Source: an uncultured Eubacteriaceae bacterium
GTDB lineage: Bacteria > Bacillota > Clostridia > Peptostreptococcales > Anaerovoracaceae
Direction: 5' to 3'
DNA: 39,450 nt
Assembly: GCA_903789635.1 (NCBI GenBank)
Contig: CAIFEY010000010.1
Coordinates: forward strand, 1-39,450
Shown: in pieces, positions 1 through 39,450 of the stretch
How positions within the stretch are numbered: position 1 is the first letter of the stretch
Layout: every line of letters starts with the position of its first letter
Notes under the pieces: generated by a model
What the model was told of the DNA's origin: nothing
Databases searched by the model: none
What the model saw: the letters and a program-made list of their open reading frames with translations, nothing else
Program-made: the position numbers and the translations under genes

Positions 1-393
1 ATCTAAAAAAACCGTTACACTTTTCCCGTGTCTACTTGACAGGGACCTGATCATCAGTTGGCAAAATCGACGGCAGGTTATTACGCTGTCAATGATAAAT
101 TGGAATCGACGACTTTATCGCTATGATCTCTGAAAATTGAGGACGACTTGAAAGCAAATATGCGCTCGCCCCCAGACAATTTGCGGTGGAGACGACCGAT
201 GAGATGACGCCGAGGATGGATTCGGAGTGATCGCAGCGCAGAAAATTGGGAATTCCGGACGCAGAAGGGGAAATTCCAAAGAAATCGTAAAGATGTTTGG
301 ATTCATGGAATTCGGAGGGGAATTTCCCAGGAAAATGGGAGGAACTGGTGCACACAGTATGCCGCACTTGTCCCCCGGTGTCCCCTCTCCCAC
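1..393. other. gene-free leader region
   Basis: I see no convincing gene here. The open frames on the minus strand lack ribosome binding sites and have no recognisable protein character. The stretch contains several GGGAATTTCCC-like segments (for example 316-327) similar in flavour to the gene-free DNA at 37470-37910. A TTGACA at 37-42 has no good -10 partner. Confidence 0.6.
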
Positions 394-422
394 TTGACAA
401 TCCCCCCAATCCCCGCTACAAT
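394..422 (+). promoter_or_regulatory. sigma-A type promoter of the zinc operon
   Basis: A perfect TTGACA (394-399) is followed after exactly 17 bases by TACAAT (417-422). Transcription would start near 430, about 75 bases before the regulator start codon. Confidence 0.85.
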
Positions 423-430
423 ACTAAAAC

Positions 431-443
431 GAAAACGATTTTC
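431..443. promoter_or_regulatory. candidate Zur/Fur operator
   Basis: A perfect inverted repeat GAAAA-cga-TTTTC sits at the expected transcription start of the zinc operon. Its place and symmetry suit a metalloregulator site that lets the first gene repress its own operon. It is shorter than, and does not match well, the Bacillus Zur box, so the assignment is inference. Confidence 0.45.
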
Positions 444-504
444 AATTTATATTCATTCCCCGCACGGCTTTACCCCGGCGGGATTATATAAGGAAGCGAA
501 CACC

Positions 505-945
505 ATGGCTAAATCCGAATACAAAACCAAACAGAAGGACGCAATCCTCGACTTTCTGCGGGATCACCCGGGGAAGCACGTGACGGCGAGCTCGCTGCAG
601 CGTCTGCTCGAGGACGAGGGCAAGCACATCGGCATCACGACGATCTACCGCACGCTCGACCGGCTCGTCGCGGAGGACCTGGTCCGAAAATACGAGGCGG
701 GCAGCGGCCAGAGCGCCTGCTACGAGTACATGAATGAGGAGACGCGGTGCCATCCCGGCGAGTACCACATGCGCTGCGAGCTCTGCGGCCGCCTGATCCA
801 CCTGCACTGCGACGAGATGAAGAAGATCACCGACCACATCCAGGAGGGCCACGGCTTCACCCTCGACCCTGGGCGGACGGTGCTGTACGGAATCTGTGCC
901 GACTGCCGCAGAAAGGAGCAGCAGACTCATGAACACGAGAAATAA
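505..945 (+). CDS. zur: Fur-family metal-responsive repressor, probably Zur
   Basis: This 146-residue protein has the Fur-family layout. An N-terminal winged helix (about 1-80, recognition helix around TTIYRTLDRL at 45-54) is followed by a metal-binding and dimer domain with paired CxxC motifs (C91/C94 and C131/C134), the usual structural zinc site. A His-rich tail (THEHE, 141-145) ends it. I chose ATG 505 because it starts at the conserved MAKSEYKTKQ sequence; the longer open frame from 394 would begin inside the promoter. It overlaps the ZnuA-like gene by 17 bases and heads the znuACB-type operon, so zinc sensing is the most likely role; PerR or Fur function is less likely from context. Confidence 0.85.
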   Translation: MAKSEYKTKQKDAILDFLRDHPGKHVTASSLQRLLEDEGKHIGITTIYRTLDRLVAEDLVRKYEAGSGQSACYEYMNEETRCHPGEYHMRCELCGRLIHLHCDEMKKITDHIQEGHGFTLDPGRTVLYGICADCRRKEQQTHEHEK

Positions 946-2020
946 TCCGGCAGGCCCGATCCGGCGCCTCGCCGTCCTCCTGCTCTGCGCCCTCGTCGCC
1001 GTCACGCTCTTCTCCTGTTCCTCAGGACAAAGCAAAAGCGGCAAGTCCGCAAACTCCTCTGCCGCGCAGACTTCTTCGTCAGAAAGCACCTCCGGCAGTT
1101 CATCGGGCAGTTCATCTGGAAACTCATCCGGGAATTCATCAGGTTCCGCGCATAAGCTGAAGATCGTCGCGACGATCTTTCCGCCATACGACTTTGCCCG
1201 CCAAATCGGGGGCAGATACGCAGACGTTGAGATGCTGCTGAAGCCGGGCGAGGAGAGCCACTCCTACGAGCCGACGCCTAAGGACATCCGCGACATCCAG
1301 AACGCGGACCTCTTCCTGTACGTCGGCGGCGACAACGACACGTGGGTCAAGCAGATCCTGGATTCCATGGGCAGCAAGGCCCCTAAGGCGATGAAGCTGA
1401 TCGACCTGACCAGCACGGTCGCGGAGGAGGAGACCGAGGGCATGCAGGAGAATCCGGGCGAGGAACACGAGCACGGCGAACACGACGCGGAGCTCGACGA
1501 ACACGTCTGGACCTCCCCGCTGAAGGCGATCGAAATCACGCAGAAGATCTCCAAAGAGATGCAGAAGCTCGATCCTGAGAACGCCGCGCACTTTAAGAAG
1601 AACACCGCGGCCTACACCGCCAAGCTCAAGCGACTCGACCGGCAGTTCCGAAAGGTCGTGAAGAACGGTAAGCGTAAGGAGATTTTATTTGCCGACCGCT
1701 TCCCTCTGCGCTACCTAACCGAGGAACTCGGCCTGAATTACTACGCCGCGTTCTCCGGCTGCTCCGCGAACAGCGAACCGAGCGCCCGCACCGTCTCCTT
1801 CCTGACAGACAAAGTCAAGCAGGACCACCTCCCGGTCGTCTTCACGATCGAGCTGTCAAACCACCAGATGGCCGACTCCATCTGCGAGGTCACCGGCGCG
1901 CGGCGCCTGACCTTCTACTCCTGCCACAACATCACGACGAAGCAGAAAGCGGCCGGCGTCACCTACCTCTCGATGATGGAGCACAACGTCAAGGTCCTGC
2001 GCGAGGCGCTGGACGACTAG
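929..2020 (+). CDS. znuA: zinc ABC transporter substrate-binding lipoprotein (ZnuA/AdcA type)
   Basis: This 363-residue protein has a lipoprotein signal peptide ending in LFSC (Cys30), a Ser/Gly-rich spacer (about 40-73), then a cluster A-I metal-binding fold beginning KLKIVATIFPPYDFARQIGG. H111 (EESHSYEP) and H192 (DEHVW) fit two family zinc ligands. Just before H192 lies an acidic His-rich loop (EEHEHGEHD, about 178-186) typical of zinc rather than manganese binders. The usual third His region reads FADRFPLRYL, with D256 where many homologues have His. The start at 929 is chosen for the AAGGAG at 912-917; an open frame from 896 lacks one. It captures zinc outside the membrane for ZnuBC. Confidence 0.9.
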   Translation: MNTRNNPAGPIRRLAVLLLCALVAVTLFSCSSGQSKSGKSANSSAAQTSSSESTSGSSSGSSSGNSSGNSSGSAHKLKIVATIFPPYDFARQIGGRYADVEMLLKPGEESHSYEPTPKDIRDIQNADLFLYVGGDNDTWVKQILDSMGSKAPKAMKLIDLTSTVAEEETEGMQENPGEEHEHGEHDAELDEHVWTSPLKAIEITQKISKEMQKLDPENAAHFKKNTAAYTAKLKRLDRQFRKVVKNGKRKEILFADRFPLRYLTEELGLNYYAAFSGCSANSEPSARTVSFLTDKVKQDHLPVVFTIELSNHQMADSICEVTGARRLTFYSCHNITTKQKAAGVTYLSMMEHNVKVLREALDD

Positions 2021-2076
2021 CGCGAACCATGGCGCGCGGCGTCATTCCAAGCGAAAGCCAAATGACGGCGGCGGCG

Positions 2077-2220
2077 CGGCTGCTTACGTCAATCAGCACC
2101 AAAACCTAGGGCACCGAAAACCGCTGCTGCACGGCTGCACGACATAAGACGCAGGACAGCGCTTCCTCGGCTGCTTACGGCAATCAGCACCATGACCGCA
2201 GGTACCGGAAACCGCCGCCG
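2077..2220. repeat. imperfect direct repeat between znuA and znuC
   Basis: Two related ~53-base units begin at 2077 and 2168 (period 91). Both start CGGCTGCTTACG and then run xCAATCAGCACC, followed by a diverged stretch ending near CCGAAAACCGC or CCGGAAACCGC. A short third match (CGGCTGCTAACGTCCAA) lies at 8611-8627. No gene is seen in the 278-base gap 2021-2298. Confidence 0.7.
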
Positions 2221-2298
2221 CGGCGTGCGGATACATAATACATGAGAAACAGGGATTACGAATCAGAGATTATATATAGTAGAAAGAAAGATGACGAA

Positions 2299-3177
2299 AT
2301 GAATTTAATCACATGTGAAAACCTTACGATGCGCTACGAGTCGAGCTTCTACGCGCTGCGGGACCTGAACTTCCGCGTGGAAAGCGGGGACTACCTCTAC
2401 ATCCTCGGCCAGAACGGCGCAGGAAAGAGCACCCTGATCAAGGGCCTCCTCCAGCTGAAAAAGCCGTCCTCCGGCACGATCACCTACGCGGACGGACTCT
2501 CCCCGAGCGACATCGGCTACCTGCCGCAGACGACGCAGGTCCAGAAGGACTTCCCGGCGAGCGTCTGGGAGGTCGTCCTGTCCGGCTGCCTGAATAAGAT
2601 GAACCGCCGCCCGTTCTACTCCCACCGCGAGAAGAAACTCGGCGCGGAGAACCTCGAGCGGATGGGCATCAGGGAGCTTAAGAACAAGTGCTTCCGCGAG
2701 CTCTCCGGCGGGCAGAAGCAGCGTGTCCTGCTCGCGCGTGCGCTTTGCGCCACGACCAGGATCCTGCTCTTAGACGAGCCTGCCGCCGGCCTGGACCCGG
2801 TTGTCACCCAGGACATGTACGAGCAGATCGACGCGATCAACAAGAAGCTCGGCATCACGATCATCATGGTCTCCCACGACATGCACGCGGCGCTGAAGTA
2901 CGCCAAGCACATCCTCCAGCTCCAGCAAAACCAGCTCTTCTACGGCACCACATCGGAATACCTCGCGAGCGACATCGGAAAGGCCTTCATCAGCGAATCC
3001 GAGGGCTCCCCGCTCACGGACCACGCCGCCGCAGGACCGGGCCTTGACACGATCGGCATGGTCACCGACGAATCCGCTGTTTCAGACAAATCAGGCCGCA
3101 GCGCCGACCCAGACACCATTGCCGACGCAGCTGCCGTCGATGCAGACAAAGAAAGGACGGACCGCGAATATGCTTAA
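2299..3177 (+). CDS. znuC: zinc ABC transporter ATP-binding protein (ZnuC type)
   Basis: This 292-residue ABC ATPase has Walker A GQNGAGKS (37-44), signature LSGGQ (135-139), Walker B ILLLDE (155-160) and the H-loop in VSHD. The YLPQ segment near 74-77 supplies the Q-loop. About 50 residues after the usual ABC end (after FISES) are Ala/Asp-rich and look disordered. I chose ATG 2299, where homology begins (MNLITCENL); an in-frame ATG at 2242 would add 19 unrelated residues, and neither start has a strong RBS. It ends 8 bases inside the permease gene, so the two are translationally coupled. It would power zinc import through ZnuB. Confidence 0.9.
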   Translation: MNLITCENLTMRYESSFYALRDLNFRVESGDYLYILGQNGAGKSTLIKGLLQLKKPSSGTITYADGLSPSDIGYLPQTTQVQKDFPASVWEVVLSGCLNKMNRRPFYSHREKKLGAENLERMGIRELKNKCFRELSGGQKQRVLLARALCATTRILLLDEPAAGLDPVVTQDMYEQIDAINKKLGITIIMVSHDMHAALKYAKHILQLQQNQLFYGTTSEYLASDIGKAFISESEGSPLTDHAAAGPGLDTIGMVTDESAVSDKSGRSADPDTIADAAAVDADKERTDREYA

Positions 3178-3994
3178 CCTGCTGAAAGAAATGCTGACTT
3201 ACCCGTTCATGGTCCGCGCCTTCGTCGCCGGAACGCTGATCGCGCTCTGCGCCGCGCTGCTCGGCGTCAGCCTGGTCCTGAAGCGCTACTCGATGATCGG
3301 CGACGGTCTCTCCCACGTCGGATTCGGCGCCCTGGCCCTGGCGACCGCGCTGAACGCAGCGCCGATGGCCGTCGCGATCCCGATCGTCGTCGCCGCTTCA
3401 GTCCTGATGCTCTGGATCGCCCAAAACAGCCGCATCAACGGTGACGCGGCCATCGCCCTGATCTCGACGGGCTCGATGGCGATCGGTGTCATGATCATCT
3501 CGATGACGAACGGCATGAACGTCGATGTATACAACTACCTGTTCGGCAGCATCCTGAGCATGTCCGGAAGCGACGTGACGCTCGCCATCTGCCTCTCCGC
3601 CGTCGTCCTGCTGCTGTTCATCCTGTTCTACAACCGGATCTTCAGTGTGACGTTCGACGAGAGCTTTGCCCGCGCGACCGGCACCAACGCCGGCTTCCTG
3701 AACATCGTGATCGCCCTGCTGACGGCCCTGGTCATCGTCCTCGGCATGCGCATGATGGGCGCCCTGCTGATCTCCGCCCTGATCGTTTTCCCGGCCCTGA
3801 CCTCGATGCGCCTTTGCAAGACCTTCCGCACCGTGATCCTCCACTCCTCGGTGATCGCCGTGGTCTGCATCTGGATCGGCCTGACCCTCTCCTACCTGTT
3901 CGGCACCCCGAGCGGCGCGAGCATCGTCATCTGCAACATCATCGCCTTCTGTGTCTACGGCCTGATCGGCCTCGCTACCAGAAAGAACGCGTAA
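3170..3994 (+). CDS. znuB: zinc ABC transporter permease (ZnuB type, ABC-3 family)
   Basis: This 274-residue polytopic membrane protein has many hydrophobic segments and the family stretch KRYSMIGDGLSHVGFGALAL near the N-terminus. Later segments (ALLISALIVFPALTS) match the ABC-3 fold that forms the zinc channel. The start at 3170 follows an AGGA 12 bases upstream and overlaps the znuC stop (TAA 3175-3177). The upstream open frame from 3044 lies inside znuC and is not used. A perfect 12-bp terminator stem follows within 15 bases, closing the operon. Confidence 0.9.
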   Translation: MLNLLKEMLTYPFMVRAFVAGTLIALCAALLGVSLVLKRYSMIGDGLSHVGFGALALATALNAAPMAVAIPIVVAASVLMLWIAQNSRINGDAAIALISTGSMAIGVMIISMTNGMNVDVYNYLFGSILSMSGSDVTLAICLSAVVLLLFILFYNRIFSVTFDESFARATGTNAGFLNIVIALLTALVIVLGMRMMGALLISALIVFPALTSMRLCKTFRTVILHSSVIAVVCIWIGLTLSYLFGTPSGASIVICNIIAFCVYGLIGLATRKNA

Positions 3995-4005
3995 TTCCAG
4001 ACAGA

Positions 4006-4033
4006 AAAAGGCAGCGATTTCTCGCTGCCTTTT
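4006..4033 (+). terminator. terminator of the zinc operon
   Basis: A 12-bp perfect stem AAAAGGCAGCGA / TCGCTGCCTTTT has a 4-base loop TTTC and A/T-rich flanks, so it can work in both directions. Confidence 0.9.
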
Positions 4034-4213
4034 CCATTTCACCTATATTCTGTAATCTATTCTTCCGCAGCCATGCTCGCGCCGCCGCGGGGGAACCCAA
4101 CCTTTTAATCCTTGTTCATCCTTGATTAAACCATGATTTGACCCCTTGATCTTTATCGAGCTTCCACGATCTTCGATCTTATGTAATCTCAGTAAGGACC
4201 AGGCAAATATAAT

Positions 4214-4238
4214 GGGCTGACCTGAATCAGGCCAGCCC
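4214..4238 (-). terminator. terminator of the SDR gene
   Basis: Stem GGGCTG-CCTG / CAGG-CAGCCC has one internal mismatch and a 3-base loop. It lies 22 bases past the SDR stop; the minus-strand tail ATTATATTT is only moderately U-rich. Confidence 0.65.
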
Positions 4239-4260
4239 GTATCTGCAATTATACAAGAAC

Positions 4261-5037
4261 TTACATTGCGGTGTATCCGCCGTCTACCGGAACCGGAACT
4301 CCGTTTACGTAAGAGGATGCCGGCGATGCCAGGAAGATAGCTGCTGTATTCAGCTCGCCCTCATGACCATAACGCTCTTCTGGAATCATGGTCTTGGCGT
4401 TCTGCTGGAAAAAATCGCTGTCCAGCGTCTCCCTTGTCAGATCCGTGTAGAAGTATCCCGGGCAGATCGCGTTAACGGTGATTCCTTCCTTGCCCCACTC
4501 AGCTGCGAGTGCACGTGTCAGGTTGACAACGCCTCCCTTAGCTGCATGGTACGGAGCGGATCCGGCGATCTTGTTGCCGACCAGTCCATACATGGATGCC
4601 AGGTTGATGATTCTTCCGTAGTGTGCCGGGATCATTGCCTTCTTAGCAACTGCACGGGCAACCTTGAATGTTCCGAACAGGTCTACGTTCAGCTCGCCTG
4701 CGAACTGAGCATCTGTGATATCCTCAGCCGGTGCGACTGCGCCTGTTCCGGCATTGTTCAGCAGGATGTCGATGCGTCCGAATTTATTCATTACCTGATC
4801 GACCATGGACTCAACGGATTCTGTATCTGTGATGTCGCAGCGGATCGGAAGAGTCTCAACACCGTATGTGTCGTGGATCTCTTTCGCTACCTCGTCCAGT
4901 CTCTCCTTGCGGCGAGCGATCGGTACGATGTTCGCACCCTGGTTAGCCAGAGCCTTAGCCATCTGGACTCCCAGTCCGCCGGAGCAGCCTGTAACGATAG
5001 CAACCTGTCCTGTCAGATCAAAATAATTCTTTTCCAT
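4261..5037 (-). CDS. short-chain dehydrogenase/reductase
   Basis: This 258-residue classical SDR has the nucleotide-binding motif TGCSGGLG (16-23), NNAG (94-97) and the catalytic set S148, Y163 and K167 (YHAAK). The C-terminus PVPVDGGYTAM is typical of SDRs that work as tetramers. Overall it resembles gluconate 5-dehydrogenase or 3-oxoacyl-reductase-like sugar/polyol dehydrogenases, but the substrate cannot be read from the sequence. The AAGGAG 9 bases upstream supports ATG 5037. It is transcribed alone with its own promoter and terminator, so it is not part of the fab operon, which has a separate FabG. Confidence 0.85.
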   Translation of the reverse strand: MEKNYFDLTGQVAIVTGCSGGLGVQMAKALANQGANIVPIARRKERLDEVAKEIHDTYGVETLPIRCDITDTESVESMVDQVMNKFGRIDILLNNAGTGAVAPAEDITDAQFAGELNVDLFGTFKVARAVAKKAMIPAHYGRIINLASMYGLVGNKIAGSAPYHAAKGGVVNLTRALAAEWGKEGITVNAICPGYFYTDLTRETLDSDFFQQNAKTMIPEERYGHEGELNTAAIFLASPASSYVNGVPVPVDGGYTAM

Positions 5038-5134
5038 ATCTTGTTCTCCTTCCGTCCTCGTTTTCTTTCTCTTTCTCTTTCAAATTTCCCTTTTATGCCC
5101 TTCGGGGGTTTCCCCCGCTCTCGAGATTAATTGT

Positions 5135-5162
5135 ATTTTAGCATATTTTCTGTAAATTGCAA
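5135..5162 (-). promoter_or_regulatory. promoter of the SDR gene
   Basis: On the minus strand TTGCAA (5162-5157), a 16-base spacer and TAAAAT (5140-5135) with an extended TGC form a good promoter. Upstream is an inverted repeat TGTAC-N8-GTACA (5169-5186), a possible regulator site. The leader contains a small GGGGG-TTT-CCCCC hairpin (5104-5116). Confidence 0.65.
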
Positions 5163-5189
5163 GACCGTTGTACTGTCAAAAGTACATAT

Positions 5190-6270
5190 TTTTCGTTTAT
5201 ATTATCGTTCAATTCTTAACTTTATTTCCATAAAATCTCCCTTCCTAATCTCTCCCGCACCTGTTTCCTGCAGATCCGACTGAGCTCGAACTTCCCGGCG
5301 CGCGAATTTGTACGCTCTTTATTTTTATCAAAACCGCTTATTTCCAATACATACACGCATTTTCCACCTTTACACGCGGTCCAATTTTTATCCCAGCATT
5401 CCCTTTATTGTCATAAATATATCAATCTATCCAGACGAAACCCACCCTGGCAGGCAGCACTAAGTTTTGCCGTCAGATGCCCAACTTTTTCGCTCGAATG
5501 CTCTTTTTTATCATATCTTCACCAAATCAACACATTTATTTTGTATACAAAATCACGATTTCAAAATTTCGTATATTTTCGTTTCTCATCAGATAGGATA
5601 TATATTACCCTTTATTCAGAAATTTTCATTTGTTAAATCGTCGACATTCATTTTTTATTTTGTTCTAATCATGAATATTTTACCAAGGTTAAATATATTA
5701 AACTGCAGGGTAATAATACCCGTGCCAATCATTCCTTTTTTTAATACGGAAAATATTTTCTCTTTTATTCTAGTTGTAATCTTGTTCATTACAGACTGTA
5801 TTCTACCCCGTCACAAAACACATCCCTCTTCACTGCAGCTGCCCCACTTCTCGAAATTCCATAAAACGCCTGAATTTCAACGTTTTCTCTGTTATTCTCA
5901 TCTGCCGCGTGGGGAATTGTCACCACTTCAAATACAATACTTTGTATCCAAAACACAAAAGTATCGATTTAAGTACGTACAAATTTCAATTTTCAGACAT
6001 ATTCTTGTATACAACACGTTTTATCTATACCAACAAGCTTTCATATTTGTAGGAATTATAATTGTGCGATATGCATCAGTCATCCGCCGTGACCGAGTAC
6101 AACATTTCTGCGCACGCATCGGTTCCGGACTCCTCGCGAGATTTAACCGAAATACGCACGAAAATAATCGAGATATCACCGCTCTTCCAGCCCCGTTACA
6201 TGGCCGTGCAGACGCCCTGACGATCACAGACAGACCGATAACGGGTCGATAACCGATCAAAGCCAAACAG
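5190..6270. other. AT-rich gene-free stretch
   Basis: More than 1 kb of strikingly AT-rich DNA without a convincing gene. A 261-codon open frame at 5467-6252 (TTG start) is Phe/Ile/Leu/Tyr-rich, has no RBS and matches no family I recognise. Several TTGTATACAA-like short palindromes (5530-5541, 6005-6015) occur. Composition is sharply unlike the flanking genes. Confidence 0.55.
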
Positions 6271-6308
6271 AAAAAAAGAGCGGCGAAACTGCCGATCAGT
6301 GCCGCCGC
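6271..6308 (-). terminator. possible terminator for the ABC exporter transcript
   Basis: GCGGCG (6280-6285) pairs with CGCCGC (6303-6308); on the minus strand it is followed by seven U residues (6277-6271). It lies about 260 bases past the exporter stop, so the transcript assignment is uncertain. Confidence 0.45.
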
Positions 6309-6571
6309 CCCCTCAGGAACTTCTATTTCCATTATCGATTATCCGCCTCAGACGCATTGCCGAAGGCTATTCTTCCGTTTTCTGCGGTACACGCATCTAT
6401 CTTCCCAGCGCAGCGGGCCGCGCAGGCCGCACGTGACACAAGTATCCGTTCCTGATCACGCAGGGAAGGTCCGCCGCCCGCGCGGAATCGCGGTACAGCG
6501 GAAAATGCTGACGCGGACCGAAACCTCTCAACCCGTGCACGGTGCGAATGTCGCGCAGCCGTCCCCGTTCC

Positions 6572-8299
6572 CTAACTCTCTGTCAGCTGGGTATAACGCG
6601 CGTAGGTGCCGCCGCGTTCGAGCAGCTCGTCGTGGGTGCCCTGCTCGGTGATCACGCCGTCCTCGATGACGAGGATCTCGTCGGCATTCCTGATCGTGGA
6701 GAGCCTGTGGGCGATCGTGATCGTCGTACGGTCAACGGAGAGCTTCTCCAGGCTCTTCTGGATGTACTGCTCGCTCTCGTTGTCCAGGGCGCTCGTCGCC
6801 TCGTCCAGGATCAGGATGGACGGGTTCTTCAGGAAGATGCGGGCGATCGAGACGCGCTGCTTCTGGCCGCCGGAAAGCCTCGTGCCGCGTTCTCCGACAA
6901 ACGTGTCGTAGCCGTCCGGCAGGGACAGGATGAACTCGTGCAGGTCCGCCTCCTTGGCCGCGCGGATGATCTCCTCGTCGGACGCGCCTGGCTTGCCGTA
7001 AGCGATGTTTTCCTTGATCGTGCCGGAGAAGATGTAGACCTCCTGCTGAACGACGCCTACCGTGCTTCTCAGCGACTTCAGGCGGATCTTACGGACGTCC
7101 TGGCCGGAGATCGTGATGCTGCCGTCCGTCACGTCGTAGAAGCGCGGGATCAGGGAGCAGATCGTCGTCTTGCCGCCGCCGGACGGGCCGACCAGCGCGA
7201 TCGATTTCCCGTGCGGGACCGTGAAGTCGATGTCGTTCAGGACATCCTCGTTCTCGTCGTAACGGAACGCGACGTGGTGGAAGGCGATGTCCCCGTTCGG
7301 ATCCTTAAGGTCCTCCGCGTCCTTCGCGTCGACGATCTCCGGCTCCGCCTCGATGACCTCACAGAAGCGCTTGAAGCCGGAGAATCCCTTCTGCAGCATC
7401 TCGGTCAGCTCGACCAGGATCTGGATCGGGCTGATAAAGATGCCGATGTACAGCGCGTACATCGCGAGTCCGGTCGCCGTCATCTCGCCCTTCGCGATGA
7501 AGTAGCCGCCGAACACCAGCGTGATCAGGTACATCATGCCGATGAAGAACGTGTTTACGCTCTGGAACGTGCCCATCGCGCGGTAGTTCTTCTTCTTGGA
7601 ATGCAGAAAGGCCTCGTTGCCGCGGGAGAACTTGCGCTTCTCGATCTCCTCATTGGCGAACGCCTGGACCATGCGGATGCCGGACAGGGAATCCTGCAGG
7701 GAGGCGTTGATGTTTCCGATCTTCCTTCGGTTGTCCGTAAACGTCATCTGCATCGTCCGGTTCTGCTTGAGGCAGACGATGATCATCAGGATGACGACGG
7801 CGCCCAGGATGAACGCGAGCTTCCACTGGATCATGAACAGGAAGATGAAGGAACCGATCAGCTTCACGACGGAGATGAACAGGTTCTCCGGGCCGTGGTG
7901 CGCCATCTCCGAGATGTCGAACAGGTCCGACACCAGCTTGCTCATCATCTGCCCCGTGTTGTTCTTATCGTAATAAGAGAAGGAAAGGTGCTCGTAGTGC
8001 TCGAACAGTTCCTGGCGCATGTCGCGCTCCATCTGCGCGCCCATGATGTGGCCCTGGCAGCTGACGTAGTACTTGCACAGCGCCTGGACGATGTACGCAG
8101 CCAAAAAAGCAGCGCCCAGCAGCGGCAGCCTGTGCATGATGGTCTGGCCGTCTTTGAGAAATAGCATGTCCGTCAGCACGTTCAGGACCTGCGGGAACGC
8201 GAGGTCCACGATGCTGATGATCGCCGCACAGAACAGGTCAAAGTAGAAGACCCCTCGGTACGGCCGGTAATATTGCATAAACTTTCTGATCGTCTTCAT
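6572..8299 (-). CDS. ABC exporter, fused permease-ATPase (MsbA/LmrA type)
   Basis: This 575-residue half-transporter has a six-helix exporter domain (about 15-310) and a C-terminal ATPase. The ATPase has Walker A GPSGGGKT (371-378), Q-loop near VVQQE (417-421), signature LSGGQ (475-479), Walker B ILILDE (495-500) and H531. It would act as a homodimer exporting lipids, drugs or peptides; the substrate is not predictable. I chose ATG 8299 (MKTIRKFMQYYRPY), with GGAG 10 bases upstream; the open frame runs back to 8437, but those codons lie inside the promoter. The promoter carries a LexA-type SOS box, suggesting induction by DNA damage. It is monocistronic. Confidence 0.9.
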   Translation of the reverse strand: MKTIRKFMQYYRPYRGVFYFDLFCAAIISIVDLAFPQVLNVLTDMLFLKDGQTIMHRLPLLGAAFLAAYIVQALCKYYVSCQGHIMGAQMERDMRQELFEHYEHLSFSYYDKNNTGQMMSKLVSDLFDISEMAHHGPENLFISVVKLIGSFIFLFMIQWKLAFILGAVVILMIIVCLKQNRTMQMTFTDNRRKIGNINASLQDSLSGIRMVQAFANEEIEKRKFSRGNEAFLHSKKKNYRAMGTFQSVNTFFIGMMYLITLVFGGYFIAKGEMTATGLAMYALYIGIFISPIQILVELTEMLQKGFSGFKRFCEVIEAEPEIVDAKDAEDLKDPNGDIAFHHVAFRYDENEDVLNDIDFTVPHGKSIALVGPSGGGKTTICSLIPRFYDVTDGSITISGQDVRKIRLKSLRSTVGVVQQEVYIFSGTIKENIAYGKPGASDEEIIRAAKEADLHEFILSLPDGYDTFVGERGTRLSGGQKQRVSIARIFLKNPSILILDEATSALDNESEQYIQKSLEKLSVDRTTITIAHRLSTIRNADEILVIEDGVITEQGTHDELLERGGTYARYTQLTES

Positions 8300-8347
8300 A
8301 AATTCTATACTCCATTCCAGGCGGCCGCGCCGCCTCGGTGTCCTTCC

Positions 8348-8376
8348 ACGATAACACACGAACATGCGTTCGTCAA
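8348..8376 (-). promoter_or_regulatory. promoter of the ABC exporter
   Basis: On the minus strand TTGACG (8376-8371) and TATCGT (8353-8348) are separated by 17 bases. The predicted start near 8341 gives a ~40-base leader. Confidence 0.75.
8359..8372. promoter_or_regulatory. LexA/DinR SOS box in the exporter promoter
   Basis: CGAAC-ATGC-GTTCG fits the Gram-positive LexA box CGAAC-N4-GTTCG at every fixed position. It lies between and partly over the -35 hexamer, ideal for LexA to block RNA polymerase. This is the only such box I found in the window. Confidence 0.8.
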
Positions 8377-8800
8377 CACCTGTCCATGAGAAAAAATATG
8401 GTTTATTCATACCCGGAAAAACCCGCCGGATAAACACCGTGCGGCGCCTTCCCTTGTACGTAATCCTGCACGCACCGATTACACGAATCCGGATTTATCC
8501 GGCGGCGCGCGCAATTCTTAATTCTTCTGTGCTTTTGGTCAGAACACTTGTTTTCGTGCTATACTGAAGTCAGAACTTTACCTTACTCATGAGTATGGGG
8601 AAACGGCGGGCGGCTGCTAACGTCCAACGGCGGCGGCAGATTATCCATCGCCGCGCGTTCAGGCTGCCCGAGTGCAGGGAACATGCCGCGGACCGGCGCA
8701 GAACTTCCGCTGCAGCTGCACAGCCTACTATTATTTACAGCTAAATATTCTATGTAATTCAAGGCAGCGCATCAAGAGGAACGCTGAGATCCGTCACTTT

Positions 8801-8829
8801 TTGACACTGCACGACTACAGAAGATGAAT
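8801..8829 (+). promoter_or_regulatory. possible promoter of the nuclease gene
   Basis: A perfect TTGACA (8801-8806) is followed 17 bases later by the weak -10 ATGAAT (8824-8829). If used, transcription starts after the in-frame ATG at 8824, favouring the ATG at 8875 as start. The rest of 8377-8800 shows no gene. Confidence 0.45.
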
Positions 8830-8874
8830 ACAGCGCAGTATAGTATGAAAGAAACAGAGATAAAGGAGATAGAA

Positions 8875-9996
8875 ATGAGGGATTACAGAATCGAACCGAA
8901 TGCCTCCCAGCATTCCGGGAAGCCCCGCGAGCGCCGAAAACGGGCACGCAAAGTCCTGCTGACCCTGCTCCTCGCGGCGGCCATGACGTTCACGCTGGCC
9001 GGGTGCGGGGGCTCGTCGTCCGGCAGCGGCAGCAGCAGTTCGAACTCCACACAGTCCGAGTCGCAGTCGAAATCAAATTCACAGTCCTCCGCGGCGGAAA
9101 AGGCCGAGGACGCGGTATCGGCCATCGCGGCCAGTGCATCGGGCAGCAGTGCAGGAAAGTCCTCCGGCGCGGTGGTTTTGTCCAAAATCCCGAAGTACAG
9201 CGGCAGCCCTTACGTCAAGCTGAACCACAACAAGCCGGCGTTCAAGACGTCGCAGCTGATCAAGCGGTCGTACGAGAAGTACGGGTCGCTCGACTCCCTC
9301 GGGCGCTGCACGACCTGCATCGCGAACGTCAGCCGGAGCACGATGCCGACAGCACCGCGGGGAAGCATCGGCATGATCAAGCCGACGGGATGGCATACGA
9401 TTCGCTACAGCTTTGTCGACGGGAAGTACCTCTACAACCGCTGCCACCTGATCGGCTACCAGCTGACCGGCGAGAACGCGAACAGCCGCAACCTGATCAC
9501 CGGCACGAGGTACATGAATGTCGACGGAATGGAGCCGTTCGAGTCGGAAATCGCGCAGTACGTCAAGAGCACGGGAAACCACGTTCTGTACCGCGTTACA
9601 CCGGTATTCAAGGGCAGCGATCTGCTCGCGCACGGCGTCCACATGGAGTCGGAATCGGTCGAGGACCACGGCAGCGGCATCAAATTCAACATCTACTGCT
9701 ACAACGTTGAGCCGGGAACCAAGCTCAACTACACGAACGGAAACAGCCGCGCCACGAACGGCGAATCCGGCACCTCCGGCGGCAGCACCGCGACGAACAC
9801 CGAAAGCAGCACGTCCGGCAGCACAAACGACAACGCGCGCCACTACTACGTCGTGAACGTCAACACCGGCGTCTTCCACCTGCCGTCCTGCAGCTCCGCC
9901 GCCCGCACCCTCCCTAAGAACAAGCGTACGATGCGCGTAAAGCGTTCCCTCCTGATCAGCCAGGGCTACCGCCCGTGCAAGATCTGCAATCCGTAG
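8875..9996 (+). CDS. secreted DNA/RNA non-specific endonuclease lipoprotein
   Basis: This 373-residue protein has a basic N-terminus and a lipoprotein signal ending LAGC (Cys44), a long Ser-rich linker (about 45-95), then a NucA/EndA-type beta-beta-alpha-metal nuclease. The likely general base is H191 in NRCHLIGYQL, where classic enzymes read DRGH; N206 in SRNLITGTRYMN fits the metal ligand. After a Ser/Thr/Gly linker comes a small C-terminal module (about 323-373) with FHLPSC and GYRPCKICNP, resembling the Ada-like zinc-binding domain found on surface nucleases. AAAGGAG 6 bases upstream selects ATG 8875. It would degrade extracellular nucleic acids or help DNA uptake at the cell surface. Confidence 0.87.
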   Translation: MRDYRIEPNASQHSGKPRERRKRARKVLLTLLLAAAMTFTLAGCGGSSSGSGSSSSNSTQSESQSKSNSQSSAAEKAEDAVSAIAASASGSSAGKSSGAVVLSKIPKYSGSPYVKLNHNKPAFKTSQLIKRSYEKYGSLDSLGRCTTCIANVSRSTMPTAPRGSIGMIKPTGWHTIRYSFVDGKYLYNRCHLIGYQLTGENANSRNLITGTRYMNVDGMEPFESEIAQYVKSTGNHVLYRVTPVFKGSDLLAHGVHMESESVEDHGSGIKFNIYCYNVEPGTKLNYTNGNSRATNGESGTSGGSTATNTESSTSGSTNDNARHYYVVNVNTGVFHLPSCSSAARTLPKNKRTMRVKRSLLISQGYRPCKICNP

Positions 9997-10059
9997 ACAC
10001 GGAAGCCGCACATCGGCTGTGACGGAACCCCATCTCTTTCCCGCATGCGACAAATAAGA

Positions 10060-10099
10060 AAAATCCGCAGACCTCCTTCAAACGGAGGCTGCGGATTTT
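10060..10099. terminator. bidirectional terminator between nuclease and transporter genes
   Basis: AAAATCCGCAG-CCTCC pairs with GGAGG-CTGCGGATTTT with one bulged base. It lies between convergent genes and has U-rich tails on both strands. Confidence 0.92.
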
Positions 10100-10200
10100 C
10101 TCGCATCTATTCTTATTCAATACTTGAGGTCTTATCTGATGGACACCCGGATGCGTGGCTTATTGCCCGCTTCACATTCCAAAGGCTGGGGTTGAAAAAC

Positions 10201-11856
10201 CTACAGCGCATCGACATCCACGGCTCCGACGGCGGCCTTTCTCATGTCGTCGTTCGGGTTGACCTTGCGGAGGACCAGCAGCACCGCGATGGTGATGATG
10301 ATTCCTGCCGGGAGGGAGATCCACGCGCTTCTGGTGAATCCCGCAATGACGTAAGTGACGCAGGAGATAACTGCGACGGTCATCGCGTACGGCAGCTGTG
10401 TGGATACGTGGTTCATGTGGTAGCACTGCGCACCGGCAGAGGACATGATCGTCGTATCAGAGATCGGTGAGCAGTGGTCTCCACAGACGGCTCCTGCCAT
10501 GCAGGCGGAGACTGCGATGATCATCAGGTGATAGTCCGTGTTTCCGAAGATGCCGGTTACGATCGGGATCAGGATTCCGAACGTTCCCCAGGAAGTTCCG
10601 GTTGCGAACGACAGGATGCATCCGATGATGAATACGACTGCCGGCAGCAGGGACATGTAGCTGGACGCATAAGTCTGTACGAAGTTCTTTACGAAAACGG
10701 TGGAACCGAGGCTGTCGGTCATCGCCTTCAGGGACCATGCGAAAGTCAGAATCAGGATCGGGGCAACCATGGCCTTGAATCCCTCAGGAACGCAGTCCAT
10801 GAACTCCTCGAACGACATGATGTGACGCGCCATGTAGAAAATCAGCGTGAATACCAGGGCAAAGAACGAACCGTAAGCCAGTCCTACGGACGCATCACTT
10901 CCCGCAAACGCCTCGATGATCGAGCTTCCGGAGAAGAATCCGCCGGTGTAAATCATGCCCAGTACGCAGAAGATGATCAGGACGATGATCGGAATGACCA
11001 TGTCACCGACGGTTCCCCTGCTGTTCGGGATGTCGGACTCCTCCGGGTACGGACGCTCAGGCGTAGTGTACAGGTCGTTGTTGTGGATCGCGTTGAACTC
11101 GTGCTTTACCATCGGTCCGAAGTCCGTCTGCGTCATGACGAGCGAGAACATGAAGACGATGGTCAGCAGTGCGTAGAAGTTGTACGGGATGCACTGGATG
11201 AATACGGTGAAGCCGTTGTGGCCCTTTACCATTCCGGATACTGCGGCTGCCCAGGATGAAATCGGGGCGATGACGCAGATCGGCGCAGCCGTCGCATCGA
11301 TCAGGTATGCGAGCTTAGCGCGGGATACGTGATGGTGGTCGGTGATCGGACGCATGACCGAACCTACGGTCAGGCAGTTGAAATAGTCGTCGATGAAGAT
11401 CAGGATGCCGAGCACGATCGTCGCGAGCAGCGCTCCTCTTCTCTTCTTGATGTGCTTGGACGCCCATTTTCCGAATGCAGCGGAACCTCCGGCCTTATTC
11501 ATCAGCGCGACCAGCACGCCGAGGATGACCAGGAAGATCAAAATTCCTACATTATAACTGTCGGTCAGCGACGCCAGGAGTCCGTCCTTGTAGACGTGAT
11601 TCATCGTGCCGGTGAAGCTGAATCCGGAATACAGCAGTCCGCCTGCAATGATTCCGATGAACAGGGAACTGTATACCTCTTTAGTGACGAGCGCGAGCCC
11701 GATCGCGATGATCGGCGGTACCAGCGCCCAGGCGGAATTTCTTGCGCTGTCCTTGGTCGTGACCATGGCCGCGATGACCAGGAATACGACGACGACGGCG
11801 AAGGCGATCAGATTGGCGATGCCGCGCCTGCTAATCTTTTCTCTCTGATTACTCAT
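10201..11856 (-). CDS. NhaC-family transporter, predicted lysine importer
   Basis: This 551-residue membrane protein has about a dozen hydrophobic segments and NhaC-family features, including FIDDYFNCLTVGSVMRPITD and GDHCSPISDTTIMSS. By family alone it would be called a Na+/H+ antiporter. However, its leader carries a lysine riboswitch plus attenuator, and NhaC-like proteins under such riboswitches have been predicted to carry lysine (LysW type). I therefore call it a probable lysine transporter. The start is ATG 11856, with AGGAG 10 bases upstream; an in-frame TTG at 11862 would be too close to the RBS. Monocistronic. Confidence 0.85.
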   Translation of the reverse strand: MSNQREKISRRGIANLIAFAVVVVFLVIAAMVTTKDSARNSAWALVPPIIAIGLALVTKEVYSSLFIGIIAGGLLYSGFSFTGTMNHVYKDGLLASLTDSYNVGILIFLVILGVLVALMNKAGGSAAFGKWASKHIKKRRGALLATIVLGILIFIDDYFNCLTVGSVMRPITDHHHVSRAKLAYLIDATAAPICVIAPISSWAAAVSGMVKGHNGFTVFIQCIPYNFYALLTIVFMFSLVMTQTDFGPMVKHEFNAIHNNDLYTTPERPYPEESDIPNSRGTVGDMVIPIIVLIIFCVLGMIYTGGFFSGSSIIEAFAGSDASVGLAYGSFFALVFTLIFYMARHIMSFEEFMDCVPEGFKAMVAPILILTFAWSLKAMTDSLGSTVFVKNFVQTYASSYMSLLPAVVFIIGCILSFATGTSWGTFGILIPIVTGIFGNTDYHLMIIAVSACMAGAVCGDHCSPISDTTIMSSAGAQCYHMNHVSTQLPYAMTVAVISCVTYVIAGFTRSAWISLPAGIIITIAVLLVLRKVNPNDDMRKAAVGAVDVDAL

Positions 11857-11894
11857 GAGCAATCTACTCCTCTCTCTTTCAGCAGAAACTCGAT

Positions 11895-11932
11895 AAAAAC
11901 AAATAAATAAACAGCTGATGCGAAATCAGCTG
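11895..11932 (-). terminator. attenuator terminator of the lysine riboswitch
   Basis: CAGCTGAT (11932-11925 on minus) pairs perfectly with ATCAGCTG (11919-11912) around a 5-base loop and is followed by UUUAUUUAUUUGUUUUU. It lies between the aptamer and the start codon, as expected for ligand-dependent termination. Confidence 0.9.
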
Positions 11933-12020
11933 CCTGAACATTTCCGTATGAGACGCGAAAACAATTACTCTGCCGTCGGCACGCTTGCCGTGACAAAGAA
12001 AAACACGCCAGGGACATGAT

Positions 12021-12192
12021 CCAGGATAGCTCTCCGCACGTATGCGACAGTCGTACGGCTCTTATTCCGTACGCCCGGCTGAAGCTCCTCATACACAGGA
12101 AATCCTCAACCTCGGCACCCTCACCTTTCAGTCTCCCGGACGTGTACATCCATTCCGGAGCCTACTCATTATCGGGCGCGCCTCTATCTCTT
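12021..12192 (-). ncRNA. lysine riboswitch (L box)
   Basis: Read on the minus strand, the leader shows the L-box landmarks in order: GATAGAGGCGCG opening P1 and the junction, a GAGTA turn, then CTGAAAGGTGAGG and GTGCCGAGG. ACTGTC follows, then GGAGAGCTATC closing P1 (GATAG with CTATC). These match the Bacillus lysC leader closely (GATAGAGGTGCG, GCTGAAAGGGGAGC, GGAGGGCTATC). High lysine should stabilise the aptamer and let the downstream terminator form, switching off the transporter. Confidence 0.93.
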
Positions 12193-12210
12193 CTGTCTAT
12201 TATGTTATTT

Positions 12211-12239
12211 AGTGTCGCATAAATCCATCCCCGTGTCAA
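12211..12239 (-). promoter_or_regulatory. promoter of the lysine riboswitch transcript
   Basis: On the minus strand TTGACA (12239-12234), 17 bases, then GACACT (12216-12211). The predicted start near 12204 lies just before the aptamer. Confidence 0.65.
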
Positions 12240-12284
12240 CCCTTTTTACAAGTTTTTGGTCATTTTTTGTGAGATGATAACAAA

Positions 12285-12321
12285 TTCCCGCTCAAGGGAG
12301 GTCTCGTCCCTCAAGCGGGAA
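12285..12321 (-). terminator. terminator of the WYL-phosphatase operon
   Basis: TTCCCGCT (12285-12292) pairs with AGCGGGAA (12314-12321), extended inside by AGGGA/TCCCT. The minus-strand tail ATTTGTTATC is modestly U-rich. The 185 bases between it and the phosphatase stop show nothing else. Confidence 0.65.
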
Positions 12322-12507
12322 ATAATTTATCCATTTATGATTCACGCTTCACTGACGCGGGGCCGTCCCTCCTCATCAGCGCCGAGACAGTCTGCCAATT
12401 CTTTTCCATCACCGTATTGCCGGTTCCGCTGCTATCGCAATAGCCTTCCGAAACAGACTTGTCGGAACTCTTTTCCCTTCCATTACTTCCCGCCGAATAC
12501 GGGTTTC

Positions 12508-13122
12508 CTAGCGGAATGTCGGGATCGGCGGCGTCAGCCTGACAGGTTTGGTGAAACTTTCCCCATCCGTCCTGGTATGGAAGATGCAGCAGTTGCCGAG
12601 CGGCTCTTTCCAGAGCTCGCGGTTCCTTGTCAGTGCGGTCAAAATTCCATGAAGTGCCATGCCGTGCGTGACGGCAAGGACGCTTGTCTCCGCGTCCTTC
12701 TCCCTGGCGGCCTGCGCCATCAGGTCAAGCAGGAATCCGCTGACCCTCTCGATCAGGTCGTCGGCGTCTTCCACGCCCTCGATCGGCCTTCCGTTCCACG
12801 GGTTATTGACGTAATCCATCTCCTCCGCGGTCAGGTTCTCCCACTTCTTTCCCTCAATCGGTCCGAAGTTGATCTCCAGGATGCGGGGTTCGATCAGCAG
12901 ATTCTCTTCCCGGCAGCCGCTTACGATCATGGCCGTCTCCTTTGCCCTGCCTAAGGGGCTCGCGTAGACCCTGTCGAAGCGGATATCCCGCTCCCTGCAC
13001 CACGCGGCCGCGTCCCCTGCCTGGGCCCTTCCGGCATCGCTCAGCGCGATGTCCCTCTGTCCCTGCAGGAGGTGTTCCCGGTTGTACGGGGTCTCACCGT
13101 GCCGCATAAGGTAGATATCCAT
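12508..13122 (-). CDS. histidine phosphatase family protein
   Basis: This 204-residue protein starts MDIYLMRHGETPYN, with the RHG active-site motif (His8) that becomes phosphorylated. A second active-site Arg fits ASPLGRAKET and the second His fits LAVTHGMALHG. The acid/base region matches LEINFGPIEGK. These are the hallmarks of the phosphoglycerate mutase-like superfamily; the length fits small broad-specificity phosphatases rather than true glycolytic mutases. It begins only 9 bases after the WYL regulator stop, with a weak GGTAGGT before the ATG, so it is probably translationally coupled. Substrate unknown. Confidence 0.85.
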   Translation of the reverse strand: MDIYLMRHGETPYNREHLLQGQRDIALSDAGRAQAGDAAAWCRERDIRFDRVYASPLGRAKETAMIVSGCREENLLIEPRILEINFGPIEGKKWENLTAEEMDYVNNPWNGRPIEGVEDADDLIERVSGFLLDLMAQAAREKDAETSVLAVTHGMALHGILTALTRNRELWKEPLGNCCIFHTRTDGESFTKPVRLTPPIPTFR

Positions 13123-13131
13123 GGGTTTTAC

Positions 13132-14106
13132 CTACCGCATCTGCGCATAGATCATGCGCTGGAAGTCGGAAGCTGCGCGCTTAGGGCTCTTGATCTGGAT
13201 CTTGCCGCCGAACTTGAACACCCATGCGTAGAACGAAGGTCCTAACTGGGCCTGTGCCGTGACCTGGAAGCGGTTGCGGCTGATCGTGTGCGTGCTCACG
13301 TTCTCTCCGAACTTGGCGATGATCTCGTTCATGACGGAGTTCTCGCAGAGCAGCTGGACGGAAGCCGTCTCAGTGCTGAACGGATCAAAGATACGGTCTC
13401 TGTACTCCATCAGGTCCATGTCCTCCGGAAGCTTATCGCCGTCCTCCTCCAGGACCTCGACGTTCTCCAGGCGCTCGGCGCGGAATTCCGCGATTCCCTG
13501 GAGCTTCTCCAGCCAAGCGATCAGGTGACATCCGGACTCGTCGCACCAGAATGCGTACGGCGTTGCCTTGTACACCTCGCCGTCGTGGCGCAGAACCTTC
13601 TCCTTGTCCGGCGTGTACTCCGCGTAGCAGAACAGGATCTTCTTTCCGCGGTCGATCGCCTCGCTGACTGCCTCATACTCTGCAAGCTCAAGGGATTCAT
13701 CGCGATGAGCGTGGCGCAGAACCGAGACGTGGCTCATCAGAGCCTCCTCCTGGTAGCAGCTTCCCATCTTTGTGATCTTACGCGTCAGATCTTCCGCATC
13801 CTTGTCCGTCAATAGCGGCGAAGACAGGATAACGTCCTTCAGGAGCTTCATCTCGTCGAACGTCAGAGCGTGCTCCTCAAGGTAATAGCGGTTCGGCGAA
13901 CTCTTCATGAAAACGATCTTGTAACCGATCTCCATGAGCAGGCTCATGTCGGTTTTGATCGTCTTCCTCTCCGCTGTCATACCTAAAGAGTTAATATAAT
14001 CCAGGATCTCGTTGGTCGTAACCGGGTGATCCTTGTCCGTCTTCTCATACAACAGTTTCAGGATGTACAAGAGTCTCGCCTTCTTGATATTCGTGTTCTC
14101 AAGCAT
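13132..14106 (-). CDS. WYL-domain transcriptional regulator
   Basis: This 324-residue protein has an N-terminal winged helix (about 1-75; TTNEILDYINSLGMTAERKTIKTD fits a DeoR-like HTH, given here across positions 30-53). A middle region (about 80-130) is followed by a WYL ligand-sensing domain (about 145-230; ILFCYAEYTPDKE, YAFWCDESGCHLIAW) and a C-terminal WCX-like extension (KFGENVSTHTI to the end). Such proteins regulate nearby genes in response to small ligands or nucleic acids. GGAGGG 11 bases upstream supports ATG 14106. The coupled phosphatase is the only operon partner, so the target is unknown. Confidence 0.85.
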   Translation of the reverse strand: MLENTNIKKARLLYILKLLYEKTDKDHPVTTNEILDYINSLGMTAERKTIKTDMSLLMEIGYKIVFMKSSPNRYYLEEHALTFDEMKLLKDVILSSPLLTDKDAEDLTRKITKMGSCYQEEALMSHVSVLRHAHRDESLELAEYEAVSEAIDRGKKILFCYAEYTPDKEKVLRHDGEVYKATPYAFWCDESGCHLIAWLEKLQGIAEFRAERLENVEVLEEDGDKLPEDMDLMEYRDRIFDPFSTETASVQLLCENSVMNEIIAKFGENVSTHTISRNRFQVTAQAQLGPSFYAWVFKFGGKIQIKSPKRAASDFQRMIYAQMR

Positions 14107-14494
14107 CGTGACAATCCCTCCGTCAACACATATACAATTTATACTACAACATACAATACATTCTCATTCATTCATTCAGGTCATGATCTATTATAACATC
14201 AGAGGGTGACGATTGCATCCATAATTGTGAAAATTTACTGAAATAATTCGCAATTGTTTTGGTCCACTCATATGAATGCGTGAAATGGCTGAATTGCAGT
14301 CAATGGCGGCGATACTAAATATGCTATCAAAATTGAGATTCCTGTTAAGTTATATTTTTGTCACAAGAACAAGCAATTATACGCCCTGTTTTTTCATCAT
14401 TTTAAAATATTTTAAGGCGATTATTAATTTGTCTATATCAAATTTTCAATACAACGCGCGAATTGTATGATATTTTTCCATATAATGAAATTTT

Positions 14495-14523
14495 TTGCAT
14501 GTTTCTATTCCCAACAATAGAAA
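14495..14523 (+). promoter_or_regulatory. promoter with overlapping inverted repeat before sstT
   Basis: TTGCAT (14495-14500), 17 bases and TAGAAA (14518-14523) form a plausible promoter. The perfect inverted repeat TTTCTATT-cccaac-AATAGAAA (14502-14523) covers the spacer and the -10, as a repressor operator would. The rest of 14107-14584 is AT-rich and shows no gene. Confidence 0.5.
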
Positions 14524-14584
14524 TATGTAGTAGAATTAACTCAGATATTATTCCATATTTTTATGTTTCGTTAGGAGGACCAAT

Positions 14585-15853
14585 ATGTCAGTTCTAAAAA
14601 CGATAGCCCGAAAGTATACGGATACTAGTTTGATTATTCGTATCATTATCGGACTCATCATCGGAGCGATCCTCGGCATGTTCTTTAAGAACGCGGCAGC
14701 GATCTCCATCCTGGGAGACCTGTTCGTCGGAGCACTGAAGGCCATCGCGCCAATCCTGGTATTCGTTATCGTCATCGCGGCACTATGTCAGGGATCCAGT
14801 AAGCTGGACCGCCGTTTCGGAACGGTCATCGCCCTGTACCTCGTAGGTACTTCCATGGGCGGAGTTGTCGCAGTTATCGGAAGCTTCGCATTCCCGCAGA
14901 CCATCAAGTTTGCACAGGCTTACCACGCAGACAGTGTCGTCAAAGGATTCGGTGAGATTGTCCACAATCTGCTGATGAACGTCGTCGACAACCCGGTCAA
15001 CGCGCTGGTCAACGCGAACTACCTCGGAATTCTGGCATGGGCACTGATCTTCGGACTCGCTCTGAAGCGCTTCGCCGTTCCGAACACACAGCAGTTCATG
15101 AAGGACCTCTCCGAGGCCGTTCAGCAGGGCGTTCGCTGGATCATCAATCTCGCACCATTCGGAATTATGGGTATCGTATATACCAACGTTTCCACCAACG
15201 GACTGTCCATCTTCACGACTTACGGAAAGCTGCTCCTGCTCCTGGTAGGCTGCATGCTCGTCGCTGCGCTGATCGTCAACCCGATCATCGAGTTCATCGT
15301 ACTGCGCAGAAATCCGTATCCGCTGCTGTGGAGATGCATCAAGGGATCCGCAATCACGGCGTTCTTCACCAGAAGCTCCGCGGCGAACATCCCGGTCAAC
15401 ATGGGACTCTGCAAGCGCCTGGGCCTGGACGAGGATATGTACTCCGTATCCATCCCGCTCGGTGCTACCATTAACATGAACGGCGCATCTGTCACGATTT
15501 CCGTCATGACCATGGCATGCGCACACACGCTCGGCATCAGCATCGACGTTCCATCCGCAATCGTACTGTGCATCCTGTCTGCATTCGCAGCATGCGGTGC
15601 ATCCGGAGTTGCAGGCGGTTCCCTGCTCCTGATCCCGATGGCCTGCTCACTGTTCGGCATTTCCAACGAAATCGCCATGCAGGTCGTTGCAGTCGGCTTC
15701 ATCGTCGGAGTCGTTCAGGACGCGCTGGAGACAGCACTCAACTCCTCCGGAGACGTTCTCTGGACAGCTACAGCGGAATACCTCTCCTGGAAGATAGCCG
15801 GCAAGAGCCTGCCGACCTTCCTTGGCGGAGACACCGTCGTAGAAGAGAGCTAA
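14585..15853 (+). CDS. sstT: serine/threonine:sodium symporter (SstT)
   Basis: This 422-residue protein is a dicarboxylate/amino acid:cation symporter (DAACS) member of the SstT branch. N-terminal helices (RIIIGLIIGAILGMFF) and the substrate/ion region TRSSAANIPVNMGLCKRLGL and ATINMNGASVTISVM match the family, and the length is that of E. coli SstT. AGGAGG 7 bases upstream sets ATG 14585. It imports serine and threonine with sodium. Codon use in this gene is less GC-rich than in some neighbours. The catabolic partner could be the threonine ammonia-lyase at 20939-22150. Confidence 0.9.
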   Translation: MSVLKTIARKYTDTSLIIRIIIGLIIGAILGMFFKNAAAISILGDLFVGALKAIAPILVFVIVIAALCQGSSKLDRRFGTVIALYLVGTSMGGVVAVIGSFAFPQTIKFAQAYHADSVVKGFGEIVHNLLMNVVDNPVNALVNANYLGILAWALIFGLALKRFAVPNTQQFMKDLSEAVQQGVRWIINLAPFGIMGIVYTNVSTNGLSIFTTYGKLLLLLVGCMLVAALIVNPIIEFIVLRRNPYPLLWRCIKGSAITAFFTRSSAANIPVNMGLCKRLGLDEDMYSVSIPLGATINMNGASVTISVMTMACAHTLGISIDVPSAIVLCILSAFAACGASGVAGGSLLLIPMACSLFGISNEIAMQVVAVGFIVGVVQDALETALNSSGDVLWTATAEYLSWKIAGKSLPTFLGGDTVVEES

Positions 15854-15939
15854 TCGCAGTCAATTGAATAATCGGCTGATCAATAGCAGATCCTGCACAT
15901 CAGCTGACAGCGATTAATTTATTCAGATATCATGAGTTT

Positions 15940-16066
15940 ATGAATTCGATTCGCACCGCCTGGGAACGTGCACTGCAAGCTTTCCCAGGGGTGCGGTCGA
16001 GAAAATTAGGCAATAACAATATGGAATGTGCGGAGCCACTGCCCGGGGACGGGCGGTGCCTTTTTC
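15940..16066 (+). ncRNA. candidate structured small RNA with terminator
   Basis: A possible promoter (CTGACA 15904-15909, 18 bases, TATCAT 15928-15933) precedes a 14-bp hairpin with one bulge (CGCACC-CCTGGGAA 15952-15966 with TTCCCAGG-GGTGCG 15982-15995). A ~40-base linker follows, then an intrinsic terminator (stem 16037-16045 / 16050-16058, tail TTTTTCTT). No protein frame with an RBS lies within it. It could instead be a long 3' end of sstT. Confidence 0.45.
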
Positions 16067-16173
16067 TTATGGGCGGGGCGGCAATAAGGGGCGGGGTTGA
16101 CGGGAGGCTCGGCGCTCGGCTGTGAGGAGGATATGGATGTGGGTCACGGCCGGGCGCGGAGCCTGGGTTAGGC

Positions 16174-16246
16174 AAAAAAACAGCGCCTGCACGGCGTGGC
16201 GAGGGACAGTTGGCCGCTCGCACGCGGTGCAGGTGCTGTTTATCTC
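16174..16246. terminator. long bidirectional terminator hairpin
   Basis: AACAGC-CCTGCAC-GCGTG-CGAG (16179-16202) pairs with CTCG-CACGC-GTGCAGG-GCTGTT (16217-16240) with only single-base interruptions. Seven A residues precede it, giving seven U on the minus strand, and TTTATCTCTTTTT follows on plus. It ends the minus-strand gene at 16293. Confidence 0.9.
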
Positions 16247-16292
16247 TTTTTCATGGAAAGGAAGGCCTTTGCGGGGCTGTGTTCCGGTTCAG

Positions 16293-16775
16293 TTACTCGG
16301 ACTTGGCTCCCAGGATCTTCAGGACCTTGTAGGCGGTGAAGGTCAGGGCCGTGTATACGGCGTACGGGACGACTGCGGACAGGATCGAGTTGACCGCCTG
16401 GCCCAGGATGCTGGTCACGGAGACGCCGTAGCTTGCCGCGTAACTCTTGATGTACAGGATGTTGTATCCAAGAGTATAGAAGAACATCACAACGAGGATG
16501 ATCGTCAGGACGAGCAGACAGACCTCCAGCCATCTGGCGGAGCCGCGCTTCTTCGGAGTTTTGACGCTCGGGATGCCCAGCGCTTCCTTCGCGGATTCCG
16601 TCACGTCGTCGTCTTCAGCTGCGGTGGACTTTGTCTCCTCTGCGTCTGCGCCTGAGGACTCTGCCGTCACTCCTGCGGACGCCTCGGATGCTGCAGAATC
16701 CCCTGCCTGGTCTGCTGCTGCAGCGGCGGTTGTTTCTTCGGTCTCGTTCAGGTTGTTCAGATTTTCCTTTTCCAT
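16293..16775 (-). CDS. uncharacterised membrane protein with acidic disordered N-terminus
   Basis: This 160-residue protein has an Ala/Glu/Ser-rich, acidic and probably disordered first half (about 10-78), then a transmembrane helix (about 82-108) and a second hydrophobic stretch (about 124-155). GGGGG 4-5 bases before ATG 16775 serves as RBS. I do not recognise the family. The arrangement suggests a small integral membrane protein with its N-terminal tail on one side. It follows the 16864 gene by 88 AT-rich bases without a terminator, so the two may be co-transcribed. Confidence 0.75.
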   Translation of the reverse strand: MEKENLNNLNETEETTAAAAADQAGDSAASEASAGVTAESSGADAEETKSTAAEDDDVTESAKEALGIPSVKTPKKRGSARWLEVCLLVLTIILVVMFFYTLGYNILYIKSYAASYGVSVTSILGQAVNSILSAVVPYAVYTALTFTAYKVLKILGAKSE

Positions 16776-16863
16776 GTTTCCCCCATTCGGTGTAACGATA
16801 AGTGCAAATAACTGTTTGAAAATAAATCAATATACTATATTTTTATAATTAATATATTATATT

Positions 16864-17175
16864 TTAGCTGAAATACGGCGCGATCTTCTCACGGATGGTG
16901 TTCAGTATGCCGCTGAGCTCTTCCGGCGCGCACTCCCAGTCGGTCATGAACAGACCCGCGACGCTTCGGTACAGCTGATCGCGGTAGTGCTCGACGGCCT
17001 GGTCCAGCGTGAGGTTCTCCTTCAAAAGCGGGGAAACGTCGTACTTCCCGTAGTCCAGGGACAGGCTGAAGCGCTTGCGCGGCTCGCCATCCGGTCCGTT
17101 CGGAAAGTCCATGACATCGATCGTCAGTTCCTGATTAAAGTCCCGTGCGGGTACGAGTTTTACCATCTTTTTCAT
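16864..17175 (-). CDS. uncharacterised 103-residue protein
   Basis: A small soluble protein of mixed charge with an N-terminal beta-like part (KMVKLVPARDFNQELTIDV) and a helical C-terminal half (LTLDQAVEHYRDQLYRSVAGL, then EELSGILNTIREKI). I see no signal peptide, membrane helix or metal motif. GAAGGTG 7 bases upstream supports ATG 17175; ATG 17166 (MVKLVP) is an alternative. I do not recognise a family. Confidence 0.75.
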   Translation of the reverse strand: MKKMVKLVPARDFNQELTIDVMDFPNGPDGEPRKRFSLSLDYGKYDVSPLLKENLTLDQAVEHYRDQLYRSVAGLFMTDWECAPEELSGILNTIREKIAPYFS

Positions 17176-17291
17176 GTCGACACCTTCTTTCGGATACTAG
17201 TTTAACACATTTTTGTTTGTTCCGTCTATCATGATGCGGTGTGGATTCTGCGATGACGGAAGCACATGAAACGATCACAAACAGAAAAAGG

Positions 17292-17331
17292 GGGGGCGGT
17301 GAAAAATGCCTCGGCATTATTCACCGCCCCC
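17292..17331 (-). terminator. terminator of carboxypeptidase gene 1
   Basis: GGGGGCGGTGAA-AATGCC pairs with GGCATT-TTCACCGCCCCC around a tight loop; the minus-strand tail is CCTTTTT. The CGGTGAAAAATG core resembles the terminator family found elsewhere in the window. Confidence 0.93.
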
Positions 17332-17418
17332 ATAAATGCAGTATTTCGTTTTTTTCGCGCCGTGCCCGGGATTTTCATCAGGACCGGCTGTCTGGCTGAT
17401 CGAGCGTGAACTTTGTCC

Positions 17419-18711
17419 CTAGGATGCCGCCTGCTGCGAGTCAGCGACGATCTCTTCGGTCAGTCCGGCGAGCATCCTCGTGTCGGCGAAGCGGTTGCTG
17501 CCGGTCGAGGAGGCCAGGACCACGCTGACGTAGGTCTGTCCGTCGACGGTGAATGCACCGCAGAAGCAATTGCCGGCGAGCGTCGTAGTTCCGGTCTTCA
17601 GGCCCTCGAATGTGCCGATTCCCAGGAGCTCATTCGTGTTGGTCAGCTCGTACTTAACTCCCTTTCCGGAGTAGATCACCTTGCTCTTCGTCTTTGCCGC
17701 CGTGCGGAGCGTGCTGAGGTCTGGGGCCGTCATGACATGGCTTGCGATGAGCGCCTGATCCCTGGCCGTGGAATGGTTGCCGTCTGTGTCCAGGCCATGC
17801 GCGTTCTCGTATACCGTATCCGTGCAGCCGAGCTGAGCCGCCCTGGCGTTCATCAGCGACGCAAAATTGCTCGTCGTCCCGCCGACCGCAATGCCTGACG
17901 CACATGCCGCATCGTTTCCGGAAGGAAGGAACATCGCATAGATCAGGTTTTCTACCGTCATCGTGTCTCCCTCTTTCAGGCCGACGCCCCACGGCGTCTC
18001 CGCCGCTTCCTTAGTAATCTCTACCGTATGGTTGAGCGGGAATTTCTCGCTGAGCAGGGTCGCGGTCATCAGCTTGGTCATGCTGGCCACCCTTCTCTCC
18101 TTATCCGGATTCTTCTGGTAGATCAGCTTATGCGTCTTCGCGTTCATGACGACCGCCGCATCAGCAGTAACCAGATCGAAATTCGTCGTCATCCTGCGCG
18201 TGAGCTTGGTCGCTCCGAGCGATTTCACCGCAGCCTTAGAAGTAACCTTGCCGGAGTAAGAGGAACCATTGCCCTTGACGGCCGACATTGTGATCTTGTA
18301 CTTCGCCGTCGGACGCGTCTTCCAGAAATTGCTGTAGGTGATCTTAACCTTTGCGGAATACTTGTCTGACGTCTTGTAGGTGCTTTCCTTCACCCACTTC
18401 TTTGCATCCGGGTCGTAGTGGTAAACCTGCACCTTGCGCCCGTACGCCGGGGCGACCTTGACCGTGTCCGTGATCGGCAGGCTGTAGCCAGTTCGGGTGT
18501 ACGTCTTGTCAAATCCCGTCACCGTCGTCACAGCCGGGGATGCCTTGCCTGCCGCCTGTGTGTCTGTAAAGCTCCACGCCGGCGCGGACAAAGTCATTGC
18601 CATCGCAAGGGTGAGCACCGCGGCTGCCGCCTTCCCCGTTTTCCCCTTAAGGAGCCGCCTCTCCGACGCCTCCATTCTCTCAAACTTTAAACCATTCTCG
18701 TTCTTTCTCAT
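17419..18711 (-). CDS. serine-type D,D-carboxypeptidase with N-terminal extra domain, copy 1
   Basis: This 430-residue S11-family enzyme trims the terminal D-alanine of peptidoglycan stem peptides. A signal peptide (about 1-47) precedes a ~100-residue beta-rich module (about 62-145: YGRKVQVYHYDPDAKKWVKE) not present in ordinary DacA. The peptidase follows with S210-MT-K213, SGN (264-266) and KTGT (372-375), so all three catalytic motifs are intact. No C-terminal amphipathic membrane anchor is evident. AGGAG 10 bases upstream supports ATG 18711. It lies directly after a close paralogue in the same direction. The promoter and a leader hairpin lie between them. Confidence 0.9.
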   Translation of the reverse strand: MRKNENGLKFERMEASERRLLKGKTGKAAAAVLTLAMAMTLSAPAWSFTDTQAAGKASPAVTTVTGFDKTYTRTGYSLPITDTVKVAPAYGRKVQVYHYDPDAKKWVKESTYKTSDKYSAKVKITYSNFWKTRPTAKYKITMSAVKGNGSSYSGKVTSKAAVKSLGATKLTRRMTTNFDLVTADAAVVMNAKTHKLIYQKNPDKERRVASMTKLMTATLLSEKFPLNHTVEITKEAAETPWGVGLKEGDTMTVENLIYAMFLPSGNDAACASGIAVGGTTSNFASLMNARAAQLGCTDTVYENAHGLDTDGNHSTARDQALIASHVMTAPDLSTLRTAAKTKSKVIYSGKGVKYELTNTNELLGIGTFEGLKTGTTTLAGNCFCGAFTVDGQTYVSVVLASSTGSNRFADTRMLAGLTEEIVADSQQAAS

Positions 18712-18756
18712 GTCGCCGTATCTCCTATAAAAGTGATAAAAGTGAAAATTGAAGTG

Positions 18757-18793
18757 AAAAAAAGCGGACAGAATTTCGCTTCATTCTGCCCGC
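18757..18793 (-). terminator. terminator hairpin in the leader of carboxypeptidase gene 1
   Basis: GCGGGCAGAAT pairs with ATTCTGTCCGC with one mismatch, followed on minus by seven U. It may end copy 2 transcripts, but it also lies downstream of the predicted copy 1 promoter, so it may attenuate copy 1. Confidence 0.88.
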
Positions 18794-18807
18794 AAAATCT
18801 ATATTCT

Positions 18808-18836
18808 ATTTTATCCTGTTTCTTAAGGAAAGACAA
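18808..18836 (-). promoter_or_regulatory. promoter of carboxypeptidase gene 1 with TTCCTTAAGAA motif
   Basis: On the minus strand TTGTCT (18836-18831), 17 bases, TAAAAT (18813-18808). The spacer contains TTTCCTTAAGAAA, a near-palindrome shared with the paralogue's promoter. Confidence 0.6.
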
Positions 18837-18978
18837 TATTTCACATTATAGACATTAATAATCGCAATAATAAAAGCAAGTGTAACTTTCGGACAGTAAT
18901 CCCTGATGCTGACATGCCCATCAGGGACGGCCGTTCGACTGGCCGGCATGAATTTTGTCCCTGAGGAGACGCGCATCC

Positions 18979-20307
18979 CTAGGACGCCGTCTGCTGCGAG
19001 TCAGAGACGAGCTCCTCGGTCAGGCCGGCGAGCTTCCTGGTGTCGGCGAAGCGGTTGCTGGAGGTCGAGGAGGCCATGACCACGCTGACGTAGGTCTGCC
19101 CGTTGACGGTGAAGGCGCCGCAGAAGGAGTAGCCGCCGAGGGTCGTCGTGCCGGTCTTCAGTCCGGAGAACGTGCCCGTGCCCAGCAGTGCGTTGGTGCT
19201 GTACAGCGTGTACTTGCGGCCCTTGCCGGAGTAGATGACCTTGCTCTTGGTCCTGGCCGCCTTGCGCAGCGCGCCGAGGTTCGAGGCGGTCATGACGTAG
19301 CTGCCGACCAGCGCCTGGTCCCTCGCGGTCGAGTAATTTCCTACTGTGTCGAGTCCGTGCGCGTTCTTGTATACCGTATGCGTGCACCCGAGCTGCGCCG
19401 CCCTGGCGTTCATCATCGCCGCAAAATTACTCGTCGTCCCGCCGACCGCGATTCCGGATGCGCACGCCGCGTCGTTGGCAGACGGCAGGAACATCGCGTA
19501 GAGCAGGTTACGAACCGTCATCGTGTCGCCCTTCTTCAGGCCGATTCCCCAAGGCGTGTTCGCCGCCTCGGACGTGATCTTCACCTTATGGCCGAGCGTG
19601 AACTTCTCGCGGAGCAGGATCGCCGTCATCATCTTGGTCATGCTGGACGGCTTTCTCGTCGTGTCCGGGTTCTTCTGGTAGACGAGCTCATGCGTCGTCG
19701 CGTTCATGACGACCGCGGTCTTGGCCGTGATCGGGTTGAAGCTCGTTGTCATCTTGGAGGACAGCTTGGTCGCCCCGACGGATTTCACGGCCTCCCTGGA
19801 CGCGTAGCGCTGCGTAATCGGCTCGGAATATGCCGTTCCGTCGCCCTTCACGGCACCCATGACAATCTTAAACTTCGTCTTCGGGCGCGTCTTCCAGTAA
19901 TCACTGAAGTAAATTTTTACCTTGCTCGAGTAGGTGTCCGCCGTCGTGTACGTGCTCTCCTTCACCCATTTCTTCCGGTCCTGATCGTAGTGGTAGACCT
20001 TGAGGCTGCGGCCGTACGCCGGAGAAACCTTGACCGTATCCGTCATCGTCTTGGTGTAGTCCGAGCGATTGTGCGACTTCGCGTAGCCCGACACAGTGGT
20101 CGTCGCTGCAGCCGCGGCGTCCGTGCTTGTGCTCGAACTCTGCGTGTCGGCAAAGCCCACCGCCGGCATCGACAAAGTCATCGCCAGCGCCAGTGTGACC
20201 ACGCAGGCTGCTGCTTTCCTGTGCACCCCGCTTCCGCGGCCGAACACCGCCGCGTCCCGCACCTTTTCCGTCTGTATCTTCCCTGCGAATCTTCTCTTCG
20301 CCATCAT
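18979..20307 (-). CDS. serine-type D,D-carboxypeptidase with N-terminal extra domain, copy 2
   Basis: A 442-residue paralogue of copy 1, closely similar along its length and very similar at DNA level towards the 3' end. It has a signal peptide (about 27-53), a Ser/Thr/Ala linker, the same extra beta-rich module (about 72-150), then the S11 peptidase with S222-MT-K225 and KTGT (384-387). The second motif reads SAN (276-278) instead of the usual SGN. A family SxN would still be satisfied, so activity is plausible but may differ. AAAGGGG 7 bases upstream supports ATG 20307 (ATG 20304 follows immediately). It likely acts outside the membrane on cell wall, as does Ddl inside the cell. Confidence 0.9.
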   Translation of the reverse strand: MMAKRRFAGKIQTEKVRDAAVFGRGSGVHRKAAACVVTLALAMTLSMPAVGFADTQSSSTSTDAAAAATTTVSGYAKSHNRSDYTKTMTDTVKVSPAYGRSLKVYHYDQDRKKWVKESTYTTADTYSSKVKIYFSDYWKTRPKTKFKIVMGAVKGDGTAYSEPITQRYASREAVKSVGATKLSSKMTTSFNPITAKTAVVMNATTHELVYQKNPDTTRKPSSMTKMMTAILLREKFTLGHKVKITSEAANTPWGIGLKKGDTMTVRNLLYAMFLPSANDAACASGIAVGGTTSNFAAMMNARAAQLGCTHTVYKNAHGLDTVGNYSTARDQALVGSYVMTASNLGALRKAARTKSKVIYSGKGRKYTLYSTNALLGTGTFSGLKTGTTTLGGYSFCGAFTVNGQTYVSVVMASSTSSNRFADTRKLAGLTEELVSDSQQTAS

Positions 20308-20349
20308 CGCCGAACCCCTTTCGTAAACTCTCGATTGATTATCGTTTAC

Positions 20350-20378
20350 ATTTTATAACAGTCCTTAAGAGAATGCAA
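20350..20378 (-). promoter_or_regulatory. promoter of carboxypeptidase gene 2 with CTTAAGG motifs
   Basis: On the minus strand TTGCAT (20378-20373), 17 bases, TAAAAT (20355-20350). The spacer holds TCTCTTAAGGAC, and TTCTTAAGGAA lies upstream (20402-20392). The same motif occurs in the copy 1 promoter spacer. Confidence 0.65.
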
Positions 20379-20673
20379 ATTTATCTTAACGTTCCTTAAG
20401 AATTACACCTGTGGATAATACCGTTTCCTTTTTCACCACCCGCTTCCGTACATTGAAATTATACGCTGGAAATATTGGTTGGAATTACGATGGCGAATTC
20501 ACTATCACCAAGCCGACCTTATGCACCAGCTTGATCAAGTTGGAGACGAGGGCGGCGATTGACGACGAATTAATGACAAATTGATGGCAAATTTGCGGCG
20601 CTGAATGAAGCCCGAACGAAATAGGTAATAAATCGCCTGTGTATTCAGTATACTTTTCTGCAGTTGCTCGATT

Positions 20674-20860
20674 CCTTCATATTGGTGTAACGCCGTTTAC
20701 GGAATTCCATAATAGCGCAAAATCGAAGTCCTTACATAACTGCTTCCGAGAACCGTTTGATCTTATATGTATACCATTATTATAATTTATTGCTATCTCT
20801 AAAGTTTGCCTCGTTTTCGCCCCATTTTCAGGAAAAATATTAACCACAGCACCCCAATGG
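20674..20860 (-). repeat. dispersed ~190-bp element, copy A
   Basis: Read on the minus strand this segment aligns over its whole length, nearly without gaps, to 24862-25050 (+). Shared landmarks in order are GCTGTGG...ATATTTT.CCTGAAAA, AATAAATTATA, CTCGGAA..[AC]GTTATGTAAG, TTCG.TTTTGCGCTATTATG and ACACCAA.ATGAA. A minus-strand frame stays open through it (20677-20895), but that frame starts inside a terminator and has no RBS. The gene-free region 20403-20673 upstream shows nothing else. Confidence 0.7.
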
Positions 20861-20866
20861 CTACAG

Positions 20867-20901
20867 AAAAAGAGCTGTGAAAATCGGATTTTCACAGCTC
20901 T
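20867..20901 (-). terminator. terminator of ilvA
   Basis: A 14-bp perfect stem AGAGCTGTGAAAAT / ATTTTCACAGCTCT with a 3-base loop, followed by UUUUCUGU on minus. It belongs to the GCTGTGAAAAA terminator family. Confidence 0.9.
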
Positions 20902-20938
20902 GTATGATCTGTATGTGATTCTCGGAATCGTTTTGGAA

Positions 20939-22150
20939 TTACAGACGTACGCCGATCTCGTTCGGTGTGAAGCCGGCGTTGATCAGTGCGTTGATGATCT
21001 CCTTCTTGTGGTCTGCGTCGAAGGACTCGAACGTGATCGTGACCTCTACGGCCTGTGCTCTGTTCGGGCTGACCCAGCGGTTGTGGTCGATGCGCAGGAC
21101 GTTCGCCTTGTGATCTGCCGCAACGGTCGTCAGCTTGGCAACCTGGCCCGGCTTGTCCGGAACGCGGATGGACAGCGTGAAGATACGGTCTCTCATGATC
21201 AGTCCGTTCTGGATCATGGATCCCATCGTCGTGACGTCCATGTTTCCGCCGCTCAGGATGCAGACGACCTTCTTGCCCTTCAGGTTCAGCTGCTTCAGGG
21301 CAGAAACGCTCAGCAGTCCGGAGTTCTCGACGATCAGCTTGTGGTTCTCGACCATGTCGATGAAGGAACCGACCAGATCCTCGTCGTCTACGCAGAGGAC
21401 GGAATCGATGTTGTCTCTCGCGTACGGGAATACGTTCTCGCCGACCTTCTTGACGGCTGTTCCGTCAGCGATGGTCTGTGCGCTTGCCAGCTCTACCGGA
21501 TGTCCGGCTTCCAGAGCGGCCGTCATGCTCGCTGCCTTTCTCGGCTCTACACCGATGATCTGGATCTCCGGCTTCAGCATCTTGGCACATACGGCGACAC
21601 CGGTGGAGAGTCCGCCTCCGCCGATCGAAGCCAGGATGATGTCTGCGTCCGGCAGCTCGTCCAGGATCTCTACCGCGATGGATCCCTGACCCGTGGATAC
21701 GTCAAAGTCGTCGAACGGGTGAACCATCGTCAGTCCCTGCTCTGCTGCGAGCTTCTGCGCCATTGCGTAAGCATCGTCGTAAACGTCTCCGTGCAGGACG
21801 ACCTCAGCGCCTAACGCCTTGGTTCTCTTAACCTTGATCAGCGGAGTACCCGTCGGCATGCAGATGACAGCACGGCATCCGAACTTCTTGGCTGCGTATG
21901 CGACACCCTGTGCGTGGTTTCCTGCAGATGCGGTGACCAGGCCCTTAGCGCGGTCCTCCTCACTCATCTGGCTGATCTTATAGTAAGCGCCGCGAACCTT
22001 GTAAGCGCCCGTGCGCTGCAGGTTTTCCGGCTTCAGATAGACCTCTGCGCCCGTCTGCTCGCTGAAAAACTCACTGTGAATCAGATTGGTAGGAAGAGTG
22101 ACGTCCTTGACGATTTTCGCTGCTTCCAAAAACTTTTCCTTGGTATACAT
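20939..22150 (-). CDS. ilvA: threonine ammonia-lyase with ACT domain
   Basis: This 403-residue PLP enzyme converts threonine to 2-oxobutanoate and ammonia, either starting isoleucine synthesis or degrading threonine. The PLP lysine is K51 in RTGAYKVRGA; the phosphate-binding loop is SIGGGGLSTG and SGGN appears later. A C-terminal ACT-like domain (about 325-403) begins FTLSIRVPDKPGQVAKL, as in the ~400-residue class rather than the short TdcB form (which lacks it) or the 510-residue E. coli IlvA. GGAGGG 9 bases upstream supports ATG 22150. It is monocistronic; no T-box is visible in the leader. It may use threonine brought in by SstT. Confidence 0.9.
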   Translation of the reverse strand: MYTKEKFLEAAKIVKDVTLPTNLIHSEFFSEQTGAEVYLKPENLQRTGAYKVRGAYYKISQMSEEDRAKGLVTASAGNHAQGVAYAAKKFGCRAVICMPTGTPLIKVKRTKALGAEVVLHGDVYDDAYAMAQKLAAEQGLTMVHPFDDFDVSTGQGSIAVEILDELPDADIILASIGGGGLSTGVAVCAKMLKPEIQIIGVEPRKAASMTAALEAGHPVELASAQTIADGTAVKKVGENVFPYARDNIDSVLCVDDEDLVGSFIDMVENHKLIVENSGLLSVSALKQLNLKGKKVVCILSGGNMDVTTMGSMIQNGLIMRDRIFTLSIRVPDKPGQVAKLTTVAADHKANVLRIDHNRWVSPNRAQAVEVTITFESFDADHKKEIINALINAGFTPNEIGVRL

Positions 22151-22198
22151 TTCGATTTACCCTCCATTCGAAATCAATCGTATCCTTAACCCTCAGCG

Positions 22199-22207
22199 AT
22201 TATACCA
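22199..22207 (-). promoter_or_regulatory. extended -10 promoter of ilvA
   Basis: TGG-TATAAT on the minus strand, about 50 bases before the start codon; no good -35 is seen. Confidence 0.55.
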
Positions 22208-22488
22208 CATTCCCGCCCTCTATTGATGGGATCCAGTTCAAATTTTTTCGAATAATAGGTTGACTATACGCATTTTTCACGTTTTAGACAAAACATTCCG
22301 TGCAACATTGTGCATCGATCTAAACACATTTTCCGCCGCATCCTCGCCTTTGTCCGTACCGCATTCTACCTCTGAAACGCTGTCGTCACATCCTTGACGA
22401 TACGGCAAAATTTTCCCGTCATGTATCCAAACTTCCCTGCCGCCCATCCGGATTTCCGCACCCAAGGCACCCGTCCCCCTGATCCGGC

Positions 22489-22543
22489 AAAAAAAGCGCC
22501 GGGGGAGAATCCTATCCGTCCAATTGATTCCATCCCCGGGCGC
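22489..22543 (-). terminator. terminator of the HAD phosphatase gene
   Basis: GCGCC-GGGG-GAATC arms (22496-22543) pair around a loop and are followed by seven U on minus (22495-22489). The rest of 22208-22488 shows no convincing gene. Confidence 0.85.
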
Positions 22544-22598
22544 GCCTGCCGTCCGTTCTAAACTGTTCGCAATTCTTACATACTTGATCTAGCTTAAT

Positions 22599-23273
22599 CT
22601 AATTCAAAAGCTCCCGCAGCTCGCTGAGATCGTCCGCGATCGCCTTGACGCCGTGTGCCCGCAGCTCCTCATCGGTCCCGAAGCCGTAGCGGACGCCGAT
22701 GCAGTCGATGCCGCATTCCCTGGCGCCTGCCGCGTCGTACTTGGTGTCCCCGATCAGGACCGCGTCCGCCTTCCTGAAACGTGGCCTGCCCGCCTCAGCG
22801 TAAGCACCCGCGCGGCGGAATGCCTCGTCCAGGACCTGCTCCTTGGTGATCCTCGACTGGTCCATGCTCGCGCCGACGATCTCGTCAAAGTACGTGTCTA
22901 CGCCTAATTCCTTCAGGATCTTCCGGCACATGACCTCCGGCTTGCTGGACGACAGGAACTGGACCTTTCCCCTGCCGCGGTAGTACTCGAGCGTCTCCTT
23001 CACCTGCGGAAAAAGCTCGCACTCGTAGATCCCGACCCTCTCGTAGCGGTCGCGGTAGTACTCGATCCCCTGGTCCGCCTGCTCCTCGCTGAGCCCGGAA
23101 AGCCCGTGGAAAGACTCCTTCAGCGGCGGCCCGATGTAGCGGCGCAGCGTCTTAGGGTCGTCCTCGTGAATGCCGAACTTCTCGAGCGCGTACTGCACAC
23201 TGCGCGTCACGCCCTTATAGCTGTCGATAATCGTCCCGTCCAGATCCCAGAAAATATAGCCGTAATCCTTCAT
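22599..23273 (-). CDS. HAD-family phosphatase (PpaX/phosphoglycolate phosphatase-like)
   Basis: This 224-residue protein has the HAD nucleophile motif DLDGT (D10, D12), a cap domain inserted after it (about 20-85), motif II around LSSSKP (107-112), a candidate motif III Lys near 144 and motif IV GDTKYD (175-180). The C1-type helical cap is that of phosphoglycolate phosphatase, PpaX and beta-phosphoglucomutase relatives. It hydrolyses a small phosphorylated metabolite; which one is not clear. GAGGGG 6 bases upstream supports ATG 23273. Monocistronic with a strong terminator. Confidence 0.87.
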   Translation of the reverse strand: MKDYGYIFWDLDGTIIDSYKGVTRSVQYALEKFGIHEDDPKTLRRYIGPPLKESFHGLSGLSEEQADQGIEYYRDRYERVGIYECELFPQVKETLEYYRGRGKVQFLSSSKPEVMCRKILKELGVDTYFDEIVGASMDQSRITKEQVLDEAFRRAGAYAEAGRPRFRKADAVLIGDTKYDAAGARECGIDCIGVRYGFGTDEELRAHGVKAIADDLSELRELLN

Positions 23274-23455
23274 GTATTCCCCTCATCTCGCTTGTAAATA
23301 ATTGGTGCTATCTATTGTAACACAGGTATGTGAACGATATCCTCAAGTTTTTCTAAAATCGCATCCGATCTCCGGAATATAGTCGCTAAATTTTCCGTTC
23401 AATGCTATGATGTAGTAAAGACAGTCGGACAGTTTAAGCGCAGGAGGTGAGAGAG

Positions 23456-23524
23456 TTGGTATGGATCGCAATATTGATGTTCCCACTCGTGGTGATCTGG
23501 CAGGTAATGAAGAAGAATAAGTAA
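23456..23524 (+). CDS. 22-residue single-pass membrane peptide
   Basis: A TTG start with a perfect AGGAGG (23442-23447) 8 bases upstream opens a 22-codon frame ending in TAA. The peptide begins MVWIAILMFPLVVIW, a single membrane helix, and ends in a basic tail KKNK. An in-frame GTG at 23447 overlaps the RBS and is less likely. An extended -10 (TGCTATGAT, 23403-23411) precedes it and a 12-bp terminator begins 2 bases after the stop, so it is a complete minimal gene. I do not recognise the family; type I toxin-like peptide, membrane regulator or small holin-like protein are all possible. Confidence 0.65.
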   Translation: MVWIAILMFPLVVIWQVMKKNK

Positions 23525-23526
23525 GC

Positions 23527-23558
23527 GAAGCCCTGGAAATTTTCCGGGGTTTCCTTTC
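23527..23558 (+). terminator. terminator of the small membrane peptide gene
   Basis: A 12-bp stem (GAAGCCCTGGAA with TTCCGGGGTTTC, two wobble pairs) and a 3-base loop, followed by CTTTCT. Confidence 0.8.
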
Positions 23559-23624
23559 TGCGGACAAAGTTCAGCTGCCCTCAGGGATCGGAACCGAAAA
23601 ATCGCCCGGAACGCGCAGAAATTA

Positions 23625-23653
23625 TTGCCGCACCCGCGCAAGTTCGATATAAT
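23625..23653 (+). promoter_or_regulatory. promoter of xpt
   Basis: TTGCCG (23625-23630), 17 bases, then a consensus TATAAT (23648-23653). No purine riboswitch is visible in the ~40-base leader, unlike Bacillus xpt. Confidence 0.75.
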
Positions 23654-23699
23654 ATAATACTATAAAAATCTGTATGCACTGAAAACACGGGAGGAAGCA

Positions 23700-24278
23700 A
23701 TGAATTTTCTTGAAGAACGAATTTTAAAGGAGGGCCACGTGCGCCCGGGAAACATCCTGAAGGTCGACTCTTTTCTCAACCACCAGATCGACGTCGATGT
23801 CCTGGATCAGATCGGCGCGGCCTTCTATAAAAAGTACGGAAACAGCGGCATCACGCGCATCCTGACGATCGAGTCATCCGGCATCGCCATCGCGGCCATG
23901 ACAGCACGCTATTTCCACGTTCCGTTCGTCTTTGCCAAGAAGGCCAAGAGCAAGAACATCGACGGGGACGTCTACACCTCCCGCGTCCACTCCTACACCT
24001 ACGATAAGGACTACGACATCACCCTCTCCATGAAGTACCTGGGACCGGACGACAAGGTCCTGATCATCGACGACTTCATGGCCACGGGCAAGGCGATGAA
24101 CGGCCTCCTCGACATCTGCGGACAGGCCGGTGCGACGGTCGCAGGCATCGGCATTGCGATCGAGAAGGGCTTCCAGAACGGCGGCGACGACCTGCGCAGA
24201 CAGGGCTACGACGTCACGAGCCTCGCCATCATCGACAGCATGGACGACTGCAAGCTCGTGTTCAGGGAGCAGGAATAG
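23700..24278 (+). CDS. xpt: xanthine phosphoribosyltransferase
   Basis: This 192-residue cytosolic enzyme joins xanthine to PRPP to form XMP for purine salvage. The length and start (MNFLEERILKEGHV) match Bacillus Xpt, and the PRPP-binding motif VLIIDDFMATGKA lies at 120-132. GGAGG is 6 bases upstream of ATG 23700. Here it stands alone: pbuX, its usual partner, is not next to it. Two large hairpins follow. Confidence 0.93.
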   Translation: MNFLEERILKEGHVRPGNILKVDSFLNHQIDVDVLDQIGAAFYKKYGNSGITRILTIESSGIAIAAMTARYFHVPFVFAKKAKSKNIDGDVYTSRVHSYTYDKDYDITLSMKYLGPDDKVLIIDDFMATGKAMNGLLDICGQAGATVAGIGIAIEKGFQNGGDDLRRQGYDVTSLAIIDSMDDCKLVFREQE

Positions 24279-24283
24279 TCATA

Positions 24284-24326
24284 TTTTCACCTCTTAGTAT
24301 CATCCCGTGATACTAAATGGTGAAAA
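24284..24326. other. large inverted repeat just after xpt
   Basis: TTTTCACC-tct-TAGTATCA pairs with TGATACTA-aat-GGTGAAAA around a 5-base loop, starting 6 bases past the xpt stop. It lacks a U tail on plus. It may protect the mRNA 3' end or mark an insertion or repeat end. Confidence 0.6.
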
Positions 24327-24372
24327 TCAAGCATTCTTTCAAGCTGTGCTGCGTTATTTCAATCTATTATAT

Positions 24373-24440
24373 GAAACTGAAAAAAGAGGGTCTGTGAAAA
24401 AATGCTCGTTCATTTTTTCGAGGACTCTCTTTTCAGTTTC
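24373..24440 (+). terminator. long terminator-like hairpin of the GCTGTGAAAAA family
   Basis: GAAACTGAAAA-AGAG-GTC-TGTGAAAAAATG pairs with CATTTTTTCGA-GAC-CTCT-TTTCAGTTTC, more than 25 pairs with small mismatches. The U-rich arm TTTTTT is internal. It probably ends the xpt transcript. Confidence 0.65.
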
Positions 24441-24639
24441 AGCGAACGGGCGACGGCCGCGCAATGATACGACGGCAGGCAGGACATTTCGTAATTCTTA
24501 CCAGACACCTCCCGCGCCGTGACGAAAGACCATACGACGGCGGATCCCGGTATACAGTACACATAGATTTAATTTATCGAAATACCCTCGTAAGGACATT
24601 ATTGACTATCGATTTTCAGTAAGAGGTCAAATCTTAAAG

Positions 24640-24830
24640 TTTGGTGTAACGGCTTTTCCGAATTTCATCAATGCGTATTTTCCAGCGTCCTGGTGGACCT
24701 TTTTCACCGCCAAAAAGCGGGTGAAGTAGTCTGACAAATTAAAGTGGACCTGAGGCTGCATGAAAACGATCCGCGAGCGGTCCTGATGTGCCCTGTAAGT
24801 GTCCGCAGCGGCGAACAAGTGCTCAAGTTA
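24640..24830 (-). repeat. dispersed ~190-bp element, copy C (most diverged)
   Basis: Read on minus, it starts near GCTGCGGAC and ends GCCGTTACACCAAA, like copies A and B, and its open frame (24627-24818) is colinear with theirs: ALMKFGKAVTP here against ALLWNSVNGVTP in copy A. DNA similarity in the middle is weak, so membership is less sure. Confidence 0.45.
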
Positions 24831-24861
24831 AATGTATATTTGTACCAGACGTCGAAAATCA

Positions 24862-25050
24862 AGGCGCCGTTGGATCGCTGCGGACGATATTTTGCCTGAA
24901 AAGACCGTGAAAAGCAGATGAATTCCATGGATCATAATAAATTATAGTGATAGCAAATATATACGATTGAACAGCTCTCGGAACCTGTTATGTAAGTGCA
25001 CCCGTTTTTCGCTATTATGAAATCTCGCAAATCGCATTCCACCAAAATGA
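24862..25050 (+). repeat. dispersed ~190-bp element, copy B
   Basis: Aligns to copy A (20674-20860, minus) almost without gaps; for example CTCGGAACCTGTTATGTAAG here matches CTCGGAAGCAGTTATGTAAG there. Translated in the frame of copy A it keeps INY, IR.N.SR and LCK residues but carries two stop codons, so it is not a gene now. Flanking gene-free DNA (24441-24640 and 25051-25170) holds nothing else I can identify. Confidence 0.7.
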
Positions 25051-25169
25051 ATCATTAACGGCTCTACAGAAAAGGATACATTATACACAGGCAATTAATT
25101 TCTCAGGTATGAACTTTCCTGGAAATGGTCGCGGAGCGATATCGACTTCGACATCGTAGTTCCAGCACA

Positions 25170-25215
25170 TTGAAAATGGGGCTGCGAAAAATGACCCTGC
25201 ATTTTTCACAGCCCC
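25170..25215 (-). terminator. terminator of the fab operon
   Basis: GGGGCTG-GAAAAATG pairs with CATTTTTC-CAGCCCC with one mismatch; the minus tail is ATTTTCA. It is a member of the recurrent terminator family. Confidence 0.85.
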
Positions 25216-25270
25216 TCGAAAACGTGAAATAATAATATATTGCTGCTCTAAATCGGTCTCCCTGCGGCAG

Positions 25271-25705
25271 TTATTCCGCGTCGGAGATCGCGAAGGAGAT
25301 CTCTGCCTCGACGGCAACCTCGCCGTCGACGGTCGCGACGGCCTTTCCGAAGCCGGCCGGGCCCTTCTTTCCGGTGATCTCACAGCTCATCTCGATCACG
25401 TCGCCCGGGACGACGACCTTGCGGAAGCGGCACTTCTTGACGCCGCCGAAGACGACGATCTTGCCCTTATACTCCGACAGGGAGAGGATCGCGCAGGCGC
25501 CGGTCTGTGCGAGGGCTTCCAGGATCAGGACGCCCGGCATGATCGACTGCTGCGGAAAGTGGCCCAGGAACTGCATCTCGTTGGCGGAGACGCACTTGAT
25601 GCCCTTGGCGTACTCGCCCGGCTCCATGTCGACGATCTTGTCTACCAGCAGAAACGGATATCTGTGCGGAAGAATCTTCCGGATTTCATCGTTGTTCAGT
25701 TTCAT
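25271..25705 (-). CDS. fabZ: 3-hydroxyacyl-ACP dehydratase
   Basis: This 144-residue hotdog-fold enzyme dehydrates 3-hydroxyacyl-ACP in fatty acid elongation. HRYPFLLVD (14-22) and the catalytic H49 (GHFP) and E63 (PGVLILEALAQ) are intact, and length is normal. GGGGGA 5 bases upstream supports ATG 25705. It is the last gene of the fabD-fabG-fabZ operon, 62 bases after fabG. Confidence 0.95.
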   Translation of the reverse strand: MKLNNDEIRKILPHRYPFLLVDKIVDMEPGEYAKGIKCVSANEMQFLGHFPQQSIMPGVLILEALAQTGACAILSLSEYKGKIVVFGGVKKCRFRKVVVPGDVIEMSCEITGKKGPAGFGKAVATVDGEVAVEAEISFAISDAE

Positions 25706-25767
25706 TTTTGTCCCCCATAATCACGTCTGACGAACGGACGCAGGCGCCCGCAAATTACCATTATCCC

Positions 25768-26508
25768 CTAGATCACCATGCCGCCGCTGACGTTCAGGAC
25801 CTGGCCGGTGATGTAGGACGTCTCCTCCTTAGCGAGGAAGCCGACTGCGTTCGCAATGTCCTCCGGCGTCGCCATGCGCTTCATCGGGATCTGGGCGATC
25901 ATCTGCTCGCGGACCTTGTCGGAGAGGACCCTGGTCATGTCGGTGTCGACCGCGCCCGGCGCAACCGCGTTGACCGTGATGTTTCTGGACGCCAGCTCAC
26001 GCGCCAGGGAACGCGTCATGCCGATCACGCCCGCCTTGCTCGCCGCGTAGTTGACCTGTCCCGGGTTTCCCGTCAGCGCCGAGACGGAAGAGATGCTGAT
26101 GATTCTGCCGTAGTGCGCGCGCATCATCGGCTTGCTCGCCGCCTTCATCATCAGGAATGCGCCCGTCAGGTTCGTGTTGATGACCTGCTGGAAGTCCTCC
26201 AGGCTCATACGCATCATCAGGCCGTCGCGCGTGATTCCTGCGTTGTTGACGAGGATGTCGATGCGTCCGAACGTCTTTTGACAAAATTCAACCAGTGCTG
26301 CACAATCGTCGGCCTTCGCGACATCCGCCTGGAAGGCCTCTGCGCTGACGCCCAGCTTTCTGCACTCCTCCGCGGTCTGCTCCGCCGCTTCCTTACTTCC
26401 CGCGTAATTGATGACGACATCGTTCCCGTCCGCAGCGAGCTGCAGGGAGATTGCCCTTCCGATTCCTTTTCCGCCGCCGGTAATGATGGCTGCTCTGCGT
26501 TCACCCAT
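25768..26508 (-). CDS. fabG: 3-oxoacyl-ACP reductase
   Basis: This 246-residue SDR reduces 3-oxoacyl-ACP with NADPH. It has TGGGKGIG (10-17), NNAG (88-91) and the catalytic S141, Y154 and K158, with FabG spacing. AAGGAG 7 bases upstream sets ATG 26508. Placement between fabD and fabZ supports the fatty acid role over other SDR roles. About 240 AT-richer bases separate it from fabD with no terminator seen. Confidence 0.94.
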   Translation of the reverse strand: MGERRAAIITGGGKGIGRAISLQLAADGNDVVINYAGSKEAAEQTAEECRKLGVSAEAFQADVAKADDCAALVEFCQKTFGRIDILVNNAGITRDGLMMRMSLEDFQQVINTNLTGAFLMMKAASKPMMRAHYGRIISISSVSALTGNPGQVNYAASKAGVIGMTRSLARELASRNITVNAVAPGAVDTDMTRVLSDKVREQMIAQIPMKRMATPEDIANAVGFLAKEETSYITGQVLNVSGGMVI

Positions 26509-26747
26509 GATTTTTCTCCTTATATTTCTCTTATTTCTCTGTTGGATCTGTGTTCTCTCGAGATACTGTATTTGCTAAAATTTATTTTTATACTATTTGA
26601 ATACACAATTGGTATTTCCGCCGGCACATGCGCCCTTCGCAATTCTATCGGATTCCTAAACTCCGGCGTTCCGAGCCGTCCGAAAGCAATTCCGAAATTC
26701 GAAATGCCGCGAACCCGCGGCATCAGGAAATCCGCCGCGCGATCAGA

Positions 26748-27665
26748 CTACAGCGTCTCCAGGTAAGCCTTCAGGTCGTCCGCCGTGGTCAGGCTGACGC
26801 TCTTGACGCTCCTGTCCGTGCGCTTTACAAATCCCGCCAGGGACTTGCCCGGTCCGATCTCGACGACGTGGTCGACGCCGGCCGCGATCATGTTGCGGAT
26901 CGTGTCCTCCATGTAGACGCTGGACTGGACCTGGCGGACCAGCAGGTCTGCGATCGAGTCGCCCTCTTCCGCCGGCTTTCCGGTGCAGTTGAAGTAGACT
27001 GGGAACGCCATCTCGCCGAACGTCTCGGACTTGAAGCGCTCCGCCAGCACGTCGCCGGCAGGCTTCATGTAAGAGGTGTGGAACGGGCCGCTGACCGGAA
27101 GACGCATGCACTTGCGGGCGCCCGCCTCAGCCGCGAGGCGCTCCGCTTCCTCGACCGCGTCGTGCTCGCCGGAGATGACGATCTGTCCCGGGCAGTTGAA
27201 GTTCGCAGCCTCGACGTTTCCCTTGCTGCGCGCCTGCTGAAGGCAGGCTTCCAGTTTATCGCGGTCTAAGCCGAGAACCGCAGACATCTCCGTCTCGACG
27301 CCCTCGGAGGCCTTTGCCATCGCCTCCGCACGGCAGTGGATCAGCGAAACCGCCTGCTCCGGCGTGAACACGCCCGCCGCCGTCAGCGCGGAATACTCGC
27401 CCAGGCTCAGCCCTGCCGCCATGTCCGGGCGGAATCCGTTTGCCTTCAGCACCCCGTAGAGACCGAGGCCGAACGCGAGCAGGATCGGCTGCGTGTTGAC
27501 CGTCTCCTGGAGCTGCTCCTTGCTGCCGGAGAACGCGATCTCGCGCTGCTCCTCAGGAAGCAGGTCGAATACCGCGCGGAACTCCGGATACTGTTCGTAG
27601 AAATCTTTTCCCATGCCCGGGAACTGGCTGCCCTGACCGGCAAAAAGAACTGCTGTCTTTCCCAT
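26748..27665 (-). CDS. fabD: malonyl-CoA:ACP transacylase
   Basis: This 305-residue enzyme loads malonyl groups onto acyl carrier protein. The N-terminus AVLFAGQGSQFPGMG, the nucleophile S87 in GLSLGEY (most homologues read GHSLGE) and H196 in SGPFHTSYM are present. I chose ATG 27665 (AGGGG 8 bases upstream); the open frame extends to 27737, but that part reads MKYIVPAERMHQ, unlike any FabD. It is first in the operon. Genes for FabF, FabK, ACP and biotin carboxylase that often accompany it are not in the window. Confidence 0.95.
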   Translation of the reverse strand: MGKTAVLFAGQGSQFPGMGKDFYEQYPEFRAVFDLLPEEQREIAFSGSKEQLQETVNTQPILLAFGLGLYGVLKANGFRPDMAAGLSLGEYSALTAAGVFTPEQAVSLIHCRAEAMAKASEGVETEMSAVLGLDRDKLEACLQQARSKGNVEAANFNCPGQIVISGEHDAVEEAERLAAEAGARKCMRLPVSGPFHTSYMKPAGDVLAERFKSETFGEMAFPVYFNCTGKPAEEGDSIADLLVRQVQSSVYMEDTIRNMIAAGVDHVVEIGPGKSLAGFVKRTDRSVKSVSLTTADDLKAYLETL

Positions 27666-27756
27666 TTTTTCACCCCTTACAAAGGTAAACGGCCCGCCGC
27701 GCTGATGCATCCGCTCGGCAGGCACAATATACTTCAATAATTTTAACTACTAGAAT

Positions 27757-27785
27757 ATGTTACCGACTGGCGCTTGAAATGTCAA
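27757..27785 (-). promoter_or_regulatory. promoter of the fab operon
   Basis: On minus a perfect TTGACA (27785-27780), 17 bases, then TAACAT (27762-27757). The AT-rich leader just downstream (TAGTAGTTAAAATTATTG) could hold a fatty-acid regulator site, but matches neither FapR nor FabT consensus clearly. Confidence 0.75.
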
Positions 27786-27810
27786 CCGTTAATCCTGTAA
27801 TCCCCGCATT

Positions 27811-27873
27811 TCGGCACCCGAAAGTGCGTCAATCCGAAGGCACATTGATCCGAAACTGCGTCAATCCGAAAGC
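27811..27873. repeat. degenerate tandem repeat at the end of the SGNH gene
   Basis: TGCGTCAATCCGAAxGC occurs at 27825-27841 and 27857-27873 (32-base period), with related half-units CATTGATCCGAAAC and GGCACCCGAAAG between and before. The last copy covers the SGNH stop codon. Confidence 0.65.
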
Positions 27874-28457
27874 TCATCGATGATGAATTCCGCCATCTGG
27901 CGATGCCCCTCCTCGGAGAAGTGCACCCCGTCGTAGGCGAGCGAGAACTCCTGCGCGCCTACGTCGAGGAACCGGTAGCCGTGGCGCTGCGCGATGTCGC
28001 GGTACAGGAAGCCCAGCGCCTGGCTTGCGCGCTTCAGCCGCTCCCCCTCCTCGAGGTTGTACGGCGGCGCCATGACGAGGATCTGCGCATCCCGGCCGCC
28101 CGAATGACGCTCCAGGTAAAGTTCGGTGTGGACCAGCATCCGCTCCAGTTTCTGCGGGGCGTGGGTCGGGTGCGGGTCCGTGAAGATCAGGTCGTTGGAC
28201 CCGAGCATGACCGCGAACAGGTCGAGCGGGATGCTCCGCCTGAGCGTCCGGTCCAGGGCCGTCATCGTCAGATCCGAGGACGGGATCACACGCCCGTTCA
28301 TCCCGTCGTCCAGGATCTCCCAGCTCTCCTCAAGCGCGCCGCGGACGCGGTCCGTCCAGCGGACCTCTGCGGGATAGCGGTCCCCGACGTATCCCCTCGG
28401 GTCGAACCCGTACGTGTTCGAGTCGCCGTAAAACAATGCGGTCTTCTTCTGCGTCAT
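27861..28457 (-). CDS. SGNH/GDSL-type hydrolase
   Basis: This 198-residue protein has the SGNH block I GDSNTYG (nucleophile Ser13), GSND in block III, and DGVHFSEEGH near the C-terminus supplying the catalytic Asp and His. It has no signal peptide, so it probably acts in the cytoplasm on an ester or acetyl group of a small molecule or sugar. AAGGGG 9 bases upstream supports ATG 28457. It is the last gene of the long minus-strand run; upstream 28458-28701 shows no gene. Confidence 0.87.
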   Translation of the reverse strand: MTQKKTALFYGDSNTYGFDPRGYVGDRYPAEVRWTDRVRGALEESWEILDDGMNGRVIPSSDLTMTALDRTLRRSIPLDLFAVMLGSNDLIFTDPHPTHAPQKLERMLVHTELYLERHSGGRDAQILVMAPPYNLEEGERLKRASQALGFLYRDIAQRHGYRFLDVGAQEFSLAYDGVHFSEEGHRQMAEFIIDELSD

Positions 28458-28701
28458 ATTCTCTTCCCCTTTAAATAATCCTTTTGAACTGAATTCCCCG
28501 TGCCGATTGTCTTTTTTGCGACAATCTCTGCTGCTCTTCTAATTCTTTCCCTTTTCGCCGCGTTCACGAACATCAAAATTATACTCTCATTGTATTTTTA
28601 TTGTACTTGCCTGCACCCCTGCTGCCCTGAGAATTTATTGATCGGCGGCGATCATGCGGCGGCGCAGGCGGCATCCCCTGCAGACGGCTGTTTTCAGCCA
28701 T

Positions 28702-28761
28702 AAAAAGACTTTCGGACCGGCCGCCCGCGGTGCGGGACGTTCTTCCGAAGATCCGAAAGTC
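28702..28761 (-). terminator. terminator of the GT4 glycosyltransferase gene
   Basis: GACTTTCGGA (28761-28752 on minus) pairs perfectly with TCCGAAAGTC (28716-28707), with a GC-rich inner loop, followed by UUUUU. Confidence 0.9.
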
Positions 28762-28803
28762 GATGCTGATGTAGTCGATTCCTGCGTACGTATCCAGTAC
28801 AGG

Positions 28804-30027
28804 TTATTCCGATACGCTGCGGATCACCTTCCTGGCGAGGCTGCGCCAGGAGATCCGGCTCACGTCGGCGGGCGCGGTCAGCGGGCTCAGCAGGCTCTCC
28901 GACAGCGCCTGCGCGAGGTCGCTCTCGAACTTCGGGAGCTCGGCCTCGACCGGCTCGTCGGCGTTCTCCATCGCCGGGAGGTCGACCAGGCGCACGTCCG
29001 CGCCCGGCGCGTTCTCGGCGAGCCAGGCGTCGATCCCCGGGAGCCTGGAGACGACGACGCGGTCCCCGCAGGCCAGCGCCTCGATCACGACCAGCGGGAT
29101 CCCGTCGAAGAACGACGGCAGCACGAACACGTCCGCGCGGTTGTAGAGCACCGCGAGGTCCTCCTGCGCCATCCTTCCCGGGAATTCGATGTCGTAGCGG
29201 CATTCCTCCGCCATCCGGACGATCCTGCTGTATTCCTGCTCGTTCCCGGCTCCTCCGGCGAGCACGACGCGGAGCTGATCGGCCGGGATGTCCAGCAGGT
29301 CCAGCGCCCGGATCAGGCTCATCACGCCCTTCTTCTCGGCGATCTTGCCGGCGAACACCAGCAGACGCCGGCGGTCCTCTGCGCCGTCCGCTTCTGCCTT
29401 TGCCGCGCGGGCAGCAGGGTCGATCCGGAAAATCCCGTCGTTGAAGCCCATGCCGACCGTGACGATCTTAGCAGGATCCACGCCGTAGATCGCGACGGTC
29501 TTGTCCGCCTGCGGCTTCTGCGGGACGTAGATCCGGTCCAGCAGCGGGATGCGCGGGCGGATCCACTCGCGGTTGATCGGGTTTTTTTCCATCTGGCGCA
29601 GGTCCGTGTTGTGGCAGAACCCGCAGACGCGCCGGTCCGGGAACGCCTCGCGCACGATCGCGGTCAGGAGGTAGAGGTGATGGCAGAGGATCAGGTCCGG
29701 TTCGAGCCGATCGACGGCGGTCCGGATCACGGAAAGGAACGCGTCCCTGAACTGCCGCGTCATCTCCTCCGTAAAGTCGCAGTAGCGCGTGCTCGTATAC
29801 GGCATCTCGTCGGACATGCCCGCGACCGGGAACGGCAGGCTTTCCGAATCGTAGTAAACCGGAAAAAACTCGACTCCGTCCGGGAATACCGGCTCGTCCT
29901 CCGCCGTGATCCCCGCGACCACCGCCTGCTCGTGGCCCTCCAGGGCAAGCGCCCGGACCACCTCCGTCAGATATACGCCGCTGCCCGTGCTGCTCGGCTT
30001 CTGGGCTGTAATACTCAGTATCCGCAT
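28804..30027 (-). CDS. GT4-family (GT-B) glycosyltransferase
   Basis: This 407-residue enzyme has an N-terminal acceptor domain (MRILSITAQKPSSTGSGVYL, the glycine-rich loop of GT-B enzymes) and a C-terminal donor domain. The donor side has FAGKIAEKKGVMSLIRAL, ADVFVLPSFFDGIPLVVIEAL and the E-x7-E motif near its end. It would transfer a sugar from a nucleotide donor to a lipid or other acceptor at the inner membrane face. AAGGGG upstream supports ATG 30027. It is separated from the fused transferase by ~170 bases. Confidence 0.88.
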   Translation of the reverse strand: MRILSITAQKPSSTGSGVYLTEVVRALALEGHEQAVVAGITAEDEPVFPDGVEFFPVYYDSESLPFPVAGMSDEMPYTSTRYCDFTEEMTRQFRDAFLSVIRTAVDRLEPDLILCHHLYLLTAIVREAFPDRRVCGFCHNTDLRQMEKNPINREWIRPRIPLLDRIYVPQKPQADKTVAIYGVDPAKIVTVGMGFNDGIFRIDPAARAAKAEADGAEDRRRLLVFAGKIAEKKGVMSLIRALDLLDIPADQLRVVLAGGAGNEQEYSRIVRMAEECRYDIEFPGRMAQEDLAVLYNRADVFVLPSFFDGIPLVVIEALACGDRVVVSRLPGIDAWLAENAPGADVRLVDLPAMENADEPVEAELPKFESDLAQALSESLLSPLTAPADVSRISWRSLARKVIRSVSE

Positions 30028-30200
30028 GTGTCTATTATCCCCTTATCTCGTATAGAAGTTATTTATTGCAGTGATTTACCTGCTGCCCTGTCGATAAAAA
30101 GCCTGCGCGGCGCATCCGATTTTCGGGTGGATTCTTCCGGAAAATCCAGGAATCAGAAAACTCCGTACAGGCGCGTTCGGAACGCCGCTCAGCGCACCTG

Positions 30201-31694
30201 TCATCGCACGTCCCGGTACAGCCTCGCGAGCCTGGCCGGGTCCGCGCCGTGAAGGTAGCACTGCCGCATGTCGTACATCCTCTTCATCAGCCGGAGCGTC
30301 CCCTTGGTGCTCTTAGGGTAGCGGCGGTCGGAGCTGATGATCCTGGCCCTGGCGACGCCGATCGAAATCCCGCGCCTCTTCAGCATCCTGGAAAACTCGT
30401 AGTCCTCCATCAGCGGAATCTCCGGGAAGCCGCCCATCTTTTCAAACAGCCTCCGGTCGATGAAGATCCCCTGGTCCCCGAACATGATCCCCTCCTGCTC
30501 GGCCCTCATGTTGCTGAGCACGCTGTTCGTCAGCATCAGGAAACGCTTGGTCGGGAACGCGATCCTAAAGCACCCGGCCAGGTGCGACGCGTAGACGCGC
30601 CTGATCTCCTTCGCGGGGTCCTTCGGCAGGCGGCTGTCGCAGTGCAGGAAGAACAGGATATCCCCCGTCGCCTCGCGCGCGCCCAGGTTCATCTGCCTTG
30701 CCCTGCCCTTCTCGCAGTGCAGGACCTTGAACGCCCGGTCCGAATCCGTTTTCGCATGATCCGTTTCCGCCGCATTTTCCGCATTCTTCGCGTCTGTTGT
30801 TTCTGCTGCCTCTGCTGTCTCTGCCGCGTCTTCCGCGCTCACCGCCATGATCGCGTCCAGCTCCTCGGCCGTCCCGTCGGTGCTTCCGCCGTCGACAAAG
30901 ATCACCTCGTCATTCGGAAAAGCCCTCTTGATGTCCTGCATCGTGCGCTCGAGGATCTTGATCTCGTTATAAATCGGCACGATCACGGAGATCTTCAGCG
31001 CCTTCAGAATCAGCCGGTCCGTCTCTAAGTCCAGCCTTCCGCCCCGCTTTCTCATGCGGTCGACCCGTTCCAGCAGGTCCTCCCGCGTGTCCACGTCGTG
31101 CAGAACGCGGGTCAGACTCAGGGTCAGACCGTGGTTCAGGACCGCCGCCGCCGTGTCCTCGAAGACGTTGTTCCCGCCGTATTTCTGGTTCTCGAAGCAG
31201 ACGTGCTGCGGCTCCCTGCTTCCGATCAGGTAATATCCGCCGTCCCTGGTCGGCCCCAGGACCACGTCGTGCCCATCAAGGCGGGTGAACGCATCCTGGA
31301 AGATGGACTTTGTCAGATCCGGAAGATCCGTGCCGGTCAGGACGCACTTATCGTAGCCCTCCGCCAGGACCTGCTCCATCGCGGTGTACATGCGCTCGCC
31401 CAGGTCTTCGCCCACCTGCTCCCGGAATTCCATCCGTCCGCTCCCCATCTGCCAGCCGCCGTCCGGATCGCGCAGCGGGTTCCAGAGCGTCTTCAGGTCC
31501 TCCGGGTTGCCCGGGCCCGCGTAATAGATGAACACGTCCGCGTCGATCCCCTGCAGATGCCGGTTGATGTCGCGCAGGAAACTCGCGTGGAGCTGTGCGC
31601 ACTGCCTTGGGCTGCAGTACGGCATCAGGCGCGTCTTGGTGTGGCCGGGGACCGGGATCCTCGTGAACAAAATTACCGCTCTTCTCTCCGTCAT
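30201..31694 (-). CDS. fused DUF2064 transferase and GT2 glycosyltransferase
   Basis: This 497-residue fusion joins two proteins usually encoded apart. Residues 1 to about 215 are a DUF2064 (TIGR04282-like) nucleotidyl/glycosyl transferase (PVPGHTKTRLMP, GTDLPDL, GPTRDGGYYLIG). From about 235 follows a GT2 enzyme of the TIGR04283 type (SVIVPIYNE, DGGSTDGT, HCDSRLP). An Ala/Glu/Asp-rich segment (about 284-321) interrupts the GT2 domain between DGGSTDGT and LHCEKGRARQMN and looks like a flexible insertion. These families accompany rSAM/selenodomain and arsenosugar clusters. The ATG overlaps the previous stop (TAATG), showing translational coupling. Confidence 0.87.
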   Translation of the reverse strand: MTERRAVILFTRIPVPGHTKTRLMPYCSPRQCAQLHASFLRDINRHLQGIDADVFIYYAGPGNPEDLKTLWNPLRDPDGGWQMGSGRMEFREQVGEDLGERMYTAMEQVLAEGYDKCVLTGTDLPDLTKSIFQDAFTRLDGHDVVLGPTRDGGYYLIGSREPQHVCFENQKYGGNNVFEDTAAAVLNHGLTLSLTRVLHDVDTREDLLERVDRMRKRGGRLDLETDRLILKALKISVIVPIYNEIKILERTMQDIKRAFPNDEVIFVDGGSTDGTAEELDAIMAVSAEDAAETAEAAETTDAKNAENAAETDHAKTDSDRAFKVLHCEKGRARQMNLGAREATGDILFFLHCDSRLPKDPAKEIRRVYASHLAGCFRIAFPTKRFLMLTNSVLSNMRAEQEGIMFGDQGIFIDRRLFEKMGGFPEIPLMEDYEFSRMLKRRGISIGVARARIISSDRRYPKSTKGTLRLMKRMYDMRQCYLHGADPARLARLYRDVR

Positions 31695-32140
31695 TACAGC
31701 AGGTCCTCCAGAATGTCGATCGTGTCCTTCACGATCACCGGGCAGAGCGTCATCATCCTGTTCTCCTCCTGGATCTTGGCCATGCCTTCAGGGTCGCTCA
31801 GGTCGGCGCCGAGCAGCTCCCTGCAGACCTCTGAGTCGTACTTCTTACTGTACTGCTCGCGGAAGAGCGCCATCTTCTTATAGATCTCGGTCTTGCCGTC
31901 GACGTCGTCCTCGTGGTCGTGGCCGTACTTCAAGCCGAGCAGAATGAACGCCGCGATGACCGCGCCGCACGTCTCCCCGCGCAGCATGCCGCCGCCGAAC
32001 GCCGACGTCATCCGCATGAGCTCCTTCTCGTCCATGCCGAGCCTGTCGCTGTACGCGGCCGCGATGACCTGTGAGCAGTCGATGCCGTGCATGAACATGT
32101 CCGTGATCTTTTCTACGCTGTATTCCTCCGATGGAGTCAT
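31694..32140 (-). CDS. C_GCAxxG_C_C family protein
   Basis: A 148-residue protein of the small Cys-rich C_GCAxxG_C_C family: C22 (DCSQVIAAAY), C58 in ETCGAVIAAF, C106 (EVCRELLG) and C133 (LCPVIV), with FGGGMLRG between the first two. Members are thought to be redox or metal proteins near selenium, flavodoxin and ferredoxin genes, but function is unproven. I chose ATG 32140 because AGAGG lies 8 bases upstream; ATG 32158 has no RBS. It ends one base into the fused transferase start, so the two form an operon. Confidence 0.85.
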   Translation of the reverse strand: MTPSEEYSVEKITDMFMHGIDCSQVIAAAYSDRLGMDEKELMRMTSAFGGGMLRGETCGAVIAAFILLGLKYGHDHEDDVDGKTEIYKKMALFREQYSKKYDSEVCRELLGADLSDPEGMAKIQEENRMMTLCPVIVKDTIDILEDLL

Positions 32141-32336
32141 GATGAACCTCTCTTTCATAAACTGGCAGGAGCCCGACCCCTCCGGGGCAGAGATTTTCCG
32201 CCTCCGGCTGGGCCGGGCCTTCCGATCGATGCAATAACCTGATTGTATCCGAACGGCATCGCATCTGCAATATGATTCTGTCCTTACGACCTATGCTTAC
32301 GTTCTTATGCCTGCGTTCCTGCGAAGTGTGATTTCC

Positions 32337-32999
32337 TTACTTCAGCGTGAACGTAACCTTGACCAGGGTGCCGTCCTTCGGCAGAACCCTGGAATTACCC
32401 ATGGTCTTGATCGTTCCGTTCTCGACGTCGCCGTAGCCGTAAGCCGCGTTGGTGACGATGCCGACGTAGCAGCTGTCCAGGCAGGCGATGCAGCCGACGT
32501 TGTACTTCTTCGCGTACTTCAGGTTTCCGGAGAAGCGGAAGTCGACCTTAGGCGTTCCATTGGAGGCCTTGATCGTCTTGGCCGCCGGAATCTCGCCGTC
32601 CGAGCCCTTCCAGGACAGCGTAACCGCGACCTTCTGGCCCTCAGTCTTCTGGCCCTTCTGCTCGACCTTCATGCCGTCCCAAGGCTTGCCGCCGATCTTC
32701 TTCAGCGCGTTGTATACCTTGATCTCACTGACGTTCGCGCGCAGCAGCGACTTGTCCGCGTTAGCCTTGCCCTTCGCCACGATGTAGTGCCTCGTGACCT
32801 GCGTGAAATACGTCCCGTTGACCGTCGCGTAGAAGCTGATGCTCTTCTTCGCCTTGTTGACCGTCACGGTCTTCACGTTCTTCGGCGTTGAAGAATCGGA
32901 CGAGGAGCTCGAGGATGAGCTTCCGCACGCCGCCAGCGAGAAGGCCATGACCGCGCCGAGCGATACGACCAGGATTTTCTTCAGTAAACTTGATTTCAT
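32337..32999 (-). CDS. YdjY-domain lipoprotein
   Basis: This 220-residue lipoprotein has a signal ending LAAC (Cys25) and a Ser-rich linker. A YdjY-type domain runs from about 48 to the end (NGTYFTQVTRHYIV, LRANVSEIKVYNALKKIG). The family Cys cluster is present as GCIACLDSC (C170, C173, C177), which could bind metal or form disulfides outside the membrane. ATG 32999 with AGAGGA 7 bases upstream is used; the open frame further upstream is not. It sits just downstream of a VTT membrane protein, the same pairing as E. coli ydjX-ydjY-ydjZ. The gap 32141-32336 shows nothing else. Confidence 0.85.
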   Translation of the reverse strand: MKSSLLKKILVVSLGAVMAFSLAACGSSSSSSSSDSSTPKNVKTVTVNKAKKSISFYATVNGTYFTQVTRHYIVAKGKANADKSLLRANVSEIKVYNALKKIGGKPWDGMKVEQKGQKTEGQKVAVTLSWKGSDGEIPAAKTIKASNGTPKVDFRFSGNLKYAKKYNVGCIACLDSCYVGIVTNAAYGYGDVENGTIKTMGNSRVLPKDGTLVKVTFTLK

Positions 33000-33062
33000 C
33001 GTTTTCCTCTCTTTCTCCGCCGCTGCCGCCGGCGGATTCGCATGTATTCGTTTCGTCGTTTT

Positions 33063-33083
33063 CTGAGACGCGATTCGTCTCAG
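33063..33083. other. hairpin in the leader of the YdjY lipoprotein gene
   Basis: CTGAGACG-CGATT-CGTCTCAG is a perfect 8-bp inverted repeat about 64 bases before the start codon. It lacks a U tail, so it may be an operator or an mRNA structure rather than a terminator. Confidence 0.55.
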
Positions 33084-33196
33084 CATGACTTTAATAACTT
33101 CGTATATTTTCTTCGGACAAAGTCCGCACCGGGCAAGCCTATATCCCGCCCTGATGGTTCCTCTTCTTATTTTATTTCTATTTGACCTGTTTGATC

Positions 33197-34618
33197 CTAT
33201 TTGGATGCGGAATCGCCTTCCGCAGCCGCGGTTTCGGACGTGGTTTCGCCTTCCGCAGGCGCATCGTCCGACGCACTTTCCGAAGGTTCACTCGGCTGTT
33301 CTTTCAGCTGCTCATCAGGCGCGGTTTCGGACGCCGGGAGGGCTTCCTTTGCCGCCTGATCTGCAGCATCTGCAGCCGTATCAGAACTTGGTGCAGACGA
33401 CGTTCCGGACGATGCCGCAGGACCGGCCGCAATCATGGCCGCGGCCTTCTTTTTTCTGCGGGAATTCAGCACGATGACGAGCAGGAACCCGACGGCGACG
33501 AACGCCATGATGATCGTGTTGAACAGGCCGAGCGGCGCGTCCACCATGCCGATGCCCATCCTCGCGGTCGCCGCAGGGGTGACCATGATGGCGCTTCCGG
33601 AGCCGACCAGGATGACCAGCGAGCAGAACACCGCGTTGATCACAGTGAAGCGCGTGCCGCACTTGAGGCTGCTGAACATCAGGGACAGCAGGAACAGGAT
33701 CAGCCAGCCGCCGTAAAAGATCCAGCCGACGTTGACCCTCATCGCGAGGGAAATCGACCTGGTGCATAGGACGGCGATCGCCATGCCCCAAAATGCGGAG
33801 TTATAGAACTTGGAGAGCACGACCGCCGCGGACATGCCGTCGGAGACGTAGACCGTGCCAGCCTTCTCCGCAGCCGCCTGCTTCTTCTTCTCGTTTGCCG
33901 TGTAGACCTGACGCAGCAGGACGACCAGGATCGCCAGTGCGAACAGGCAGAGCAGGCCGACGAACATCTTCTTGGCGCCGCCAGTCAGCATACCGCCGAC
34001 GTAGGAGTAGACGATGCAGGCCGGGAGCTGTCCGAGTCCCGTGGCGAGGAAGAATCCGCCGAAGTCCATCGCCGTGAGTCCCGCCGCGTAGCTGACGATG
34101 TCAAACGAGATGAACGGCAGGAGTCTCGCGATCAGGATGCACTTTTTACCCTGTTTCTCAAAGAAGACCTCGATCTGGTTCAGGGCACCCTTGGTGCAGA
34201 TTTTCTCGACGACGTCGCGGCCAAGGATCCTCGCAATGTAGAAGCAGAGCGCCGCGCCCGCCATGGAGGATACGAACGACAGGATGCAGCCCTGCCACCA
34301 TCCGAACAGATTCGCGTTCGTCAGCGTGATGAAGAACGCCGGGAGCGGAGCCATGATCGACTGGAAGATCATCAGCAGCGCCGAGACGAGCATCGCCCAC
34401 TTGCCGTACTTGGCGATGAACGCCTTCATCTGGTCGAAGTCACCGTTCTTGAAGGTCACGATGACGTTGTTGATTGCCTCGTGGACGGACGGGACCGCCA
34501 TATAGACGGCGATGCAGACGATGACGATCGTGATCAGGATGATCTTGCTCTTCCATCTCTGCCAGAACGTCTTCTGCCCCGCGTTCCCTTCCGCAGTCAG
34601 CTTCTCTTGCTTACCCAT
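33197..34618 (-). CDS. VTT-domain (TVP38/TMEM64) membrane protein with extra C-terminal half
   Basis: This 473-residue membrane protein starts with a TM helix (about 25-45), then a VTT/DedA-like domain (about 70-235: APLPAFFITLTNANLFGWW, RLLPFISFDIVSYAAGL). A second hydrophobic block (about 270-405, four or so helices) and an acidic Ser/Ala/Glu tail (about 410-473) follow. Ordinary TVP38 proteins are ~200-250 residues, so the second half is an addition. VTT proteins have been linked to lipid scrambling or ion transport. ATG 34618 is chosen for AGAGGA 10 bases upstream; ATG 34639 would lie before it. Neighbour YdjY suggests a joint membrane task. Confidence 0.87.
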   Translation of the reverse strand: MGKQEKLTAEGNAGQKTFWQRWKSKIILITIVIVCIAVYMAVPSVHEAINNVIVTFKNGDFDQMKAFIAKYGKWAMLVSALLMIFQSIMAPLPAFFITLTNANLFGWWQGCILSFVSSMAGAALCFYIARILGRDVVEKICTKGALNQIEVFFEKQGKKCILIARLLPFISFDIVSYAAGLTAMDFGGFFLATGLGQLPACIVYSYVGGMLTGGAKKMFVGLLCLFALAILVVLLRQVYTANEKKKQAAAEKAGTVYVSDGMSAAVVLSKFYNSAFWGMAIAVLCTRSISLAMRVNVGWIFYGGWLILFLLSLMFSSLKCGTRFTVINAVFCSLVILVGSGSAIMVTPAATARMGIGMVDAPLGLFNTIIMAFVAVGFLLVIVLNSRRKKKAAAMIAAGPAASSGTSSAPSSDTAADAADQAAKEALPASETAPDEQLKEQPSEPSESASDDAPAEGETTSETAAAEGDSASK

Positions 34619-34807
34619 AAGTATTTTTCCTCTTTCCATGAATACATCTAAAAATTCGAACTATCACTTCCATATATTTTACCATTGTTTCACTGACGGT
34701 TTAAATAGAGTATTTCTATAGTAGTTGCAGGGTTATTGGGGCGGGCGGCGCACTGGCGGCGGGCGGGTTTTCCGGACGTGCCCGCCGCGGTGAGCATAAA
34801 ACAGCAG

Positions 34808-34851
34808 AAAAAGCCGCCGCGGGAGCTTATCCAGTGTGCTCCTGCGGCGGC
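34808..34851 (-). terminator. terminator of the FprA gene
   Basis: GCCGCCGC-GGAGC pairs with GCTCC-GCGGCGGC with one wobble, followed on minus by UUUUU. It separates FprA from the VTT-YdjY genes, so these are distinct transcripts. The region 34640-34807 has no gene. Confidence 0.92.
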
Positions 34852-34923
34852 CGTAAGCCTGGCCAGATTGTTTTTTTGTCTAAGTTAAATCCGTCCGGAT
34901 CTGACTAGGTTGATGAGAAGGCC

Positions 34924-36123
34924 TTACTTCATCGACGCGATGATCTCGTCCGCCAGGGAATCGAGCTGGCTGACGACCTCATCGTTCACCGAGGACTTCA
35001 GCAGCGGCTGGTTCTCCATGATCGTCATGTTCTTCATCTTTCCGACGAGCTCGTTCAGGCACTTGCCCGCGGCCGGCGCCCAGGAACCGTTGCACGCGAT
35101 GGAAACCGTGCGGTTCTGCAGGTTCAGGTGAATCATGTCCTCGACAAAGTTCTGCATCGGCGGGTACAGGTTCATGTTGTAGGTGACGGACAGCAGCGCG
35201 ATATTGCTGTAGCGGAACGCCTCGCCGATCAGGTAGGAGGTGTGCGTATCGCTGACGTCATAGACGGAGACGTTGTGCATGCCCTTCTCGTGGAGCTTGG
35301 CCGCCAGGATCTGCGCCGCGTTCTCCGTGTGGCCGTACATCGAGCCGTAGACGATCAGGACGCCCTGCTCCTCCGGCGTGTAGCTTGCCCAGTGCTGGTA
35401 CTTGTCGATGATCCAGCCGATATTCTTGCGGAAGACGAGTCCGTGCAGCGGGCAGATGTACTTGATGTCGAGGCCGGCGGCCTTCTTCAGGAGGTTTCCG
35501 GTCTGTGGACCGTATTTTCCTACGATGTTCGTATAATATCTTCTGGATTCCTCGAGCCAGTCGCGCTCGTAGTTGACCTCGTCGTCAAAGAGTGCGCCGT
35601 CCAGGGAATGGAAGGAACCGAAGGCGTCGGCGCTGAAGAGAACGCCGTTCGTCTTGTCGTACGTCACCATGACCTCCGGCCAGTGGACCATCGGCGCCTT
35701 GATGAACGTGACGACGTGCTTCCCGAAGCTGACCTCTTCCCCCTCCTTAGCCTCGATGAAGCGGTCGGAATAGTCGAACCCGAACTGCTGGCCGAACGTC
35801 ATGCCCTTGGCTGTGCTGATGACCTTGGCCTCCGGGAACTCCTTCAGCAGGAGCTTCAGCGTCGCCGTGTGGTCCGGCTCCAGGTGATGGATAACCAGGT
35901 AGTCCAGCTTACGTCCGTCCAGGACCGCGTACAGATTCTCCAGGAACTGGTCGGCGACCGACGAATCCGTCGTGTCGAACAGCACCGTCTTCTCGTCCAG
36001 CAGGACGTAGGAATTGTAGGAAACGCCGAGCGGGAGCGGGTGGATGTTCTCGAACCGGCTGGTCCTCTTGTCATTTCCTCCGACCCAGTACAAGTCTTCA
36101 GTTACCTTTCTAACACACTGCAT
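34924..36123 (-). CDS. fprA: A-type flavodiiron protein (FprA)
   Basis: This 399-residue cytosolic protein reduces O2 to water, or NO, using a di-iron site and FMN. The metallo-beta-lactamase-like domain holds H80, E82, D84, H85 (HLEPDH), H147, D166 and H227 (CPLHG). The flavodoxin domain starts about 253, with FMN loop YGSMYGHTENA. No rubredoxin domain is fused, so it needs a separate electron donor. AGGAGG 8 bases upstream supports ATG 36123. It is divergent from a Crp/Fnr regulator across 405 bases and is consistent with an anaerobe facing oxygen or nitrosative stress. Confidence 0.95.
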   Translation of the reverse strand: MQCVRKVTEDLYWVGGNDKRTSRFENIHPLPLGVSYNSYVLLDEKTVLFDTTDSSVADQFLENLYAVLDGRKLDYLVIHHLEPDHTATLKLLLKEFPEAKVISTAKGMTFGQQFGFDYSDRFIEAKEGEEVSFGKHVVTFIKAPMVHWPEVMVTYDKTNGVLFSADAFGSFHSLDGALFDDEVNYERDWLEESRRYYTNIVGKYGPQTGNLLKKAAGLDIKYICPLHGLVFRKNIGWIIDKYQHWASYTPEEQGVLIVYGSMYGHTENAAQILAAKLHEKGMHNVSVYDVSDTHTSYLIGEAFRYSNIALLSVTYNMNLYPPMQNFVEDMIHLNLQNRTVSIACNGSWAPAAGKCLNELVGKMKNMTIMENQPLLKSSVNDEVVSQLDSLADEIIASMK

Positions 36124-36398
36124 ATCTATGCCTCCTCGTGATTGTTTTTGATCGTTGTTATTCGATTGTTATTCTCTATGTCGATCTCATTTTCTGTCCC
36201 AATCGTTTATATTTTGTCATAATCGCCGCCGCTTGTAAATCCTATTCGTCAAACTTTTACATCAATCACACTTTTCATATCGTCCAATCGACAGAATATT
36301 CCCGCGCGGCAAAGCTCGCCATTTATTTAACAATCGCAGTTTCTGATGGGTAAAACAATAAATTTTTTTCCCGAATTTTCGCATCTTGAACGCAATTA

Positions 36399-36407
36399 TG
36401 ATATAAT
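36399..36407 (+). promoter_or_regulatory. extended -10 promoter of the Crp/Fnr regulator
   Basis: TGA-TATAAT, no clear -35. ACGTAAACATACGTAAATG (36412-36430) just downstream holds a direct repeat ACGTAAA that could be a regulator site. The minus-strand FprA leader (36124-36175) contains three AACAATC/AACGATC units. No full FNR or HcpR palindrome is evident. Confidence 0.5.
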
Positions 36408-36528
36408 ACAGACGTAAACATACGTAAATGATACCATTTTCATATATTTTTATAAACGAACTTTCACTTGTATTTGAACTGTATCGTTTAGGAAATCAGT
36501 TTTAGCTCTCGTCATGGAAGGATGCGTA

Positions 36529-37281
36529 ATGGATAAAATCAATACAGCCAACACGGATGACCGGCAGTCTATGCAGGAATTGATTTCCTGCTTCAGCCCC
36601 GAGGTCAAATCGTACCAGAAAAGCGAGACGATCATGGAGTACAGCTCCGGCGAACCCGCCCGCATGGCAATTCTCTGCCAGGGTACGGCGAGGCTGGAGA
36701 TGATTGATCGCGCTAAAGACTCCTACCTACTGGATCTCTATGAAAAAAATGACGTTTTTGGCGACCTTTTCACACTGCCGCTGCCTGGCCTGCACTACAC
36801 GGTTACGGCGGTAAGGGACTGCGAGGTTCTATACTTAGACTACAAAAAATTACTCTCCCCCTGCGAAAAACATTCCCAGGGCCAGCTTGACGTACTGGAC
36901 GAATTATTCCGGATGATCGCCCGGAAGATGCAGCAGATGGCGATGCACCTCAACCTCCTGTTCCAGCCGACGACGCGGGAGAAGCTCCTGGGTTACCTGA
37001 AATTCATCCACGCCCAGGATCCTTCCAAGCCGGAATTCGTCCTGCCGATCTCGCTCAGCAACCTCGCGGAATATCTGCACGTCGACCGCGCCTCGATGAT
37101 GCGCACCCTGCAGCTGATGAAGCGCGACGGCCTGATCGAGAGCAAGGCGAGGCGCTTCCGTCTACTCGAGGCGGCCGCCCAGTCCTTCCCGGAGGGCGGC
37201 CAGCACCAGGCGATCCCGACTGACTCGGGCAGAGACTCCGGAGGGCTCTTCCAGCTCGTATGCAGCATCCTGAACGACTGA
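36529..37281 (+). CDS. Crp/Fnr-family transcriptional regulator
   Basis: This 250-residue regulator has an N-terminal cyclic-nucleotide-binding-like effector domain (about 30-120, with NDVFGDLFTLPLPGLHYTVTAV), a long dimer helix (about 125-165) and a C-terminal winged helix (LSNLAEYLHVDRASMMRTLQLMKRDGLI, about 185-212). No Fnr-type Cys cluster is present, so it is not an Fe-S oxygen sensor; heme, NO or another effector is possible. ATG 36529 is used because GGAAGGA lies 6 bases upstream; ATG 36514 would have no RBS. It is divergent from fprA and may control it. The C-terminal ~40 residues are a low-complexity tail. Confidence 0.85.
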   Translation: MDKINTANTDDRQSMQELISCFSPEVKSYQKSETIMEYSSGEPARMAILCQGTARLEMIDRAKDSYLLDLYEKNDVFGDLFTLPLPGLHYTVTAVRDCEVLYLDYKKLLSPCEKHSQGQLDVLDELFRMIARKMQQMAMHLNLLFQPTTREKLLGYLKFIHAQDPSKPEFVLPISLSNLAEYLHVDRASMMRTLQLMKRDGLIESKARRFRLLEAAAQSFPEGGQHQAIPTDSGRDSGGLFQLVCSILND

Positions 37282-37336
37282 ACTAGGCTGGATCAGATTG
37301 ATTAAGACTGAATAATATTGAACAAGACTGAATATG

Positions 37337-37371
37337 GGGCTGAGAAAAATGCTGATCATTTTTCACAGCCC
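37337..37371 (+). terminator. terminator of the Crp/Fnr gene
   Basis: GGGCTG-GAAAAATG pairs with CATTTTTC-CAGCCC with one mismatch, tail CTATTTCC. A member of the recurrent terminator family; a stretch of degenerate (A)GACTGAA repeats (37277-37333) precedes it. Confidence 0.85.
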
Positions 37372-37534
37372 TATTTCCATACGCTGGAATTGCAACGGCC
37401 TTACGCCGGAATTAGAACGGCGAGATTACGACGGCGATTCCCGCGCCCGGATCGACCAGGTCAACGGGGTATGGCGCGCCGCAGTTGGGAATTTCGCCCA
37501 TTCATCGTTCATTTCCAAACTTCGCAAAAAAAGT

Positions 37535-37571
37535 TGGGGAAATCGGCGCCGAAATCCTGTATTTCCCAACA
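37535..37571. other. stem-loop in gene-free DNA
   Basis: GTTGGGGAAAT pairs with ATTTCCCAAC with one bulge. Nothing protein-like is seen in 37372-37770. Confidence 0.4.
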
Positions 37572-37770
37572 GCCAAGCGAAGCCAGCGTACGCCTCCGTC
37601 GCTGCCGCAGATCACAGTCATGAATTTGACCAGTGTGCCCGCAATAATTGACTGCACCGCCGCCGTCATTCTGGACAGACTGCACAATTCGCCGCACATC
37701 ATCGTCGTGTTGTCGTCCATTATTCGGCGGCGGCGGGGGTGCGCCGATCGACTGTTGATCATCATCGCCT

Positions 37771-37797
37771 TGTATATACCCCTATAGGGTATATACA
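37771..37797. promoter_or_regulatory. orphan CsoR/CstR-like operator palindrome
   Basis: A perfect palindrome with 11-base arms, TGTATATACCC and GGGTATATACA, around CTATA. The CCC-N5-GGG core with TA-rich arms resembles operators of CsoR-family copper or persulfide repressors. No plausible target gene lies beside it. Confidence 0.55.
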
Positions 37798-37844
37798 TCG
37801 AGATTCCATCGCAGGCGATTTGGGAATTTGAACTTATAGGCGCC

Positions 37845-37880
37845 CATTTTCCCAGATTTCCGGCGGTGCCTGGGAAAATG
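37845..37880. other. inverted repeat in gene-free DNA
   Basis: CATTTTCCCAG and CTGGGAAAATG (11 bp, 14-base loop). A related motif lies at 322-338. Confidence 0.5.
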
Positions 37881-37926
37881 AAGATCTATCAGGGAAATTC
37901 CCAAGTTCCAGCCGTCGTAGGTTCAG

Positions 37927-37969
37927 CATTAGAAAAGAGGCTGCGTTCTTCACAGCCTCTTTTCTAATG
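37927..37969 (-). terminator. terminator of ddl
   Basis: CATTAGAAAAGAGGCTG pairs perfectly with CAGCCTCTTTTCTAATG (17 bp) around a 9-base loop; the U-run is within the stem. Another GGCTGTGAA-type member on minus. Confidence 0.8.
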
Positions 37970-38029
37970 TATGGCCATTCGGACGGCGCCGCGCCCCACT
38001 TCCGGGGCTTGATATCGGCGCCGCTGTCA

Positions 38030-38122
38030 TTTCGATGATTTGATAATTCGATGATTCGATGATCGGACTGTCTGACTGGCTGACCATCTAACTAACGGAC
38101 TTTCTGACTATCTGACATTCCG
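38030..38122. repeat. degenerate short tandem repeats after ddl
   Basis: TTCGATGA-type units (38031-38063) run into CTGACTxx-type units (38068-38116), directly past the ddl stop. Confidence 0.6.
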
Positions 38123-38123
38123 A

Positions 38124-39152
38124 TTATCTGAGCTTACTGTCCTCGAACCGCTCGTATCCGTAGTCGATGATGCGGTCGATCAGCTCGGTGAATCCGACGC
38201 CGGCCTCGTTCCAGATCATCGGGAACATGCTCAGGCTCGTGAAGCCCGGGATCGTGTTCAGCTCGTTGATGTAGAGGTCTCCGGTGTTCTTGTCGAGCAG
38301 GAAGTCGACGCGGGAGCAGCCGGCGCAGTCGAGCTCGCGGTACGCCTTGACCGCCATTTCCTTCACCTGGCTGATAATCTTCTCATCAAGCTGAGCCGGG
38401 ACCTGGATAATCGTTCCTGCTTCCTCGGTGTACTTTGCCGTATAATCGTAGAAATCCCTGACCGCCTGGATCGATCCGACCGCCGCGCACTTAGGATGGT
38501 CGTTTCCGATGACGCCGGTCTCGACCTCGAGTGCCTCGACGCCGTTCTCCACGACGATTCTTCTGTCATAGCGCGCCGCCTCGAGGATGCCCGCCTTCAT
38601 CTCCTCCCTCGTACGGACCTTGGAGATGCCGACGCTGGATCCGGTATTAGCCGGCTTTACGAAGATCGGGTAGTGCAGGTTCGCCTCGCAGCGGTCCAGG
38701 ACCTCCTCCATGTGATCGTCGAGCTCGTCGCACAGCACCGTCTGGAATGCAGGGGTCGGAAGGCCGCAGCTCTCAAAGATCTGCTTGCACGCGATCTTGT
38801 CCATCGCCAGAGAGGACGCGAGCACGCCGCAGCCTGCGTACGGGACCGCGAGCATCTCGAACAGGCCCTGAATCGTGCCGTCCTCGCCGAATCTTCCGTG
38901 CATGACCGGGAACACGAGGTCGAGGTCCTTCAGCCCCTCGATCGGGAACGGTTCCGCGCTGGATGTCCAGTCGCCGTCCGTCATCATGGAGAGCGGGCCG
39001 TTGAACTTCATCCAGTCCCCCTCCTTAGTGATGCCGATCATGACCGCCTCGTGCTTCTCCTTGTTCAGCGCTTCCGCGACCGACTTAGCGGAGACCAGCG
39101 ATACCTCGTGCTCCGTAGACTTTCCGCCAAAAATAATTCCAATTTTATCCAC
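38124..39152 (-). CDS. ddl: D-alanine-D-alanine ligase
   Basis: This 342-residue ATP-grasp enzyme joins two D-alanines for the peptidoglycan precursor. It has the N-terminal GIIFGGKSTEHEVSLVSA, the ATP-grasp lysine region FVKPANTGSSVGISKV, and DFLLDKNTGDLYINELNTIPGFT with the metal ligands near the end. The omega-loop FYDYTAKY matches D-Ala-D-Ala enzymes and not VanA-type D-Ala-D-Lac ligases, so no glycopeptide resistance is implied. The start is GTG 39152, with AAAGGGG 6 bases upstream. The carboxypeptidases at 17419 and 18979 act on its product. Confidence 0.95.
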   Translation of the reverse strand: MDKIGIIFGGKSTEHEVSLVSAKSVAEALNKEKHEAVMIGITKEGDWMKFNGPLSMMTDGDWTSSAEPFPIEGLKDLDLVFPVMHGRFGEDGTIQGLFEMLAVPYAGCGVLASSLAMDKIACKQIFESCGLPTPAFQTVLCDELDDHMEEVLDRCEANLHYPIFVKPANTGSSVGISKVRTREEMKAGILEAARYDRRIVVENGVEALEVETGVIGNDHPKCAAVGSIQAVRDFYDYTAKYTEEAGTIIQVPAQLDEKIISQVKEMAVKAYRELDCAGCSRVDFLLDKNTGDLYINELNTIPGFTSLSMFPMIWNEAGVGFTELIDRIIDYGYERFEDSKLR

Positions 39153-39312
39153 AGTAAACCCCTTTCGATGGCTGATGACCAGTTATGTTATGACAAAATA
39201 TTATCTTTACTGTATAAAAATTTACCATTTTTGCAGCCGAATTTCCATACGAAGATCCTGAAGATCCCTTCAATGAATAAAAACTGCTGCACTTACAACG
39301 CGTGCATAATCG

Positions 39313-39450
<138 letters not shown>

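What the first reader, a model, noticed from the sequence alone, without database searches (positions are those of the whole stretch)
8348..8376. DNA-damage (LexA) control of an ABC exporter
A perfect Gram-positive LexA box CGAAC-ATGC-GTTCG lies between the -35 and -10 of the ABC exporter promoter. SOS regulons normally hold repair genes; a multidrug-type exporter under LexA suggests export of a DNA-damaging compound, a bacteriocin or a damage product. The box, promoter spacing and gene orientation are read from sequence; LexA binding is from the known consensus.
Basis: partly seen in the sequence, partly recalled or inferred. Interest (0 to 1): 0.75.

Follow-up and report, generated by a model that had tools for sequence, protein, structure and literature searches.

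The report
SOS-type LexA operator before ABC exporter
In one unnamed bacterium a drug-pump-like exporter gene has what looks like a DNA-damage control switch built into its promoter, so the pump is probably part of that bacterium's DNA-damage response, although related pumps elsewhere lack the switch.

Summary
CGAACATGCGTTCG lies at 8359-8372, inside the 17-nt spacer of a promoter-like site (TTGACG-17-TATCGT, minus strand) that ends 48 nt before the start of a half-size ABC exporter (ATG at 8299). The genome has a LexA with both expected domains. Its lexA, recA, ruvC, pcrA/uvrD-type and rarA-type genes carry boxes of the same type. The exporter box has the register of the ruvC box and scores like these boxes on matrices made without it. 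LexA repression is therefore likely (about 0.75); binding and induction are untested.

Against: 0 of 92 related exporter genes with readable upstream DNA has a box with 0-1 mismatches, and the motif alone is not enriched in the genome. The site looks like a lineage-specific addition; 16 same-genus genomes gave no match above 47% identity. Among the nearby genes tested, none points to a bacteriocin or genotoxin cargo. Putative LexA sites before ABC/efflux genes are already reported in C. difficile (PMC4234289, passages). New member of a known kind; modest interest.

The parts
8359..8372 (-). LexA/SOS-type operator, CGAACGCATGTTCG on the minus strand (arms ACGAAC/GTTCGT around a 4-nt centre)
8348..8376 (-). 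promoter-like site TTGACG-17-TATCGT with TG before the -10; the operator lies within it and overlaps the last base(s) of the -35
   Evidence: register compared
6572..8299 (-). ABC exporter, 575 aa: one membrane domain, one ATPase domain; Walker A, LSGGQ, Walker B with DE, H-loop present

Best explanation
The exporter promoter is a LexA-repressed SOS promoter. LexA binds the operator between -35 and -10 and keeps RNA polymerase off; after DNA damage, RecA-stimulated LexA self-cleavage frees the promoter and the exporter is made. The exporter is most likely a homodimeric Sav1866/MsbA-like multidrug-type pump that removes amphipathic toxic compounds during genotoxic stress. Operator and promoter anatomy are shown; LexA binding, induction, homodimer and cargo are inferred. 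The control is probably a lineage-specific gain.
For: lexA with DNA-binding and S24 peptidase domains. Same-type boxes before lexA, recA, ruvC, a pcrA/uvrD-type helicase and a rarA-type gene of this genome. lexA promoters of 15 of 15 genus genomes with a strong lexA hit (17 searched) carry a box: 14 GAAC-N4-GTTT (one of them, L157, read from the printed context), 1 AAAC-N4-GTTT. Exporter and ruvC promoters share the 17-nt spacer and box register. Score of the exporter box 18.1 (five own boxes) or 16.1 (19 boxes); held-out own boxes score, with the same two matrices: lexA 13.2/21.5, recA 16.8/17.1, pcrA 18.0/16.9, ruvC 10.3/15.1, rarA 15.5/12.4; 0 and 3 of 3,000,000 random 16-mers reach the exporter score. 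GAACRNRYGTTY gives 48 strand counts in the genome against 20 for the reversed pattern. Two perfect boxes in relatives stand before small LysM-domain genes, a trait recalled for the SOS division inhibitor YneA.
Against: No related exporter has the box. GAAC-N4-GTTC is not enriched (29 places against 28). CGAACRNRYGTTCG gives fewer strand counts than its reversed control in the 60 genomes other than G029 (14 against 28). With the 19-box matrix about 2.6 equal-scoring sites per genome are expected by chance, and the site inside the fmt coding sequence scores 19.6, higher than the exporter box (13.9 with the five-box matrix). No box in the 500 nt before the uvrB match. No binding or expression data.
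Confidence: 0.75

Rival explanations
1. The box is a chance match; the exporter is constitutive or otherwise regulated.
For: The motif is not enriched as such; 10 of 100 shuffled windows hold one; a coding-sequence site scores as high; relatives lack it.
Against: Position in the promoter spacer, in the register of ruvC, and a score like the genome's SOS boxes.
Confidence: 0.17
2. The palindrome is the operator of another repressor, for example a TetR- or MarR-type drug sensor, that resembles a LexA box.
For: Exporters of this class are often under local drug-sensing repressors (general knowledge).
Against: No TetR- or MarR-type gene among the 11 window proteins tested (a FUR-type regulator at 502-945 and a WYL-domain protein at 13132-14106 are the only regulator-like ones, both about 5 kb or more away). 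The box fits the LexA matrices.
Confidence: 0.08
3. The exporter is a dedicated secretion pump for an SOS-induced bacteriocin or genotoxin (a statement on cargo; it can hold together with LexA control).
For: SOS control of bacteriocins is known elsewhere (recalled); the protein matches bacteriocin-exporter models, far below their cut-offs.
Against: No peptidase domain; no biosynthesis family among the window proteins tested; no widely shared neighbour in 50 related loci. Short precursor ORFs were not searched for.
Confidence: 0.05

Closest known systems
LexA regulon of Clostridioides difficile (PMC4234289, passages seen)
   Same: Putative LexA operators before several ABC transporter genes and a putative multidrug efflux gene, LexA interaction tested by SPR
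   Different: The efflux-gene operator there is degenerate, at -138, and described as low-association, non-stable binding; here both arms are perfect and sit in the promoter spacer
LexA regulon of Streptomyces venezuelae (PMC9380542, passages seen)
   Same: lists an ABC transporter permease gene with a LexA-type site at -30
   Different: a permease listed under metabolism, not a fused half-size exporter; one arm of the site is degenerate
Gram-positive (B. subtilis type) LexA box
   Same: CGAAC-N4-GTTCG (consensus recalled; local boxes)
   Different: nothing in the motif; the target gene is unusual
Sav1866 / MsbA-type half-size exporters
   Same: one membrane plus one ATPase domain, near full-length match
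   Different: below the cut-off of each of the 25 NCBIfam models shown (of 187 matched); substrate unknown

Membership tests
LexA-controlled SOS gene | a LexA-type operator in the promoter | tested here: met
LexA-controlled SOS gene | the genome encodes LexA and its core SOS promoters use the same operator type | tested here: met
   exception: no box found before uvrB
LexA-controlled SOS gene | operator conserved in related promoters (supporting, not defining: regulons turn over) | tested here: not met
   0 of 92 related genes with 0-1 mismatches within 400 nt
LexA-controlled SOS gene | LexA binds the site and DNA damage induces the gene | not testable with these tools
   needs gel shift and RNA data; therefore filed as a probable, not a shown, member
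ABCB/MsbA/Sav1866-like ABC exporter | ABC_membrane plus ABC_tran domains and intact ATPase motifs | tested here: met
Peptidase-containing bacteriocin exporter | N-terminal C39 peptidase domain | tested here: not met
   no peptidase family in the Pfam scan

The most novel reading that the evidence does not exclude
A horizontally gained exporter was wired into the SOS response by gain of a perfect operator in its promoter, so that this bacterium pumps out genotoxins once its DNA is being damaged: efflux switched on by damage sensing instead of drug sensing.
Probability: 0.3. Interest if true: 0.55.

Novelty: new member of a known kind. Interest (0 to 1): 0.35.

Why it matters
If true, DNA damage would raise efflux directly in this bacterium, linking the SOS response to tolerance of toxic compounds, and would show how readily a single gene can be added to the SOS regulon.

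Tried and rejected
Bacteriocin or genotoxin export: family scans of 11 window proteins, the exporter included (all within 1-14.1 kb), and a search for shared neighbours in 50 related loci plus the window. Apart from the exporter itself, the largest of the 14 clusters printed spans 5 loci. The Na+/H+ antiporter-like gene at 10201-11862 has relatives in 3 of the 50 loci, on the strand opposite to the exporter there; I give this no weight. Not examined: ORFs beyond 14.1 kb, and short ORFs as peptide precursors.

Virus carriage: the IMG/VR scan found no relative of the exporter. The plasmid and phage collections were not searched. No tree was built, so horizontal gain is inference.

Literature: seven full-text searches and 'find' passages in four papers: PMC4234289, PMC3998124 ('transporter' and 'efflux' do not occur in its main text, supplements not read), PMC9380542, PMC3828012 (no exporter in its LexA set as passages show it). 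No claim is made that LexA-controlled exporters are absent from print.

Errors of mine: the script stopped half-way on a wrong file name; one search read 8 minus-oriented lexA loci on the wrong strand and was redone. The ORF caller is mechanical (longest ORFs first), so 'inside an ORF' is not proof of coding.

Full report
Observation. The sequence at 8359-8372 is CGAACATGCGTTCG. On the minus strand the region reads TTGACGAACGCATGTTCGTGTGTTATCGT: TTGACG-17-TATCGT with TG before the -10. The exporter starts at the ATG at 8299 (many homologues align from this residue), 48 nt after the -10. The window is contig C10:1-39450 of a 2.64 Mb, 77-contig genome.

Chance. One perfect site is in the window, 0.10 expected. 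Genome-wide CGAAC-N4-GTTCG has 2 places, as has the reversed control; the other lies within fmt. GAAC-N4-GTTC has 29 places against 28. GAACRNRYGTTY has 48 strand counts against 20. In 61 genomes CGAACRNRYGTTCG is found in 9; leaving out G029, 14 strand counts stand against 28 for the control; G029 alone has 28 against 6. Of the 10 distinct sites outside G029, 6 lie outside every ORF called; 2 more lie inside a called ORF but upstream of the likely gene start (the exporter site, and L147, 23 nt before a LysM gene); 2 lie inside ORFs. Of the 15 G029 sites 9 were fetched, and all 9 lie inside called ORFs, one (L151) at its very 5' edge. So letters alone do not prove the site; place and context speak for it.

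The genome's own SOS system. One lexA was found, with LexA DNA-binding and S24 peptidase domains. The strict pattern hits the regions before lexA, recA, ruvC, a pcrA/uvrD-type helicase (ORF cut by the locus end) and a rarA-type ATPase. It also hits many places inside ORFs and some before genes with no SOS link known to me, such as a 3-hydroxyacyl-CoA dehydrogenase and a serine dehydratase alpha chain gene. In 15 of 15 genus genomes with a strong lexA hit (17 searched, two with weak hits only) the lexA promoter carries a box. No box was found in the 500 nt before the uvrB match.

Architecture. In the exporter and ruvC promoters the 12-nt box core begins 5 nt after the start of the -35 and the spacer is 17 nt. 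In rarA it begins 7 nt after, with an 18-nt spacer; in pcrA, lexA and recA the placement differs (2, -9 and 37 nt). On symmetric matrices built without the exporter box it scores 18.1 (five own boxes) or 16.1 (19 boxes), within the range of held-out SOS boxes (10.3-18.0 for the five own boxes with the first matrix; 12.4-22.8 for all 19 with the second). The site within fmt scores 13.9 and 19.6, so the second matrix ranks it above the exporter site.

Conservation. Exporter relatives came from 61 relatives (29 of 61 genomes at E up to 1e-120, own genome included), from named genomes (66 loci) and from 349 family genomes (6 of 349 at E up to 1e-195, own genome included). Of 99 loci given to, 4 had no match at E 1e-60 and 3 too little upstream DNA. 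In the other 92 the best match to CGAACRNRYGTTYG within 400 nt has 2 mismatches in 2 loci (the same sequence, 224 nt upstream), 3 in 14, 4 in 62 and 5 in 14. 42 of the 92 are at least 60% identical to the query; 50 are below and may be paralogues; a few loci may be one genome seen twice. In one search (60 of these loci, 300 nt, CGAAC-N4-GTTCG) the best was 2 mismatches, in 4 loci, while the reversed control reached 1 mismatch in 2. The 16 same-genus genomes, some incomplete, gave no match above 47% identity, while named genomes hold relatives of up to 72% identity. Horizontal gain followed by local gain of the operator is the simplest reading; it is inference.

Function. The protein has one ABC_membrane and one ABC_tran domain and intact ATPase motifs. 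The best single half-transporter in the PDB table is Sav1866 (2hyd), after longer ABCB-type chains. It is below the cut-off of each of the 25 NCBIfam models shown. The cargo cannot be told from sequence. Neighbours are a divergent endonuclease-like gene (8824-9996), an antiporter-like gene, an SDR gene and a zinc-uptake-like set.

Judgement. LexA control of this exporter is likely. It would be a new SOS target of a kind already proposed in C. difficile, not a new kind of system.

Noticed in passing
window 8824-9996: Divergent gene with a DNA/RNA non-specific endonuclease domain (PF13930) and a sub-threshold Ada zinc-binding-like C-terminus; the N-terminus looks secreted or lipoprotein-like by eye.
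   Followed up: partly
window 502-3994: FUR-family regulator followed by ZnuA, ABC ATPase and ABC-3 permease genes: a probable zinc-uptake set.
   Followed up: partly
L010 (own genome C5) 1501 and 1645: Two LexA-type boxes 50 and 194 nt before a ComEC-like competence gene; possible SOS link to DNA uptake, untested.
   Followed up: no
L031 1518; L033 1492; L035 1490 and 4471 (own genome C30, C33, C35): Symmetric GAACATATGTTC sites: two upstream of genes without a known SOS role (3-hydroxyacyl-CoA dehydrogenase, PKD-type protein), one at the 5' edge of a 188-aa ORF, one inside a 79-aa ORF.
   Followed up: partly
L142, L147 (relatives G025 and G010): Perfect LexA-type boxes 26 and 23 nt from small LysM-domain genes, resembling the SOS division inhibitor YneA (YneA link recalled).
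   Followed up: no
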